Source of the DNA: Candidatus Sumerlaeota bacterium
GTDB lineage: Bacteria; Sumerlaeota; Sumerlaeia; JAFGJS01
Assembly (NCBI GenBank): GCA_016928995.1
Contig: JAFGJS010000151.1
Span: 34,769 to 98,768, forward strand
Length of the DNA stretch: 64,000 bases
Direction of reading: 5' to 3'
Shown: piece by piece, positions 1-64,000 of the stretch
Position numbering within the stretch: the stretch's first letter is position 1
Layout: each line of letters starts with the position of its first letter
Notes under the pieces: generated by a model
What the model saw: only the letters and a program-made list of their open reading frames with translations
Database searches by the model: none
What the model was told of the DNA's origin: nothing
Made by a program: the position numbers and the translations under genes

Positions 1-1
1 C

Positions 2-181
2 GCTCCCCAGTCGGAGTATGTCCGCGCCTGCATCGACGCCGGCGTAAAAATCACGCTGGGCAGCGACGCGCATCAAATCCATAAAATCGGCGAATTAGGG
101 CCGCATCTGCGCTTGCTCCAGGAGCTCGGCTATGATGGAGAGCTCAAGGATATTCTATTCGACCCACGCAAGAATAAATAA
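2..181 (+). CDS. PHP-domain phosphoesterase, C-terminal fragment (5' end outside window)
   Basis: The 59 codons before the TAA at 179-181 read as the last strand-helix of a PHP (polymerase/histidinol phosphatase) fold. The segment has the pattern AGVKITLGSDAH; its SDAH supplies metal ligands in PHP enzymes. After it come a helix with GELGPHLRLLQELGY and a short charged tail. Known PHP proteins are histidinol phosphatases, RNase AM-type exonucleases and the C-terminal half of PolX polymerases. The visible part cannot tell these apart, and the upstream start lies outside the window. It points the same way as topA, with 191 bases between them. Confidence 0.75.
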   Translation, partial: APQSEYVRACIDAGVKITLGSDAHQIHKIGELGPHLRLLQELGYDGELKDILFDPRKNK

Positions 182-372
182 AAAAATAAGGTCATCTAAA
201 AATTTGAGTCATAGCTAAAAACTTCCGTTCATTCAGGCGTCCATGCGGATGATGCTAAAGTTCAGAGCGCCTTGTGGCGAAAAGCAGTTGACAAACCGGC
301 GCCCTTCCGCCGCAAAATGCTCGCCTTGTTACGAAATGACATCATGAAAATCGCAAAAGAGGTTTTTTCTGC

Positions 373-2727
373 ATGAGTCCCACTGCACGTAAGTCCCTTG
401 TAATCGTCGAATCGCCAGCCAAAGCCAAAACCATCGAAAAATATCTCGGCAAGGATTTCATCGTCGAAGCGTCCATGGGTCATGTGATGGATCTGCCGCG
501 CAGCAGTCTGGGGCTGGATCCAGATAAGGACATGACGCCCGAGTATGTGGTGATTGAGAAGAAGGACAAGTTCATCAACAAGATCAAAAAAGCGGCTCGC
601 ACGGCCAAGGCGGTTTACCTGGCGCCTGACCCGGACCGCGAAGGCGAGGCCATCGCCTGGCATATCGCCAGCGTAATCAAAGACCAAGACATCGTCTATC
701 GCGCGACGTTCAACGAAATCACCCGCGACGCCGTGCGGCAGGCGATTGAAAATCCGGGCCGGCTGAACAAGCATTTATTCGAAGCGCAACAGGCGCGGCG
801 CGTGCTCGACCGCCTCGTGGGCTATAAAATCAGCCCGTTGCTGTGGAATAAAATCCAACGCGGACTCAGCGCCGGACGCGTGCAATCCGTCGCCGTGCGT
901 ATGATTGTGGAGCGCGAAGCGGAAATCAAAGCCTTCGAGCCGGTAGAGTATTGGACCATTGACGCGCTCGTTTGCCGGACCGAAGAGGCTAAAGCCAAAA
1001 AACCGCATTACTTTAAAATGCGCCTGGCGCAGATCGACGGCAAAAAAGCCGAGATCGGCGATGAAAAGGAAGCGGCTAAAATCCGCGAGGAGGCGCTCAA
1101 GGCCGATTGGATTATCAGCAAAATCGTCGAGCGCGAAACCAAGCGCTCGCCCGCCGCGCCCTTTATCACCAGCACATTGCAACAAGAGGCCGCGCGCAAG
1201 CTGCATTTCTCCGCCAAACAGACCATGATGCTGGCGCAGCGTCTTTATGAAGGCATCGAAATCGACGAAAGCGAAGGCGAATCGGTGGGTTTCATCACTT
1301 ATATGCGCACCGACTCGACGCGCGTCGCCGACGAAGCCACTAAGGCCGCGCGGAAATATATCTCCGAAAAATATGGCAAGGAATACGCCCCGGCCAAAAC
1401 GCGAGTCTATAAAACCAAAAAAGGCGCCCAGGACGCTCACGAGGCGATCCGGCCCACCTCCATGGAGCGCGAGCCGGAATCCGTGCGCGAGACGCTGGAG
1501 GCGATCGATAAAAAACTCTACAAACTCTATGTGCTGATCTGGAACCGCTTCGTGGCCAGTCAAATGGCCGACGCAACGTTTGACTCCAAGCGTATTGAGG
1601 CGATGGCCGGCAAACGTCTGCTTTTCCGCGCATCCGGACAGACGCTCAAATTCCCCGGCTTCCTCGCGGTATACGAGGAAGGCATCGACGAGGCGCAAAG
1701 CCCCGAAGACGCTGATCCGGACGCGGAAAACCTGCCGATGGATCTGGCGAAAGGCGGCGCCCTGACGCAAAAAGAAAGCGACCTGATGGCCAATCAGCAC
1801 TTCACCAAGCCGCCGCCGCAGTTTACCGAAGCGACGCTGGTCAAGGAGCTGGAAAGCCAGGGCATCGGCCGGCCGTCCACCTATGCGTCGATTATCTCGG
1901 TGATCCAGGACCGCAAATTCGTCAATCGCGATCAGCAAAAGCGCTTCTCCCCCACGCCGCTGGGGAAAATCATCACGGAAATGCTGACGGCGCATTTCTC
2001 GAAAATTCTCGATGTGAAATTCACGGCTTTAATGGAAGAGCAGCTCGACGACGTTGAAACGGGCAAGGTGAACTGGTCCACTCTCGTCGAAAACTTCTGG
2101 CGGGAGTTTAAGGTGACGCTCGAAGCGGCGCAAGCCAACATGCGCAATCTCAAGCGCGAAGTGGAGAAGACCGACGAGAAGTGCGACAAATGCGGCGAGG
2201 GAACCATGGTCATCCGCTGGGGCCGCAATGGACGCTTCCTGGCCTGCGATCAATATCCGAAATGCCGCAACACCCGCCCGTATCTGGAAGACGGCGAAAA
2301 GCCGCAAGAGCTTAAATTCGCCAAGCAGCTCTGCGGCGAATGCGGCGCGAAGATGTACATCAAAACCGGAAAATGGGGGCGCTTCGCCGCATGCTCGCGC
2401 TATCCCGATTGCAAAACCATTGAGCCGCTCAAGACGATGGTCAAGTGCCCCGAAGACGGATGCGACGGCGATCTGGTTGAACGCACATCCAAGCGCGGCA
2501 AGGTCTTCTACTCCTGCACGAATTATCCCAAGTGCGAATTCGTATCCTGGGAAAAACCGATGCCCTTCGAATGCCCCGGATGCAAGAATCCCCATCTGCT
2601 CCAGGGACGCAAGGGCGGCAAGGGCTTCGTGCACTGCCCGAAATGCGACTATTATGTACCGCTGGATGATTTCCTGAAAGAGCACAGCAGTCATGCTCAC
2701 GACGAGGAAGGCGGCGAAGAAGCATGA
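373..2727 (+). CDS. topA: DNA topoisomerase I (type IA)
   Basis: Relaxes negatively supercoiled DNA by transient single-strand cleavage. The 784-residue protein starts with the Toprim domain: [19 protein letters not shown] near residue 8 and the acidic [13 protein letters not shown] near 86. It continues through the cleavage domain, where the catalytic Tyr is residue 310 in [11 protein letters not shown]. The C-terminal 200 residues hold four Cys-rich zinc-ribbon modules: three CxxC...C-type Topoisom zinc fingers from about 600, plus a last CPGC...CPKC module near 735-760. This is the usual length and order for bacterial TopA. The stop overlaps the hslV start as ATGA, so the two are probably translated from one mRNA. 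Confidence 0.98.
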
Positions 2728-3266
2728 GCGAGTCCATGGCATTCCGCGGCACGACCATCCTGGCGCTGCGCAAGGACGGCAAGACCGTCGTCGCCGGCGA
2801 CGGGCAGGTGAGCCTGCAGCAGACCGTGATGAAACGCAAGGCGCGCAAGGTCCGCCGGATGCACAACGACCAGATCATCTGCGGCTTTGCCGGCGCCACG
2901 GCGGACGCCTTCACGCTGTTCGAGCGGCTTGAAGGCAAACTCAACGAGCATAGCGGAAACCTGCTTCGCGCATGCGTGGAACTGGCCAAGGACTGGCGCA
3001 CCGACCGCTACCTGCGCCGCCTGGAAGCGATGCTCATCGCCGCCAGCAAGGACCAGCTGCTCGTGCTTTCCGGCAACGGCGATGTGATCGAGCCGGACGA
3101 GGACGTGGCGGCGATTGGCTCGGGCGGAGCTTATGCGCTGGCCGCGGCTCGCGCATTGATGGCGCATTCCACGCTCGACGCCGAAGGTATCGCGCGCGAA
3201 GCCATGCGCGTGGCCGCCGACATTTGTGTCTACACCAATCACGAAGTCACCGTCGAAATCCTTTGA
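2724..3266 (+). CDS. hslV: ATP-dependent protease peptidase subunit HslV
   Basis: The N-terminal-nucleophile peptidase of the HslUV (ClpYQ) cytoplasmic protease. The 180-residue length and the motifs [19 protein letters not shown] and the late [14 protein letters not shown] are those of HslV. The catalytic Thr is one of the TT pair at residues 10-11, so a nine-residue propeptide (MSESMAFRG) would have to be removed. The ATG overlaps the topA stop by four bases. The topA-hslV linkage echoes the topA...hslV-hslU order known from Firmicutes, but no hslU follows here: the next gene is HU after a 341-base gap. The ATPase partner must be elsewhere or missing. Confidence 0.96.
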
Positions 3267-3607
3267 TCCTCCGCGGTCGCAAAAAAAAACGACGTCATAA
3301 TTCCGATTTTCCTTCTCTAGCGTCTGACATCACGCGGCGCGCCAAAAAACGTGTTCATGCATTCGATCCGCGAAATCCGCAGCAAGCTCCCGTCATCCTG
3401 CGCTGGCGGCGCAGAAAAAAAAGCAATTTCCTGAAATCCACTATTGACGCGGAGATAAGCATGTGCTTCTATTCGCGACAGGAAACAAACAAGCGACTTG
3501 CGTATGCGGGGCGAGAGGCGCCCCCGGCGCCGGCTGCGATTTCCGAAGATTAGGCAGCAATCATAATAAGGAAAGTTCTCACAACAAAATTCAAAGGAGA
3601 GTGTGTG
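3267..3607. other. Intergenic stretch hslV-HU
   Basis: 341 bases without a convincing gene. It holds a strong Shine-Dalgarno (AAAGGAGA at 3593-3600) for the HU gene. A weak promoter-like TTGACG at 3444 has only a poor -10 partner near 3467, so I do not call a promoter. No tRNA or terminator fold was seen, although two A-runs occur near 3280 and 3415. Confidence 0.5.
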
Positions 3608-3877
3608 ATGACAAAAGCAGAACTGGTTGATGCAGTGGCGGCAGGTGCGAACATTTCCAAGGCCGCGGCTCAAAACGCGATCGACAGCACTTTTGTGACA
3701 ATCGCCAAAGTGCTGAAAAAGGAAAAACGTTTTTCTGTTCCGCAGTTTGGCACCTTCAAGGTCACCAACCGCAAAGCCCGCAAGGGTCGCAACCCGCAGA
3801 CCGGCGAAGAGATCAAAATCAAAGCCTCCAAGGGAGTCTCCTTCAAGGCTTCCCCGACGCTCAAAGAGAAAATCTAA
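3608..3877 (+). CDS. HU-family DNA-binding protein
   Basis: Small basic nucleoid protein that dimerises and bends DNA. The 89 residues show the HU/IHF pattern: TKAELVDAVA at the N-terminus, a central FGTFKVTNRKARKGRNPQTGE arm region and KASPTLKE-type C-terminus; VPQFGTF and GRNPQTG are the family hallmarks. The start is placed at the ATG at 3608, seven bases after AAAGGAGA. An in-frame GTG three bases earlier is less likely. The gene stands alone and is closed by the strong hairpin just downstream. HU against IHF cannot be separated by eye, so no symbol is given. Confidence 0.95.
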   Translation: MTKAELVDAVAAGANISKAAAQNAIDSTFVTIAKVLKKEKRFSVPQFGTFKVTNRKARKGRNPQTGEEIKIKASKGVSFKASPTLKEKI

Positions 3878-3913
3878 TCCGGATATTCATGAGCGTAGAG
3901 TTGTACAAACAAA

Positions 3914-3948
3914 GCGGCAGCGCCATTCAGGCGCTGCCGCGGTTCTTT
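3914..3948. terminator. Bidirectional intrinsic terminator between HU and the VWA operon
   Basis: A perfect 11-bp stem, GCGGCAGCGCC (3914-3924) with GGCGCTGCCGC (3930-3940) and a five-base loop, followed by GGTTCTTT on the plus strand. Read on the minus strand the stem is followed by TTTGTTTG. It lies between the ends of the convergent HU gene and the minus-strand gene ending at 3962, so it can serve both. Confidence 0.9.
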
Positions 3949-3961
3949 ATCAATCGATTGA

Positions 3962-6316
3962 TCAAAGCGTGACTAGTTTGCGCGTGAGCCATTCAACGCC
4001 GAACAGCAAAATCAGCAGCCCCCAAAGCCACGGAGAATCCCAGAGCGGCACGTTGTACTGCCGCGTCTCCAGTTTTTGCTCTTCAATCTTGCGGCGCAGC
4101 AATTCGCGAATCTCCTGCGCGCCGCTGAGCGTCTCGCCGCCGGTCAGCTGCGCCAATTGTTTCATCGTCTCTTCATCGGGCAGCGGATTCTCGTATTCCT
4201 TGCTGAGTTGCAGAATCCGCACTGGCAGTTCGTCCTCGCCGATCTGATCGCCCCGCGCGCTGTAGGCCGTAAAGACGACCTTCGCCTCTTCCCAGTCGAA
4301 AGCCTCAGGAACCTTCACGAATCCGGCGTGCTCGGCATTTTCCGGATCGAACTCCAATTCCGTTTCCTGTTCATGCGCGCCTTCGCCATCGAAACGGGCG
4401 GTCACCCGTCCGGCGCCGCTGTCTTCTCCGCCGGGCAAAATGAGTTGCGCACGCACGCGAATCGCTTCGCCCGGTTTGTACGTGATCGCTTCCGTGTTGC
4501 CGATCACCGGCGATCCTCGCCGCGCCATGCTGTTTTCCGCCAGCCAGCGCACGGTGTTGACCCAAAACTGGCGATAATACTTGTTGCCTTCCTTATGATC
4601 GGCCGGGCCGCCCTCGCCCCATTCGGTCTGGTAATTCACGCCCCAGCCGCCCGCCGCGTCGGACATGAACGCCATGGAGCGTCCCTTGCCGTACGGCTGC
4701 ACGCAAATCAACGGCATATCCTGCTCCACATCATTCACTTGCTGCGACGCCAGTTCAGGCGACTGCTCAGAGAATCTGCCTTGCGTGGGAGATGAGCGGT
4801 CGGACATGGTCATCAGCACCGTGGCCGCGGGTTTGGCGCGGCGCACGATGTTCGTGCCGCGAAATAACGGATGCTTGTCGAGAATTATGTCATTCTCTGC
4901 CGGATCCGGATCCATGCGCCAGATCGGATGATTGCGCACGGATTGCGGAATCTCGACATAGGTCGTTCTTTCGCGCAGAAATCCGCCCATGTGGACGTCC
5001 ATCGCCACGGGAATCATCTTCTCCCAGATCGTGCGGTCCCATTGCCCGGAGCCAAAGCTCGTATGTCCGCCGATCATGCAGAAACCTCCGCCGCGCTCCG
5101 CCACCAGATCGCGAATCGCCTCCAGCTGCTCGGTTGTGAAGACGAAACGGCCGATGTCCGAACAGATCACAACGTCGTAGCGGAAAATCTCTTCGCGCGT
5201 CGGAGGAAATACTCGGCTCACATCGTGCACATGCTCTAATTTGCCGCCGACATCATATTGATTTTGCAACCGGTAAACATCCACTTCGATCTCTTCAGTC
5301 TCCAACAGCGGCAACTCGATGAATTCATATTCCTCGCGCTGCCAAATGGGATCGAGGTGGTTCGAGCCTTCCATGTATAACACGCGCATCTTGGGATCGC
5401 TGGCTTCCACGTTGAAGCCGAATGAATTGTCAACCAGCGTCATTTCGTCCGGCACGCTGCTGAGTTCCAACTGGTAGTCTTGGAAATTGGTGTCGATCAG
5501 CACTTCAAATCCAACCTCTTGCGGGCTGTCATTGACCTGCAGATCCGCGGTTTCCAGGGATCGCCTCGCCCCTTTCTTGCGCAACGTCAGCGTGATCGTG
5601 CCCGTGCTGACGCCATCGCAACGCACCTGCACGCGCACCGGCACGCGAGTGCCCAGCGGCGCCTGGCGCTGCGCGAAGCAGTTCACAATCGCCGCATTGG
5701 GCAACGGCTTGTCCGAGCCGGTCAGGCAGGTGGAAATCGGTATCGCCTTGGCGCGCGCCAAACGCACCGCTTCGCCAAGCTGCTCCTTGTCCTGCGTGCG
5801 TCCGTCGCTGAACACCAGCACGTTCGCCACGCCCATGTCGCTGGCGGCGTTCAGCAGGCGCTGCAACACATACGCCAGCTTCGTCGAACTACCCTCCGCC
5901 TTGGTCCAGTCAAATGGCTGATCCACCGGATCCTGGTCCGGGAAAAAAAGATCGTCGTCAAAACGGAAGAGATGAATCCGTGCGGAAAGATCGTTGTCGT
6001 TCAGCGCAGGGGCGACTCGTTCCCGCGCCATCTCCAGACGCGACTGAGGCGTCTCCAGCCCCATGCTCAGCGAAGTGTCCACCAGCACAATCTGCTTGTC
6101 CCGCTTTTCGGGCAGCTCACCTTCCTCTTTGCGCACCGGATCGGCCAAAATCACCAGCACCACAATCAGCGCGGCCAGCCGCAGCAGGAAAATCCACGCG
6201 CGCATGAATGGCGATTGAAGCGACGTGCTGCGCAAGGTGAACCATCCCAGCAAGGCGATGCAGAGCAATACGAGAGCGGCATAGATGTAGGGATGAAGCG
6301 TCAGATTCCAAATCAT
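3962..6316 (-). CDS. Membrane-anchored VWA / glutamine-amidotransferase-like protein
   Basis: 784 residues. Two N-terminal membrane helices (about 8-27 and 40-59) are followed by a von Willebrand A domain with an intact MIDAS start, D80-T-S82-L-S84. A second alpha/beta domain follows at about 305-590 (DVVICSDIGR, RGGGFCMIGGHTSFGSG near 381-424), resembling the class I glutamine-amidotransferase-like fold of large BatA-associated proteins. A third membrane helix lies close to the C-terminus (about 757-775). I see no complete Cys-His-Glu triad, so enzyme activity is doubtful. It is the last gene of the minus-strand MoxR operon, 21 bases after the DUF4175-like gene. The expected role is metal-dependent protein binding in the cell envelope; the function is unknown. 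Confidence 0.85.
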   Translation of the reverse strand: MIWNLTLHPYIYAALVLLCIALLGWFTLRSTSLQSPFMRAWIFLLRLAALIVVLVILADPVRKEEGELPEKRDKQIVLVDTSLSMGLETPQSRLEMARERVAPALNDNDLSARIHLFRFDDDLFFPDQDPVDQPFDWTKAEGSSTKLAYVLQRLLNAASDMGVANVLVFSDGRTQDKEQLGEAVRLARAKAIPISTCLTGSDKPLPNAAIVNCFAQRQAPLGTRVPVRVQVRCDGVSTGTITLTLRKKGARRSLETADLQVNDSPQEVGFEVLIDTNFQDYQLELSSVPDEMTLVDNSFGFNVEASDPKMRVLYMEGSNHLDPIWQREEYEFIELPLLETEEIEVDVYRLQNQYDVGGKLEHVHDVSRVFPPTREEIFRYDVVICSDIGRFVFTTEQLEAIRDLVAERGGGFCMIGGHTSFGSGQWDRTIWEKMIPVAMDVHMGGFLRERTTYVEIPQSVRNHPIWRMDPDPAENDIILDKHPLFRGTNIVRRAKPAATVLMTMSDRSSPTQGRFSEQSPELASQQVNDVEQDMPLICVQPYGKGRSMAFMSDAAGGWGVNYQTEWGEGGPADHKEGNKYYRQFWVNTVRWLAENSMARRGSPVIGNTEAITYKPGEAIRVRAQLILPGGEDSGAGRVTARFDGEGAHEQETELEFDPENAEHAGFVKVPEAFDWEEAKVVFTAYSARGDQIGEDELPVRILQLSKEYENPLPDEETMKQLAQLTGGETLSGAQEIRELLRRKIEEQKLETRQYNVPLWDSPWLWGLLILLFGVEWLTRKLVTL

Positions 6317-6337
6317 ACGGATTGTTTTTTCCCTTGG

Positions 6338-9300
6338 TTATTCCTCGTCGTCGCGCAAGTCGTCCGAGAGTTCACGGAAATATCGCTCGACCAGCCGGAT
6401 ATACTTGTCGGGCACATTGTCGTCCTTTTGCGCCAGGAGCTCGCGTTGGATCACTTCGGCGATGAGCTGCTCCAATCGCTCTTTGGCCGGGCGGAGCGTC
6501 TCTTCCGCCAGATCCCGGGAGACCGGCCAGTGCGGACTGCCCGCCGCATCGCGCTCAAGATTCTCCAGCGCACGATCCAGACGGTCGGCCATTTCGCTTA
6601 ATTCCTCGTCATTGAAGCTCCGCAGATCGACCGCGAAATCCTCCAGCCGTTCGAGCAATTCCGTCGGAATTCCGGCATTGCGCCCGACAATGCCGGAATT
6701 GTCCAACTGTGGCGGGCGATTGCCCCATCCGCCGTCGCGCGATTCTTCCGCTTCGCTGCGTTCATTCGAGCCGCCGTTTTGCGCCAGCGCTTCGCTCTCC
6801 GCATCCGATTGTCCCTCGCTCTGGCCTTGGGATTCCGATTCGCTTTGTTCTTCGGATGGATTTTCACCTTGGCCTTGTTGTCCCTGGCGACCTTGGGCTT
6901 CCGCTGCGCTCTCTGCGTTCGATTCCGCAGACTCAGCATCGGATTCGGAATCCGATTCCGACTCCGATTCGCCTTGTCCATTGCCCTCTTCTCCGGATTG
7001 CCCCTGAGCCTCTGCTTCAGTTTGAGCGGACGACTCCGCCGATTCATTCTCTGCTTGTCCGTCCTGAGCCTCTGCGTTTTGGCCTTCGCCGTTTTCAGTT
7101 TGCTGTTCGGATTCCTGCTCGCCCTCTTCAGACTGCGCCTGGCCGTTATTTTCCATCGCTTGGCTGAGCTGCTGTGCTTCGGCCTGCGCCTCAGCCATGC
7201 GCTCCAGCCGGCCCTGGATCAAGCGGTCGCGTTCGAGCGCGGCGCGCTCCGCCAAACGCCGGAAGCGCATCGCCGCATCCTGATCAAGCTGCGCGGCTTG
7301 ATCGCTTAAACCCAGCCGACGACGACGCTCCGCCTGACGTAGCGCCTCACCCAAGCCTTCCAGGTCGATCTCATCGTTCAACTCGCCAAGCCGCCGGCCG
7401 ACTTCCTGATTTTCGCCGCCCAAGCGCTCCTCGGCGTAACGCAGCCAGTCCGCCATCGTGTCGGCGTTGTCCGCGAGGCGCTCACGGTTCGGACTCCGTC
7501 CGGCGCCGCGATTCTGCTCCTGCTCTTCATCGCCGCCTGCGCCCTGTTCACGTTGGTCGTTGCCAGCGCCCTGTTCACGCGGCTGTTCCTGTTCGCCGTT
7601 GGCGCCTTGTCCTTCCTGGCCTTGATCGCCGCTGGAATCTTCTTCCGCGCGCTCTTGTTCCGAATCCCCGCCTGCGCCGGGTTGTTGCTGATTTTCAGCG
7701 CCACTCGCGCCTTGTTCCTGCTGTTCTTCGCCGTTCGCGCCGTTTTGCGGTTCCTGCCCTTCAGTTTGCAGGCCGGTTTCGCCTTGATCACCTTCATTCG
7801 ACTCTGCGCTTTGATTCTCGCCCTGTTCTCCGGCGTTCTCTCCGCTTTCCTGTTCGCCAGCGTCCTGCTGATTTTCATCGCCTTCGTTTTCTTCGCCGGC
7901 TTGCTGTTGTTGGTTGCTGTTTTGCTGCGACGGACTGCTGCTTTGCAGCTGGTTGCCGCTTTGCTGTGATGCGCTGCTTTGTTGTTGCGACGAACTCTGC
8001 GACTGAGACTGACTCTGTGATTGCGACTGACTTTGCGACTGCGATTGGCTCTGCGACTGTGATTGGGATTGGCTCTGCTGCTGAGAGTTTTGCTGTTGTT
8101 CCTGTTCTTGTTGTTCGCGTTCCAATTCCTCGGCGGCCTGATCGGCCATATTCGAGGTCTGGTTTAACGTCTGCGCAAGGTTCTGCTCTTCCAATCCGCG
8201 CAGGTGCTCCGCCAATTGCTGCAGACGATCCTCCGCGTCGCCCACTCGCGGCCGCGCATCGGCCAGTTGATCATCAGCCAATTCACGGTCAGCCCGGCGC
8301 ATGAGGCGGTCGATTTCCTCGATGCGCTCCATCACCAGCGGCGTGCCGAGAAGTTCATGGTTGCGCAAATCCTCAAGCAACTCGCCCTCGTCCTCGGTCG
8401 CAAATTCCTGCTGAGTCTTCGTGCGATTCAGGCTTCGCGGATCCGGCTCCTGCGCGGCTTGATATTTGTCGAGTTTCTCCCCCACCTGCTGCTCTTCGCC
8501 CGATAGCCGTTCGGCTTCCTGCGCCAGATTCGCGGCGCTGGGCTGCTCAACCGTATCCATCTGGCCCTGCATCTGCTGCTGCTGTTGCTGCTTCAGCAGA
8601 CGGCGGATTAAATTGCGCCGCACGCGCAGCAGACTGGCCAGCGCCGGATCGCTTTGATCCCAGCCTGCGTCCACGTCCAAACGGTCGAATTCCACCGCGG
8701 CAAGGTCCATCAAACTGTATGCGTCCTGCAGATCGCTCAAAACCTGCTCATCCATACCTTCCTCGGCGCTCAGACGGCCGTGGAGTTCCTCCACATTATC
8801 CGAAAGATCCGTCTCCTCCTGCGCCATGTCTTCGAGCGCTTTGGGCGCGTCACGCTTCTCCTGCTGATAACGGAAGGCATCCGAAACCACCTCGCGCTGG
8901 CGTTCAATCGCCTGCTCGATTTCGAACAAATCCTCCATCGCCTGTTGCATCTGCTCCGGCAGCATGCCCTCTTCGCTCTGCATTTCCTCTATTTCGTACT
9001 TGATGCGGAAGGGAATGATGTCGATGGGGAGCAGATCGCTGACGCCGCGGCGCTCCGTATCCGGCTTATAATCCGTTGCAAAGGAGTATAGCCGCACGTT
9101 GTCGTTGATCGTCAGGTTGTGCTTCTCCAGCATCGCCTTGGCGATTTCCCGGACGCTGAGTTCCACTTCTCCGTCCGGATCGAACTCCTTGGTCAATAAC
9201 ACTTCCTCGGGCTGATCGCCGATCTTCAGCATCACACCAAACTCTTTCAGCCCGAAATCGTCCGAGGCGCGCGCGCGAACCGCGACTTCCGTCAGGGAGG

Positions 9301-10504
9301 TGGCTTCGACCGTGTCTTGCGGATCGACGATCTCTACTTTCGGCGGCTCGTCCTGCAAGCCCTTGATCTTGAACACGGTCTTGTCCAGTTGCAGTTCGTC
9401 GGCGTTTTGACCCTCCAGCCAGTAGATCTCCTCGCCGGCCTTCACTGTGCGTTCAGTGGAAACCCAGTTTTCCTCGATCATCACCGGGGCTGCGGAATCG
9501 TCTCCCATGCGCAGTTTGGCTTGCGCCAGGGGATGATTCAACCGGAAGCGAATCTTCGCCTTTGTGCCTTCGACAGCCCGGATGTTGCCTTCGCTTTGCT
9601 CCTGCGGCTCCAGCCGCGTGTAGTCCGGGTAGTTCAAGGTTACTTGAATCTCTTCGATGCGCGGCGGCTCCACAAAACGCACTGTCGCGGGTTTGGTTTT
9701 GCCGTCGCCCGCCGCCACGTAATATTCGATGGAGCGCATGCGGTTTTTCAGCGTCCGGACGAACGTCCCGTCCGGTGTATCGGACATGTCCAATTCGCGC
9801 CAGTCTTCTTCCGGCTCCATACCGGCGTCACGCACATACATGCGCACTGCATCCGCCGGCCGGCCGGAAATCGTCGCCGTGATTCGGATCGGATCGCCCT
9901 TGCGGAAGGTCTCCCGGTCGCTCTCGGCGGACACGCGCGTGAAGGTGAAGCCAGCCATCGGCGCCGCGACGCGCAACGCCGCCGTGCGGAAATCCTGCCA
10001 AGCCGCCAACGTGGATAGCAACACAATCGCCAGACAACCGAGATAAGCCAGTTTGATTTTCAGATTGCGCCACGGGATCAACCGGACCGTATCCAGCCTC
10101 GCGATGCGTTGCCGCGCACGTTCAAGCAAGGCCTGCGTCAACGTGGAAGAAAGCCCGGCCTGTTCGGCCTCTTGCGGATCGCTCAGCTCCGACGCCGTGC
10201 GCAGCATCTGGCCCAGTTCAGGATATCCGCGTTCGATTTCACTGACCGCCTCGTGCTCGCCGAATTTCCGCGCAGGTCGCAGATAACGCCTTGAAAGCAG
10301 CGCCAAACCCGCCGCCGTGAGACCGCCCAGAATCAACCAGCGCCACCCAGTGGGCAGTCCGACCAACGCATCCGCCACTGCCGCTACGCCCGCCAGACCA
10401 AGGCATGCGATCCCGGTCAGCGATCCGCCTTCTCCGGCGAAAAAACGCCGCCGCCACGAAATATGATCGCGGACTTTAATATTGATCGCGTCGTTGCGTT
10501 TCAT
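6338..10504 (-). CDS. Giant DUF4175-like membrane protein with Gln/Ser/Glu-rich regions
   Basis: 1388 residues. An N-terminal membrane region (helices near 30-45, 53-67 and 150-168) is followed by beta-rich extracytoplasmic segments to about 500 and coiled-coil-prone helices to about 790. Then come two long low-complexity blocks. The first (about 798-1008) includes an almost pure Ser-Gln run near 806-840 and E/G/Q/N-rich sequence. The second lies at about 1115-1270. The C-terminal 100 residues are again ordinary and helical. This layout fits DUF4175-type proteins found with MoxR/BatA genes. The ATG overlaps the stop of the upstream BatA-like gene (ATGA), so translation is coupled. The role is unknown; a scaffold or periplasmic tether is my inference. 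Confidence 0.8.
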   Translation of the reverse strand: MKRNDAINIKVRDHISWRRRFFAGEGGSLTGIACLGLAGVAAVADALVGLPTGWRWLILGGLTAAGLALLSRRYLRPARKFGEHEAVSEIERGYPELGQMLRTASELSDPQEAEQAGLSSTLTQALLERARQRIARLDTVRLIPWRNLKIKLAYLGCLAIVLLSTLAAWQDFRTAALRVAAPMAGFTFTRVSAESDRETFRKGDPIRITATISGRPADAVRMYVRDAGMEPEEDWRELDMSDTPDGTFVRTLKNRMRSIEYYVAAGDGKTKPATVRFVEPPRIEEIQVTLNYPDYTRLEPQEQSEGNIRAVEGTKAKIRFRLNHPLAQAKLRMGDDSAAPVMIEENWVSTERTVKAGEEIYWLEGQNADELQLDKTVFKIKGLQDEPPKVEIVDPQDTVEATSLTEVAVRARASDDFGLKEFGVMLKIGDQPEEVLLTKEFDPDGEVELSVREIAKAMLEKHNLTINDNVRLYSFATDYKPDTERRGVSDLLPIDIIPFRIKYEIEEMQSEEGMLPEQMQQAMEDLFEIEQAIERQREVVSDAFRYQQEKRDAPKALEDMAQEETDLSDNVEELHGRLSAEEGMDEQVLSDLQDAYSLMDLAAVEFDRLDVDAGWDQSDPALASLLRVRRNLIRRLLKQQQQQQMQGQMDTVEQPSAANLAQEAERLSGEEQQVGEKLDKYQAAQEPDPRSLNRTKTQQEFATEDEGELLEDLRNHELLGTPLVMERIEEIDRLMRRADRELADDQLADARPRVGDAEDRLQQLAEHLRGLEEQNLAQTLNQTSNMADQAAEELEREQQEQEQQQNSQQQSQSQSQSQSQSQSQSQSQSQSQSQSQSSSQQQSSASQQSGNQLQSSSPSQQNSNQQQQAGEENEGDENQQDAGEQESGENAGEQGENQSAESNEGDQGETGLQTEGQEPQNGANGEEQQEQGASGAENQQQPGAGGDSEQERAEEDSSGDQGQEGQGANGEQEQPREQGAGNDQREQGAGGDEEQEQNRGAGRSPNRERLADNADTMADWLRYAEERLGGENQEVGRRLGELNDEIDLEGLGEALRQAERRRRLGLSDQAAQLDQDAAMRFRRLAERAALERDRLIQGRLERMAEAQAEAQQLSQAMENNGQAQSEEGEQESEQQTENGEGQNAEAQDGQAENESAESSAQTEAEAQGQSGEEGNGQGESESESDSESDAESAESNAESAAEAQGRQGQQGQGENPSEEQSESESQGQSEGQSDAESEALAQNGGSNERSEAEESRDGGWGNRPPQLDNSGIVGRNAGIPTELLERLEDFAVDLRSFNDEELSEMADRLDRALENLERDAAGSPHWPVSRDLAEETLRPAKERLEQLIAEVIQRELLAQKDDNVPDKYIRLVERYFRELSDDLRDDEE
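7990..8080 (-). repeat. Ser-Gln dipeptide repeat region inside the DUF4175-like gene
   Basis: About 14 consecutive Ser-Gln pairs are encoded here. The Ser codons and Gln codons vary along the run, so the DNA is not a clean tandem repeat although the protein is. That favours selection on the amino-acid pattern over simple recent slippage. Confidence 0.8.
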
Positions 10505-12399
10505 GCCCGGCTCCTATCCGCCAGGTAATTCTCCGCGACCATCAGCCCCAGCAAACCGATGGCCAGAAAAACCCAAAACTCATTTTCACGCTCGCTCTTG
10601 AGCGGAGCGACATCTTTGACTTCCTGCTCTTCCTCGGGCGCATCGGCCAGTTCGGCAAAACCGAGCGACCGGCGAAACTCCGCTTCATCCGCCATGACAA
10701 TATCCGATTCGCGCGCGTCGGGCGCCACGACAAACCAGCCATCATTGTCCTTATAGGCTCCGGCGTCGCGCTCGCCGTTCATCCGCAACGCCTCAACGCG
10801 CGCCTGGTCCGTCACGTTCTGAATGTCCGCGAGATAACTAAACGTCTCGCGGATTACCGGCACAAAGATACGCTCCTTGGGCCAATCGCTCCAATCGCGG
10901 TCGGCAGGATTGGCAAACGCGATCACGCTCCCCCGGCCGACGGCCTGTTCGATAATCGCGGGAGCGCCGTTGCTCAAGCGCGCCAGCACATGCGCGTCTT
11001 CATCCGGTTCAAGGCGAAACACGTCGCGAAACACAATGCGCGAAAGATCGCCGCTCTCACGCCCGGTGAACAGCTGCAACGCAGGATGCTCCTTGTCCCA
11101 CTCCGTGATGGTACGCGGCACGGGCACGTCGAGTTCACGCAACGCGGCGGGAAACACGCCTGCGTCGTAAAACTCGTTGAACATCCGCTCCGACGTGCGG
11201 TTGCCGAGAAACCAGACAGCCTTGCCGCCGTTCGCGAGATAGCGCTTCAATTCCGCAACCTCATCCTTGCCCAGCGCGCCCACGTTGCATAGCGCCACGA
11301 CGCGGTAGGGCGTCAAATCCTCGATCTCGCGCCGCACTTCGCACTTCAGTTCCGATTGCCCGTCGCGTCGTTTGCTGATTTTCAGCGCCATCTCAATGTA
11401 GTACGTCTCATCCTGAAACATCGTGCTGCCCGGCGACCCGTTCACCAGCAGCACGGGAAGCGGCTCGCGCACATTGAACACAAAATGCCGTTCGTTATCC
11501 GCGGCCCAGGCGTCCTCCGCGTCCACTCGCGCCACGCCGGTATATTCGCCCGGCTGAACCGGCGTCCAATTCATCCGCACGGCGCCATTGCGCAAGAGCG
11601 CGGTCTTTTCAACTTCCACGCCGCCGAGCTGCAGCGACACTGTGACCTCCTGCGCTTCGGGCGTGGCGCCGAAACACGCCAGCTGCACCTCCACTTCGCC
11701 ATCACCGCCCAGATACGGCGATAAATTGCGCACGTCCGCCACGGCGCAGTTCCAATCGCCAGGTTTTATCGCGGGCATGAGTTCCACGTCCACGTCGAGC
11801 GGCCAATCGCCCAGCGGATCGCCGGGCAAACCCTTGCGCTGCATGTCGGTGAACAGGTAGACTTTGCGTTCCTTGGCCGCGGACAGCTTCAGCCGGTCGC
11901 GCGCCCATGCCGACATCGCCGTGTAATCAGTCGCGCCGGCCGGACGCAAATCAGCGTGCTCCAAGTCTTCCACTTCTTCCACAGCGTCGCTGAACACGGC
12001 GACCGTGGCCTTCGCGCCATTCGGCAGTTCCTTCAGCGTCTTCAGCGCCGCATCGCGCGCCAGCGTGAAATTGCTCACGCCCAGCGCCTCGCCGTTCATG
12101 CTGCCCGAGGCATCAATCAACAGCAGCGCGTCCAGTTGTGCGGAGCTCTCTTCGTCCGGTTTTTCAAAGAACGGCCGCGCGAAAAGGAACGTCAGCAGCG
12201 CGACGATCAACAGCCGCGCGGTCAGCAGCAGCAAGCGCTGCAAACGGCGCCAGGATTTCGTCTCCTGCACGGCTTGTTTCAGGAAACGCAGCGTGCCGAT
12301 GGTTTCCTGACGGAACCGGCGGCTGCGGATCAAATGAATGATCACCGGCGCCGCCAGCGCCGAAAGCCCGAACAATATTGCGCCGTTAATAAATCCCAT
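10501..12399 (-). CDS. BatA-like VWA membrane protein
   Basis: 632 residues from the ATG at 12399. That start gives the typical BatA N-terminus, MGFINGAILFGLSALAAP, with a first membrane helix, a basic RSRRFRQ stretch, and a second helix at about 56-75. A VWA domain follows with MIDAS D96-A-S98-G-S100. C-terminal beta domains come next, then a membrane helix (about 606-622). An in-frame extension of 24 codons upstream runs through dispersed-repeat sequence and is rejected as coding. BatA-type proteins act with MoxR ATPases in envelope stress or aerotolerance in Bacteroides; the exact role here is inferred. It is translationally coupled to the DUF4175-like gene downstream. Confidence 0.87.
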   Translation of the reverse strand: MGFINGAILFGLSALAAPVIIHLIRSRRFRQETIGTLRFLKQAVQETKSWRRLQRLLLLTARLLIVALLTFLFARPFFEKPDEESSAQLDALLLIDASGSMNGEALGVSNFTLARDAALKTLKELPNGAKATVAVFSDAVEEVEDLEHADLRPAGATDYTAMSAWARDRLKLSAAKERKVYLFTDMQRKGLPGDPLGDWPLDVDVELMPAIKPGDWNCAVADVRNLSPYLGGDGEVEVQLACFGATPEAQEVTVSLQLGGVEVEKTALLRNGAVRMNWTPVQPGEYTGVARVDAEDAWAADNERHFVFNVREPLPVLLVNGSPGSTMFQDETYYIEMALKISKRRDGQSELKCEVRREIEDLTPYRVVALCNVGALGKDEVAELKRYLANGGKAVWFLGNRTSERMFNEFYDAGVFPAALRELDVPVPRTITEWDKEHPALQLFTGRESGDLSRIVFRDVFRLEPDEDAHVLARLSNGAPAIIEQAVGRGSVIAFANPADRDWSDWPKERIFVPVIRETFSYLADIQNVTDQARVEALRMNGERDAGAYKDNDGWFVVAPDARESDIVMADEAEFRRSLGFAELADAPEEEQEVKDVAPLKSERENEFWVFLAIGLLGLMVAENYLADRSRA

Positions 12400-12417
12400 G
12401 CGGCATAACCTGATTTT

Positions 12418-12612
12418 TTTTAACGCGGAGACGCAGAGTCGCTGAGAACCGATTTTTTTTGACAGGATCAACGGGATGAACAGGATCTAAACTGACTTAA
12501 GCATTTTTAACGAGAGGCAATTATAAAAGGAAAAAGCCTCAAAAAAATCCTGTCAATCTTATCCATCCTGTTAAAATTTTCTTTTCTATTCTTTGCGTCT
12601 TTGCGCCTTTGC
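12418..12612. repeat. Dispersed-repeat-like intergenic element with inverted copies
   Basis: The gap between the DUF58 and BatA-like genes holds two motif types, each in both orientations. AACGCGGAGACGCAGAG lies at about 12421; its counterpart near 12590-12616 reads CTTTGCGTCTTTGCGCCTTTG. GACAGGATCAACGGGATGAA lies near 12460, and its reverse-complement form ATCCTGTCAATCTTATCCA near 12547. Short sequences of this flavour are scattered through intergenic DNA of many environmental bacteria (from memory). The two halves form a loose palindrome that a transcript of the operon would cross. Confidence 0.6.
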
Positions 12613-12621
12613 GTTTTGTAG

Positions 12622-13524
12622 TTAATATCTTGCGCGGCGGAGCAGGTATTCGATCAGCAGGTTGCGGATCGGTTCATGCGTGCCGCAAGCCAGCCAGTCG
12701 ATACCCCGCTCCTCGCAACTGCGCTTCAGTCCCTCGCGCCAATCCGCCACGATCCTGTTGTACGATTCACGCAGCTGCGGGGCGTGCACGCGCAACTTCT
12801 CGCCCGACTCCAAATCCTCGAACTCGTATTGCCCCGTTGTGGGCAGCTCGATCTCCCAGGGGTCGAGCACGTGCAACACCAGCACTTCGTGGCCCATGTA
12901 CCTCAGGTCGGACAGCCCGTGCAGGATTTCCGCTTCCTTGTCGAACAGATCGCTGATCAGCACAATGATTCCGCGCCGCTTGCACGTCTCACGCACGTCC
13001 TCCAGCGCGGCGCCGATATCGCCCTGGCCCGCAGATTGAACGCCTTGCAACAACGCTAGAATCTCGTGGAACTGGCCAGGCCTAACACGAGGAGGAACAA
13101 TATCCTGCACAGTGTTTCCGAGCATGTACGCGCCCGTGGCGTCGCGGCCCAGCAGCGCCAGAAACGCCAGCGCCGCGGCCGCGCGCGCGCCGTAACGCCA
13201 CTTCTGCGACCGGCCATGCGCCGTGAACATCGAGCCTGTCGTGTCCAGCAGCAGATACAAGTTCAGATTCGTATCCGACTTGAACTGCTTGATGTAAAGC
13301 CGCTCCGTGCGCGCCCATAGATTCCAATTCACATAGCGCAGATCGTCGCCACGCTGATACTCCCGGTGCGAATCGAATTCCACGCTGAAGCCCAAATACG
13401 GACTGCGATGCAAACCGTGCAGCGTCCCTTCCACGATCCCATGCGCAGCCAACTCCAGATCCTCCATATCCATGAAGAGATCGGGATCGTCAATCTGCAG
13501 TTGCTTGCGGGCCGCGACAGGCAT
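12622..13524 (-). CDS. DUF58 domain protein (VWA-like fold)
   Basis: 300 residues. The family signature is clear: SPYLGFSVEFDSHREYQRGD followed by DLRYVNWN near residues 42-70. A VWA-like strand with a partial metal-site motif, LLLDTTGSM, follows at about 91-99. No membrane helix is present, so the protein is probably cytoplasmic. DUF58 proteins are nearly always encoded beside MoxR ATPases and BatA-type proteins, as here. Its start overlaps the MoxR stop as TGATG. The biochemical function is not established; a chaperone or adaptor role with MoxR is the usual proposal. Confidence 0.93.
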   Translation of the reverse strand: MPVAARKQLQIDDPDLFMDMEDLELAAHGIVEGTLHGLHRSPYLGFSVEFDSHREYQRGDDLRYVNWNLWARTERLYIKQFKSDTNLNLYLLLDTTGSMFTAHGRSQKWRYGARAAAALAFLALLGRDATGAYMLGNTVQDIVPPRVRPGQFHEILALLQGVQSAGQGDIGAALEDVRETCKRRGIIVLISDLFDKEAEILHGLSDLRYMGHEVLVLHVLDPWEIELPTTGQYEFEDLESGEKLRVHAPQLRESYNRIVADWREGLKRSCEERGIDWLACGTHEPIRNLLIEYLLRRARY

Positions 13525-14555
13525 CAGGCTTCCTCTTTCACGCTTTCCAGAATTTCATCCACGATCTGATCCGCATCCACATTGTCCGCGCGGCTGCGGA
13601 AGTTAAGCACCAGACGGTGCCGCAGGATCGGCTTGGCCAGCGCCTTGACGTCGGCGAAATCGACATGATAGCGACCGTTGACCAGCGCCCGCGCCTTGCC
13701 GCCGAGGATCAGATTCTGCGATGCTCGCGGACTCGCGCCATATTGCACGTACTTCCCCACCGACTCCAGACGATTGCCGTTCACGCCCGGTCGCGTAGCG
13801 CCGGTGAGCCGCACGGCGTAGGAGACCACGTCATCCGAAACCGGCACGCCGCGCACGATGGTCTGCAACTGCACAACCTCGTCCGCGCGCATTATCTTAT
13901 GCACGTCCGGCTCGAAGTTGCTCGTCGTTCCCTTCACGATGTCCACCTCATCCTGCGGCGAGGTGTAATGCACCTTGATGCAGAACATGAAGCGGTCGAG
14001 CTGCGCCTCGGGCAGCACATACGTGCCTTCGAGTTCGATCGGGTTTTGCGTCGCCAGCACCATGAACGGCGGATTGAGCTGGTACGTCTCGCGGCCGGCC
14101 GAGACTTGCCGCTCCTGCATCGCCTGCAGCAAGGCGGCCTGCGTCTTGGGTGGAGTGCGGTTCACCTCGTCCGCCAGCACCAGGTTGGCGAAAATCGGCC
14201 CCGGCAAAAATTTATGATGACGCCGCCCGGTGTCCGGGTCTTCCTCGATCACATCGGTTCCCGTGATGTCCGAGGGCATTAGGTCCGGCGTGAACTGGAT
14301 GCGCTGAAACTCCAGGTCCATCGCCCGCGACATGGTGCTGGCCATCAGGGTCTTGCCCAGCCCCGGCAGACCGAGCAGCAGGCAATGCCCCCGGCACAGC
14401 AGACTGATCATCATCAGCTCCAGCGGCTCGCGCTGGCCGTACACCGCCTTGCTGATTTCGTTCATCAATTTGTCATGCGCCTCGACCAGCCGCTCGACCA
14501 ATTTCAGATCGTTCGTTGTCGCTTGCTCCAATGTGGCGTCCGTTCTCTCAGTCAT
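13524..14555 (-). CDS. MoxR-family AAA+ ATPase
   Basis: 343 residues from the ATG at 14555, preceded by AAAGGA at a five-base spacing. An ATG seven codons upstream lacks that support. Walker A is GLPGLGKT at 62-69. Walker B is LVLADEVNRTPPKTQ with D129 and E130. A MoxR-type lid follows, with DNVVSYAVRLT-like and YGASPRASQNLILGGKARAL segments. MoxR proteins are ATP-driven chaperones that help metal insertion or assembly of VWA-containing partners. This gene heads the five-gene minus-strand operon with four such partners: DUF58, BatA-like, DUF4175-like and VWA/GATase-like. Confidence 0.95.
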   Translation of the reverse strand: MTERTDATLEQATTNDLKLVERLVEAHDKLMNEISKAVYGQREPLELMMISLLCRGHCLLLGLPGLGKTLMASTMSRAMDLEFQRIQFTPDLMPSDITGTDVIEEDPDTGRRHHKFLPGPIFANLVLADEVNRTPPKTQAALLQAMQERQVSAGRETYQLNPPFMVLATQNPIELEGTYVLPEAQLDRFMFCIKVHYTSPQDEVDIVKGTTSNFEPDVHKIMRADEVVQLQTIVRGVPVSDDVVSYAVRLTGATRPGVNGNRLESVGKYVQYGASPRASQNLILGGKARALVNGRYHVDFADVKALAKPILRHRLVLNFRSRADNVDADQIVDEILESVKEEA

Positions 14556-14565
14556 TGCCGTCCTT

Positions 14566-14997
14566 TCATATTGCACAATTTACTCTATGCCTTTTTTTTA
14601 TCAGGAGATATGGGGATGCTGGAGATGAATCAAGTTCGACTCTTCTGAAATCCGCCCGCATTTTGGCGAAATTGACCAGCAATCCCACTTCTTTTTTTGC
14701 CGCTTTCAAGTATGATCTCAACTGCGCATAATGCGCTTTATGAAATTCTTCTACCGTCTTTAATTCAACTATCACCGTATCCTCTACCAATAAATCCAAC
14801 CGATGTTTTCCCACTAAGCGACCTTCATACATCACTGGATATTCTTTTTCCGCCTCAAAATAAATTTTACGTTGGCTCAGTTCGATGGTTAGCGCATTGC
14901 GATATATGCTTTCCAAAAATCCAGGGCCTAAGCGCGAATGCACTCGAATCACTGCGTCAATAATCGCCTCCGTCAGTTCAGCATGCTGATATGCCAT
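14566..14997 (-). CDS. GxxExxY family protein (PD-(D/E)XK-like)
   Basis: 143 residues. The family-defining GFLESIY (G26, E29, Y32) is present after the typical TEAIIDAVIRVHSRLGPG helix. The nuclease-like core follows, RLDLLVEDTVIVELKTV, where D...ExK fits the PD-(D/E)XK pattern. The C-terminus RVELDSSPASPYLLIKKRH is typical too. These small proteins occur dispersed, often several copies per genome, with unproven function; nuclease activity is inferred from the fold. It ends 11 bases before the moxR start and may share its transcript, though a functional link is not suggested by its content. Confidence 0.88.
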   Translation of the reverse strand: MAYQHAELTEAIIDAVIRVHSRLGPGFLESIYRNALTIELSQRKIYFEAEKEYPVMYEGRLVGKHRLDLLVEDTVIVELKTVEEFHKAHYAQLRSYLKAAKKEVGLLVNFAKMRADFRRVELDSSPASPYLLIKKRHRVNCAI

Positions 14998-15050
14998 TTA
15001 TCCCCCAAATCCCCTTCATCCCCATATCTCCATATACATCGAGCGTTGAT

Positions 15051-15983
15051 TCAGTCGACGTCCGGGTATATCGGGACTTCGTCCGTGGTTTGGATCACCT
15101 CGGCCACGGGGCGGCGTTTGAGCGCCATCAATCGCGCGCCGCGCGCATCGCGATGCGACGGCCGCGAAGTCGCCTTGCCATCGCCATTGCCGTCCAGCAG
15201 GCAATGCTCCGTTTGGAAGAGATTCCCCTCAGTGTAAATCTCCTCCACTCGCCGCTTGCACTCCAGAAAGATCTCATCCGCGCTGAGCAGTTTGTCGCCA
15301 TCCAGATCGCTGGACGGAGTCTCCAGCACCACGGCCAGCACTCGCGCGAACTCGGTTTCGTTCGCCTTTTCCTCTTCGTTGCTGGCAGTGATGAATATAC
15401 GGCCCTCAGCGGCGAGTTCCTCGATCATCTTGCCGCTCAAGGTCATGGTCAAGATCACCGCCAATCCTCCTGCCGGCTTCACTTCAGCCAGCATCTCGGC
15501 TAGATCCTTCTCGGAGATGTCCGGTCCCGGCAGATTATACATCACCCGGCCGCGCGACTGATTGCAATGGCCGAGGAAGATCGCCCAGACCGGCGCCCCG
15601 TCGTGCGAGAGTTCCGCCATTCGCGCGGTTTCCTCGCGCAAGCCGTCCGCGTCGCAAGCGCCCCAGCCTTCGCGCTGCCCCTGATCGTAGCGCACAGTGA
15701 TGTCCTGCGCCTCGATCTCATAGTACGCGGTCAGCGCCTTGACATAATCCTCCAGCAGCCCGCGATAAAACGCCTCGCGCTCCTCGTCGCCCGGCGCTCC
15801 CATGAAAATCCAGACACGCGGCGCGGCATTGAGTTGCGAATTTTCTATCGATTGTGTCGTGGGCGCATCCGGAGTCATGGACGGTTCCAGCGGAGTCGCC
15901 CACGCTGATCCGCCCCAAATGACTACTGCGCCAAACATCACCGTCAGCAAAAATCGTATCAAGCCGCTGCTCCCATTCGCCAT
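15051..15983 (-). CDS. Secreted C13/caspase-like protein with EF-hand, active site degenerate
   Basis: 310 residues. It begins with a signal peptide (hydrophobic 10-28, AWA cleavage near 29). The next 170 residues follow the pattern of bacterial legumain-like (C13) or caspase-fold proteins: WAIFLGHC with H139, then YNLPGPDISEKDLAEML, then a strand ending TMTLSGKMIEELAAEGR and ITASNEEEKANETEFAR. Active members would place the catalytic Cys after the second strand, but here it reads T-L-S183. Two calcium loops follow: DLDGDKLLSADE (226-237), a full EF-hand, and DGNGDG (264-269). I infer a secreted, calcium-binding, probably non-proteolytic member. Family assignment by motif only. Confidence 0.65.
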   Translation of the reverse strand: MANGSSGLIRFLLTVMFGAVVIWGGSAWATPLEPSMTPDAPTTQSIENSQLNAAPRVWIFMGAPGDEEREAFYRGLLEDYVKALTAYYEIEAQDITVRYDQGQREGWGACDADGLREETARMAELSHDGAPVWAIFLGHCNQSRGRVMYNLPGPDISEKDLAEMLAEVKPAGGLAVILTMTLSGKMIEELAAEGRIFITASNEEEKANETEFARVLAVVLETPSSDLDGDKLLSADEIFLECKRRVEEIYTEGNLFQTEHCLLDGNGDGKATSRPSHRDARGARLMALKRRPVAEVIQTTDEVPIYPDVD

Positions 15984-16269
15984 AGTCGGTTGAGTCCTTG
16001 CGCTTTTATCCGGCTTACAATTGATATCATTCTTTTGGGATCTGAGACTAACTCCGATTCATTCATACGACCAGTCCGCTTCAGCGAAAGTTTGAAGCCA
16101 ACGAAAGATGATACGAAAAATTTCGCAGTTCGATAGATCGCTGGAATCGAAGACTTTGATAATAAACTGAAAACGAACGGGATCGCCGTCTGTGAAATGT
16201 TAAAAAATAGCATTCGAACCGGCGATGATTCAAGCAGGTTTTAGCATCATCGACACCGCGAGACAGCCG

Positions 16270-18456
16270 TCAGGACTTCAATCCCCGGGCGGCAATCTTC
16301 CGTTCCCAGCGCGCCGAACCATGACGTGCGGCGTCCACCACGCTCTGCGGCGCATGCGCCCAAGGCACGCGCAAGACGCTGTCCTGATACACGTTGCTGT
16401 TCGCCACATAGATGCTCGTGGCGTCGCTTCCCGCGCTCAACCGCTTGAGCGGAATCGGATCGGGCAGTTCGTCCGCCACTTCGACATGATCCGGAAAAAA
16501 GCGGATCGTTCGGCGAAACCGGCCATCCGCGCGGCGTTTGCCGGTGATCAGAATCTTCTGGATCGTGGAGCGCAGCAAATTCGGAAAAAATCGCCCGGCG
16601 GTTATGTTGAGCAACCGAAACACGACCATGCGCAGGGGGCTGTTGAGTTTTTGCTGGCGATAACTGAATTCGCCGTCGCAACTGAAAGCCGGCGCGGCGT
16701 TGGGATCATGATTCGACGCGGGCGAGACTTCCAAATTCCGAGCCTTCACTTCGTGAAGTTCATCCATCAAGTGCGAAACAATCACTTTTCCGTTGTCCAA
16801 CTCGCCGATCAGTCCGGTGTCGCTCGCGAGGCATTGAAAACTTTCCGGCGACAACTCTGTACTTTCTTCCGGCGTAGAACCGTCGGGATAAACGCGCGGC
16901 ATCCATTCCCGGATCTGCGCCTCCAAGGCCACGACCAATTTGACTGGAACGCCAGTCTGGCGCTCCAATTCCATGCGCAGTTGCGCATTCAACGGATCGG
17001 CCACCGCCGTCAGGAGTTCGCCTTCTTCCATCATGCAAATCGGCAGACAGCAATAATGCTCCGCGAGATCCGCAGGCAAGCGCTCCGCCACGCCGGGATC
17101 GAGTTCGTCGTCGAATTCATTCAGGTCAGCGAACATCAGATCACGATTTTCGCACAGCAGGCGAACCATCTCCTCGCCGCTGACTTCGATGGCGTCCGAT
17201 TCCTTGAAAATTTCCGCCTGACGCGCTTCCTTCTCGTATTGATCGTAGAGCGTCTTCGCGTCGAAACGGTTCGTATACGACGCCGCGTCGATCTTTCCGG
17301 GCGAGCGTCCGAACACCTTGATTACGCCGCCCTTGTTCAGGTTCGCCACGGCGTAATACGCGTCCGTCTTGCAGACCGCCAGCCCCGCGTCGGGATGCCA
17401 TTTGAGGAAATTCTCGCGCGTGTTGATCGGCGGAAAACGCTGCTCGCCGTTCGCAGGCTGGGACGGCTCATAATAATCATCCCACGCCTGAAGCCAGTTA
17501 TACACGCAATGGCATAGCATCCGGTCGTCGTCGTTGTGATAGCGCTTGTCCGCCGCCAACGAGCGTAGAAACTGATCCGCGATCTGCCCGGCTTTTTCCG
17601 AATGCCGCGCAATCAGCTCGAAGCCGTGCGGATAAAAATGATACGTGTTGCGGCTGCCGTACTCGCCGCCATAGGAGCCGTCCGGATGCATGAAATGCCA
17701 GGCGAAATCGACCGCCCGTTTCAGCGGATCGAGCAACTCATCGTATGGCTCGCCTTGCGCCTCGCTCTTCCGGTGCAGTTTGGCCAGAAAGTCGATCGTG
17801 CAGGTATGGTATCCCGGATCCGCGCCTTCGTATTCCTGGAACCAGCCCTCTTCCGGATGCTGCCAGGAGAGCGTCAACGCCGCCCGGTCCTCAGCGCACT
17901 GCCGGTATTTCTCATCGCCCGTGATGAGATAGATATTATACGCAGCCAAAGCCACAAAGGCCTGATGATTGGAGAGTTGTCCGGTTTCCTGATAACGGAT
18001 GAACAGCTCGCCGCGCCGCTGGAAAAACTCCGCCAACTCCGGATCGTCCAGTTGCAGCAGTTGATACGCTTCGGTGATCGCGTACGTGGAGAACGCCAGC
18101 GCCCCAAGCGCTTGCTCCCACGGGAAATAATCGTCGCACGAACCATCCTTGTGCGAGCCGCGCATGGCAAAATGCATCCCTGCGACGGCCAGTTCCCGCA
18201 TCCGCTCCCATTGGCAATACTTGTTACCCGGATAGTTGCGCACAAATAGCTGCGCGAAAGGCAGCACGAATTCCTGGCTCATGCCGCAAGGAAAATCGAG
18301 CGTGCGGTAATGCCAGTATTCCCGGTCAAAGCAACCGTAAGACGGGCTGTATGGATTTTTATCGCAAAGCTGCGTCAAATGCGGAACATAATCCAGCGCC
18401 AGCGCCGCATACCGGTCGCGCGGCTGCAAAGCGGCAAAGTGTCGAAGGTGCGTCAT
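16270..18456 (-). CDS. Heparinase-like (alpha/alpha)-toroid protein with inserted GspE/PilB N-terminal domain
   Basis: 728 residues, no signal peptide. Residues 1-390 are helix-rich with aromatic/His motifs typical of the (alpha/alpha)6 toroids of heparinase/alginate-lyase-like proteins: REYWHYRTLDFPCGM, HQAFVALAAYN and GSYGGEYGSRNTYHFYPHGFE are all in this part. Residues about 545-728 form a beta-sandwich end (SDTGLIGELDNGKVIVSH). Between them, about 425-525, lies a different module: LMFADL...RLPADLAEHY, LPICMMEEGELLTAVADPLN and a QTGVPVKLVVA segment ending with EWMPRVYP. That is the pattern of the type II secretion/type IV pilus ATPase N-terminal (GspE_N/MshEN) domain. The motif RLGxLL for cyclic-di-GMP binding is not visible. 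The enzyme substrate is unknown; a polysaccharide is plausible. Confidence 0.7.
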   Translation of the reverse strand: MTHLRHFAALQPRDRYAALALDYVPHLTQLCDKNPYSPSYGCFDREYWHYRTLDFPCGMSQEFVLPFAQLFVRNYPGNKYCQWERMRELAVAGMHFAMRGSHKDGSCDDYFPWEQALGALAFSTYAITEAYQLLQLDDPELAEFFQRRGELFIRYQETGQLSNHQAFVALAAYNIYLITGDEKYRQCAEDRAALTLSWQHPEEGWFQEYEGADPGYHTCTIDFLAKLHRKSEAQGEPYDELLDPLKRAVDFAWHFMHPDGSYGGEYGSRNTYHFYPHGFELIARHSEKAGQIADQFLRSLAADKRYHNDDDRMLCHCVYNWLQAWDDYYEPSQPANGEQRFPPINTRENFLKWHPDAGLAVCKTDAYYAVANLNKGGVIKVFGRSPGKIDAASYTNRFDAKTLYDQYEKEARQAEIFKESDAIEVSGEEMVRLLCENRDLMFADLNEFDDELDPGVAERLPADLAEHYCCLPICMMEEGELLTAVADPLNAQLRMELERQTGVPVKLVVALEAQIREWMPRVYPDGSTPEESTELSPESFQCLASDTGLIGELDNGKVIVSHLMDELHEVKARNLEVSPASNHDPNAAPAFSCDGEFSYRQQKLNSPLRMVVFRLLNITAGRFFPNLLRSTIQKILITGKRRADGRFRRTIRFFPDHVEVADELPDPIPLKRLSAGSDATSIYVANSNVYQDSVLRVPWAHAPQSVVDAARHGSARWERKIAARGLKS

Positions 18457-18478
18457 CGTGATCCCACTTACAGGCGTA

Positions 18479-18892
18479 TCAATTAGCTAGAAAAGAATAT
18501 AATCTCGCACGTAATTTATCACATTTTTTTATCTCGCATTCCCAGACGACTAACACACTCCACCCTATCTTCTTTAGCGCCTTTCTGTTTGCTTTGTCAC
18601 GTTCAACGTTCCGCATGAGTTTCGGTTTCCAGTATTCCTGATTGGATTTTGGCATTCTCGAATCCAAGCATGTTTTCAAATGATGCTGATGCCAAAAACA
18701 TCCATGCACAAAAATCACTTTTTTCTTTCCAGCAAAAACAAGATCAGGCTTGCCAGGTAAATTTTTGCGATGAAGCCGGTACCGGAATCCCATGCTAAAA
18801 ATCAAACGGCGCACAACCATCTCCGGCTTTGTATCCTTAGATCGGATTTGCCGCATATTCTCACTACGTCTTTTCGGACTGATTTTGTCCAT
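18479..18892 (-). CDS. vsr: Very short patch repair endonuclease
   Basis: Nicks 5' of T in T:G mismatches arising from deamination of 5-methylcytosine, protecting sites of the neighbouring C5 methyltransferase. The 137-residue protein starts RRSENMRQIRSKDTKPE, then GFRYRLHRKNLPGKPDLVF with the catalytic Asp50, then VIFVHGCFWHQHH (zinc and active-site residues around 63-71). The end has the usual KALKKIGWSVLVVWECE. It overlaps the HNH gene end by 29 bases, so it is translated from the same message. The module is AT-rich compared with flanking genes. Confidence 0.96.
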   Translation of the reverse strand: MDKISPKRRSENMRQIRSKDTKPEMVVRRLIFSMGFRYRLHRKNLPGKPDLVFAGKKKVIFVHGCFWHQHHLKTCLDSRMPKSNQEYWKPKLMRNVERDKANRKALKKIGWSVLVVWECEIKKCDKLRARLYSFLAN

Positions 18893-19475
18893 GATTCATA
18901 AATTGGCAAGTTTGTTGCGGAAACTTTTGAACGAGCCATTTGAGCACCTGGACTTGATCGGCTCCTTTGGCCCGGCGCACTTGCGCCAATAATTTCAACG
19001 CAGAAGGCCGTTCTAATGTTAAGTTCGAGGCTCCTTCATTACACACTGAACAAATCGCACGCAGATTAGACGGATCATCGGTTCCGCCCTGTGATTTATC
19101 CACGATATGACCAATATGCAGCCGCGTTTTACGCGTTCTGTCATACGGATGAGGTTCGCCTGCAACAGCGCCGCACATCTGGCAGGTGAAGCCGTTGCGA
19201 TCCAAAACAAACGCGCGTGTCTCCTTTGATATAGCTCGTGCAAATGCGGGTTGTGGCTTGGGATCAAGAAGCAAATACTGACCCGGTTTTAAATCACTCC
19301 GGTCATTGTTTGTGAGAATCTGGTAACCTTCTTCGTTCCTCAACTCTCGTATCCGTCTGGCCCATTCCACTCTGCCACCGCTGACTTCATGCAGTTCATC
19401 AGAGTTCATCACTCTGCCAATGTTACTCAAAAAGTGCTCACGAAGCTTTGTACGAGCGCTTTTATTCTTAGCCAT
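18864..19475 (-). CDS. HNH-type restriction endonuclease with N-terminal winged helix
   Basis: 203 residues from the ATG at 19475, chosen because AGAGGA sits seven bases upstream. A longer version would run back into the methyltransferase gene. The N-terminal 75 residues look like a winged-helix DNA-binding domain (LREHFLSNIGRVMNSDELHE...WARRIRELR). The C-terminal half is an HNH nuclease: NGFTCQMCGA, then RLHIGHIVDKSQGG, then NLRAICSVCNEG, giving two CxxC zinc knuckles around the H-N-H core. Position between a C5 methyltransferase and Vsr makes it the likely restriction subunit of a type II system. The recognition site is unknown. Confidence 0.9.
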   Translation of the reverse strand: MAKNKSARTKLREHFLSNIGRVMNSDELHEVSGGRVEWARRIRELRNEEGYQILTNNDRSDLKPGQYLLLDPKPQPAFARAISKETRAFVLDRNGFTCQMCGAVAGEPHPYDRTRKTRLHIGHIVDKSQGGTDDPSNLRAICSVCNEGASNLTLERPSALKLLAQVRRAKGADQVQVLKWLVQKFPQQTCQFMNHGQNQSEKT

Positions 19476-19486
19476 CAATCTATCCT

Positions 19487-20458
19487 CTAACCAGCGATGG
19501 AAATAATCTTTGGATGAGCCAGACATTCCTTGATCGCGTGAGCGGCAGCATACGCCACAGGTGGAGGAAATGCATTACCCACCTGCCGGTATGCTGGCGT
19601 TTTCTTTCCTGCAAATATCCATTGGTCCGGAAAACCTTGGATTCTCGCCACCATTCGCACGGTTAAACGGGGCATGCCTTTGAAATTCTTGTCGGGAGGA
19701 AGATCAGCGATCCCCATGCCATCCACGCCTAACGAAGCCCAAGCTCTTTTTGCGCGCGTCGGTCCCAAATCGGGTCCGCCATGTTTTTTTGAACCGCCCA
19801 CAATCGTGGGCGCAATATCATCCGCTTGTTTCCGCCATTGATCGGCCATTTTCCAATTTCGCGCTGCCATCAAGTCATATAACAACTCTCCAACACATAA
19901 AGGATTCTGGTTTGCGATGGATGGCCATGAAAAATATTCAGATATATCTTTTCTAATTGCAACGACAACAACTCGTGGCCGCAATTGAGATACTCCAAAA
20001 TCTGAAGCGTTGAGCAACCGCCAATCCGTACGATAACCCAACTTCTCTAACTGCCGCTTGAGATTGGCACGATAATCCTCAAAAACAGCATCCAAAAAGC
20101 CACGAACATTTTCCAGCATCACCGCGCGCGGTCTGCATTCATCCACTAACCGAAGCGCTTCGGGAAATAAATCACGATCATCCGCTCGCCCAAGTTGTTT
20201 ACCGGCCACGGAAAATGGAGGACATGGCACTCCCCCCGCTAGCAAATCGATCCCACGATAACGCTCCGCGCTGAATTGACGGATATCATCCTCAATCACA
20301 TGCCACTTCGGCCGGTTATAGCGCAATGTGTCGCAACATGGCTTTTCAATCTCAACAAGCGCCTCTGGCTGGAATCCCGCTTGTTCCAGTCCTAAAGCTT
20401 GCCCCCCGGCTCCTGCGCAAATCTCAATGCACGAGAGATCTAACATCACAATGCTCAT
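19487..20458 (-). CDS. DNA (cytosine-5-)-methyltransferase
   Basis: Methylates C5 of cytosine within a specific site, using S-adenosylmethionine. The 323-residue protein has the ordered motifs: I (EICAGAGGQALGLEQAG), IV with catalytic Cys79 (GGVPCPPFS), VI (MLENVRG, E116), VIII (LRPRVVVVAI), IX (RMVARIQGFPD) and X (YRQVGNAFPPPVA). The variable target-recognition region, about 200-260, is short. It is the first gene of the minus-strand methyltransferase-HNH-Vsr set, with 11 bases to the endonuclease start. One 60-base line inside it (19921) has 22 G+C, well below the chromosome around it, which suggests horizontal transfer. Confidence 0.97.
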   Translation of the reverse strand: MSIVMLDLSCIEICAGAGGQALGLEQAGFQPEALVEIEKPCCDTLRYNRPKWHVIEDDIRQFSAERYRGIDLLAGGVPCPPFSVAGKQLGRADDRDLFPEALRLVDECRPRAVMLENVRGFLDAVFEDYRANLKRQLEKLGYRTDWRLLNASDFGVSQLRPRVVVVAIRKDISEYFSWPSIANQNPLCVGELLYDLMAARNWKMADQWRKQADDIAPTIVGGSKKHGGPDLGPTRAKRAWASLGVDGMGIADLPPDKNFKGMPRLTVRMVARIQGFPDQWIFAGKKTPAYRQVGNAFPPPVAYAAAHAIKECLAHPKIISIAG

Positions 20459-20699
20459 TGTCCTATAAAATTATTAAAGTAAGAATGAAGCAACTGTTTA
20501 CTTTTTTCAATCATTTTATCACAGTACTGACCTCCGCTGTTGGAATGACAATACCTTTTACTGATTTTTTTTAAGATTGGCGTCGTGTAAGCCGATGAAT
20601 GGAATAGATCCGGCTCGATTTTCTAATTGATTTTTACGGACGGCCTCGACTAGGCTATTCCCATAGAGGAGTCTGGATTCAATCCCAAGAGGATTTGTC

Positions 20700-21089
20700 A
20701 TGCGGAGGGAGATGTCAGTGAAACCGTTTGAAATGACCATTGAGGAGTTGAATGAAAAGCAGAGTTTCCTGAGCTGCCAGGTAAAAGGATATCTGGACGC
20801 TCATACGGTGATTCAGTTCGAGGAGAGCCTGAATCAAGCGGTGGATCAATCGCAAGTCAAGCAACTGGTCGTGGACCTGGGAGACCTGTACTATATCTCC
20901 AGCGCAGGCATCGGCGCACTGATGGGCTTGACGCAAAAACTACGCCGTCAAAACGGCGAACTGATTCTGTTGCGTCCCAGCGAGAAGGTGTTCAACATCT
21001 TTGAAATGCTGGGTTTTACGCATATTTTCCGAATCGTCCAGACGCAGGACGAGGCGATGGACGCGTTAAACGAATCCACGGTTGAGTGA
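20700..21089 (+). CDS. STAS-domain anti-sigma factor antagonist (RsbV/SpoIIAA-like)
   Basis: 129 residues, almost only a STAS domain: a strand FLSCQVKGYLDAHTVIQFEE, then VVDLGDLYYISSAGIGALM, where S67/S68 includes the usual phosphorylated Ser, then LILLRPSEKVFNIFEMLGF. In partner switching the unphosphorylated form binds the RsbW-type kinase and frees its target. The ATG at 20700 has AGAGGA at a six-base spacing; a second ATG at 20712 directly follows GGAGGGAG and cannot be excluded. It is followed without gap by the RsbW-like gene. Confidence 0.92.
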   Translation: MRREMSVKPFEMTIEELNEKQSFLSCQVKGYLDAHTVIQFEESLNQAVDQSQVKQLVVDLGDLYYISSAGIGALMGLTQKLRRQNGELILLRPSEKVFNIFEMLGFTHIFRIVQTQDEAMDALNESTVE

Positions 21090-21097
21090 GAGAGCTT

Positions 21098-21667
21098 ATG
21101 AAAGTGCTTCAATTAAATCACACGGGCGGCGCCCCTGAGCAACCGGACAACTGGGAGATTGAATTCCAATGGCCCGCTGATGCCAAGGCTCTGAGCATCA
21201 TCCGGGACTGTGTGCGGTGCGTGTTGCATGGCGTGGGTTCCAGCGTGTGCGAAGATGATATGCATAAAATTGAACTGAGCGTGGACGAAGCGTGCACCAA
21301 TGTCGTTTTGCATGCATACGCGGAGGAGATCGACCGCAAGGAATCGGCGCCCTGCTCCATTCGCATCGCCATGCGGCTGTTGCATGACCGGATCGACATC
21401 GAGGTTTCCGACAGCGGGCGCGGCGACAGACTCGGACCGCATCTGGGCTTTGATGAAGCGTCGCTGTCGCTTTATGGTCAAACGGATACGGAAGATTCGT
21501 CGGGCGTCAACCGCCCTCATGGCCTGGGCATTTTCATCATTAAAAAATGCATGGATGAGGTCAGCCTGAATTATCCTCACCCGCGCGGCACACGGCTGCG
21601 CATGACCAAATTCATCCATCCCGCCAGTAAAGACCGGTCGCCGGCTTCCCCTGCCGAGCTTTACTGA
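21098..21667 (+). CDS. RsbW-like serine kinase / anti-sigma regulatory factor
   Basis: 189 residues from the ATG at 21098, preceded by GAGAGAG. A GTG at 21086 overlapping the STAS stop is an alternative. It is a GHKL ATPase of the HATPase_c_2 type: N-box IELSVDEACTNVVLHAYAEE (E64, N68), G1 box VSDSGRGDRL, G2 box RPHGLGIFIIKKCMDEV and the last strand GTRLRMTKFI. Such kinases phosphorylate the STAS antagonist and bind a sigma factor or other effector. Pairing with the STAS gene upstream and the RsbU-type phosphatase at 26.1-27.3 kb gives a full partner-switching set. Confidence 0.92.
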   Translation: MKVLQLNHTGGAPEQPDNWEIEFQWPADAKALSIIRDCVRCVLHGVGSSVCEDDMHKIELSVDEACTNVVLHAYAEEIDRKESAPCSIRIAMRLLHDRIDIEVSDSGRGDRLGPHLGFDEASLSLYGQTDTEDSSGVNRPHGLGIFIIKKCMDEVSLNYPHPRGTRLRMTKFIHPASKDRSPASPAELY

Positions 21668-21734
21668 ACGCCGCTCATGCCTTGAGCTCCGTTTTATTGC
21701 ATAGGGACATCCAAAAATATACAGGCTTCGTTCT

Positions 21735-22463
21735 TCAGGCGTCTGGTTCATCCGGCGCCTGGCGAATCAGAGCGAAAGGGGTTTGCTCGTCGGTCTGGCC
21801 GCAAGGATTGTCCTTCATGATTTTCTGGATCAGCTCTTTATCGATGCCGGGCGTGGCGCCCAAACACCAGGAGCCGCCGATGTCATTGATATCCATCACT
21901 GCCGCCTCAAGTCCGCTGGCGGCCTTGACCCGTTCCGCGACCTGCGCCGGATCCTTCGGCCCCATGATCACGCAATCCGGCTGAAGCGGACTCGTGCCGG
22001 CGGCGTCGATCGTGGCGGCTTGCATGCCGGCGATACGATAAAAATCCCCTTTACGCCCGATGAGTTTGCCGAATGCGCCAACGGCGGCGGCGAACAGAAT
22101 GCGCAACGAGCCGCATTCATTAATCGCGCATTGCATTGAGGAGGGACGCCGCAGACCAGTGCCGTAGGGCACCTTGGCGACAAAGCGCCAAAGGATGCGG
22201 GCGAGCAGCCCGATCTTCATCTCGCTTTCCCGGATCGCGCGGCCTTGTGTGACCGCGACAACCTTTTCGCTGACGCTAATCCAATCGCCCGGCTGCTGCA
22301 CGGAAGCGGCGTAGCGTTGAATGACCTCGGCGATGTCGTCGTCGCAAGTGATTAAATGAGTCTTAACCGGTATGCGCACCCAATTCCGCCCATCCACTTC
22401 AATGTTCAGCTTACGTTTCGGATTGGCTTGCGGCGCGGAATGTTGATCGACGGCGTCAGTCAC
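21735..22463 (-). CDS. Coenzyme F420-0:L-glutamate ligase family protein (CofE-like)
   Basis: 242 residues from a GTG at 22463 that has AGGAG nine bases upstream. Upstream in-frame codons lack family similarity. The body matches the F420_ligase family: IPVKTHLITCDDDI, then PGDWISVSEKVVAVTQGR, then TGLRRPSSMQCAINECG, a central DFYRIAG region, and DINDIGG with DNPCGQTDEQTPFALIR at the end. True CofE adds glutamate to F420-0. Bacterial homologues without other F420 genes are common and of unknown role, and no F420 gene is seen here. It lies opposite to the signalling genes on both sides. Confidence 0.82.
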   Translation of the reverse strand: MTDAVDQHSAPQANPKRKLNIEVDGRNWVRIPVKTHLITCDDDIAEVIQRYAASVQQPGDWISVSEKVVAVTQGRAIRESEMKIGLLARILWRFVAKVPYGTGLRRPSSMQCAINECGSLRILFAAAVGAFGKLIGRKGDFYRIAGMQAATIDAAGTSPLQPDCVIMGPKDPAQVAERVKAASGLEAAVMDINDIGGSWCLGATPGIDKELIQKIMKDNPCGQTDEQTPFALIRQAPDEPDA

Positions 22464-22723
22464 GGAAGCAATCTCCTGGTCAGAGGGGCATGCAAAACCT
22501 TCGCATACCACGATGAACGGCGTCAACTGATTCTGGAAGATCGCAATGGAATGTTCCGGTTTCAAAGCATCAGCGTCTTCGATCAGCGATCTACGACATC
22601 AAATCTCGGCCTTCTCATTTCTCTTTATTTATCAGTTGATTTGATTAAAGAACAACGCATTTTTTGCCGTTAGGAAAGAAAAAGCATCCGCCACCGTCTT
22701 CATACGACGAGCATAAACGTATC

Positions 22724-25700
22724 ATGGAGAGACTTCCAATCGTGCGCAGCAAGTTCTTCAACATGCTGGAATTCCGGCTGGGCGCCAGTTTCGCGGCGCT
22801 GGCCATTATCATTGGCGGACTCTTCATGCTTGCGTTGTTGTATTCGCTGGAAATCAAATTGCGCCAGGATATGATGGACCGCCTGTCCGACGCCGTCAGA
22901 TTGGCGACTGCAAATCTCAACGTGGAGCTCCACGCCACGCTCACGAGCCCTGAACAGGAAGAGAGCGCGGCGTATGAATCCATTCAATCCTATTTGGAAA
23001 AAATACATGATAGCAACACCAAGCTGATTTATCTGTACACCATGCGCCAGGATCAGGAGGGCATTCCATATTTCGTGGTCGATGCGGATGTGCCGGCCGA
23101 CAATCGAGTCGAGATCGCCCATTGGGGTGAACGTTACGAAGATCCCTCGTCCGAGATGCTCGAGGCATTCACGACGACAGAACCGTATGTGGCGGAAAAA
23201 GCGTTCACCACGGATGAATGGGGCACGGTGATATCCGCCTATGCGCCGCTTTACACCCCGGACGGAAAGCGCGACGGGATTCTCGGCATCGATATGCAGG
23301 TGAACGATGTCATCGCGTACCAACGCCATTATTATCTGATCGTGATCGCGCTTTACTCGATCGCCGTGCTCGCCGCGATCATCTGCGGTATGCTGATGGG
23401 ACGCTTTTTGGCGCGCCCAATCATCCAACTCTGCGATGGAGCCGAGGCGCTGACTCGCGGAGAATCAAACCGTCGTTTTGAATGCAAGACAAGCGACGAG
23501 CTCGGGCAATTGGCGATGGCTTTGAATGTCATGGCCGAACACGCGCAGCTCGAACGCAATGAATTGAATCAAGTGCTGCGGCGGCAAGTGGAGAAACTCT
23601 CCAAGGCAAACCAAGCTCTCGAGGAAAACGAGGGGATGCTCCGGCAGATCACTGCGTCTGCGCAGGACGCCATCATCATGACCGATTCGCAGGGAATTGT
23701 GACCTTCTGGAGCCCGGCGGCGGAACGCATTTTCGGACCGCCAGAGCAGGAGGCCGTCGGCGAAACGCTCCAGTCTTTGATCGTCCCGCCGCAGGAATAT
23801 GAAGCTTTTCAGCTCTGCTTTCTTTCATACTTATCGGACGATGTAAAGATGACTCCTGGAGAGTGCTCACGGCTGCGAAGCATTCATTCCTCCGGACGGC
23901 TGCTGACGGTCGAACTTTCCATCGCCCGGCTATGGGTGCGCAAACAGCGCTGTCTGCTGGGTATTTTCCGCGACGTGACGGAGCGCGAGGAATATGAAAC
24001 GCAACTGCGAAATACGAAGGAAGAGGCTGAGTTTCTCAATCGCGATCTGGAACAGGCGATTGCGCGAGCGAACCAACTGGCATTTGAAGCGGAAGCGGCG
24101 AACTGCGCGAAAAGCGAGTTTCTGGCCAATATGAGCCATGAAATCCGCACGCCGATGAACGGCATCATCGGCATGTCGAATTTACTGCTGGACACGGAAC
24201 TCAACAGCGAGCAATTCGATTTCGCGAAAACGATCGTGAGCAGCGCCGAATCCCTGCTGCGGTTGATCAATGACATTCTCGACTTTTCCAAAATCGAGGC
24301 GGGCAAGCTGGATCTTGAGTATATTGAATTCGATCTGCGGAAAACAATCGAAGAAATGTCGGATGCGCTGGCGTTTCGTGCGCACGAGAAAAATCTTGAA
24401 CTGGTGTGCGTGATCGACACAAAGACGCCATCCTATCTACAGGGAGATCCTGGACGCTTGCGGCAAATAATCACCAACCTGATCGGCAATGCGATCAAAT
24501 TCACCCATCAAGGCGATGTGACGTTGAACGTGGCGGTGCGCGAAGAAAGCGATGATAAAACAGAACTCCTCTTTGAAGTGCATGACACCGGCATTGGCAT
24601 CCAGGAAGATCAAAGCCGGAAACTCTTCCAAGCCTTCACCCAGGCAGACTCATCGACGACACGCAAATACGGCGGAACAGGCCTGGGATTGGCCATCTGC
24701 CGTCAATTGGCGGAGAAGATGGAAGGCGAAATTGGCGCGCGCAACAACGCAGCCGGCGGCGCCACATTCTGGTTTACGGCCCGTTTGCGCAAATTGAGCG
24801 CTAAGCGTGTGCAGGAACTCCAGCAAAACTCGGCCGCGGCAATCTCGTTAAATGACGTTCGCGTTCTATTGGTGGAGACCAGCGAAACGAGCCGCCGCAT
24901 GTTGCGGTTGTATTTGACCGAATACCAATGCCAGGTTGATGATGTCAGCAATCCATCCGCTGCGCTTGACAAAATCCGCCAGGCCGTCGCGGACGGGCGG
25001 CCGTATGCCATCGCGCTTCTCGCCATGCAACTGCCGGATATGTCCGGCGATGAACTGGGCGAACAGATCAAGCAGGATCCCGCGATCTGCGGCACGCGTC
25101 TGATTTCACTAACCTCTTTCGGCAAACGCGGCGACGCCAAGCGGCTGGAAAAAATCGGATTCTCCGCCTACTTAACCAAGCCCGTGAAACCATCGCATCT
25201 GCGGGAATGTTTGCACGAGGTGCTTAGCGAAAAGCATGATCAAACCGGCAAGCCTCGTGAACAGCTCATTACGCGGCACTCGCTGCGTGAGAAGTTCGAC
25301 AAACGATTCCATGTCCTCCTGGCGGAAGACAACCTGGTGAACCAACGCGTGGCGGTTAAAGTGCTGGAAAAACTCGGATGCAGCGTCGATGTGGCCAACG
25401 ACGGTCTGGAAGCGATTGAAGCGCTCAAACGACGCGATTATGACGCTGTGCTGATGGACCTGCAAATGCCGCGGCTTAATGGCCTGGAAGCCACTCAACG
25501 AATCCGTGATCCGGAAACCGGCGTGCGCAATCCGCAAATCCCCGTTATCGCCATGACGGCCAGCGCCATGTCCGACGACCGTCATCGATGCCTTGCCGCA
25601 GGAATGAACGACTACATCTCCAAGCCATTTAAACCGGATACTCTGCTTGAGAAATTGCAGTGCATCCGATCATCGGCGGCTGTACGCGACTCCTCCGATT

Positions 25701-26095
25701 CCGAGCGCACGCAAGCGCTGCATGAAAACGCGGTGGTTTTTCAAAAAGACAAACTGCGCAAGCGGTTGCTTGACGATGAAGAGTTGGTCCGCGAAATCGT
25801 GCAGTTATTCCTCAAAGAGTCGCCGCGCTTGATCGAATCCTTGCACGACGCCTATGATCAAGGCGATCATCACAAGATGTATGCACTGGCGCATCAAATC
25901 GAGGGTTCAGCAGGCAGTATCGACGCGGACGCCATGCAGCATGCGGCGCATGAATTGAGCACGCTGGCCGCTGATGGCGGCGATCCGCGGAAGATCAAGG
26001 CGTCATTCGAAAAACTCATCGCGAATTATTCGGCGCTGGATGAACACTTAAAGCAATGTGGATATCAATCGGAGCCAACGTCACAAACCGCGTAA
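22724..26095 (+). CDS. Hybrid sensor histidine kinase with two receivers (first degenerate) and HPt
   Basis: 1123 residues from the ATG at 22724; no strong Shine-Dalgarno, and a TTG 60 bases upstream is possible. Order: membrane helix (20-43), extracytoplasmic sensor (45-200, PDC/Cache-like), helix (204-226), HAMP, PAS (about 300-420), HisKA with H472 in SHEIRTPMNG, HATPase (N-box NLIGNAIKFTHQG; G boxes DTGIGI and GGTGLGL), REC1, REC2 and HPt with H1057 in LAHQIEGSAG. REC1 lacks the phosphorylated Asp: ALLAMQLP has Ala767, and the N-terminal acidic pair is also altered (LLVETSE). REC2 is intact (VLMDLQMP, D912). The phosphorelay ends in the HPt, probably passing to the receiver-phosphatase encoded next. 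Confidence 0.93.
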   Translation: MERLPIVRSKFFNMLEFRLGASFAALAIIIGGLFMLALLYSLEIKLRQDMMDRLSDAVRLATANLNVELHATLTSPEQEESAAYESIQSYLEKIHDSNTKLIYLYTMRQDQEGIPYFVVDADVPADNRVEIAHWGERYEDPSSEMLEAFTTTEPYVAEKAFTTDEWGTVISAYAPLYTPDGKRDGILGIDMQVNDVIAYQRHYYLIVIALYSIAVLAAIICGMLMGRFLARPIIQLCDGAEALTRGESNRRFECKTSDELGQLAMALNVMAEHAQLERNELNQVLRRQVEKLSKANQALEENEGMLRQITASAQDAIIMTDSQGIVTFWSPAAERIFGPPEQEAVGETLQSLIVPPQEYEAFQLCFLSYLSDDVKMTPGECSRLRSIHSSGRLLTVELSIARLWVRKQRCLLGIFRDVTEREEYETQLRNTKEEAEFLNRDLEQAIARANQLAFEAEAANCAKSEFLANMSHEIRTPMNGIIGMSNLLLDTELNSEQFDFAKTIVSSAESLLRLINDILDFSKIEAGKLDLEYIEFDLRKTIEEMSDALAFRAHEKNLELVCVIDTKTPSYLQGDPGRLRQIITNLIGNAIKFTHQGDVTLNVAVREESDDKTELLFEVHDTGIGIQEDQSRKLFQAFTQADSSTTRKYGGTGLGLAICRQLAEKMEGEIGARNNAAGGATFWFTARLRKLSAKRVQELQQNSAAAISLNDVRVLLVETSETSRRMLRLYLTEYQCQVDDVSNPSAALDKIRQAVADGRPYAIALLAMQLPDMSGDELGEQIKQDPAICGTRLISLTSFGKRGDAKRLEKIGFSAYLTKPVKPSHLRECLHEVLSEKHDQTGKPREQLITRHSLREKFDKRFHVLLAEDNLVNQRVAVKVLEKLGCSVDVANDGLEAIEALKRRDYDAVLMDLQMPRLNGLEATQRIRDPETGVRNPQIPVIAMTASAMSDDRHRCLAAGMNDYISKPFKPDTLLEKLQCIRSSAAVRDSSDSERTQALHENAVVFQKDKLRKRLLDDEELVREIVQLFLKESPRLIESLHDAYDQGDHHKMYALAHQIEGSAGSIDADAMQHAAHELSTLAADGGDPRKIKASFEKLIANYSALDEHLKQCGYQSEPTSQTA

Positions 26096-26113
26096 AATCG
26101 AGGATGCAAAACG

Positions 26114-27319
26114 ATGAAAGTGCTGATAGCGGAAGATGACATTGTTTCAGGGCAGCTGCTGTCGCGCTTGCTGAAAAAATGGGCGCTGGAGGCGGTTGAA
26201 ACCCAGGACGGCGCTCAGGCATGGCGCGCGCTGGAAAACGATCCGGAAATTCAACTGCTCATCACGGATTGGATGATGCCCGAGATGGACGGATTGACGC
26301 TGGTGAAAAAGGCGCGCTCCCAGGAACGTGAAAAATATCTGCATATCATCATGCTGACCGCCAAAAGTTCGCATCAGGATTTGCTGGACGGGTTGAACGC
26401 CGGAGCGGACACCTTCTTGAATAAGCCTTTCGACGCCGCGGAACTCGAAGCGCACGTGCGTGTGGCCAAGCGAATGGTGGAATTGGAAGATCGAACCATG
26501 CGTCAATTGGAGGAGTTGCGCGAAAAAAACAATCACATCCGCAACGATCTGGAAGCCGCACGCCGCATTCAGCAAGCCCTTCTGCCGCAAGAAGCGCCAT
26601 CCGCAGGACGCTACGAGTTCAGCTGGGTCTTCGATTCCTGCGACGCGGTCGCCGGCGACATGCTGAATATCTTCCCCTTGGATGAAAGTCACGTTGGTTT
26701 TTACGTGTTGGATGTGGCGGGGCACGGCGTCCAAGCCGCGCTGCTCTCCGTCTCGCTCAGCCATCTGCTCGATCCCATGCCTCATCGCGCGGGACTCCTG
26801 AAGCGCCGCGTCGAATCTGAGCCGGGCTATGAAATCGTGGAGCCGAGAAACGTGGCGGATGAGTTGAACTGCCAGTTTGAAAAACTGGGCCACACCGGCG
26901 TTTTTTTCACGATGATTTACGGCATCATCGACACGCGCCAGCATGCCTTGACCTATACGCGCACGGGACATCCGCATCCCGTGATCGTCGACAGCGAAGG
27001 CGCCCGGTCATTGGGATACTGCGAAGGACTGCCGATCGGAGTGGATGAGAGCGCGGTTTTCGAGCAAAAAACCATTGAATTCAAACCCGGAGATCAACTG
27101 TTTGTCTACACTGACGGCGTGGACGAAATCGCAGACGCGGAAGGAAACATCCTCGGCGCCGAAGGTGTGCGCCGCCTGTTGAATCAAACGAAAAACCAGC
27201 CGATCCGGAAAGCGGTGATGAGTCTGCGCGGCGCCCTTCAGGAGTACGTCGCTCCCAATCCGCAACTCGACGACATCACGATCCTCGGCATCCGCCTTAA
27301 AACCGTGAATGAACCATAG
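26114..27319 (+). CDS. Response regulator with PP2C-type (RsbU/SpoIIE) phosphatase output
   Basis: 401 residues. Receiver domain 1-118 with the acidic pair EDD (7-9), phosphoacceptor D52 in ITDWMMPEMDG and Lys in LNKPF. A coiled-coil linker (about 118-150) leads to a PP2C domain: LEAARRIQQALLPQ, then AVAGDMLNIF (D182), then LDVAGHGVQAALLS (D200), and a late DDITILGIRL. These Asp residues bind Mn/Mg. RsbU-type phosphatases dephosphorylate STAS antagonists, so phosphorylation by the hybrid kinase 18 bases upstream should control the STAS/RsbW pair at 20.7-21.7 kb. Confidence 0.95.
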   Translation: MKVLIAEDDIVSGQLLSRLLKKWALEAVETQDGAQAWRALENDPEIQLLITDWMMPEMDGLTLVKKARSQEREKYLHIIMLTAKSSHQDLLDGLNAGADTFLNKPFDAAELEAHVRVAKRMVELEDRTMRQLEELREKNNHIRNDLEAARRIQQALLPQEAPSAGRYEFSWVFDSCDAVAGDMLNIFPLDESHVGFYVLDVAGHGVQAALLSVSLSHLLDPMPHRAGLLKRRVESEPGYEIVEPRNVADELNCQFEKLGHTGVFFTMIYGIIDTRQHALTYTRTGHPHPVIVDSEGARSLGYCEGLPIGVDESAVFEQKTIEFKPGDQLFVYTDGVDEIADAEGNILGAEGVRRLLNQTKNQPIRKAVMSLRGALQEYVAPNPQLDDITILGIRLKTVNEP

Positions 27320-27433
27320 CAAAAGCCTTTCGTTATTGTGACTCGTCGGCTGCAACGATTTTTGCTTGCTTCAAAGTGAGACTCGCGTCAACATTCCATC
27401 CAAAGAAATGTGAATCCCAATCGAGTCGCTGGC

Positions 27434-29773
27434 ATGACCCATTCTGAACAGAACCAGCAGCAACCATCGCCGCAGCCCGATCCCGCCGCAATGAGTCAAT
27501 CGTCTTCCGCGGCGGAATTGGAACTGGATCGCGATCAGGACAGCGCGCCGCAGTCAAAAAACGATGCGTTGCGCGGACAAACCGGCGCTCCCTTTGCGCC
27601 GTCACAACCGCGTCTTGACGAATCATACGATCTCCCGCCGCAAGGCGCAAAACCCGCGTTGCAGCTGCCCTTCACGGCGCACCTCACGGCTCTGCTGTTC
27701 GCCTTGCTGGCCCTGGGCATGGTGCTGAGCACATATCGCGGCCAGGGCTGGACCTGGGATGAGGCGTATTATCTGAAGCCGTCGCAAAATGCGGTTGAAT
27801 TCTGGACGCGTCTGTTGCGCGGCGATTTCCGGGGCGCCTCAATCCGCGAGGCGGCGTTGTTTTATTTCGGCAATCATGTGGATCCCGGCAAGCAATCCAC
27901 CTATCTCCCGGCGGCGAAGTACGCCGTCCGGCAAATCGTCAGCGTAAAGCCGGACGTGAATAAGCGGCTCGATCAGGTGACGAACGAAGATATCGACCGG
28001 CATCCTGTCCGGCGGCAGGATTTGCAGAAGTTCTGGAACGGCCAGGGATTCCCCGGCGAACTGGTTGACAATACGCCGGAGGCGCCGCCCCTGACCAAGT
28101 ACCTGGAGGGATTAAGCCTGCGGCAGCTGCATCGAGAACCGCTGCCGCTGTGGATTCCGCGCCTGCCGTCGGCCGTAATGTTCGCCCTGACGCTCTATCT
28201 GATTGTCTTGCTGGCCGAGGCTTATTTCAGCCGTTCGGCCGCGGTTTTCGCCGCCCTTTTATATCTGACGCTCCCGCGTGTGCTCGGACATGCGCACTTC
28301 GCCGTCACGGACACCGCCACTGCGTTCATCATGCTGCTTTGCGTCTATTGCTTTCTGCGCGGACTGGCTTCATGGCGTTGGGCCGTGGCGTTCGGCGTGG
28401 CGCTGGGATTGGCGCTGCTCACGCGCATTCACGCCGTTTTGCTGCCTGCCGCGCTGCTGCCCTGGGCGTTGATCTTCCGCCGCAAACAAAGCGTGAACAA
28501 CCTCTACGCCATGCTGCTGCTTGCGCCGGCCGTCTGGATCGCGCTCTGGCCTTGGCTCTGGTTCGACACGCCGGAAATAATCATGGATTACGTGCGGTAT
28601 TTCCTGCAACACTCCCCCACGCGCACTTTTTACCTGGGCCAAGTGTGGGGCCAGCAATTCCCGCAAGCGCCGTGGCATTACGCGCCGGTGATGATCGCCG
28701 CCACCACGCCGTTGCTCACGCTCACGCTGCTGGCGTTCGGGCTGCTGCGCGGCGTATTACGATCCTGGCGCGAACCGCATTCGGCGCTCTTCCTGCTCAT
28801 GATCGCGGTGAATCTGGCGATGTTCATGCGCCCGAGCGCGGCGAAATACGACGGCGTGCGGCTTTTCCTGCCGGCCTATCCCTGGATGGCGCTGCTGGGC
28901 GGCGCGTTCTGCGCCTGGCTGCTGCGGCAGGTCAGCCTGATGCCGTTGAGCGAAGGCTCGCGCTGGTCGAAGCGCGACCTGGCGACGTGTCTCTTCGGCG
29001 CGCTGATCATCATCTCCGGCGCATGCAGCATCGCGCTGGCCTGGCCGCGATTCCTCTCCTATTACAATGTCATCGTAGCGGCGCAGGACAGCGAACAGCG
29101 CTTGCCGTATCACACCCTCGATGGATTTAGCTCCATTCGAACGATGCCTTTTAATCGCACCGGTTTTGAAACGACCTACTGGTGCGACGCGGTTGATGAG
29201 GAAGTCGAACGCTGGTTGCGCGAGGAATTGCCGCCGGACATCCGCAATCTGGAGCCTGTGGCCCAGGAAGCGACCGGACTGGAGCACCGGCGCGACATCT
29301 TCCGCACGATCCCGGAGCGCCTGCGTTTTCGCGGATTTAATGAGCCGGACGGCTGGATCATCCAGCACCGCGAAGGCATGCTGCCCTCGCACTATGATAT
29401 GTTGTATCATCCGCCGTGCTTCACAGCAAAAACGTTCGAGCATCGCGGACGCCGCATGGTCAGCATCGTCCTGCAGCCGCGATTCAACCCGGCGTTCAAA
29501 ACGACAACGGCATCCGAAAAGGCAACGGAGAAAACGCCATTGGTTGTTCCAGAAGTATCACCCACAACCGAAACCGCCGTAGCTTTCGATGTGCAAGCCA
29601 CCACCGAAACTGCAACGACAGCCACTATCGAAACTACTACTACTGCTACGACAGAAACTGAAACGACGACAAAAACCGAAGCCACAACTGAAACCGAAAC
29701 CATATCCGAAGCTGAAGTCACAACAGAAACCGAAACCACGACAGGCACTGAGATGACGACAGGAGCGATATAA
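27434..29773 (+). CDS. GT39/PMT-like membrane glycosyltransferase with Thr/Glu repeat tail
   Basis: About 779 residues from the ATG at 27434 (a GTG at 27410 is an alternative). A polar Gln/Pro-rich head of about 75 residues precedes the first membrane helix. The loop after it has [11 protein letters not shown], the acidic motif of GT-C (PMT/ArnT-like) transferases that use lipid-linked sugars. A long periplasmic insert and about ten more helices follow (for instance [21 protein letters not shown]). The final 90 residues, from about 690, are nearly all Thr, Glu, Ala and Val in TETT-like repeats. The stop overlaps the dcd start (TAATG). Donor and acceptor are unknown. Confidence 0.8.
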
Positions 29774-30339
29774 TGGCCCCGAAACCCGATAGTTGGATTC
29801 ACCGCATGGCGCTGGAGCATGGCATGATCGAGCCTTTCGCCGACCGCCAGGTGCGCGAAGGCGTGATCTCTTACGGCTTGAGCGCATACGGCTACGACAT
29901 GCGCATCAGCGACGAATTCCACGCGCTCAATCCCGGGCAATGCGATCTGCTGGATCCGAAAAATATGCGTGAGGATTTCTTCACCACGCTGCACGCGCCG
30001 CATTACGACATCCCGCCGAACGGCATCGTGATTTGCCGTAGCGTCGAATACTTCCGCATCCCGCGCAACGTGATCACGATCACGCAGGGCAAATCGACCT
30101 ACGCGCGCTGCGGCGTCGTAGTCAACATCACGCCTTTCGAGCCGGAATGGGAGGGCCACGTCACGATCTCCGTCAGCAACACCGCGCCGGTTCCCGCGCG
30201 CATCTATGCCAACGAAGGGCTCGCGCAGGTCGTATTTCTCGAGAGCGACGAGGACTGCGAAATCTCATACGCGGATAAAAAGGGCAAATACCAGGCCAGC
30301 AAGGGCGTCACGCACGCCAAAGTGGAGACCAGCCAATAG
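29773..30339 (+). CDS. dcd: dCTP deaminase family protein lacking the catalytic Glu
   Basis: 188 residues, clearly of the dCTP deaminase/dUTPase trimer fold: [48 protein letters not shown] with S108 and R112, and [11 protein letters not shown]. Family members continue VTLEFSNT or similar, with the Glu as general base (E138 in E. coli Dcd). Here the text is VTISVSNT, so Ser133 replaces it. The rest ([20 protein letters not shown]) is normal. Either the enzyme is inactive or altered, or it belongs to a subclade with another mechanism. AGGAG lies seven bases before the ATG, and the gene is coupled to the transferase upstream. Confidence 0.9.
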
Positions 30340-30374
30340 CATCGCTTCAAATAAACCGCAAGGCGCAACCTGAC

Positions 30375-30779
30375 ATGCAGCTTTCCAAACTCGCGCAAAT
30401 ACAAATCGGGATCGGCGTCATCGCGTTGATCGCGCTCCAGGCGAATATCACCCTATGCATCCGGGAACTGAAGCAGGCGCGATCCGATCAAAAAAACGAA
30501 GTCGCTGAATACGAGTCGAACTATGCTGCGCTCAAGGAGTCGCTGCCCGGACACGGGACTGTCGGCTATTTCACGGATCAAAAAGACGACCTGAAATCCT
30601 TCTTTTTAGCCCAGTACGCCTTATCACCCGTCTTTGTTGTCGACAGCATCGAACCGGAATTGATTGTGGCAGACCTGCACGATCCCGAAAGCCTTACGCA
30701 ACTTCACGCGAAGCATGGACTTGTTGTGTTGAGAAAAACCAGCGATCAGATCTTCCTGCTCAGAAAGACTAACAATTAA
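30375..30779 (+). CDS. Small membrane-anchored protein of unknown function
   Basis: 134 residues, not recognised. One N-terminal membrane helix (about 9-29, IGIGVIALIALQANITLCI) is followed by about 100 periplasmic residues. Part of them is a predicted helix rich in Lys/Glu/Asp, and part is an alternating strand pattern ending VVLRKTSDQIFLLRK. It lies 35 bases after dcd and one base before the next membrane-protein gene, so it is probably in the same operon and could be an accessory subunit of one of the flanking membrane transferases. Confidence 0.7.
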   Translation: MQLSKLAQIQIGIGVIALIALQANITLCIRELKQARSDQKNEVAEYESNYAALKESLPGHGTVGYFTDQKDDLKSFFLAQYALSPVFVVDSIEPELIVADLHDPESLTQLHAKHGLVVLRKTSDQIFLLRKTNN

Positions 30780-30780
30780 A

Positions 30781-32184
30781 ATGCTTATTTTCGCGTTGGC
30801 TCTCCCATTGCTGGCCGGCTTCCTCGTCGTTAGCGGCTTATGCCCGGGAAGGCGAGCCGCGCGCACGCTGTTGATCAAAGCCTGCCTCGCCACTGGATTG
30901 GCGTTGGGAGCCGCATCATGTCTATACTTCATTGCGCTGTTTATATTCGGGCCAAGCGAAACGGCCCTGATCGTTACGGATGCATCTATTTTCATCACGA
31001 TGCTCGTCGCAAGCCTATATTGGCAAAGAAGGAAAACTCCCCAAGAAACGCATCAACCCATTGATCCGGTATGCGATCAACAATGCTTCCCAGCGCTATT
31101 ATTCGCCTTCGGCGTCATGTTTGTCTTATCCATCTCCGCCTATGGATTGATCGCATTCAATCAACCGCATGGCGATTGGGACGCATGGGGTATCTGGAAC
31201 ATGCGGGCGCGCTTCATCTTTCGCGGCGGCGAAGATTGGACCGGCGCCTTTTCCGGCACGCTGCGATGGTCGCATCCGGATTATCCCCTGCTGATCCCGG
31301 ACAATGTGGCGCGAATCTGGGCCTACCTGGGCCGCGACAGCGTGAGCGCGCCGATCGCCATCGCCTTCCTCTTCACCTTCGGCACGCTGGCGCTGCTGGC
31401 TGGGTCCGTTGCATCGCTGCGCAGCCGCAACCAGGGCTTGCTGGCCGGACTGACGCTGATGTGTTTCGCATCGTTCATCCGGTACGGCGCCGGACAATGC
31501 GCGGATATTCCCTTGGGTTTTTATTATCTCGCGACGCTTGTGCCGCTCCATCTCGCGGATCAAGAGCCGGATCAAAAATCGCGCTATCTTTTTCTGGCGG
31601 GCGCAATGGCCGGATGCTCCGTATGGACCAAAAACGAAGGCGTGGTGTTTATCGTCGCGATGATGCTCGCGCACTTCGCTGGAGCGGCCATCAACCGGGG
31701 CTGGAGGGCTTATCCGAGGGAGTTGCTCGCCCTGATCGCCGGACTCGCCCCTGTCCTGATTGTGCTCGCCGCATTCAAACTGCGCTTTCCCTTCCCCAAT
31801 CACATGACGGCCGGGCAGCTGCCGGCCATTTATCTCGAACGAATACTCGACGCATCCAGATACCTGGCGATTGCGAAATCATTTCTCATCACGCTGCTTA
31901 AGATCGCGCAAGGCGCAATCCTTATTTTCCCCCTCGCCGGGTTAATGCTGGGATTTTCATGGCGCCAGTCATCGAAAAAGAGCGGCTGCATCTCCCTCAT
32001 CGCCCTGGCACTGACGCTCGCCGGATACTTCGCGGCTTATCTAGTCAGCCCACACGATCTCGATTGGCATTTGCGCACCTCGAACGACCGATTATTTATG
32101 CAGCTGTTGCCTGGCGCGCTGTTCGTCTTTTTCATCCTCCTGCGCACGCCCGAAGAAATCACCGCGATAAGTCCTGAAAGCTGA
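30781..32184 (+). CDS. Polytopic membrane protein, GT39-like glycosyltransferase
   Basis: 467 residues with about ten to eleven membrane helices. The first large periplasmic loop contains PHGDWDAWGIWNMRARFI and then TLRWSHPDYPLLIP. This acidic/aromatic pattern is found in GT-C lipid-linked sugar transferases of the ArnT/PMT class. No catalytic assignment is possible from sequence alone. It follows the small membrane protein by a single base, and together with the GT39-like gene at 27.4 kb forms a probable envelope-glycosylation operon with dcd in the middle. Confidence 0.75.
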   Translation: MLIFALALPLLAGFLVVSGLCPGRRAARTLLIKACLATGLALGAASCLYFIALFIFGPSETALIVTDASIFITMLVASLYWQRRKTPQETHQPIDPVCDQQCFPALLFAFGVMFVLSISAYGLIAFNQPHGDWDAWGIWNMRARFIFRGGEDWTGAFSGTLRWSHPDYPLLIPDNVARIWAYLGRDSVSAPIAIAFLFTFGTLALLAGSVASLRSRNQGLLAGLTLMCFASFIRYGAGQCADIPLGFYYLATLVPLHLADQEPDQKSRYLFLAGAMAGCSVWTKNEGVVFIVAMMLAHFAGAAINRGWRAYPRELLALIAGLAPVLIVLAAFKLRFPFPNHMTAGQLPAIYLERILDASRYLAIAKSFLITLLKIAQGAILIFPLAGLMLGFSWRQSSKKSGCISLIALALTLAGYFAAYLVSPHDLDWHLRTSNDRLFMQLLPGALFVFFILLRTPEEITAISPES

Positions 32185-32300
32185 AATCGTGTATCCCTGA
32201 AATACCTCACAAGACACAACTGTCAGAAAATCCGGTTCTTCCCCTTTTGGTGTGGATCTGCTACTTATATACTATACTACATTTCGTGATTCCTAAAATT

Positions 32301-32858
32301 CTATCCAAACTCAAAAAACCATAGCGCGGTTTGGCCGTAGCATTTGCTGCGGGAGAGGCGCCAGGGGGCGTGTTCTTCCGGCAGATTCGCGGCGCTTTCC
32401 GTTTGCAGGATGAGCATGCCGTCAGACTCCAGCAGCTGGGGACACTCCGGCGAATCGAGCAGAATCTGCGCTTCATTTTTGCCGTAGGGCGGATCGGCGA
32501 AGATGATATCAAACCTCTCTCCGCGGCGTTCGAGCAGCGTTAAAGCTTGACGCACGGGCATTTTAAGCAGCTCGGTTTGTTTTTCTGCTTGAAGTTTGAC
32601 GATGTTTTTGCCGATAGTTTGATGGCAGGGTGGATGCGCTTCGACGAAAAAGCAGCGCTCCGCTCCACGGCTCAAGGCTTCCAGTCCGACGGCGCCAAAG
32701 CCGGCGTAAAGGTCCAAAAAATGGCAACGAGGGACGCTGGACTGGATGATGTTGAACAGATTTTCACGGACACGCCCCAGCGTCGGACGGACGGCGGGGT
32801 TGTCCGTGGTATGAAGGATCGTGTTGCGATGCTTGCCGCCGAGAATGCGTGTTTTCAT
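32301..32858 (-). CDS. rsmD: 16S rRNA (guanine(966)-N(2))-methyltransferase
   Basis: Methylates G966 (E. coli numbering) of 16S rRNA in the assembling small subunit. The 185-residue protein has the RsmD start ILGGKHRNT...RPTLGRVRENLFNII, the SAM-binding LDLYAGFGAVGLEALSRGA and the catalytic DPPYG at 122-126 (the N/D-PPY of N-methyltransferases). The C-terminal strand WFFEFG closes the Rossmann fold. It stands back to back with the FHA gene: the starts are only 62 bases apart. It converges with the membrane gene ending at 32184; no clear terminator hairpin is seen between. Confidence 0.95.
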   Translation of the reverse strand: MKTRILGGKHRNTILHTTDNPAVRPTLGRVRENLFNIIQSSVPRCHFLDLYAGFGAVGLEALSRGAERCFFVEAHPPCHQTIGKNIVKLQAEKQTELLKMPVRQALTLLERRGERFDIIFADPPYGKNEAQILLDSPECPQLLESDGMLILQTESAANLPEEHAPWRLSRSKCYGQTALWFFEFG

Positions 32859-32920
32859 ATTTGCACGATTCGCACAAGGCGCCTTTCGGTTGTTATCACC
32901 GCGGAGAGCAGGAACTGTTC

Positions 32921-34618
32921 ATGAATGCCATTCAGCTGAAAATCGCCGCTCCGGACGGCACGGAAGAATTGAAAACGTTCGATAAGGACGAAGTCAAGAT
33001 CGGCCGCGTCGCCGGTAACGACATTGCCATTAAGGACAAGGATATTTCAAGATATCATTGCTCCATCGTGCGCCAGCGTAAATCGTGGCTGATTCACGAC
33101 CTGAAAAGCACGAACGGCACCTTCATCAACGGCATGCCTGTGGAGCAGCGGCAGTTGCACGAGAACGACCTGATCATCGTGGGGAATAGCCGTCTGCTCG
33201 TGGTCAGGATGGGCGAACTGGTTCAGCCGCCGGCGGACACCGGGCCGATCCCCGGACAGCAAGGCGATGAAGCCGTTCGCGTGATTTACGCCAGCCATTT
33301 CGGCGTGGACAGCGACTGGCTGGAAAATTCCGATGTCGGCAAGCAGATCATCGAAGGCCCGGAGCGCATTGCTGAAGCCTTCGCCTTGCTCGCGGAAGCC
33401 GCGCCGATCTTCAACCGGTTCACGGACAACATGGGGCTGGATCCCGAGAAGATCATGCAAAAGCAGGCTGAGACTGTTTTGCAACGCGTGATGGAGATTT
33501 TCGCCGAGGTGGAATTTGGCGAGTTGCACTGGATGGATCTGACCACCAATCAGCTGATTCCTCTGGCCTCGCACGTGCCGGATTCGAGCCGCAAACACAG
33601 CATCCAAAAAGGCATCCGTTACTACGCCAAGATCGTTCAGCGCGACGGCGTGGGCGTGATCGCCGAACTATCCGCGGAAAGAACCGGCTCCACGCAGGGC
33701 ATGCAGGTGCTTTGCGCGCCGCTTTGCACGCAAAACGAATGCCGCGGCGTGCTGGTGATCGGCAACGACGGCAAGGTGCGCGCCAAGGCCATGGACCTTG
33801 AGCTGCTTTGCGGCCTCGGCGCCCACGCCGCCGCTGGACTTTATAATCAACAGGCCATTTGCGGCATGCAGGAGAGGGTGAAGAATATCGCCGTTTCTTT
33901 TGACCGGCAGGACCTTTCCCGCCGCGAGCTGATCGACCGTGAGCGCGTCAGCCAGCTCAACACCATCGCCCAATCGAATGTTCTAACGCTGGAACATGCA
34001 TTGAAGCGCATCAATGAAAAACTGCAAGGCGCGCGGGGCAGCCGGGAGGGTCAGCTGAACAAGCGGCTGGCCGAGGCTGCGCGGGAAACCGAAGCGGCGC
34101 TGGCGCATTGCCAGACCTTGCTGACATACACCCGCCGGGGCAAGATCCATATTGCGCGTTTCCTGCCTACGCAGCTGCTGGCCGAGGTGATGATCCTCAC
34201 ACAAGGCATCCTCGGCGACAATATCTGGCTGGAGGCCGATATCCCCGACAAATTGCCGCTGATCGAGTTTGACGTGGTGATTTTCGAGCAGATCCTGATT
34301 CGGCTGATTCTGATCGTGCGCGACGCGATGATGGACGGCGGCATGCTGCGCATCTGCGCCCTGGAAGCCGAGATGTCCGCCGATTTCGCCAACATTCACG
34401 GCGTGGAGCCTGGTCCGGCCCTGCACTTCATCCTGGAAACCACCGGACACCTTGAACTCAACATGAGCGGCCTCACATCCGACGCCGCCGAATACCTCTA
34501 TTCCATCAACAGTTTGAAGGACATCGTCCGCTACAACAAAGGCGTGCTGGAAATCGACAAATCCGGCGAGACGAATATCATCAATCTCTTCCTGCCCCTC
34601 ACGCGCATCAAAAAATAG
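32921..34618 (+). CDS. FHA-GAF protein with degenerate histidine-kinase-like C-terminus
   Basis: 565 residues from the ATG at 32921, seven bases after CAGGAA; upstream codons are unlike any domain. N-terminal FHA domain (IGRVAGNDIAIKDKDISRYH with R29, S43 and H46, then STNGTFINGM) binds phosphothreonine peptides. A GAF-like domain lies at about 165-330. The last 200 residues follow the layout of a kinase core but lack its key residues. The H-box place reads IAQSNV, without His. The N-box is LIRLILIVRDAMMDGG, with Val for the magnesium-binding Asn. The G1 box is ILETTGHL. A true kinase is therefore unlikely; I read it as a phosphopeptide-binding regulatory scaffold. Confidence 0.8.
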   Translation: MNAIQLKIAAPDGTEELKTFDKDEVKIGRVAGNDIAIKDKDISRYHCSIVRQRKSWLIHDLKSTNGTFINGMPVEQRQLHENDLIIVGNSRLLVVRMGELVQPPADTGPIPGQQGDEAVRVIYASHFGVDSDWLENSDVGKQIIEGPERIAEAFALLAEAAPIFNRFTDNMGLDPEKIMQKQAETVLQRVMEIFAEVEFGELHWMDLTTNQLIPLASHVPDSSRKHSIQKGIRYYAKIVQRDGVGVIAELSAERTGSTQGMQVLCAPLCTQNECRGVLVIGNDGKVRAKAMDLELLCGLGAHAAAGLYNQQAICGMQERVKNIAVSFDRQDLSRRELIDRERVSQLNTIAQSNVLTLEHALKRINEKLQGARGSREGQLNKRLAEAARETEAALAHCQTLLTYTRRGKIHIARFLPTQLLAEVMILTQGILGDNIWLEADIPDKLPLIEFDVVIFEQILIRLILIVRDAMMDGGMLRICALEAEMSADFANIHGVEPGPALHFILETTGHLELNMSGLTSDAAEYLYSINSLKDIVRYNKGVLEIDKSGETNIINLFLPLTRIKK

Positions 34619-34647
34619 TAAATTTTGCTATTATTAAGTATGTTGAG

Positions 34648-34752
34648 TTAGCAGCCCGTTGAAAAGGGGTAGCGCCAGCGTCCCGCTGGCATTTTGTGAA
34701 ATGCAAAGCATTGATTTTATTCATGGCAACGACTTTTTCAACGGGCTGTTAG
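34648..34752. mobile_element. Miniature inverted-repeat element (MITE-like) with internal hairpin
   Basis: The 14-base CAGCCCGTTGAAAA at 34652-34665 is exactly repeated in reverse complement at 34735-34748 (TTTTCAACGGGCTG), inside slightly longer imperfect arms. The element is about 100 bases and has no coding capacity. Within it, GCCAGC-GTCCC-GCTGGC near 34674-34690 forms a second small hairpin. It lies between two convergent genes and next to the AT-rich AAA/DUF4276 module, and could be a terminal-inverted-repeat mini-element, act as a terminator, or both. Confidence 0.6.
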
Positions 34753-34764
34753 GGCTTGAATTCA

Positions 34765-35379
34765 TTAAGTCGCAATCTCAATAAGAACATTACGCAATGC
34801 TTGGAAACTGCGTGAGGTATTTACTTCAGGTTTCCAATGTTGAGCTATTGTACGAGCGGCTTCAATTTTTCGTAATCCACCGCGAAAGTAACCAACACGT
34901 TGCATAAGATGTTCAAAAGCTTCCCATGTGCCGCCGCTAATGGTATCCGGATTACGATATTTAGCCTTTTCGGGAATACTCGATGGCACTCTTGGATAAG
35001 CAGTACGAACCGCCTTCCAATCACCAAAATACCACGCCTCAAGTTCTTCAATAGCCAGTCGATTGACAAGTTGATAATTGCGCCCCTTTTTAGATGTTCG
35101 TGTTCGGAGTCTCGCTTTTAATGCGGATTTTTCTAGTCGCTGTTTGAGTTCGTGACAATCATCATCATCGCGATCTATCACGACAATAATCCTCCAATCA
35201 CTCGGTAGCCAATGCTGATAAGCTCGTAAGCGATCAGATAAATTTTTAAGCAAGTCATCTTTACATTGGAATCGATAGATTTCGAAGGTAATGTCACCAA
35301 GCAAACGTGGCAGCAATTCACGCAATGCGGCTTCCATTGACGGCTCTTCAACAAGAACTTCTACATGCGACACAGCCAT
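34765..35379 (-). CDS. DUF4276 (TOPRIM-like) protein, partner of the AAA ATPase
   Basis: 204 residues. The pattern is that of DUF4276: an N-terminal strand with acidic VLVEEPSMEAAL (E11, E12), a second strand IIVVIDRDDDDCHELKQRL (D69, D71-D74), and AIEELEAWYFGDWKAVRTAYP (E111-E114). Acidic residues at these places fit a TOPRIM-like metal site, so nuclease activity is plausible but unproven. Start and ATPase stop overlap as TGATG. One counted 60-base line inside (35221) is 20 G+C of 60. ATPase plus TOPRIM-like pairs include OLD/Gabija and PARIS defence proteins, which this arrangement resembles. Confidence 0.8.
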   Translation of the reverse strand: MAVSHVEVLVEEPSMEAALRELLPRLLGDITFEIYRFQCKDDLLKNLSDRLRAYQHWLPSDWRIIVVIDRDDDDCHELKQRLEKSALKARLRTRTSKKGRNYQLVNRLAIEELEAWYFGDWKAVRTAYPRVPSSIPEKAKYRNPDTISGGTWEAFEHLMQRVGYFRGGLRKIEAARTIAQHWKPEVNTSRSFQALRNVLIEIAT

Positions 35380-36635
35380 CAGTGCTTCCCCTTTTTAGTA
35401 GGAGCGCCAGAATTAACCAACGGATCGCCCAACCCGAAATGTCCTTCCAACCACAGATGCCCCATGGACGCCCCAGCATCAATAAATTCTTTTATGCCTT
35501 TAATTTCGTTTGCACAAGTAGCTTGGCTGTAGCCTTTTTCGTCGCGGAAGATTATCCTTACCTCCTCTGGTTTAGTCGCATCCAGAAAAAATGGTGAATG
35601 GGTAGTCGCTAGAAGTTGCGAATGATCTGACGCAGCCCGGCATTCTTCGGCTAATTCCGGCAGTAATCGTGGATGCAGGAAATTTTCCGGTTCCTCGATA
35701 CCAATAAATTGTGGCGGCTCTGGATCCATGAGAACAACAAGATATGAGAGCATTTTCAATGTTCCATCCGATGCGAATCGCGCCTGCACTGGCGTATCAA
35801 ACGGGGCGTCTTTAATCTGGAGTAATAAATGTCCATCTTGCATCGCTTCGGCTTCAACCCGCTCTAGTCGTGGTACCCGACGGCGTAATGTTGCAAAGAT
35901 TCTTTCAAGGCGATTTGGATGCTGCTCCTTCAAATACTGGATTACATTTGGTAAATTACCGCCAGTTTTACTTAGGCGTTCTTGAGGACCAGCCTCTGGA
36001 CGACTGCGAGTATCCTCAATCGACAGGTATGAAACATACCAGTCCGTGATGAACTCACGTAATGCAGCGACTCTTGGATGCTCGGCAAATTGTCCCAACG
36101 TATTCACCGCAATCAAATCCGGCGATCGCAACGGAATTTCAGAACGAGTATCGTCTTCATCCGGCATCTCGCCACTTACTGCTCGCCCTTGGCCATTTCT
36201 ATACTCTAAAAAGTGGAATGGCCTTCCATGACTACCCCGCTTCCATTGCAGCCATTCTTCGGCAACGTAAGGGCCTTTCGCACCTTCGTCGATCGCCAGA
36301 TGATAAGTGATCAATGGCTGTCGTGGAAACTCTCGATATTTTATCTCGATGACGACGGGGCCATTCTGGCCACGTGTTTTTATCTCACGCGCTCTTCCGC
36401 GGCGATCCCAGGCATGTCGCAATCCATGCATAAAGCATTCGGATAGAAAATTGAATACATCAAATACCGTCGATTTGCCGCTGCCATTAGGTCCGAGTAA
36501 AACCATTAAGGGCGTGATATTCTTAAACTCGACATCTCGAAGTGCCCGGTAATTTTGTACCCTTAAGTATTCGATTCGCGCCGGAATCATGCGTATATCT
36601 TCACTTTTTGCAGGATGGTAATTTTTACTCATCAA
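35379..36635 (-). CDS. AAA (ABC/SMC-like, AAA_21) ATPase of a putative two-gene defence module
   Basis: 418 residues; an internal ATG (M16) just before the conserved [14 protein letters not shown] strand is an alternative start. Walker A is GPNGSGKST at 48-56. A signature-like [10 protein letters not shown] lies at 287-296. The Walker B/D-loop is [13 protein letters not shown] at 310-321, and the switch His346 sits in ATTHSPFF. This is the OLD/RecF-type ATPase layout without its own TOPRIM domain; that role is presumably filled by the coupled DUF4276 protein. Base composition is AT-rich, and a good sigma-70-like promoter lies about 90-120 bases upstream. Confidence 0.88.
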
Positions 36636-36726
36636 ATTATTCCTTCCGCGTTTCGCTCATGATCCCATCAATATTATATGTTTATCAAATGGTCCGGTAT
36701 ACAGCACTACGCTAAACACTTAATTG

Positions 36727-36754
36727 ATAATAGAAATCGTCAACATTAAGTCAA
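36727..36754 (-). promoter_or_regulatory. Putative sigma-70-type promoter of the AAA/DUF4276 pair
   Basis: On the minus strand TTGACT (36749-36754) is followed after 16 bases by TATTAT (36727-36732). It points to the ATPase gene, leaving a leader of about 85 bases. Confidence 0.5.
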
Positions 36755-36825
36755 GACAACAATCTACTCAAGCCGCTGATCAGTAAGTGTTGTATTTCAT
36801 CGATGCATTACCCCATCAATATCGT

Positions 36826-36854
36826 TTGACAAGCTACTTGCCGGTTGATAGAAA
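36826..36854 (+). promoter_or_regulatory. Putative sigma-70-type promoter of scpAB
   Basis: A perfect -35 TTGACA (36826-36831), a 17-base spacer and TAGAAA (36849-36854) as -10. The start of scpA lies about 55 bases beyond the expected transcription start. Confidence 0.55.
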
Positions 36855-36917
36855 CACCGCTCTTTTCGTGGCGGCGCGAGATGACGTTTCGCGACCGTTC
36901 GCACCGGGATGGCCTGA

Positions 36918-37697
36918 ATGAGCGAGTATAAAATTCAATTGCCGTTTTTCACCGGCCCGTTCGATCTGTTGCTCAGCCTGATCAAGGCGAACGAGATGGA
37001 CATATACGACGTCCGCATCGCCGAGGTCGTGGATCAATATCTGGCGTATATCGAGTTAATGCAACTCTGCGATCTGGAGTTGGCGGGTGAATTTCTGGAT
37101 ATGGCCGCCACGCTCGTACGGCTTAAATCGCGCACGCTGCTGCCGCAATCGCCCTACGACAAGGAAGAGGACGAGGAGTTGGAAGAGGAAGTCAGCGAAC
37201 TGCAGAGCGCCAAGGAACTGATTGAGCAACTCGTCGAATACCGCAAATACAAGGAACTCTCCGTTCCGCTGTCGGAACTGGAAGAGCGTCAGGCGCAGGT
37301 GCATTTCCGCTCCAAGATCGGACCGCTGGCGGACTCCGACGTTGGCAGCCAGGAGGAAATCAGCGGCGATCTGGCCTTGCTGCTCAAGGCCCTGAGCCGC
37401 GTGATCAAAGTCCTCGACACGCAGCGCATGCATAAAATCGTGCGCGAGACATGGACCGTCGAGGAGAAGATGCAGGATGTGCTGGAGCGGCTGCGGGAGT
37501 CGGAAACACTTGACGTGACGCGGCTTTTCATGAATTGCATTCATAAAATCGAGTTGATCACGGTGTTTCTGGCCGTGCTCGAACTCTGCAAACGGCGGCG
37601 GATCGGCATTCGCCAGAGCGCCAATTTCGATCGAATTGAAGTCTATAAGCGCGAGGAGCAGTTGGACTATGTCGGACCCCAAGCATCCGAAGAATGA
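36918..37697 (+). CDS. scpA: Segregation and condensation protein A
   Basis: Kleisin subunit that bridges SMC heads and recruits ScpB in chromosome condensation. The 259-residue protein has the ScpA start (LPFFTGPFDLLLSLIKANEMDIYDV), the helix EFLDMAATLVRLKSRTLLP, an acidic linker (EEDEELEEEVSELQ), and the C-terminal winged-helix part with VTRLFMNCIHKIELITVFLAVLEL. This is the normal length and order. The last 29 bases overlap the scpB start region, so the pair is translationally linked. Confidence 0.97.
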   Translation: MSEYKIQLPFFTGPFDLLLSLIKANEMDIYDVRIAEVVDQYLAYIELMQLCDLELAGEFLDMAATLVRLKSRTLLPQSPYDKEEDEELEEEVSELQSAKELIEQLVEYRKYKELSVPLSELEERQAQVHFRSKIGPLADSDVGSQEEISGDLALLLKALSRVIKVLDTQRMHKIVRETWTVEEKMQDVLERLRESETLDVTRLFMNCIHKIELITVFLAVLELCKRRRIGIRQSANFDRIEVYKREEQLDYVGPQASEE

Positions 37698-38715
37698 AGC
37701 CACGCTGGATGAGGCGGAACAGAGCGACACCGAAGCCCTGAACGGCGCGGATGGCGATGTACCGGCGACCGATCCGGCGGCGGCTCCCGAGGAGCAATCC
37801 GAGATGGAAAGCGAGCGCCAGGAAGAATCTGCAATTGTAGAGACGTTGGCCGAGGAATCCGCATCGGATGAAGCAACTGCAACCGATGGCGCTGAGGACG
37901 CTGAAGTCGAGGAATCCGCTGAAGCAGCAGGGGAGGATGAATCTGCGGAGGAGGCCGTCGTCGCAGAAGAGGAAGGCCTCGCGGATGAAACCGGCGGCGA
38001 TGAAGCAACGGACACATCGGAATCCGAGGATGAAACTGAATCCGATGAGCCGGATGAAGCCGATGATGCTGCTGAAGATGAAGATGAACTGGTCATTGAA
38101 AAACTAGAGGGACGCGGCGGACGGCGGAAAAAAGATGAATCGGACGCCGTGCCGCCGATTGAAAATCCACAGCTCGCCTGCTCAGTGCTTGAAGGCTTGC
38201 TGTTCACCAGCAACGAACCGCTTTCCATCCGGCGGCTGAGCAAATTAATGCCGCCGATGAGCGGACAAGAGATCAGCGCCTTGCTGGTCCAGCTGCAATC
38301 CGAATATGACCAGCGCGGCTGCGGGATGCAGATCGCCGAGGTCGCCGGCGGCTATCAAATGGCCACGCGCCCTTCGATCAACGACTGGATTTTGCAGCTG
38401 CATAAAAAAGGCAAGCGCCCCACGTTGTCTCCCGCCGCGCTCGAAACGCTCGCGATTGTGGCCTACAAGCAGCCTGTCACGCGCGCGGAAGTGGACGCCA
38501 TCCGCGGCGTCGATTCATCGAGCCTTTGCCGCCAGCTACAGGAGATCGATCTGATCAAGGTCGTCGGACACAAGGAAGTGGCCGGACGGCCGCAACTCTA
38601 CGGCACCACGCGGACCTTTCTTAAGGCCTTCGGATTGTTTTCACTCAGCGATCTGCCGACCATCGCGGAACTCAAACGAAAATTCGTCCAGGAACCCAAT
38701 GGAGCGCCGGAATAA
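37669..38715 (+). CDS. scpB: Segregation and condensation protein B with long acidic N-terminal extension
   Basis: 348 residues from the ATG at 37669, ten bases after GAGGAG and inside the end of scpA. The true ScpB double winged-helix core occupies only about 167-345: LACSVLEGLLFTSNEPLSI, then LSPAALETLAIVAYKQPVTR, then IRGVDSSSLCRQL and the VAGRPQLYGTTRTFL signature. In front of it, residues 1-150 are a strongly acidic low-complexity arm of Glu, Asp, Ala and Ser. Usual ScpB proteins are about 180-220 residues and lack this. The arm could be disordered and influence ScpA/SMC or DNA contacts; that is inference. Confidence 0.95.
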   Translation: MSDPKHPKNEATLDEAEQSDTEALNGADGDVPATDPAAAPEEQSEMESERQEESAIVETLAEESASDEATATDGAEDAEVEESAEAAGEDESAEEAVVAEEEGLADETGGDEATDTSESEDETESDEPDEADDAAEDEDELVIEKLEGRGGRRKKDESDAVPPIENPQLACSVLEGLLFTSNEPLSIRRLSKLMPPMSGQEISALLVQLQSEYDQRGCGMQIAEVAGGYQMATRPSINDWILQLHKKGKRPTLSPAALETLAIVAYKQPVTRAEVDAIRGVDSSSLCRQLQEIDLIKVVGHKEVAGRPQLYGTTRTFLKAFGLFSLSDLPTIAELKRKFVQEPNGAPE

Positions 38716-39176
38716 GGAAGCCCGCAAGATCTTCTCCTTTTTCAATCCGTCCGCGCATGGTTCGTCTCTCGTATTGAGGCGCGATTCAAGACAAAAAAAC
38801 GTTTGATTTTTATAACCGGTTGTTGGTAAAAACAATAGGCGGACCGGCGTTTATTTTTCCATCCCGAATCGTTGAGCCATATGCCGGTATGGCGGCTTTA
38901 TTTTTCACATCGCAACGGATCAATTGACGACATCCAACGGATGCTGACGTATGCGAGCGCCGGCAATATACGGCTGATTTTCGCGGCGCCCATAGCGGAA
39001 ATGCAAAACGAAAGGCTTATTCGACCATGATTAAAAATGAAACTATCTATATAGTGATCGTTTTGTTTGGTTTTGCCGTTTAAGCCCGGCGCATCGTTCG
39101 CCGATATATCCTTATGAGCACATTATATACATAAAGCGTTCGAACGATTAATTCTATTCAGCAGAGGATGGCCGTA
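38716..39176. other. Intergenic stretch scpB-STAS gene
   Basis: 461 bases with no supported gene. It is fairly AT-rich toward the right end, with TATA-like tracts around 39045-39055 and 39120-39130 but no convincing -35/-10 pair. The Shine-Dalgarno AGAGGA for the STAS gene is at 39163-39168. A possible 18-codon hydrophobic reading frame at 39027 lacks a Shine-Dalgarno and is not called. Confidence 0.45.
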
Positions 39177-40184
39177 ATGACGCGTACGCTTGATTTTAAA
39201 ATCATGAGCAGCGGCAAATGTGTAATCGTCCGGCTGATTGGTTTTCTTTCCATGGGAACCAAATCTCAGGAAATCGGCCGTGAATTGGAACGCCTGCGTG
39301 ATCAAGCCAATATCCGCGTTTGTATCGATTGCAACACTCTGGAAGGAATCGACAGCTCGGGAATCGGAGTGCTGCTCCTTTTCCGCAAGCTGATCAATAA
39401 CATGGGCGGCGTGATGTCTCTGGCGATCCCGCCAAACACGTTTGTGCGCAAGGCGCTCAACCTGGCGTCGCTGGGGAGCATGCTGAATATTCACGACAGC
39501 GCGATTGACTCCGCCAATTTTCTGAAATCCTGCCATGTCGATGAATCGGAGCTCTTCACGAATGTGCTGAATCAGGTCTGCGGCAACACATCCTATAACG
39601 AGCAGCGATTCGCCCGTGAGATTTCGCGCCAAAGCAAGGAAATCAAAGGATCGTTGAGCTTTATTGAGCGGTTGGCTGTATCTGCGCTGAAGGATAATCT
39701 CAACACATTATGGGGCCAGGTGATTACCACTCGTTTGGATCGGCTCTGTCATCATGTCGAAGCGGAATACGCGCATTACACGGATTTGCCGGAAAACAGC
39801 GCCGCTATTTATGCTGTTGATCGCTACGCCATCGCCAACACTCTGGTGGATTGCTATTTGCGCAACAATAAATGGATCACATATAATTGCTGTGCGGCGA
39901 TGAATCAATTCCTGGAATTCGCGCAGGAAGCGCAAAAGCGCGGCGTGCAATGCTGGGTGTTTTGCCCTGGCGATAATCCGGATATGAACGCCGTCGCCGC
40001 CATGTGCGGCGAACTGCAATGCACTTCGCCATCCTCCCGGTTCATCATCTACGCTCCGTGGTTTCAGTTTGCGAACAAAGAGCCCGGAGGATTCGAGCGA
40101 ATTTCCGTTTGCCAATCATTCAATCAATTTGAAGAAGTGATGAGGCGGAAATTCGGTGCGAAAGCGGAGGCCGAGACGGGTTGA
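39177..40184 (+). CDS. STAS-domain protein with uncharacterised C-terminal domain
   Basis: 335 residues from the ATG at 39177 (AGAGGA eight bases upstream; an ATG at 39168 overlaps that site). Residues 1-110 are a STAS domain: CVIVRLIGFLSMGTKSQEIG, then VCIDCNTLEGIDSSGIGVLLLF with the IDSSGIG loop carrying the candidate phosphorylated Ser, then IPPNTFVRKALNLASL. The remaining 220 residues are helical then alpha/beta (FAQEAQKRGVQCWVFCPGDNPD; FIIYAPWFQF), and I do not recognise them. Such an output domain on a STAS module suggests an effector switched by kinase/phosphatase pairs like those at 21-27 kb. Confidence 0.8.
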   Translation: MTRTLDFKIMSSGKCVIVRLIGFLSMGTKSQEIGRELERLRDQANIRVCIDCNTLEGIDSSGIGVLLLFRKLINNMGGVMSLAIPPNTFVRKALNLASLGSMLNIHDSAIDSANFLKSCHVDESELFTNVLNQVCGNTSYNEQRFAREISRQSKEIKGSLSFIERLAVSALKDNLNTLWGQVITTRLDRLCHHVEAEYAHYTDLPENSAAIYAVDRYAIANTLVDCYLRNNKWITYNCCAAMNQFLEFAQEAQKRGVQCWVFCPGDNPDMNAVAAMCGELQCTSPSSRFIIYAPWFQFANKEPGGFERISVCQSFNQFEEVMRRKFGAKAEAETG

Positions 40185-40213
40185 ACGCGCCGCCCTCGAA
40201 CTCCGACGTCTCG

Positions 40214-40552
40214 CTATGATCGTAATTTTGGATTATCGCGGTGACGCTCGCTGTCACGGTGCGTTTTCTTATCCAGCGATCGCCGCAGCGCCGCTTCCAG
40301 ATCCACTCCCGTCTGATTCGCCAGGCAAATCAAGACAAATAGAACATCCGCCAGTTCCTCGTCCAGCGTGGCATCCGGCTCGCTGGCTTTTCCGCATTGA
40401 TCGCCGAAGCGCCGGGCGAACAGCCGGGCGAGTTCGCCGACTTCCTCCATCAACACCGCCAGATTGGTCAGCTCGGAAAAATAACGCACTCCAATGGTCT
40501 GGATCCACTCTTCCACAATTTTCTGCGCGCCTTTGAGGGTCAGCTCGTCCAT
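40214..40552 (-). CDS. MazG-like nucleotide pyrophosphohydrolase
   Basis: 112 residues, all-alpha NTP-PPase fold. The metal-binding pattern is complete: EEVGE (E36, E37, E40), later EELADV with E66 and D69. This is the single-domain MazG-like/dCTPase group, smaller than two-domain MazG. It presumably hydrolyses a (d)NTP to monophosphate and pyrophosphate, as nucleotide-pool cleaning. AAAAGGA lies nine bases before the ATG. It is convergent with the STAS gene and divergent from the outer-membrane gene. Confidence 0.85.
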   Translation of the reverse strand: MDELTLKGAQKIVEEWIQTIGVRYFSELTNLAVLMEEVGELARLFARRFGDQCGKASEPDATLDEELADVLFVLICLANQTGVDLEAALRRSLDKKTHRDSERHRDNPKLRS

Positions 40553-40876
40553 TTTCAGTCATCCTTTTCCGTCAGCTCGATATTCAATGCCGTACCGTCC
40601 ATAAGAATTTCAGACCAGTAAGGCTGAAATCATATCGGAATGCCCTTCTGCGCTCAAGCGTGAAGCATTTTTTGCGCATCGATTGTGAAATTGCACGCAA
40701 CTTGCTGATAGGAGAAGCAAAACGAATGATATAGCGAAAGAAAGATAAAAAAAACGAAAAATAGCAGCTCAATCAAGGAAAAAACAGAAACATTCTGCGT
40801 TGCGCCAGAAATAAAAGATCATCCTGTATAAAATGTGACACTTTAAAATATTACTCATTCCTAAAGGAGAGATGTT
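40553..40876. other. Divergent intergenic stretch mazG-like / TorF-like gene
   Basis: 324 bases between divergent genes. Visible signals are a strong Shine-Dalgarno (AAAGGAGAGATG) for the outer-membrane gene and a TATAAA at 40827-40832 with no good -35 at the right distance. No RNA gene or repeat was recognised. Confidence 0.45.
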
Positions 40877-41653
40877 ATGTTCAAAAAAGTTCCACTAATC
40901 CGGCCGGTCATCACGATCCTGGCGCTATTGACAATTGGAGCGACGCTTGCCCCGGCTCAGGATGAGGAGTCGCCGCTCTCATTCGAAATCACGTCCGATA
41001 TCTACAGCAAATACGTCTGGCGCGGCATTAATCTGACGGACGACTGGGTCTGGCAACCTGGCGCCAGTGGTTCGTTGGATGTCGGGGTCGGGAGCGTTTC
41101 ATTAGGCGTATGGGGCAATATGGATCTGACTGATGTCAATGACAACGACAAGGAATTCAATGAGGTGGACTATTCGTTGGATTTCTCTTACACCGTCGCG
41201 GAGAAGATTAATATCTCGCATGGACTGATTTTTTACGATTTCCCCAACACGGAATATGACAGCACCTGGGAAGTATACACGGCGATTGGCCTGGATGTCC
41301 CGCTGGCGCCAACCTTGACGGGGTATTACGATCTTGATGAAATTGAAGGGATTTACCTGACTTTCGACCTTTCCCATTCGGTTCCCATCGTTGATGAAGA
41401 CAGCATGTCTGTCAGTTTGGACCTTGGCTCACAAGTGGGCTATGGCGATGACGACCATAACATGGGCTACTACGGCGCGGGCAGCGGCTTCACGAACTTG
41501 AATCTCACCGCAGGCGTTTCCGTCGGCGTGGGCGAGCATTTCTCGTTCGGTCCCTCTGTCACATGGTCGCGCCTGTTGGACGGCGAGATCCGCGATGCGA
41601 TGGGCTATGACGACGAGTGGTATTACGGTTTGTCAATGAGCGTCGCGTTTTAA
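40877..41653 (+). CDS. TorF-like outer-membrane beta-barrel protein
   Basis: 258 residues with a signal peptide (positively charged start, hydrophobic 12-27, likely cleavage after APA at 25-27). The mature part alternates polar and hydrophobic residues in beta-barrel style. It begins with the family pattern SFEITSDIYSKYVWRGINLTDD, seen in the TorF/Gcw_chp family of outer-membrane proteins, and ends with Phe (SMSVAF), as usual for BAM substrates. The role in that family is unclear; a porin-like channel is the usual guess. Own Shine-Dalgarno AAAGGAGAG and a strong terminator downstream make it a single-gene unit. Confidence 0.85.
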   Translation: MFKKVPLIRPVITILALLTIGATLAPAQDEESPLSFEITSDIYSKYVWRGINLTDDWVWQPGASGSLDVGVGSVSLGVWGNMDLTDVNDNDKEFNEVDYSLDFSYTVAEKINISHGLIFYDFPNTEYDSTWEVYTAIGLDVPLAPTLTGYYDLDEIEGIYLTFDLSHSVPIVDEDSMSVSLDLGSQVGYGDDDHNMGYYGAGSGFTNLNLTAGVSVGVGEHFSFGPSVTWSRLLDGEIRDAMGYDDEWYYGLSMSVAF

Positions 41654-41739
41654 CGAAATGACAACGGATGAGAGCATTTAAACCGTTTCGATAACCCATT
41701 TCCTTCCACCATTCCGATTTTTAATCGGAATCCTTGCCT

Positions 41740-41773
41740 GGCAGTCTCCCGCAAAGGAGACTGCCTTTTTTTT
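41740..41773 (+). terminator. Intrinsic terminator of the TorF-like gene
   Basis: Perfect 10-bp stem GGCAGTCTCC (41740-41749) / GGAGACTGCC (41756-41765), six-base loop, then eight T. Confidence 0.95.
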
Positions 41774-41875
41774 CACGGAATCGTTGCGCATGATGCTCCG
41801 CGCGATTATGCTCTATGTCTTCCAGTTTGCTGTTTGTAGTTTGAATTGAATCTTTCCAGCCGAGGAGCCCATCGG

Positions 41876-42616
41876 ATGAGTGAAACGATCCGCGTTATAG
41901 TATGGAATGAAAATGTGCATGAGCAAAAAGACGAGGCCGTGCGCCAGTTATATCCCGACGGCATGCACAGCGTGATCGCCGGAGCGTTGAACCAGGTTCC
42001 GGGAATCAAAGCGGAGACGGCGACGTTGCAGGAACCCGAACACGGCCTGACGGAGGAGCGTCTGGCTCAGACCGACGTGCTGGTCTGGTGGGGCCATTGC
42101 GCGCATCATGAGGTGGATGACGCCGTGGTGGAACGGGTTCAGCGGCACTGCTTGCAGGGGCTGGGACTGGTTGCGCTGCACTCCGCGCACCGTTCAAAGA
42201 TCCTCATGCGCCTGCTGGGCACGTCCTGCGCCATTCGTTGGCGCGAGTCGGGCGAGAAGGAACGATTGTGGGTCGTGGAGCCGGGGCATCCAATCGCGGA
42301 GGGGATCGGCGAGTACTTTGAATTGCCGCAGACCGAAATGTACGGCGAGCGTTTCGACATCCCCGCTCCAGAAAAAACAGTTTTCATTTCTTGGTTTGAA
42401 GGCGGCGAGGTGTTCCGCAGCGGCTGCTGTTGGGAGCGGGGCAACGGCCGGATTTTTTACTTCCGGCCCGGACATGAGGAGTATCCGGTTTACTACAATG
42501 AAACGGTGCATCGGGTGATTGCCAACGCCTGCCGTTGGGCCAAGCCGCGCATGCGCGGCGGCGAATTGGCCGGCCGCAACACTCCGCCGCTGGAAAACAG
42601 GACGTCTCAAGCATGA
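41876..42616 (+). CDS. ThuA-like domain protein (GATase-like fold)
   Basis: 246 residues from the ATG at 41876, eight bases after GAGGAG. The whole length follows the ThuA/trehalose-utilisation family: IRVIVWNENVHEQKDEAVRQLYPDGMH at the start, then TDVLVWWGHCAHHEVDD, LGLVALHSAHRSKILMRLLG, GHPIAEGIGEYFELP and IFYFRPGHEEYPVYYNETV. ThuA members have a class I amidotransferase-like fold and are linked to sugar metabolism; the exact reaction is not known. The stop overlaps the start of the DnaD-like gene (ATGA), an unexpected partner. Confidence 0.9.
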   Translation: MSETIRVIVWNENVHEQKDEAVRQLYPDGMHSVIAGALNQVPGIKAETATLQEPEHGLTEERLAQTDVLVWWGHCAHHEVDDAVVERVQRHCLQGLGLVALHSAHRSKILMRLLGTSCAIRWRESGEKERLWVVEPGHPIAEGIGEYFELPQTEMYGERFDIPAPEKTVFISWFEGGEVFRSGCCWERGNGRIFYFRPGHEEYPVYYNETVHRVIANACRWAKPRMRGGELAGRNTPPLENRTSQA

Positions 42617-43251
42617 TTCGCAATGCGCCCGAATGGCTGGAATTTTCCGGCCTGCCGCAGAAACTGAACGAAAAACTCGGTCTTGGGGCGTGGCCGTTGT
42701 TTGAACGGCTCGTGCGTCTGGATTGCGAGCGCAATGCCATGCCGGGGATGGTGGAGTTGCCCCTGTCGCAACTGGCGATGCGCGTGGGGCAAAGCGCGGA
42801 AGACGTGGTGAAATCGCTCGAAGGTTTCCGTAAACTGAAAGTCGGGCAGTGCTTCATCCCCGAACATCCGGACGAGGAACTGCTGTTTAAGGTCGCCGTG
42901 CCGCTCAAGACGCCGCTGAAACGGCCAGCGATCAAGCAACGCATGCGCGAGGCCGGTTTGGCGGGGCCATGGGAGTTTCGCTATTTGGAAGCGGAGGATT
43001 CCGCCGCCGCTGAAGAGCAGCTGCAGCGCGTCGTGGACCTGTATTTCGACAACATTCAGCTCAAGGTGAACACCTTCATCCTTGACGAATTGCGCCTGCT
43101 CTCGACAAGATTCGCGGTTGGAGAGATTGAGCGTGTGTTTGAACTTGCCCGGCGGACGGAATTGCGCAGCCTCAAATGGGTTGCCAAGGAGTTGTATCGC
43201 CGCGAGAAGAAACGGCAAAGCGAACAAGCGCAGACGAAGGACATCGAATAA
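42613..43251 (+). CDS. DnaD-like replication protein (putative)
   Basis: 212 residues. Residues about 10-100 look like a winged helix of the DnaD/replication initiator kind (WPLFERLVRLDCERN...ELPLSQLAMRVGQSAEDVVKSLEGFRKL). Residues about 140-200 resemble the DnaD/DnaB_2 C-terminal domain (LDELRLLSTRFAVGEIERVF and the LRSLKWVAKELYRRE end). The next gene, 21 bases on, is a DnaC/DnaI-like ATPase. In Bacillus, DnaD and DnaI act together in loading the replicative helicase, so a helicase-loading pair is my inference. Overlap with thuA (ATGA) is direct. Confidence 0.6.
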   Translation: MIRNAPEWLEFSGLPQKLNEKLGLGAWPLFERLVRLDCERNAMPGMVELPLSQLAMRVGQSAEDVVKSLEGFRKLKVGQCFIPEHPDEELLFKVAVPLKTPLKRPAIKQRMREAGLAGPWEFRYLEAEDSAAAEEQLQRVVDLYFDNIQLKVNTFILDELRLLSTRFAVGEIERVFELARRTELRSLKWVAKELYRREKKRQSEQAQTKDIE

Positions 43252-43271
43252 AGCAAGGACGAAGACTGACC

Positions 43272-43988
43272 GTGACCAAACAACAGCATAAAAATAAACC
43301 AGCGGATTTATTGACGGAAGCGGGCGAAGGCGCCGTAACGGCCGGTGGTCCGGGCGAGCGGCAATGGCTGGAGCATGATGTATCCGGTGAGATGCTGACG
43401 CAAATGCGCCTGCGCGAATCCGGCATTCCGCCGCGCTACATGAACAAGACGCTGGAGAATTTCACGGCAGGCAATAAAGATTTGCGCGCCGTGAAGGCGT
43501 ATGCGGAGAATTACATCAAGACCTTCATCGCCGGAGAATCGCAGAAGGGCCTGTTCATCTATGGCTGCGCGGGTTGCGGCAAGTCGCATATTGCCTCCGC
43601 GATTCTGAAAGAAATCATTGCCGCGGGTCATAGCGGCTTTTGGTGCAACATGCCCGAGCTGATGACACAGATTCGAGACGTGATCTCACGCAACGCCGGT
43701 CCGGAGCAATTGGAATACTTACAACAGCGCTGCAACAATGCGCAGCTGCTGGTGTTCGATGATCTCGGCGCCGAAGCGCCACGCGGAGTGGCGATGGAGC
43801 GGCTATACGCCATCGTCAATCGCCGTTATGAACTGAGCAAGCCAATCATCGTGACGAGCAATTTGCAGCTGGATGAATTGGCCGATCAATACCGGGAACT
43901 TGGCCGGATTGTGTCGCGGCTGGGAGAGATGTGTACGCGTTTCACTCCATTTCCTAACGTTGATTATCGCTTGAAGCATTTCAAATAA
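43272..43988 (+). CDS. DnaC/DnaI-like AAA+ ATPase, putative helicase loader
   Basis: 238 residues from the GTG at 43272 (AAGGA upstream at a loose spacing). A linker of about 45 residues is followed by IPPRYMNKTLENF, typical of DnaC/IstB-like ATPases. Walker A is YGCAGCGKSH with K104, Walker B LLVFDDLGAE (D163, D164), sensor 1 IIVTSNLQLDEL and arginine finger SRLGEMC. The N-terminal zinc part of DnaI is not seen. Neighbouring IstA or other transposase genes are absent, which favours helicase loader over IstB. Confidence 0.85.
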   Translation: MTKQQHKNKPADLLTEAGEGAVTAGGPGERQWLEHDVSGEMLTQMRLRESGIPPRYMNKTLENFTAGNKDLRAVKAYAENYIKTFIAGESQKGLFIYGCAGCGKSHIASAILKEIIAAGHSGFWCNMPELMTQIRDVISRNAGPEQLEYLQQRCNNAQLLVFDDLGAEAPRGVAMERLYAIVNRRYELSKPIIVTSNLQLDELADQYRELGRIVSRLGEMCTRFTPFPNVDYRLKHFK

Positions 43989-44120
43989 AACCGGCTGAGT
44001 TCTTATCAACAGCCAGATTGTCTGCGCTCTAAGTGCTTTTTTGCTGGATTTCGTTAAAGATTTCACGATATTTTGACGATGCGCCCAATACTGTATCTGT
44101 GGATCATAAGGTAGGGCGTA

Positions 44121-45761
44121 ATGTCTCAAGGGAACATGCTGATGGAAGCGGGCCGTTTTGGCAAAAATCTTAATTCGCAGAATTTAGTCATTTATTTTGG
44201 CAAGGAAATCGACGGTTCATCACATCAATACTATCATGACCTGGTTTCAAAATCACTGGAACGGGGCTGTGTGAATTTTGAGTTCGATCTAACCGCGACC
44301 AGTTTCATTTCCAGCAGCGGAATCGGCTCCTTCATCAATCTGCATAAAATCATCACCTCCGCCGGCGGCGAATTGGTTTTGACCAGCGTCAGCCGCGAAA
44401 TCCAGAAAGTGCTAGAGCGAGTCAAGCTCCTTGATCTATTCAAGGTCGTGGAGCAAAACGATTCCACGGAACTGCAAGCCTTCAAGAATCTCAATCAATC
44501 CATTTTGCGTGAATACAATCTGCTGGCCACGCTGAACATCGTCACGGAAAAGATTCTGGCGGCAGATAAGGATGATGTGGTCTATCCTTTGATTCTGGGT
44601 CAGATTTCCAATTCGCTGGGGAGCGCGTTGTCGATCCTGCTGCGAAAAGAGGGCGATGGGCAGTGGGTGCTGGAATCCTATTCCGGAGTGCGTGTTGAAG
44701 CTTTGGACATGCTGGAACGCGGAATGGAATTAACGCTATCCCTGCCGGATGATCAGGAACCGCTTATTATGCCAGAGTCGCTGCCGCGCGAGCAGTGGCC
44801 CCAGGCGATGGTTAAATTGTTTCCGGAAGACGACGTGCTGACGGCTCCGCTGCCGGAGATGAACGGCGTTCGCCGCATGATGCTCTTCTCGCTGGCTGCG
44901 CTGCAAGACCTGCCGTACGAGAATTTGATTTACATGATCCGCATGTATTCGCGGATCTGCGGCATGGCGCTGGAAAAACGCGCATTGCTCGCGGCGTATC
45001 AACTGAAGACGGAACAGCTCGATCAGGCGTTGCGCCGTCTGGAAGCCATGCACCAATCGCTTGTGGAAGCGGGCAAGATGGCAAATTTAAGCGTGATCAT
45101 CACCAGCCTGGCCCATCATTTCAACAACCGCCTCGTGCCCATCGTAGGGTATGCGCAGATCTTGCGTTCCCGTCATCCCGAACTCAGCGATGAAGTGATC
45201 GGCAAGATCGGCAAAATCGAAAACGCCGCCGAAGAAGTGCAGAAGGTGCTTGATTCGCTGATCGGCATGGCGCGGCATCAGAATCTGAAACTGGAATCAT
45301 GTTCATTGGGCGCCGTGCTTAACACGGTGCATGAAATTTTCGCATATAAAATGCACGAGGATGGCGTGGAGTTTCACGCCCAGTTCGATTCCCAGGCGCC
45401 CGAATTAAAGCTGGATCGCGAGTTGATCGAACAGGCTTATCTGGCGTTGCTGCGGCAGTGCCTGATCAATCTGGAGCAAACCGAGAATCCGTATTTGAAG
45501 ATTCATCTGCGCTGGGCGAAGCAGATGGCGATCATCGATATTTCGCATAACGGCCGGCCTTTCCGGCGTGAAGAGGAAAACTTGATGATGGATCCCTTCG
45601 GCACGATGCGCGAGTTGGACGATCCGCACATGCTGGCCTTGCTGGTGGTCAGCGAGATCGTCAAATCGCATCGGGGGATGATCGAAATGAAACAGCGGGA
45701 CGGTTGGACCATGGTCAGTGTGATCCTGCCCGGCTCAAACGGCTCTGATGAAGAATCATAA
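44121..45761 (+). CDS. STAS-GAF protein with degenerate histidine-kinase core
   Basis: 546 residues. N-terminal STAS domain (1-118; ATSFISSSGIGSFINL with S64-S66), a GAF-like domain (about 130-290), a coiled coil, and a kinase-like core. The H-box is kept: SLAHHFNNRLVPIVGYAQIL (H332/H333), NtrB-like. The ATP-binding part is eroded: the N-box reads LLRQCLINLEQ, without the magnesium-binding Asn at its usual place, G1 is DISHNGRPF, and the G2 glycines are missing (DDPHMLALLVVSEIV). It may accept phosphate or signal by its STAS domain but probably cannot autophosphorylate. Architecture parallels the FHA protein at 32.9 kb. Confidence 0.82.
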   Translation: MSQGNMLMEAGRFGKNLNSQNLVIYFGKEIDGSSHQYYHDLVSKSLERGCVNFEFDLTATSFISSSGIGSFINLHKIITSAGGELVLTSVSREIQKVLERVKLLDLFKVVEQNDSTELQAFKNLNQSILREYNLLATLNIVTEKILAADKDDVVYPLILGQISNSLGSALSILLRKEGDGQWVLESYSGVRVEALDMLERGMELTLSLPDDQEPLIMPESLPREQWPQAMVKLFPEDDVLTAPLPEMNGVRRMMLFSLAALQDLPYENLIYMIRMYSRICGMALEKRALLAAYQLKTEQLDQALRRLEAMHQSLVEAGKMANLSVIITSLAHHFNNRLVPIVGYAQILRSRHPELSDEVIGKIGKIENAAEEVQKVLDSLIGMARHQNLKLESCSLGAVLNTVHEIFAYKMHEDGVEFHAQFDSQAPELKLDRELIEQAYLALLRQCLINLEQTENPYLKIHLRWAKQMAIIDISHNGRPFRREEENLMMDPFGTMRELDDPHMLALLVVSEIVKSHRGMIEMKQRDGWTMVSVILPGSNGSDEES

Positions 45762-45789
45762 GTGCGAGCTCAAAAAGATAGACGACGAG

Positions 45790-45820
45790 AAAGGCCGCGC
45801 ATGAGAAGCGCGGCCTTTTT
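45790..45820. terminator. Intrinsic terminator between the STAS-GAF gene and rph
   Basis: An 11-bp stem AAAGGCCGCGC (45790-45800) / GCGCGGCCTTT (45808-45818), seven-base loop, followed by T and a further T-run at about 45827-45835. It sits between convergent genes. Confidence 0.9.
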
Positions 45821-45850
45821 GTTATGTTTTTTTTTGACCTGCGACGCGGC

Positions 45851-46588
45851 TCAGGAGGCGGCTTCAATAACAGCCAGCTGCGCCTCGCGCAATTGAGCGA
45901 TGCCTTTGCGCGCCAGGCTCAGCATGGCTTCCAACTCCGCGTCGTCAAAGGGGGCGGATTCCGCTGTGCCCTGGATTTCAATAAATTTTCCATCGCCGCT
46001 CATGACCACGTTCATGTCCACGTCCGCCTGGGCGTCTTCCAGATAGCACAGATCGAGCGCAGGCCGGCCTTCAACGATGCCGACGCTGACCGAGGCCACG
46101 GAATCGAGGAGGATTTCTTTTGTCACTTTGCCGTCTTTTTCCAGTTGCTTGAGCGCCAGCGCCAGCGCCACATAGGAGCCGGTGATGGCCGCGCTGCGCG
46201 TGCCACCGTCCGCCTGCATCACGTCGCAATCGAGGATCAGCGTGCGATCCACCAGCTTGTCCAAACGGACAATGGAACGGAGCGAACGTCCGATCAGCCG
46301 CTGAATTTCGCTCGCCCGGCCGTTGATGTGGCCTCTATTGCGATCGCGCGGGATGCGCTGTTGCGCTGAGCGCGGCAGCATATCGTATTCCGCCGTCAGC
46401 CATCCTGTGTTGGCCTCCTTGGCATGGCTGGGCACGCGCTGCTCGAGCGTCGCGGCGCAAACGACTTTCGTGTCGCCCAGTTCAATCAGCGCGGATCCTT
46501 CGGCGTTTTTCAGAAAATGCGGAGTGATGCGCACCGGACGCAATGCGTCCGCCGCGCGTCCATCCACACGGATGGCATTGTCATTCAC
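45851..46588 (-). CDS. rph: Ribonuclease PH
   Basis: Phosphorolytic 3'-5' exonuclease that trims tRNA precursors. The 245-residue protein matches RNase PH throughout: start RVDGRAADALRPVRIT, then SALIELGDTKVVCAATLE, VPSHAKEANTGWLTAEYDMLPRS, RDRNRGHINGRASEIQRLIGRSL, DCDVMQADGGTRSAAITGS with the phosphate/catalytic residues, and the C-terminal IEIQGTAE. Length is normal. No truncation like that of laboratory E. coli rph is seen. It is not followed by rdgB. Confidence 0.97.
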   Translation of the reverse strand: MNDNAIRVDGRAADALRPVRITPHFLKNAEGSALIELGDTKVVCAATLEQRVPSHAKEANTGWLTAEYDMLPRSAQQRIPRDRNRGHINGRASEIQRLIGRSLRSIVRLDKLVDRTLILDCDVMQADGGTRSAAITGSYVALALALKQLEKDGKVTKEILLDSVASVSVGIVEGRPALDLCYLEDAQADVDMNVVMSGDGKFIEIQGTAESAPFDDAELEAMLSLARKGIAQLREAQLAVIEAAS

Positions 46589-47021
46589 AGTAGAAAACCT
46601 CGCTTTGTAAGAATGATCGCAGGGGTAAGACTCATCTTATCGGTTGGATATGATGAGTGGCAAGTTGATTTTATCTCAACGGCGCGCTGAGAGCACATCT
46701 TGACTTTTCCCGTGTCTTTTCTTTCTCTTGCTCTGATAAACCGCTTCGCAGCCAGAAATTTTTCTTTAACGCAGAGTTCGATATTTGAATCCAAATTCCG
46801 AATCCGGATGCCGAAATCAGATTGCGAGCAAGAGCAAGAGCAAGAGCAAGAAGCTCAAAATCCTGACAAACTTGAGTTACACCCGCGTGCTAAGGCGTTT
46901 ATTTGCTTCAAGCGAGAGCGCGACGAGAACGCCGGTTGAAATTTCTGGTATTAGAATTTGACATGACTTTTTGCAAATGGCTAATGTTGGACTGCATTTT
47001 AGAAGAAAGGTTGGCGCGTCT
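46589..47021. other. Divergent intergenic stretch rph / cytochrome gene
   Basis: 433 bases between divergent genes. It contains four perfect tandem copies of GAGCAA (46826-46849), and a stretch near 46765-46815 of the same near-boilerplate flavour as the repeats at 12.4 kb. A weak Shine-Dalgarno (AAAGG) stands 11 bases before the cytochrome start at 47022. No gene or RNA could be supported. Confidence 0.45.
46826..46849. repeat. Short tandem repeat, GAGCAA x4
   Basis: Four exact hexamer copies in the rph/cytochrome intergenic region, in no supported reading frame. Copy number could vary by slippage. Confidence 0.85.
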
Positions 47022-48623
47022 ATGTTTAGAAAAAGGCATGTATGGATTTTGTTTGCATTGTTCATCTCCTCTTGCGCGATAAATGCGCAACAAAGCGATG
47101 TCACCGGTTCAACCGAAGGCCAGCAGCTCTTTAAATTGCAGATTCTATGCAGCGGTTCACGCGAAAGCGAACTTGAGCCATGCAGCTGCTCATCCAATCA
47201 GCTCGGCGGCATCGATCGCGAGGCGTGGCTCCTTGATGACTACGTCGAACGGGAAGGGGAGTATTTGCTGCTGGATGCAGGCAGTTTGCTCAAAGCGCGG
47301 TCTTATGAGATGGCGAAAGTGAAGTCCGAATATATGCTGAAGGCTTTGCTTCAGATGAATTTTCATGCGATCAACCTCAACCGCGACGATGTCCGCGTGG
47401 CGCGAGAGTTGCTCGCTCAAGGCGCCAAGGAGCATCCGGAGGCTCCGTTTATCTCCAGCAACTTGTTCGATCCGGATTCCAATGAGCCTCTTTATCAGCA
47501 ATCAAAAATCATTGAATGGCCGCTGTCGCCGGGTTCGGATCAGAAGATGCGGATCGGCATCATTGGTTTGACCCAAACAGCTGATGAGAAGACGGGCTTG
47601 ACGCGGCAGATCGAAAGCATCCATGAGAAAGCGCGTCCGGAATATTTTGAGCCGAACGCCACCGATCCGGTGAATATCGCGCGTGAACAGGTGAAGAAAC
47701 TGGCGCCCGAAACCGATTTGATCATTGCGTTGGCTTCAATGCCGGACACGATGGCTGTCATGATTGCGGAGCAAGTGGAGGGGTTGGATCTGGTGATCAA
47801 CTGCTCGCCTCCGAACAGCGGCTTGCTCGGACCGGCGCGTCCGAAAAAGACGGATGGCGCCCGTGTGGTGCAGATTGGTTATCTCGGTCGGTATATCTGC
47901 AAGCTATGGCTGGAAGGAAACTTAAAGGACGGCGCGACGAAGATGCGCGCCTTTCGCGTGGAGATTCCGCCCGATGGCGAGCGCAAGCCGGAAATCACCA
48001 AGATCGTGGATGAATACTACAAGGCTGCGAAAGATGAAATGCCGGTAAAGAACGAACCGATAAAGATCAGTTATATCGGGGCCGAAGCGTGCAAGATGTG
48101 CCATGAGGAGATTTTCAAGTCCTGGAAACAGACTCCGCATGCGCATGCTCTGAACACGCTGAAGGAAGTGGAAAAGCATGATGTGCCCGAATGCCTGAGT
48201 TGCCATGTGGTGGGTTATATGAAGGACAATGGCTTCCGCGATTATCGCTCGCATGAGTATTTGGGCGGAGTGCAATGCGAGAATTGCCACGGTCCGGGCA
48301 ACGACCACTATCGGTATCAGCTGCGTCTGCTCACGCTGAAGAATAATCCCAATGCGCGCGCGCCGCAAAAGCCGAAGGACTATAGCGATGTCAGCGAAGA
48401 TGTGCCGGAATCCGTATGCGTGGCTTGCCATCACGATCCGGCCGATCCGCATTTCAATTATGCTGAGTACGTCAAACTCGTGGATCACGAGGATGATGTG
48501 CCTGACAAAGTGTTCGATCCGAACCGCAAGCCCAATGAGCATGCTGTTGAAGCGATGGAAATCGAGAGCGCAACGGAAGATGCGCCATCGACTGCGCCGA
48601 TAGCTCCAGCGCAGGCGCATTAA
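47022..48623 (+). CDS. Tetraheme c-type cytochrome lipoprotein with metallophosphatase-like N-terminal domain
   Basis: 533 residues from the ATG at 47022. The signal ends in a lipobox ISSC with C18, so it is probably a lipoprotein. Residues about 35-330 follow the 5'-nucleotidase/metallophosphatase-like fold found ahead of cytochrome c554-type domains: ESELEPCSCSSNQLGGIDR near 48-66, YLLLDAGSLL, then MRIGIIGLTQ. Full metal motifs are not evident. Four CxxCH heme sites follow at C357, C391, C419 and C466, with the SWKQTPHAHALNTL helix of the cytochrome c554 group. It is probably a periplasmic electron-transfer protein; substrate unknown. Confidence 0.88.
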   Translation: MFRKRHVWILFALFISSCAINAQQSDVTGSTEGQQLFKLQILCSGSRESELEPCSCSSNQLGGIDREAWLLDDYVEREGEYLLLDAGSLLKARSYEMAKVKSEYMLKALLQMNFHAINLNRDDVRVARELLAQGAKEHPEAPFISSNLFDPDSNEPLYQQSKIIEWPLSPGSDQKMRIGIIGLTQTADEKTGLTRQIESIHEKARPEYFEPNATDPVNIAREQVKKLAPETDLIIALASMPDTMAVMIAEQVEGLDLVINCSPPNSGLLGPARPKKTDGARVVQIGYLGRYICKLWLEGNLKDGATKMRAFRVEIPPDGERKPEITKIVDEYYKAAKDEMPVKNEPIKISYIGAEACKMCHEEIFKSWKQTPHAHALNTLKEVEKHDVPECLSCHVVGYMKDNGFRDYRSHEYLGGVQCENCHGPGNDHYRYQLRLLTLKNNPNARAPQKPKDYSDVSEDVPESVCVACHHDPADPHFNYAEYVKLVDHEDDVPDKVFDPNRKPNEHAVEAMEIESATEDAPSTAPIAPAQAH

Positions 48624-48645
48624 ATCAGCAGAGTAAATAAAACGA

Positions 48646-48693
48646 GACGCCGCAAAGCCCAGGATCCGGTCGCTTTGCGGCGTCGTTTTTTTT
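48646..48693 (+). terminator. Intrinsic terminator of the cytochrome gene
   Basis: 13-bp stem GACGCCGCAAAGC (48646-48658) / GCTTTGCGGCGTC (48672-48684), 13-base loop, then G and eight T. It lies before the convergent carB end at 48707. Confidence 0.93.
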
Positions 48694-48706
48694 ATGTTGA
48701 GCTCGT

Positions 48707-51700
48707 TTAGGGCTGGTTTTCGGCCTGCACTTCCTTGTGATAATCCTGCAGAGCGCAGACATTGATGCTTTCTTCGCGCATGGCCTTGATGCCTTCCACG
48801 GCGGCGCGCGCAGCGGCCAGCGTGGTGAGCAACGGCACGTTGCGGCCGATGGCGTTGGTGCGGATTGAATTCTGATCGTACCGCGAGGTTTTGCCGGTGA
48901 AGGTGTTGATCACGAGCTGAATCTGCTGATTGATCATCTCATCCACCACATTCGGGCTGCCTTCGTTGACCTTGAACACCTTGCGCGCCGGAATGCCGTT
49001 GTCGTTGAGCTTTTTCGCCGTTCCCTCGGTGGCGACGAAGTTGAAGCCCAGCGCCTGGAACTCCTTGGCGATAGGAATGAATTTCTCCTGGTCGTGCCGG
49101 TTCAGGCTGAAGAACACCGTGCCTTCCGAGGGGAGCGGCGTCCCGGCGGCGATTTGCGATTTGGCGAAGGCCATGCCGTAATGCCGGTCAATGCCCATCA
49201 CTTCGCCGGTGGAGCGCATTTCCGGACCGAGGATCACATCGCAACCATAAAATTTGGCGAACGGCAGCACGGCTTCCTTGACCGTGTAATAGGACGGCCG
49301 GATTTCCTTCGTGAAGCCGATCTCCTTGAGCGTCTTTCCAGTCATGATGCGCGCGGCGATTTTGGCCAGCGGCACGCCGATGGATTTGCTGACAAACGGC
49401 ACCGTGCGGCTGGCGCGCGGATTGACTTCGAGCACGTAGACAATGTCATCCTTGATGGCAAACTGGATGTTCATCAGTCCGCGCACGTCGAGAGCCAGGC
49501 CGATTCTGCGCGTATAATCGCGGATGACGTCCATCAGATGTTCGGGGATGGTGCGCGGCGGAATCACGCACGCGCTGTCGCCGGAGTGAATCCCCGCCTC
49601 CTCGATGTGCTCCATGATCGCGGCGATCACGACGGTTTCGCCGTCGGCAAGGGCGTCCACATCGACCTCCGTGGCGTCTTCGAGGAATTTATCGATCAAC
49701 ACAGGATGATCCGGCGAGACGTCGAAGGCGCGGCCGACCATTTCCTCCAGCGAGGCTTCGTCGTACACGATCTCCATCGCGCGTCCGCCCAGCACGTAGG
49801 ACGGGCGGATCAGCACGGGATAGCCGATGACCTCCACCTTGCTTTTCACTTGCTCGAACGTCATGCCCGTTCCGTTGGGCGGCATGGGGATTTTAAGTTT
49901 TTCCATCATCACGCCAAATCGATCACGGTCTTCGGCGAGATCGATGTTTTCCGGCGAGGTGCCGATGATTTTCGTTATCTTTTCATCGATGCTGGGATCG
50001 GTTCGGATCGCCTCCTCCAACCGGAGCGCGATCGAGAGCGGCGTCTGGCCGCCGAATTGCACGATGATTCCGTCGGGCTTTTCATTGCGCACGATTTCCA
50101 TCACGTCTTCGACCGTCACGGGTTCGAAGTACAGCCGGTCCGAGGTGTCATAGTCCGTGGAGACCGTTTCCGGATTCGAGTTGACCATGATCGTTTCATA
50201 ATGATCCTCGCGCAGGGCGAAGACGCTGTGCACGCAGCAATAGTCGAACTCGATGCCTTGTCCGATGCGGTTCGGACCGCCGCCGAGGATCATGATTTTT
50301 TTGCGGTCGGATGTGCCGGTTTCATTGCGCGTTTCGTAGGTCGAATAGTAATACGGCGTGTACGCCTCGAACTCGCCGGCGCAGGTGTCCACGCAGTTGA
50401 ACACGGGATGCACGTCAAGGTGATTGCGCAATGCGGCGATCTCTTTGTCTGTGATGTCGGGGTCCGTGGGTTTGAGCAGATACGCCAGCTGCATGTCGCT
50501 GAAGCCGTTGCGCTTAAGACGGCGCAGCAGATCGCGCGTCTCTTGCGAAACATCGCCGATTTCCCGATCCAGCAGCTTATGCAGATGCTCCTTCGCCTCA
50601 ATCGCGCATTCGATGATGTCGCGGATATTTTCCAGGAACCAGGGATCGATGAAGGTGAATTCATTGACTTGCTCGACGGTCATGCCTTCGCCGCCGTATT
50701 TCTGCGGCGTCAGCGCATGGCAGACGGCAAAGAGACGGCTGGGGATCGGCGATTTGAGGAGATTCGCCACGTTGCGCTGGGTGTAATCCTTGTCCTTGCC
50801 ATCCCACAGGATCCCGGCGCGGCCGACTTCGAGCGAACGCAGCCCTTTTTGCAGGGCTTCCTTGAATGTTTTGCCGATGGCCATGGTTTCACCGACCGAT
50901 TTCATCTGTATGCCCAGCCGCTCATCGCTACCGGGGAATTTCTCAAAGGCGAAACGCGGGATCTTCACCACGCAGTAGTCGATGGTCGGCTCGAAGCATG
51001 CCGGTGTTTTTTGCGTGATGTCGTTGGGCAGTTCGTCAAGACGGTATCCGACGGCGAGTTTGGCGGCGATTTTGGCGATGGGGAAGCCTGTGGCCTTGGA
51101 GGCCAACGCCGAGGAGCGGCTCACGCGAGGATTCATTTCGATCACGACGCGCTCGCCGTTCTGGGGATTCACGGCGAACTGAATGTTCGATCCGCCGGTG
51201 TCCACTCCGATGGCGCGGATGATTTTGATCGCCTCGTCGCGCATCGCCTGATATTCTCTGTCGGTCAGCGTCTGGATCGGCGCCACGGTGATCGAGTCGC
51301 CGGTGTGGATTCCCATCGCATCGACGTTTTCGATGGAGCAGATGATCACGACGTTGTCCGCGGTGTCGCGCATCACTTCGAGCTCGAATTCCTTCCAACC
51401 GAGCACGCTCTGTTCGATCAGGACTTCGGAAACGGGTGAGAGGCGCAGTCCGCGGCGGACCATCTCGATGTATTCTTCTTCATTGAAGGCCGTGCCGCCG
51501 CCGGTGCCGCCGAGGGTGAAGGCCGGACGGATGATGACGGGGTAGCCGATTTCATTGACGGCATGCATCGCCTCATTGAAATTGCGCGCAATATGACTTC
51601 GAGGGACTTTCGCGCCGATTTTTTCCATGGTCCGGCGGAATTCCTCGCGGCTTTCCGCGCGATGGATCGCTTCGTGATCCGCGCCGATCATCTCCACGTT

Positions 51701-52033
51701 GAATTTTTGCAGCACGCCCGCTTTCCAAAGATCCATGGACAGATTCAGACCCGTCTGGCCGCCCAAGGTGGGCAGCAGCGCGTCGGGCCGTTCTTTTTCA
51801 ATGATCGGGGCGACGCACTCCACGGTCAGCGGCTCGATGTATGTCCGGTCGCCGAATTCGGGATCGGTCATGATGGTGGCCGGATTGGAGTTGACCAGCA
51901 CCACCTCGTAGCCGTCCTCGCGCAAGGCCTTGCAGCCCTGTGTGCCGGAATAGTCGAATTCACAGGCCTGGCCGATCACGATCGGGCCTGAACCGATGAT
52001 CATGATTTTTTTTAGGTCGTCTCGTCTGGGCAT
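48707..52033 (-). CDS. carB: Carbamoyl-phosphate synthase large subunit
   Basis: Makes carbamoyl phosphate from bicarbonate, ATP and ammonia supplied by CarA, for pyrimidine and arginine synthesis. 1108 residues from the ATG at 52033, five bases after AAGGAG. The two homologous halves are visible: an N-half ATP-grasp ([41 protein letters not shown]) and a C-half ([39 protein letters not shown]). The end is the allosteric MGS-like domain ([20 protein letters not shown]). Normal length. It is separated from carA by the thioredoxin/TPR gene. Confidence 0.98.
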
Positions 52034-52360
52034 GCTGACTCCTTGACGTTTAAGCAGTTCAATGCGGAGAGCTTGACATGGAGCAAAGCCGTGTTTTGAT
52101 TTGCTCAGGCATGCCAACGCATCGGCGTGACGCGAGATTTACCGCCGATGATCCACGCCGGCGCGTTGACAGGCATTTATAAACGACCGGCCGGTAATCG
52201 CAAGGGCAATTATCATCATTTTTCGCGCTCCATCGCTGAAATCGGCGGGGAAGAAGGAGACTGGCCGATTTCGCGATGCTGGAGCAACTTTGCACACAAT
52301 TTGAACGCCAGAGCAGGTTGCCCTGGCGTTCGTACTCGTTTTCTTGGCTTCTGAACCGGC
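52034..52360. other. Intergenic stretch between the TPR gene and carB
   Basis: 327 bases. A hairpin GAACGCCAGAG (52303-52313) / CCCTGGCGTTC (52321-52331) stands about 30 bases after the TPR gene stop but lacks a T-tail on the minus strand, so it may be only a processing or attenuation stem. The Shine-Dalgarno AAGGAG of carB is at the left end. No gene or promoter with good boxes was found. Confidence 0.45.
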
Positions 52361-53437
52361 CTATTCAACCATATGGCTGGTTGGCGTCGTAATATAAACA
52401 TCGGATTTCACATCAGGTGTAACGACTTCGGGTTCCACTTCAGTTTCATAGACTTCGACTTCAGAAACCACATTCTTTTGCGTCTCGCTTGTGCCGTCGT
52501 CTATACTATGGCCTTGTTTTTGTTCTTCATATTGCTTTGTGAATACTTCGGTCATTTCATTCAAGATGGAGACCAGATTGCCTTCCGGCGCCGCTTCAAT
52601 GGCCAATCTACAGTTGCGGAGCAGTTTCTCGTAATCCCGGCGCTGATAGTACACGTCGCCGAGTTCATAATAGACTTTCTGCAATTCCTCGCCTTCGGGC
52701 TTCACCTCGTTGAGGAGTTGCATGTAGATTGCTTCCGCCTCATCGAGCTGTCCGCTGGCTCTGGCTTTATAGGCCTTCGGCAGGAGCATCTGCATTTTAT
52801 ATTTATGCCAGAGCCCGGTTTCATTGTTTGGATCGGATGCGATGATCATATTCATTTCATCCTCGAACAGGGGATGAATCGGCGCCGGGATGGTTTGGAG
52901 CCATTCCTCGATCAGCTTGGCGCGTTCCGGACCTTCGGAGTTTTCGATCAATTGCATCGCGTCGTCATGACTCTTTCGCATGTCTTCGATCTTCTTGAGG
53001 TTTCCTTCGATGCCGCCTTCCTGATAATCGGTCGCGTTATAGGGCTGTCCATCGGGAGTGCAGAGATAGATGCAGGGTAATTTGGTCAGCAGGAAGTCGC
53101 CGGCCAGTTCGTATCGTTTACGTTCCTCCTCGGAAGCCTCTTCCCTTTTTTTCGGCTGGAGCGGTAGTTTGATGCGCACGAGAATGAAATCCTGAGCGGC
53201 TTTCGAGGTGAATTCATCCTGATCCAGGACTTCAGCGTCGAGCTTGTCGCTCCACTGGTCTCCGTCCATACCGCTGAAAACAAGCAGCACTTGCTTGTTT
53301 TCCTCCTTGGATTTTGCCACGGCGGCGTCGAAATCCTCCATCCAGACGCCGGCGGACGCAGTCATGCTTGCGCATGCAAGCGCCCACGTCGCCATCAAAT
53401 TCAGCCATCGCACATTCATTCCCTTCCGTCTCATCAT
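52361..53437 (-). CDS. Exported thioredoxin-fold / TPR protein without CxxC
   Basis: 358 residues; ATG at 53437 after AAAGGA at six bases. A signal peptide (MMRRKGMNVRW, hydrophobic 12-27, cleavage near ASA) leads to a thioredoxin-like domain (30-150): DFDAAVAKSKEENKQVLLVFSG, later LPCIYLCTPDGQPY. At the place of the usual WCxxC stands GMDGDQWSDKL, so the redox pair is absent. TPR-like helices occupy about 210-300 (RASGQLDEAEAIYMQLL; YYELGDVYYQRRDYEKL), and the C-terminus is Glu/Val/Thr-rich. Such proteins may be adaptors in the periplasm. Its position between carA and carB is unusual. Confidence 0.75.
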   Translation of the reverse strand: MMRRKGMNVRWLNLMATWALACASMTASAGVWMEDFDAAVAKSKEENKQVLLVFSGMDGDQWSDKLDAEVLDQDEFTSKAAQDFILVRIKLPLQPKKREEASEEERKRYELAGDFLLTKLPCIYLCTPDGQPYNATDYQEGGIEGNLKKIEDMRKSHDDAMQLIENSEGPERAKLIEEWLQTIPAPIHPLFEDEMNMIIASDPNNETGLWHKYKMQMLLPKAYKARASGQLDEAEAIYMQLLNEVKPEGEELQKVYYELGDVYYQRRDYEKLLRNCRLAIEAAPEGNLVSILNEMTEVFTKQYEEQKQGHSIDDGTSETQKNVVSEVEVYETEVEPEVVTPDVKSDVYITTPTSHMVE

Positions 53438-53468
53438 TCATCATCCTTTCTTCGGGGCGATTTTGTAT

Positions 53469-54602
53469 TCAGGATTTGCTAGCCTTGATCATGTCGTAGA
53501 ACCGCCGAAACAAGTAATGCGAATCATGGGGGCCTGGCGAGGCTTCAGGATGATACTGCACGCTGAACATGGGGAGCGTCTTGTGGCGCAGGCCCTCAAC
53601 AGTATTGTCATTGAGATTGATATGTGTCACTTCCAGATCGTCTTGCGGCAGGCTTTCCATCACCACATAAAAGCCGTGGTTTTGCGATGTGATTTCAATG
53701 CGTCCGGTCTCCAGATCCTTCACCGGATGGTTGGCGCCGCGATGACCGAATTTGAGCTTGGCTGTTTTGCCGCCGAGAGTCAACCCCATCAACTGGCAGC
53801 CGAGGCAGATGCCGAAAGTGGGGTATTCCGGAACGAGCTGGCGTAATTCCGCGACAATCGAAGGGAGCGCGTCCGGATCGCCAGGGCCGTTGGAGAGGAA
53901 CAGGCCGTCAGGTTTCAGCGCACGCACTTCAGCGGCCGGAGTCGTGGAGGGGACGACGGTCGTGCGGATGCCGGTATATGCTAATTGACGCAAAATATTG
54001 AATTTAACGCCGAAATCATAAACCACTACATGAAAGTCCGGCTCGGGCGGAGCAGGATCCAACGGCACGGAATCGTTTGGGAAACTGTAGCTCTTGTCGA
54101 TCGTGACATACTGGACGCAATCACGTCCGCTCATTTCTGGAGAGCTTCGCACCTTGGACAGCAGGGAATTGATATCGGAGTCCTCGGTTGAAATGATCCC
54201 GCGCATCGCTCCTTTATTGCGAATATGCAGCACCAGCGCGCGGGTGTCCACTTCCTCGATGCCGATGATATCGTGTCGCTCGAAATAGTTCTGGATCGAC
54301 TCTTCGGAGCGGAAGTTGCTATGGCGACGGGCGATTTCGCGAACGATCATGGCGGAGATATAGGGTTTGCGTGATTCCACGTCGGCGGTGTTGATGCCAT
54401 AATTGCCGATCAGGGGATAGGTCATCGTGACCATCTGTCCGTAGTAGGACGGATCGGTGGCGATTTCCTGGTAGCCGGTCATGGCGGTGTTGAACACGAC
54501 TTCGCCGCAGATTTTTCCCTCCGCGCCGAAATTGCGTCCGGGGAAAACCGTGCCGTCCTCCAGCACGAGCAATGCTTGATGATCTGAATTTTGAGCAGAC
54601 AA
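53469..54602 (-). CDS. carA: Carbamoyl-phosphate synthase small subunit
   Basis: Glutaminase subunit that delivers ammonia to CarB. The 377-residue protein has the CarA N-domain ([59 protein letters not shown]) and the class I amidotransferase domain with LSNGPGDP, the catalytic Cys in [12 protein letters not shown], and the His-Glu of [14 protein letters not shown]. Normal length. It starts a minus-strand run carA, thioredoxin/TPR, carB with gaps of 31 and 327 bases, so carB may have extra control. Confidence 0.98.
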
Positions 54603-54705
54603 GGATTCAGCCTTTGTATTGCTGGATTCTATTCAATTGGCGGCGACGCATTAACGCGCCGCTCCGGTTAAATTGTCTGGTTTTTACTTGCGCAGGATGG
54701 ATGTG

Positions 54706-57225
54706 TCAAGGGGATTGCGGGGAAGAATCTATATCCTTGCGGTTTGAGGACTTGGCGTCGCGGGAATCGGCGTCGTTGAGCATTTCATGGACTTTTTGGC
54801 AGACATCGGCGGTTCGCACGGGTTTTTGCATCCATGATGTTTGGGGATCATTTTCAAATTCGCCGTCAAGTGCGTCCAGACCATAGCCGCTCATGAATAA
54901 AATCGGCAGGGCGGGGTTGTTTTTGCGCAACTCCGAGGCCAGTTCGTTCCCATTCATGCGCGGCATGACGATATCCAATAACGCAAAGTTAATACTGGAA
55001 CTTTGGTCATGGTAGATTTGGCGCGCTTCTTCACCGTTGCCGGCGGCCAGCACATGATAACTTTCGCGTTCCAATGTCCGTTGGAGCAGATTGCGCACGA
55101 GACGTTCATCTTCCGCCAGCAGCACGGTTTTTTGGATGTTTTTGCCTTTGGCGGGGCGCTGGCGCAGGTCATGAGCGCGTTTGATTTGCGCCTTGGTGGC
55201 CACTGGCAGATAGATCTCAAAACAAGCGCCAGATCCTGGCTCGCTTTCCACGTTGATCAGTCCGTCATGTTGCTGAACGATGCTGTAGACAGTGGCGAGT
55301 CCCAGCCCGGCGCCGTGTCCGAATGGCTTGGTGGTGAAAAAAGGCTCGAAGATTCGCTCCATGATTCGCGGTTCAATGCCTTTCCCATTATCGCAAACAC
55401 GGATCTGAATGTAATCGCCGGTTCTGGCCCATTGGAGCGTTTCACAGGCCTCTTCCGTGAAGCGAACCTGGCTGGTCGAGATGCGGATGACGCCTTCCTT
55501 GGGCATGGCGTCGCGCGCATTCACGCACAGGTTCAACAGGATTTGCTCCACATGCCCAGAATCGGCGTAGACCAGCGGCAGTTTGTCGCCGGGATCAAAC
55601 TCGATCCGGATTTTTGCGCCGATCAGGCGCTTCAAAATATCTTTCAATTCGTTCACTTCGTCATTGATGTTCAGGCAATCCCAGTTGAGATGCTCGCGGC
55701 GGCCCATGGCCAGGAGCTTGCGCACCAGGGCGCTGGCGCGCATTGAGGCGTTGATGATCTCATCCAGGAATTCGCGGATCGGCTGCTGTGTGCAGATCTC
55801 ATTGATCGCAAGTTCAGAGTACCCCTGGATGGCCTGCAAGAGGTTGTTGAAATCATGCGCGATGCCTCCGGCAAGTTGGCCGACTGCATCCATTTTCTGC
55901 GAGTGCTGGAATTGGCGCTCCAGTTCCAGGTGTTTTTGTTCCGCACGGCGCCGCTCCAGTTCCGAGCCTGCGCGGATGGTGAAAATGCGGAGCAGATCCG
56001 AGGCGATGTTGGTTTCCCGCATCGGTTTGATGTCCATGACGCACAGCAAACCGAGCGGCTTTCCGGCGACGTCGCGAAACATGATGCCAAGGTAACTTTC
56101 AGCTTTCATTTCACGCAGTTCAACGGAGCCGGGATAGCGATCACGGAGGCCTTCCGGTATAATGCAGATTTCGTCGTTCAGCGCCATATGGCAGGGAGTG
56201 CAGGAGAGACGGTATTCGATGTTTTGGCCGAATCCATCACCTTTCCAGATGGCGTGCATCTTGGCGGTGTCGTCATCGATGATCTCAGCGATCATGGCGT
56301 AACGGACTTCGAGCGAGCGGGCTAACTGTTGAACCAGGCAGTGGAAAAAATCTTCTCCTGTGGCCTTCGCCGTGCCTTCATAAATGGATTTCACGAGTCG
56401 ATGGGTTTCGTGGCGCTCGGTTACATCAGTAAAAAACACCGCCATATTCATTGGCTCGGTTTGAAAGGCATGGAAATCATAAACGCCATGGACTTGATCA
56501 TCGGCGTAAACAAAGAATTCTTTTTGCCAGACGCCGCCTTCGCGCGCAATGCGGCGGCATTGGCTTGGGATATCCGTCTCCAATAGCGCCGGAAAAGCCT
56601 CTTCAATGGGAAGCCCGATTTTTTGCTGGCAGTCGGATTTCAAGATGCGCGTCGCGGCATCATTGGCGGCGATCAAACGCAAGGTTCCATCCTGCTCCAG
56701 CCGGTATTGCTGCGTGCCCATCGGCGAGGATTGGATGATGTTTTGGATGCGGCGCACGCCGTTGCGGATTTTATGATTCGCTTCGATCTGTTCGCTCAGA
56801 TCGGCGCTGATGAGCGTGACGCAATTCCGGCCGTCGATGCTGACGCATTGAGCGGTGTTATAGGTCCATAGCGGCGCGCTGGCGGCTTTGCGCGAATACC
56901 AGGTGAAAACAACTCGTTCTCCTTTGCAGGCGCGGTCGAAATACTGCTGAGCTTCGCGTTTCGTATAGGGCGGTTTTCCGCCGCGCTGCCGGAAAAAGCT
57001 CCAGCTGCGAGCCTTCGAGGAACTCAGGCCATACATCTCCAGCATGGCGCGATTGACATCGAGGGGATTGCCGGTTTTCGCGTCGACGATCAGCACTCCC
57101 TCGGCGATCGAGTTGAAAATAAATGCGCCTCCCGCGGCGGATTGCCGCAGGAAATTGCCGCAGGATGACTGATTAGAAACAGGCAAACGATCATTAGCGT
57201 TGAATATTTGATTGCCGGTGTTCAT
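54706..57225 (-). CDS. Cytoplasmic hybrid histidine kinase, PAS-PAS-GAF-HisKA-HATPase-REC
   Basis: 839 residues from the ATG at 57225; a TTG 33 bases upstream is an alternative. No membrane helix. PAS domain 1 (about 30-150) and 2 (160-270, ending VFFTDVTERHE), then a GAF domain (about 280-430, with a CxxC-like CTPC at 342-345). The NtrB-type H-box is GGIAHDFNNLLQAIQGY with H457, the N-box is LLNLCVNARDAMPKEG, and the G boxes are CDNGKGI and GAGLGLATVY: a complete kinase. A C-terminal receiver carries D751 (ALLDIVMPRMNG). It has no DNA-binding regulator as neighbour, so the output partner is unknown. It is 104 bases ahead of carA, same strand. Confidence 0.92.
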   Translation of the reverse strand: MNTGNQIFNANDRLPVSNQSSCGNFLRQSAAGGAFIFNSIAEGVLIVDAKTGNPLDVNRAMLEMYGLSSSKARSWSFFRQRGGKPPYTKREAQQYFDRACKGERVVFTWYSRKAASAPLWTYNTAQCVSIDGRNCVTLISADLSEQIEANHKIRNGVRRIQNIIQSSPMGTQQYRLEQDGTLRLIAANDAATRILKSDCQQKIGLPIEEAFPALLETDIPSQCRRIAREGGVWQKEFFVYADDQVHGVYDFHAFQTEPMNMAVFFTDVTERHETHRLVKSIYEGTAKATGEDFFHCLVQQLARSLEVRYAMIAEIIDDDTAKMHAIWKGDGFGQNIEYRLSCTPCHMALNDEICIIPEGLRDRYPGSVELREMKAESYLGIMFRDVAGKPLGLLCVMDIKPMRETNIASDLLRIFTIRAGSELERRRAEQKHLELERQFQHSQKMDAVGQLAGGIAHDFNNLLQAIQGYSELAINEICTQQPIREFLDEIINASMRASALVRKLLAMGRREHLNWDCLNINDEVNELKDILKRLIGAKIRIEFDPGDKLPLVYADSGHVEQILLNLCVNARDAMPKEGVIRISTSQVRFTEEACETLQWARTGDYIQIRVCDNGKGIEPRIMERIFEPFFTTKPFGHGAGLGLATVYSIVQQHDGLINVESEPGSGACFEIYLPVATKAQIKRAHDLRQRPAKGKNIQKTVLLAEDERLVRNLLQRTLERESYHVLAAGNGEEARQIYHDQSSSINFALLDIVMPRMNGNELASELRKNNPALPILFMSGYGLDALDGEFENDPQTSWMQKPVRTADVCQKVHEMLNDADSRDAKSSNRKDIDSSPQSP

Positions 57226-57660
57226 GGAAACGCTTGTCGCATCACTTATTATTAACAATACATACCTGATATGTGGGTATTCTGGCGAGATGAATTATAC
57301 CAGCATGCTGCTGGTAATTCAATGGAAAATTAACTGAAATGGTGATTATTTTTTGCCGGATTAATTGTAAACGATGTTAGGGGGATTGCCGTTTATCTTC
57401 AATCGACTGACAATGAATCGCTGAATAAAAAAAACCGAACCAACCGGTGGACTGTAGACTGAAGTATCGCTTGAATCGTGAAAAGATGAATAGGTGAATC
57501 CGGCCATTTGATTTTTTTTCAGGATAAAAGCATTGATTTTCAATATGATATGACGTTCAACGGCTGCGAATGGTTTTTTCAACGGAGATCATATTAAAGC
57601 TTGTCAAAAGTGGAAAGCGGTGTTTATAATAAGCCAACAATTTCCTGAAAGGGGATTGGT
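57226..57660. other. Divergent intergenic stretch kinase / ECF sigma gene
   Basis: 435 bases between divergent genes. The right end carries a good promoter (57601-57630) and the Shine-Dalgarno GAAAGGGG for the sigma gene. The rest is AT-rich with T-runs and no supported gene. Confidence 0.5.
57601..57630 (+). promoter_or_regulatory. Sigma-70-type promoter of the ECF sigma operon
   Basis: TTGTCA (57601-57606), 18-base spacer, perfect TATAAT (57625-57630). The sigma gene begins 31 bases further. The boxes are of housekeeping type, so autoregulation by the ECF factor is not visible here. Confidence 0.65.
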
Positions 57661-58272
57661 ATGGCGCTTGCGGAAATTCCTGTTGAATTGGTGGCGCGTA
57701 GTCGAGAAGGCGATCCTCAGGCGCTGAATGATTTGATTGTGGCGATCAGCACGGACTTGCGGCGCCTGATCTATAATCAGGTGCGCGACCCTGAAGAAGC
57801 GGATGAAATTATTCAGGAAGTGCTGATTCGCGTGTCGCGGCATCTGCACAATCTCAAGGACGTGAGCAAATTCCCATCCTGGGTGATGCGGATGACCTTC
57901 AACCAATGCTTTACGTTTCTGCGCAAAAAGTCACGCACATCAAACTTTTACTCCTTCGAGGAAGACATTGAGGTCGCGGAGGAGCAGACCGCTTTTGCTC
58001 CGTCGCGTTCGCACAATCCCCGCCAAATCATGATCCGTCGTGAAATTCGCCGTGAAATCGACGATGCAATTTTAGAATTACCCCCCCGTCAGCGCGCCGC
58101 TTTTTCATTGTTCCAGTTGGAAGGTTTGTCGATTAGAGAGATTGCCGATGTTTTGGGCACATCTGAGGGAGCGGTGAAGTTCAACATCCACCAAGCCCGC
58201 CAAAAATTAAAAAAAGCCCTAAACCATTTTCTAGACCGTAAGTCAAGTAATGTGGCAGTAGACGTTTATTGA
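57661..58272 (+). CDS. ECF-type RNA polymerase sigma factor
   Basis: 203 residues. Region 2 (about 20-90) has LIYNQVRDPEEADEIIQEVL and VSKFPSWVMRMTFNQCFTFLRKK. Region 4 (about 135-190) has LELPPRQRAAFSLFQLEGLSIREIADVLG followed by the HTH TSEGAVKFNIHQARQKLKKAL. This is the regular ECF layout without extra domains. The next gene, 33 bases later, encodes a zinc-finger anti-sigma-like protein, so the pair is a sigma/anti-sigma unit. AAGGGG lies six bases before the ATG. Confidence 0.95.
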   Translation: MALAEIPVELVARSREGDPQALNDLIVAISTDLRRLIYNQVRDPEEADEIIQEVLIRVSRHLHNLKDVSKFPSWVMRMTFNQCFTFLRKKSRTSNFYSFEEDIEVAEEQTAFAPSRSHNPRQIMIRREIRREIDDAILELPPRQRAAFSLFQLEGLSIREIADVLGTSEGAVKFNIHQARQKLKKALNHFLDRKSSNVAVDVY

Positions 58273-58305
58273 CCCGAAAAGCGTCTTGCTTGGGAAAGTC
58301 GATAG

Positions 58306-60000
58306 ATGAATTGCAAACGCGTGCTTGAACTATATGATATGTATCGCCAGGAGCAGCTGAGCGACAAGCAGATGCTGCGCCTGGAAGAGCATTTGGCGCA
58401 TTGTCCGAAATGCCGTCAGGAATATGAGGCCAATGAGGCGCTGGCGGCGTTGTTGATGGAGTATGTGGAGCCGCCTGCGGCGAATCCGTTGCAGAACCAA
58501 ATGTTGGCGAACCGCACACTGGAGGCGCTTCGCCGGCCTGCGCCACGCTTGGCATGGCTGCGGGAGGCTGTCCTCAACACGCGTCATGGCGCGGCGGCGT
58601 TGAAGCGCCGGTACGGGCAAGCGGCGGCGGCAGTGTGTCTGGCGTTGACCGCGGGCTTTCTATTCGCCAGGATGGGCGCGCATGGCGGCTCCCATGATGT
58701 GCGTTATGTGCCTGCGATCGCCAGCGCCAAAGACGTCAACAACCCTCAATCCAGGACGAATTTTCCGGTCGCCACCCCCGAAGAGATTGAATCGTTCGAA
58801 TATACGGAGCTTGCCTTGCGCGATGGCGTCTCCGACGGTTCCTCGAAAATGCTGGTTGGCAAGAGCATGTCGTATGAGGAAGCGCAGCAGGGAAACGCGG
58901 AGCTGCTCTCCATGAATCCGGTCGCGGAGTATGATCCCTTCAGCACGGACGCGCCGCCATGGGTCGGCGAGCCATACGGAGCAATCGCTCCTGCCAATGA
59001 GGCGCAGAAGCGCGCCAGCGGATATTATGTGATCAGCGCGGAGGCGCTGGAGCCGCTGGTTGACCGGCTTTCAGAGGCTTTGGATGAATACGATTATAAA
59101 GCCTTGTTCCGTGGCAAGGGGAGTGAATCTTCACCAATCGCCGTCTCCTCGTCCGGGACCGAGGCGAATATCATCGAGGCGACGTTGCAGAGCTTGCTGC
59201 GGTTGAAATGGGATTTGCGTCAGAACGGAGAACTCCAGGAATATCAAACGGCCATTCGGGAACTGGAGAACCGCTTGTGCGAGGCGCAGGTCGGAGTGGA
59301 AGATCGCAAAGCGTTGAAACTTTACTTCAGTGCGGAAGACGACCTGCTTTCCGGACGGCAGCAGGAAGCCCTGCAAAAGTATGCGCGCATTGCGGATGGG
59401 CGTCAGGGCACGATGCTGGCGGCCTTATCCCATTTCAACATGGGGAATATTCAGTTTGAATTGACCGATTTCGAAGCGGCATGCCGCGAGTATTGGACGT
59501 GCCTGCGCGATTATAAGCAGCATTTTTCAGACGACCGTCAGGCCATGATTCAAACGCGCCTGCAGCGTATTGACGAGAACCGTGAATTTGGCTTTGAGCC
59601 GCTCCGGTTGTATCTCACCGCGCAGCAAACCTCGGATGAGGACGCTTTCGAAAATTATACGGAACTCTTGCGGAAATATCCCACGAACGCGATTGCATCC
59701 AACGCCATTGAAGCCCTGCGCCGCATGGCCCTGGAGCCGAAGCCGACCGTGCATTCCGCCGATTGGATCCATCCCGTCCTGCGGGAACTGGAACTCTTCA
59801 GAAAGAACAATCCCCGGCTTCCGGCGGCTGTCAATGCGCAATTGGCGTATGGGGACATCGTCATGCACCGCCTGCATAATTTCAATCAGGCCCGTTTGGA
59901 GTACGGACGCGTTTTTGACATGACTCAGGACACGGCTGCGCTGTCTACGGCGCGCGAACGGCTGAAAACCTTGTCTGAGTTGGAGACGCTGTCCCGTTGA
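58306..60000 (+). CDS. Membrane anti-sigma-like protein with zinc motif and TPR-like periplasmic part
   Basis: 564 residues. The N-terminus is a ZAS (anti-sigma zinc) domain: C3 and H29-x3-C33-x2-C36 in EEHLAHCPKCRQEYEA. A single membrane helix follows at about 107-127. The long C-terminal part is helical with TPR-like repeats (LLSGRQQEALQKYARIADG, LSHFNMGNIQFELTDFEAACREYW, FNQARLEYGRVFDM). ZAS proteins hold the ECF factor at the membrane until an envelope signal arrives. Its periplasmic length is unusual, since typical anti-sigma proteins have only about 200 residues. The stop overlaps the next start (TTGA). Confidence 0.87.
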   Translation: MNCKRVLELYDMYRQEQLSDKQMLRLEEHLAHCPKCRQEYEANEALAALLMEYVEPPAANPLQNQMLANRTLEALRRPAPRLAWLREAVLNTRHGAAALKRRYGQAAAAVCLALTAGFLFARMGAHGGSHDVRYVPAIASAKDVNNPQSRTNFPVATPEEIESFEYTELALRDGVSDGSSKMLVGKSMSYEEAQQGNAELLSMNPVAEYDPFSTDAPPWVGEPYGAIAPANEAQKRASGYYVISAEALEPLVDRLSEALDEYDYKALFRGKGSESSPIAVSSSGTEANIIEATLQSLLRLKWDLRQNGELQEYQTAIRELENRLCEAQVGVEDRKALKLYFSAEDDLLSGRQQEALQKYARIADGRQGTMLAALSHFNMGNIQFELTDFEAACREYWTCLRDYKQHFSDDRQAMIQTRLQRIDENREFGFEPLRLYLTAQQTSDEDAFENYTELLRKYPTNAIASNAIEALRRMALEPKPTVHSADWIHPVLRELELFRKNNPRLPAAVNAQLAYGDIVMHRLHNFNQARLEYGRVFDMTQDTAALSTARERLKTLSELETLSR

Positions 60001-62306
60001 GCTCATCCAAACGCTACGCAATCCGGATGCTCTTTTTCATCGGCATGCTCCCATTGGCCGTTACGGCGGTCCGAGCCAATCCTCAACAACAATCCCCTGT
60101 TCCCGCTCCCTACATGGTAGGCAAGCCATCCCGCACGGTGGACGCCTGGCTGCTTTCACACAGCCAAAAGGCGATTGAATTGGTGCAATTGCACGGCGGG
60201 CGTCTGAGCAAGGACCTGCCCAAGAACGCCGCCGTTCCATTGGAACCGGGGCTTTTTTTCCACAAGGGGGGCGAGCCGTGGTTCATCTCCTTGCGTCAAA
60301 TCGAACGATTACGGTTCAATCCCTGCGGCGAGCGCACGATTTATTCCGATGAGGAAACCCGTTGTATCAACCTGGGCGGGGGTGAGGAAATGATGCCAGA
60401 GCCTCCCGGATGGGAATCAGACGTGCGGGATAATCCGCTTTGGCAACGCGCACATGAAGCTTCGCCGAATTATCAATGGATCTGTCTTCCGGGCGCCAAA
60501 TGGATCTGGTCCCATGATGATGATGTGGATGCGCAGGAACCGGCTGATGAGGCGGCGTTGTTCCGCCGCGTTTTTCGCACTTATCCGGCGGAGGAACGGC
60601 TGCTTCGCGCGACGTTGGAAGCGACCTGCGACGCGGGGCTTGACGCAGTCTATCTGAATGGACAGCCGATCCTGCGCGAACGGCGTCCATTGACCGGCGA
60701 GGCGGTTCGCTGGGACGTCACGGGGATGCTGCGGAGCGGCGAGAACCTGCTGGCCATCCGCGCCTACAATACTCCCGCCGAGGACCTGGACGCCACGGGC
60801 TTGGCTTTTCGGCTCAAGATTGAATATATCGAACAGCCGCAGGGCGAGGAGCCCTTGCCGCCGCGACACGGCGTTGTAGCCCGCATGCTCAACGGCGATT
60901 TGATCAAGGCTCAGCAGCTCAGAATCCGTGAGGATGAAGTTCTCTTGCGCGGCGCCGGGGCTGATTGGACCTTCAATTGTGATTTTGTCGAATGGGCGGA
61001 ATGCTTCTATACGGACGATAGCACGGTTTGGTCCGGCCGGTTTTCACGGATAATCAACGGTGTGAAAGATTGGGTGGCGGATTCCAGCGGCAATGCGCTC
61101 CGCACAATGCAGGCTGTTGAATTGACTCCATTGCAAGGAGTGAGCGCGCATGGCGTGATCCCGCTGGATGGCCAGTTCAGCGAAGGCGAAACGCTGGAGA
61201 GCGGCCACAACGGTCTGCGGGTGCAGCCGAAATTCGGCCGCGTCAGCACACTGCCATTCAGCGCGTTAAAACGGATTTATCTCAACGCCCATCCCGACAA
61301 CGACAGTTATTATCTGATGGATAATAATCCGCTGCTCTGCCGGCTGACCTTGATTAACGGGAGTTCCGTGACGGGTCAGCTCGAAATGTTGAATCCGAAC
61401 AAGACGGCGCTGACGCCGCAAAGCGGCGCGACATGCTATTTCGACACCGGTCAGGTGCAGGAGATTGTCTTTCTGCGCCAGCCGGATATCTATTTCAGCG
61501 GCGCCATTGAGCATTTCTGGCCCAGGACGAAGCCCAAGACCATCGCGCTGATCGGTGAACGGAAAAAGGGCGAGCTATTGGCCGGTGTGCAGCCCATCAT
61601 TGTGTTGCAGAAAATCGCCGCGGAATACGGCTTCGAGATTCAATGGCTCAGTCCGGCGGATTTGGTCAATGACGCCCAGTTCAACGTGGATAAATTTTCG
61701 ATTCTGGTCAACCTGGATGAAAACGGGAGCCTGTATCGCACCTTTTATATCGAGAACGATGTGACGGAGTCGCTGAAACTGTTCATCGACAACGGAGGCT
61801 GTTTCATCCAATGCGGTTTGGGCATGCCCTTCAAGTACGCCTTCAGCCGCAAAAGCGGCGTTTGGGCGCGCGAGCTGGATGAAAACCGGTTTAACGTGCA
61901 ATTGGAAACATCGATTGTCGATATCGCCGCTCGCCAACCGGGAGTGATACCATTCGACCTGCCGCCCAAGCCGGAAAACATGCTGACCTTTGTGAAGATT
62001 TGCGATGATTCATGGGCGCAACTCTTGCCCGGGCGCATCCCGTTCGATGTCTTGAAGGACGCCCGGTTTCGTCCTATCGTGGCGCCGGATGATCTGGAGG
62101 AGCCGGAGCGATTTACGCCGGTGTATCGCCTGATCGACGCGCAAGGTCGCGATTACGGCGTGGCGATGGCCTTGATTCGAGGCAAAAATGGCAGCGGCGA
62201 CCGTGCGTATATCGCCTCGCCATTGGCGCGCAGCATGGCTCGCTCCGAACCCTCCATGAAATTCCTCATCCCCGCCGTGATCCTTGCCGCGGTTCAAAAT
62301 GACTGA
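59997..62306 (+). CDS. Secreted protein of unknown function with jelly-roll-like domain
   Basis: 769 residues from a TTG that overlaps the anti-sigma stop; an ATG at 60027 is an alternative, but the TTG keeps the basic SSSKR start of the signal peptide (cleavage near VRA-N). A galactose-binding (jelly-roll) pattern lies around 195-275 (LRATLEATCDAGLDAVYLNG, then WDVTGMLRSGENLLAIRAYN). Two later regions alternate beta strands, with a LINGSSVTGQLEMLN segment. The C-terminal third contains an alpha/beta part with ILVNLDENG. No catalytic motif is recognised. It is the third gene of the ECF operon and may be its sensor partner or target. Confidence 0.75.
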   Translation: MSSSKRYAIRMLFFIGMLPLAVTAVRANPQQQSPVPAPYMVGKPSRTVDAWLLSHSQKAIELVQLHGGRLSKDLPKNAAVPLEPGLFFHKGGEPWFISLRQIERLRFNPCGERTIYSDEETRCINLGGGEEMMPEPPGWESDVRDNPLWQRAHEASPNYQWICLPGAKWIWSHDDDVDAQEPADEAALFRRVFRTYPAEERLLRATLEATCDAGLDAVYLNGQPILRERRPLTGEAVRWDVTGMLRSGENLLAIRAYNTPAEDLDATGLAFRLKIEYIEQPQGEEPLPPRHGVVARMLNGDLIKAQQLRIREDEVLLRGAGADWTFNCDFVEWAECFYTDDSTVWSGRFSRIINGVKDWVADSSGNALRTMQAVELTPLQGVSAHGVIPLDGQFSEGETLESGHNGLRVQPKFGRVSTLPFSALKRIYLNAHPDNDSYYLMDNNPLLCRLTLINGSSVTGQLEMLNPNKTALTPQSGATCYFDTGQVQEIVFLRQPDIYFSGAIEHFWPRTKPKTIALIGERKKGELLAGVQPIIVLQKIAAEYGFEIQWLSPADLVNDAQFNVDKFSILVNLDENGSLYRTFYIENDVTESLKLFIDNGGCFIQCGLGMPFKYAFSRKSGVWARELDENRFNVQLETSIVDIAARQPGVIPFDLPPKPENMLTFVKICDDSWAQLLPGRIPFDVLKDARFRPIVAPDDLEEPERFTPVYRLIDAQGRDYGVAMALIRGKNGSGDRAYIASPLARSMARSEPSMKFLIPAVILAAVQND

Positions 62307-62337
62307 AGTGCATAATTCTAACGTGGTTTGCTGCTAT

Positions 62338-62385
62338 ATAAATACACCCGCAAGCGTTCTGACTTGCGGGTGTATTTATTTGTGG
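62338..62385. terminator. Bidirectional intrinsic terminator between the ECF operon and metY
   Basis: A perfect 17-bp inverted repeat, ATAAATACACCCGCAAG (62338-62354) with CTTGCGGGTGTATTTAT (62363-62379) and an eight-base loop, followed by TTGTGG. It lies between convergent genes. The long perfect stem with A/T flanks suits both strands. Confidence 0.9.
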
Positions 62386-62393
62386 TTCGAGGA

Positions 62394-63695
62394 TTATTTG
62401 ATCGCTGCGGAGATCGCCTGATCGATATCGGACAGAATGTCGTCGATGTTTTCGATGCCGATGGAGAGGCGGATGAGTTCGGGTTTGATGCCGCCGGCCA
62501 ACTGCTCCTCCTCGGAGAGCTGCGAGTGCGTCGTGCTGGCCGGATGGATCGCCAGGCTCTTTGCGTCGCCGATGTTCGCCAAGTGCGAGAAGAGTTTCAG
62601 TGCCTCGATGAATTTCGCACCCGCCGCCTTGCCGCCCTGGATGCCGAAAACGACCATGCCGCCAAAGCCGTTCTTCAGATATTTTTGTGCAATGTCGTGC
62701 TGAGGATCATCCTTCAGGCCTGGATAGCGCACCCATTCAACGCCCTTGCGGTCTTTCAGGTGTTTCGCCACGGCCATCGCATTGTCGCATTGTCGCTGCA
62801 CGCGCAAGGGGAGCGTTTCGATGCCCTGCATCGCCATCCAGGCGTTGTCGGGCGAGATGCATGCGCCGAGGTTGCGCAACGGCACGAGGCGCATGCGCAT
62901 GATAAACGGCGGCAGACCAAGGGCGGCGATATCCGGACCGAATCGCAGATCGTGATAGCTTCCTTCGGGCTCATTGAACAGCGGGAATTTTTCCGGCTCT
63001 TTGGTGAAGTCGAAGGTGTTCGCATCGACACACACGCCTCCGATCATCGTGCCATGGCCGCTCAGCCATTTCGTTAGCGAATGGCAGACGATGTTGGCGC
63101 CGTGCTCGATGGGGCGCAGCAGGTACGGAGTGGTGAAGGTCGAATCCACGATGAGCGGCACGCCATGCGCCTTGGCAATGTCCGCCACCGCCGCCATATC
63201 GGTGACGTTGAGCGCCGGATTGCTCACGGTTTCGCAGAAGATCGCGCGTGTTTTGGGCGTGATGGCCTTGGCGTAATTTTCTGGATCGCGTCCGTCCACC
63301 CAGTTGACCTTGACGCCGAACTGCGGGTGGATGTTGTTGAACATCGTATATGTGCCGCCGTACAGGTCGTTGGCCGATACGATCTCGTCGCCCTGCTGAC
63401 AGATGTTGATGATCGCATAATGAACCGCCGCCGTGCCTGATGAAACGGCCAGCGCCGCGGCGCCGCCCTCCAGCGCGGCCATGCGTTTTTCCAGCACGTC
63501 CTGCGTCGGGTTCATCAAGCGCGTGTAGATGTTGCCCAGTTCCTTCAAGGCGAAAAGATTCGCCGCGTGCTCCGTATCCCGGAAGAGATACGAAGAAGTC
63601 CGGTGCAGCGGCACGGCGCGCGCCATGCTCGCGTCGATTTCCTGACCTGCGTGCAGGCACAGGGTTTCAATCTTGTATGTAGAAGCGTCTCCCAT
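62394..63695 (-). CDS. metY: O-acetylhomoserine sulfhydrylase (Cys/Met metabolism PLP enzyme)
   Basis: 433 residues from the ATG at 63695 (AAGGA eight bases upstream; an ATG three codons earlier touches that site). It follows the MetY form of the Cys/Met-metabolism PLP family: TLCLHAGQEIDASMARAVPLH, NIYTRLMNPTQDVLEKRMAALEGG, then SSGTAAVHYAIINI, FCETVSNPALNV, LIVDSTFTTPYLLRP and the PLP lysine in HSLTKWLSGHGT. The length and the long insertion after the Lys are typical of MetY rather than MetB/MetZ. It converts O-acetylhomoserine and sulfide to homocysteine. I looked upstream for an S-box riboswitch and saw none. Confidence 0.95.
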   Translation of the reverse strand: MGDASTYKIETLCLHAGQEIDASMARAVPLHRTSSYLFRDTEHAANLFALKELGNIYTRLMNPTQDVLEKRMAALEGGAAALAVSSGTAAVHYAIINICQQGDEIVSANDLYGGTYTMFNNIHPQFGVKVNWVDGRDPENYAKAITPKTRAIFCETVSNPALNVTDMAAVADIAKAHGVPLIVDSTFTTPYLLRPIEHGANIVCHSLTKWLSGHGTMIGGVCVDANTFDFTKEPEKFPLFNEPEGSYHDLRFGPDIAALGLPPFIMRMRLVPLRNLGACISPDNAWMAMQGIETLPLRVQRQCDNAMAVAKHLKDRKGVEWVRYPGLKDDPQHDIAQKYLKNGFGGMVVFGIQGGKAAGAKFIEALKLFSHLANIGDAKSLAIHPASTTHSQLSEEEQLAGGIKPELIRLSIGIENIDDILSDIDQAISAAIK

Positions 63696-63932
63696 AATTT
63701 CCATCCTTTTCGCTGCGTATTCATGATCTGCGTGCGATAATGAGATCCTATTTTGCTAGATGGCGTATCGTGTATGCCTTTAACGATACAGAATCCGCTT
63801 TTCTAAAGTGCTTTGCCAGGAAACGCAATCATTTTTTTCAGGAATGCTGTATTCGGGATTAGTCAAAAATAATATTCAACCAAAATGCAAAGAGGTCGTC
63901 TAATCGTCTAATCGGGGCGCAACTCTCTTCAG

Positions 63933-64000
63933 CTACGCAGCGATTTCTCCCCAGATTCTTTCCCAGTCGTTGTTACGTCTGGCAAGTTCCAGCGCCATCA
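63933..64000 (-). CDS. C-terminal fragment of an unidentified gene running off the window
   Basis: On the minus strand an open frame enters at the window edge and ends with TAG at 63933-63935. The last 21 residues include MALELARRNNDWERIWGEIAA-like text, helical in character. Too short to identify. It is the same strand as metY, with 237 bases between that contain no clear promoter. Confidence 0.35.
   Translation of the reverse strand, partial: MALELARRNNDWERIWGEIAA

Follow-up and report, generated by a model that had tools for sequence, protein, structure and literature searches.

A Sumerlaeota protein that appears to carry an MshEN_C domain inserted within a predicted toroid and beta-sandwich enzyme fold

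The ORF at positions 16270 to 18456 (minus strand) of the window (the whole 64,000-nucleotide stretch of Candidatus Sumerlaeota DNA that was analyzed) was predicted to encode a protein of 728 residues in which an MshEN domain interrupts a putative enzyme with a toroid and a beta-sandwich. The ORF begins with ATG and contains no internal stops. Judged from sequence comparisons, this is a genuine new domain architecture built of known parts, seen in one metagenome-assembled genome, and searching the literature for MshEN in combination with heparinase turned up no paper. We give about even chances to the reading that the MshEN_C insert serves a glycan enzyme as a docking or allosteric module and not as a c-di-GMP sensor. 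MshEN domains are best known as the N-terminal part of ATPases or, fused elsewhere, as c-di-GMP receptors.

The Pfam model PF05157 matched residues 447 to 526 (16879 to 17118, minus strand) over profile positions 8 to 87 of 90 (E = 1.8e-14), in agreement with the initial annotation, which had placed a GspE_N/MshEN domain in the middle of the protein. The score of 53.9 bits, compared to a gathering cutoff of 23.1, assigns the domain to MshEN, and its E value rules out a chance match. Pfam matched nothing else anywhere in the protein at E values up to 5, a threshold at which the T2SSE ATPase domain (PF00437) was absent. Chains of PilB (E of approximately 1e-4 to 1e-5) and PilF from the PDB matched the same stretch, and the MshEN core pattern (LP..A..Y..LP, ADPLN, and VVA...I) was intact. 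The insert comprises the MshEN_C half only, and its region was predicted with low confidence in the model of the window protein (pLDDT mostly <50).

Homolog alignment delimited the inserted stretch to residues 386 to 541 (156 residues; 16834 to 17301, minus strand). A first scan, of GTDB genomes, recovered eight homologs of approximately 530 to 590 residues in Sumerlaeia, Kiritimatiellota, Planctomycetota, and Thermodesulfobacteriota, and about a thousand whole genomes searched later yielded many further homologs, 22 of them in the phylum of genome G085. The viral contigs searched contained no relatives. Among 63 distinct alignment rows, the MshEN stretch was found in one, the window protein, and in none of its 62 relatives, so that no other genome among these homologs carried the same insert. 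About 50 homologs from several phyla aligned on either side of the junction, where most had 3 to 14 residues compared to 157 in the window protein; the C-terminal match began further in for a handful of homologs, and about a dozen aligned to the N-terminal part only. Since homologs cross the junction without MshEN, the middle region is not a normal part of the lyase fold. The proposal of a domain inserted into a carbohydrate-enzyme-like protein was thus upheld, the insert-free form being the rule. From these alignments, the arrangement looks like a genuine domain insertion, so far in one genome. Long open frames in genomes G008, G010, and G873 were considered as further carriers and rejected, as the two host halves adjoin directly there.

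In the alignment, the junction reads KGGVIKVF[insert]CLASDTGLIGEL. In the AlphaFold model of the insert-free Kiritimatiellota homolog L009 (pTM 0.84), the two-residue turn between strands 353 to 358 and 361 to 366 corresponds to the insertion site, and in the window model, strands 378 to 384 and 540 to 546 flank the insert. The latter model places the toroid up to about residue 335, followed by the first beta strands (from 350 to 354 through 378 to 384) and then the insert. On the basis of these strands and the turn in L009, the insert is predicted to lie within the beta domain, at the turn of a beta-hairpin; the site between toroid and sandwich that had been annotated for it was not retained.

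The host protein that surrounds the insert consists of an (alpha/alpha)6-toroid half (residues 8 to 335; 17452 to 18435, minus strand), the first beta-domain strands (residues 350 to 385, ending in KGGVIKVFGRS; 17302 to 17409, minus strand), and the remaining beta domain (residues 542 to 728, beginning with CLASDTGLIGEL; 16273 to 16833, minus strand), as delimited by alignment and structure models. Both predicted structures (pTM 0.72 for one and 0.84 for L009) combined a toroid with an antiparallel beta-sandwich, the criterion of the lyase/uronyl-epimerase fold, and the toroid half aligned with sugar epimerases (best Z score 25.1 over 299 residues). The L009 model matched PL33 (Foldseek E = 5.5e-8), PL8, and other lyases, and it aligned over its full length with human dermatan sulfate epimerase 1 (DSE; Z score 21.2, 437 residues). 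PL33 and PL8 lyases, GAGases, and DSE (6hzn; PMC8006597) thus share the toroid and beta-sandwich with the L009 model, with approximately 10% identity and no sequence-family match. No Pfam or NCBIfam carbohydrate-enzyme model, heparinase models included, exceeded its cutoff in the window protein, and the same was true of the homologs scanned (four with Pfam and nine of A1 with NCBIfam), in which only weak pectate lyase matches were found. The term heparinase, as initially applied, is therefore kept for a likeness of predicted fold and dropped as a family assignment. A common fold alone does not establish the function of the host enzyme.

The window copy retained 134 of the 141 host positions that were at least 96% conserved in 25 homologs. 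The retained set included the near-invariant toroid residues N163, H164, E208, Y209, D213, Y216, and R269, as well as D546 and H562 in the remaining beta domain. The candidate catalytic residues N163, H164, Y216, and H562 were conserved. By a comparison of spacing and not a residue-level superposition, the 52 residues that separate H164 from Y216 are near the 56 between His205 and Tyr261 of DSE. Enzymatic activity of the host is presumed.

Several homologs were neighbored by GT2 or GT4 glycosyltransferases, a methyltransferase, or LPG_synthase_TM flippase-like proteins, and signal peptides, which mark a further difference from the known lyases and DSE, were not seen in homologs inspected by eye. 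Together, the lack of a visible signal peptide and the glycan-type neighbors make a cytoplasmic role in glycan assembly likely for the host family. No pilus or glycan genes were recognized beside the window copy. The methyltransferase found beside homologs had no match in the same genome at an E value of 1e-10, and the GT2 glycosyltransferase had a 42% match on another contig of that genome, whose surroundings showed no obvious glycan cluster. In the host tree, the window copy was sister to L009 (support 98/94) within a multiphylum group and apart from most Sumerlaeia copies, a placement across phyla from which horizontal transfer of the host gene appears likely.

Genes on either side of the enzyme gene were also examined. 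Directly upstream, at 18479 to 20458 (minus strand), ORFs for Vsr, an HNH endonuclease, and a C5-cytosine methylase are arranged head to tail and overlap one another, and the last ends 22 bases before the enzyme gene; these form a small restriction-modification cassette that may share a transcript with the enzyme gene. Downstream, at 15051 to 15983 (minus strand), lies an ORF for a 310-residue protein with no Pfam match at E values up to 0.01. The insert-free enzyme family itself (L009, 4257 to 7563; L010, 3580 to 6978; L011, L013, and L014) has no Pfam entry and, across several phyla, adjoins GT2 glycosyltransferase, methyltransferase, or LPG_synthase_TM genes. It is an uncharacterized family of glycan enzymes that deserves study in its own right.

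The best relative of the insert among the genomes searched was L002, a PilB/GspE-type ATPase encoded on contig C62 of the same genome, with 36% identity over residues 421 to 528. A class-level tree of 30 MshEN domains paired the insert with L002 at support of 100/99 but gave the insert a long branch (2.06); a wider tree that included the very divergent L008 and L048 was less clear, as long branches meet there. The L002 protein carries the PF00437 ATPase domain that the window protein lacks, and its gene adjoins a PilT-like gene. The genome contained 12 MshEN matches in all, and those of its MshEN proteins that were checked by Pfam either carried the T2SSE ATPase domain or were short stand-alone proteins. 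The latter include MshEN-like proteins of 255 residues (L008, 1429 to 2196, plus strand) and 262 residues (L132, 1279 to 2067, plus strand), the second encoded just upstream of an ATPase gene. Two Sumerlaeia MshEN proteins contain a motif-like NIGEILLREGLITNAQLDMALARQ followed by hydrophobic segments (L122, 507 to 1457, minus strand; L123, 525 to 1547, plus strand), and a domain scan of L122 showed a TM2 domain; both are possible membrane c-di-GMP receptors. A second non-ATPase MshEN protein in the class, a Sumerlaeia prepilin peptidase (A24) fused to MshEN (L048, 334 to 1995, plus strand), carries the domain behind the peptidase, toward the C terminus, whereas in the window protein it lies in the middle of a fold.

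MshEN domains that bind c-di-GMP are defined by two 24-residue motifs in MshEN_N, RLGxx(L/V/I)2xxG...LxxxLxxQ, and the role of MshEN_C in binding has been noted as unclear (PMC5013675). Neither a strict nor a relaxed form of the motif occurred anywhere in the window protein; the best 24-mer of the insert fit 3 of 11 motif positions, and stretches elsewhere in the protein fit no worse. L002 also lacked both motifs, and two other ATPases of the genome kept them in part (9/11 and 8/11 positions in L004; 9/11 and 6/11 in L007). With both motifs missing and only the MshEN_C half present, c-di-GMP sensing, which the initial annotation had raised, was ruled out on motifs, and a sensor role for the insert is not supported. 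The nearest NCBIfam model of the insert was NfrB (E = 1e-6), a c-di-GMP-activated glycosyltransferase (PMC8669469), and the insert might accordingly be imagined to switch its enzyme as NfrB does; that is very improbable given the motif results, and the NfrB match spans model positions 522 to 629, beyond the first motif (NfrB L490/G491; PMC8669469). Escherichia coli NfrB (GT2-MshEN) and the window protein are alike in joining MshEN to a polysaccharide enzyme. NfrB, however, has a complete c-di-GMP-binding MshEN at the C terminus of a membrane glycosyltransferase (PMC8669469), whereas the window protein has MshEN_C only, without motifs, inside a predicted soluble toroid and beta-sandwich protein.

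As the favored reading has it, a cytoplasmic glycan-modifying enzyme of the polysaccharide lyase/uronyl-epimerase fold would have gained a PilB/GspE-type MshEN_C domain at a beta-hairpin turn and would have retained its fold and conserved residues. The insert would most likely position or adjust the enzyme, by binding another protein or by acting allosterically. It may dock the enzyme to a partner in an assembly platform or in glycan assembly, or it may move nearby strands that bear D546 and H562; it lies a few residues from D546 and about 20 from H562. In favor of docking, the N1E domain of GspE, a module of the kind by which ATPases attach to inner-membrane platforms, binds the cytoplasmic domain of GspL 1:1 (PMC6882859). 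Counted against this reading are its occurrence in one metagenome-assembled genome, where a second species that would point to selective retention is lacking, the branch length of 2.06, the low confidence of the insert in the model, and the absence of recognized pilus or glycan genes beside the window copy. The PF05157 region is also not exactly the N1E domain, for which Pfam has a separate model (GSPE_N1E). The main rival is a neutral insertion tolerated at a permissive turn. Hairpin turns commonly tolerate inserts, and the single genome and the long branch fit such an origin, but the intact core pattern and a score far above the cutoff suggest selection on the fold, and the reading frame is undamaged. 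Neutral insertion is rated as a real but lesser possibility.

A chimera of the enzyme gene and a PilB gene, produced by assembly or binning, could be suspected in a genome of the metagenome-assembled type with 161 contigs. The insert nevertheless keeps the reading frame at its two junctions, falls precisely on the homologous turn, and has a composition (GC, 0.566; GC3, 0.673) close to that of the flanks (GC, 0.58 to 0.59; GC3, 0.717). Nothing in the genome is nearer to it than 36% identity, so it cannot be a fragment of an intact resident gene that was joined in by mistake; we consider a chimera highly improbable. More specific than docking in general is recruitment of the enzyme to a type IV pilus or type II secretion platform through a PilM/GspL-like partner, which is unlikely although the closest relative, L002, adjoins a PilT-like gene. 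That an MshEN docking domain tethers the putative glycan enzyme to such a platform is, by our estimate, doubtful; if true, it would physically link glycan modification to the assembly of envelope machines.

The window protein offers a nonbinding MshEN_C half alone inside an unrelated enzyme fold, with approximately 60 insert-free homologs for comparison. It thus provides a clean natural experiment on the function of MshEN_C in isolation.
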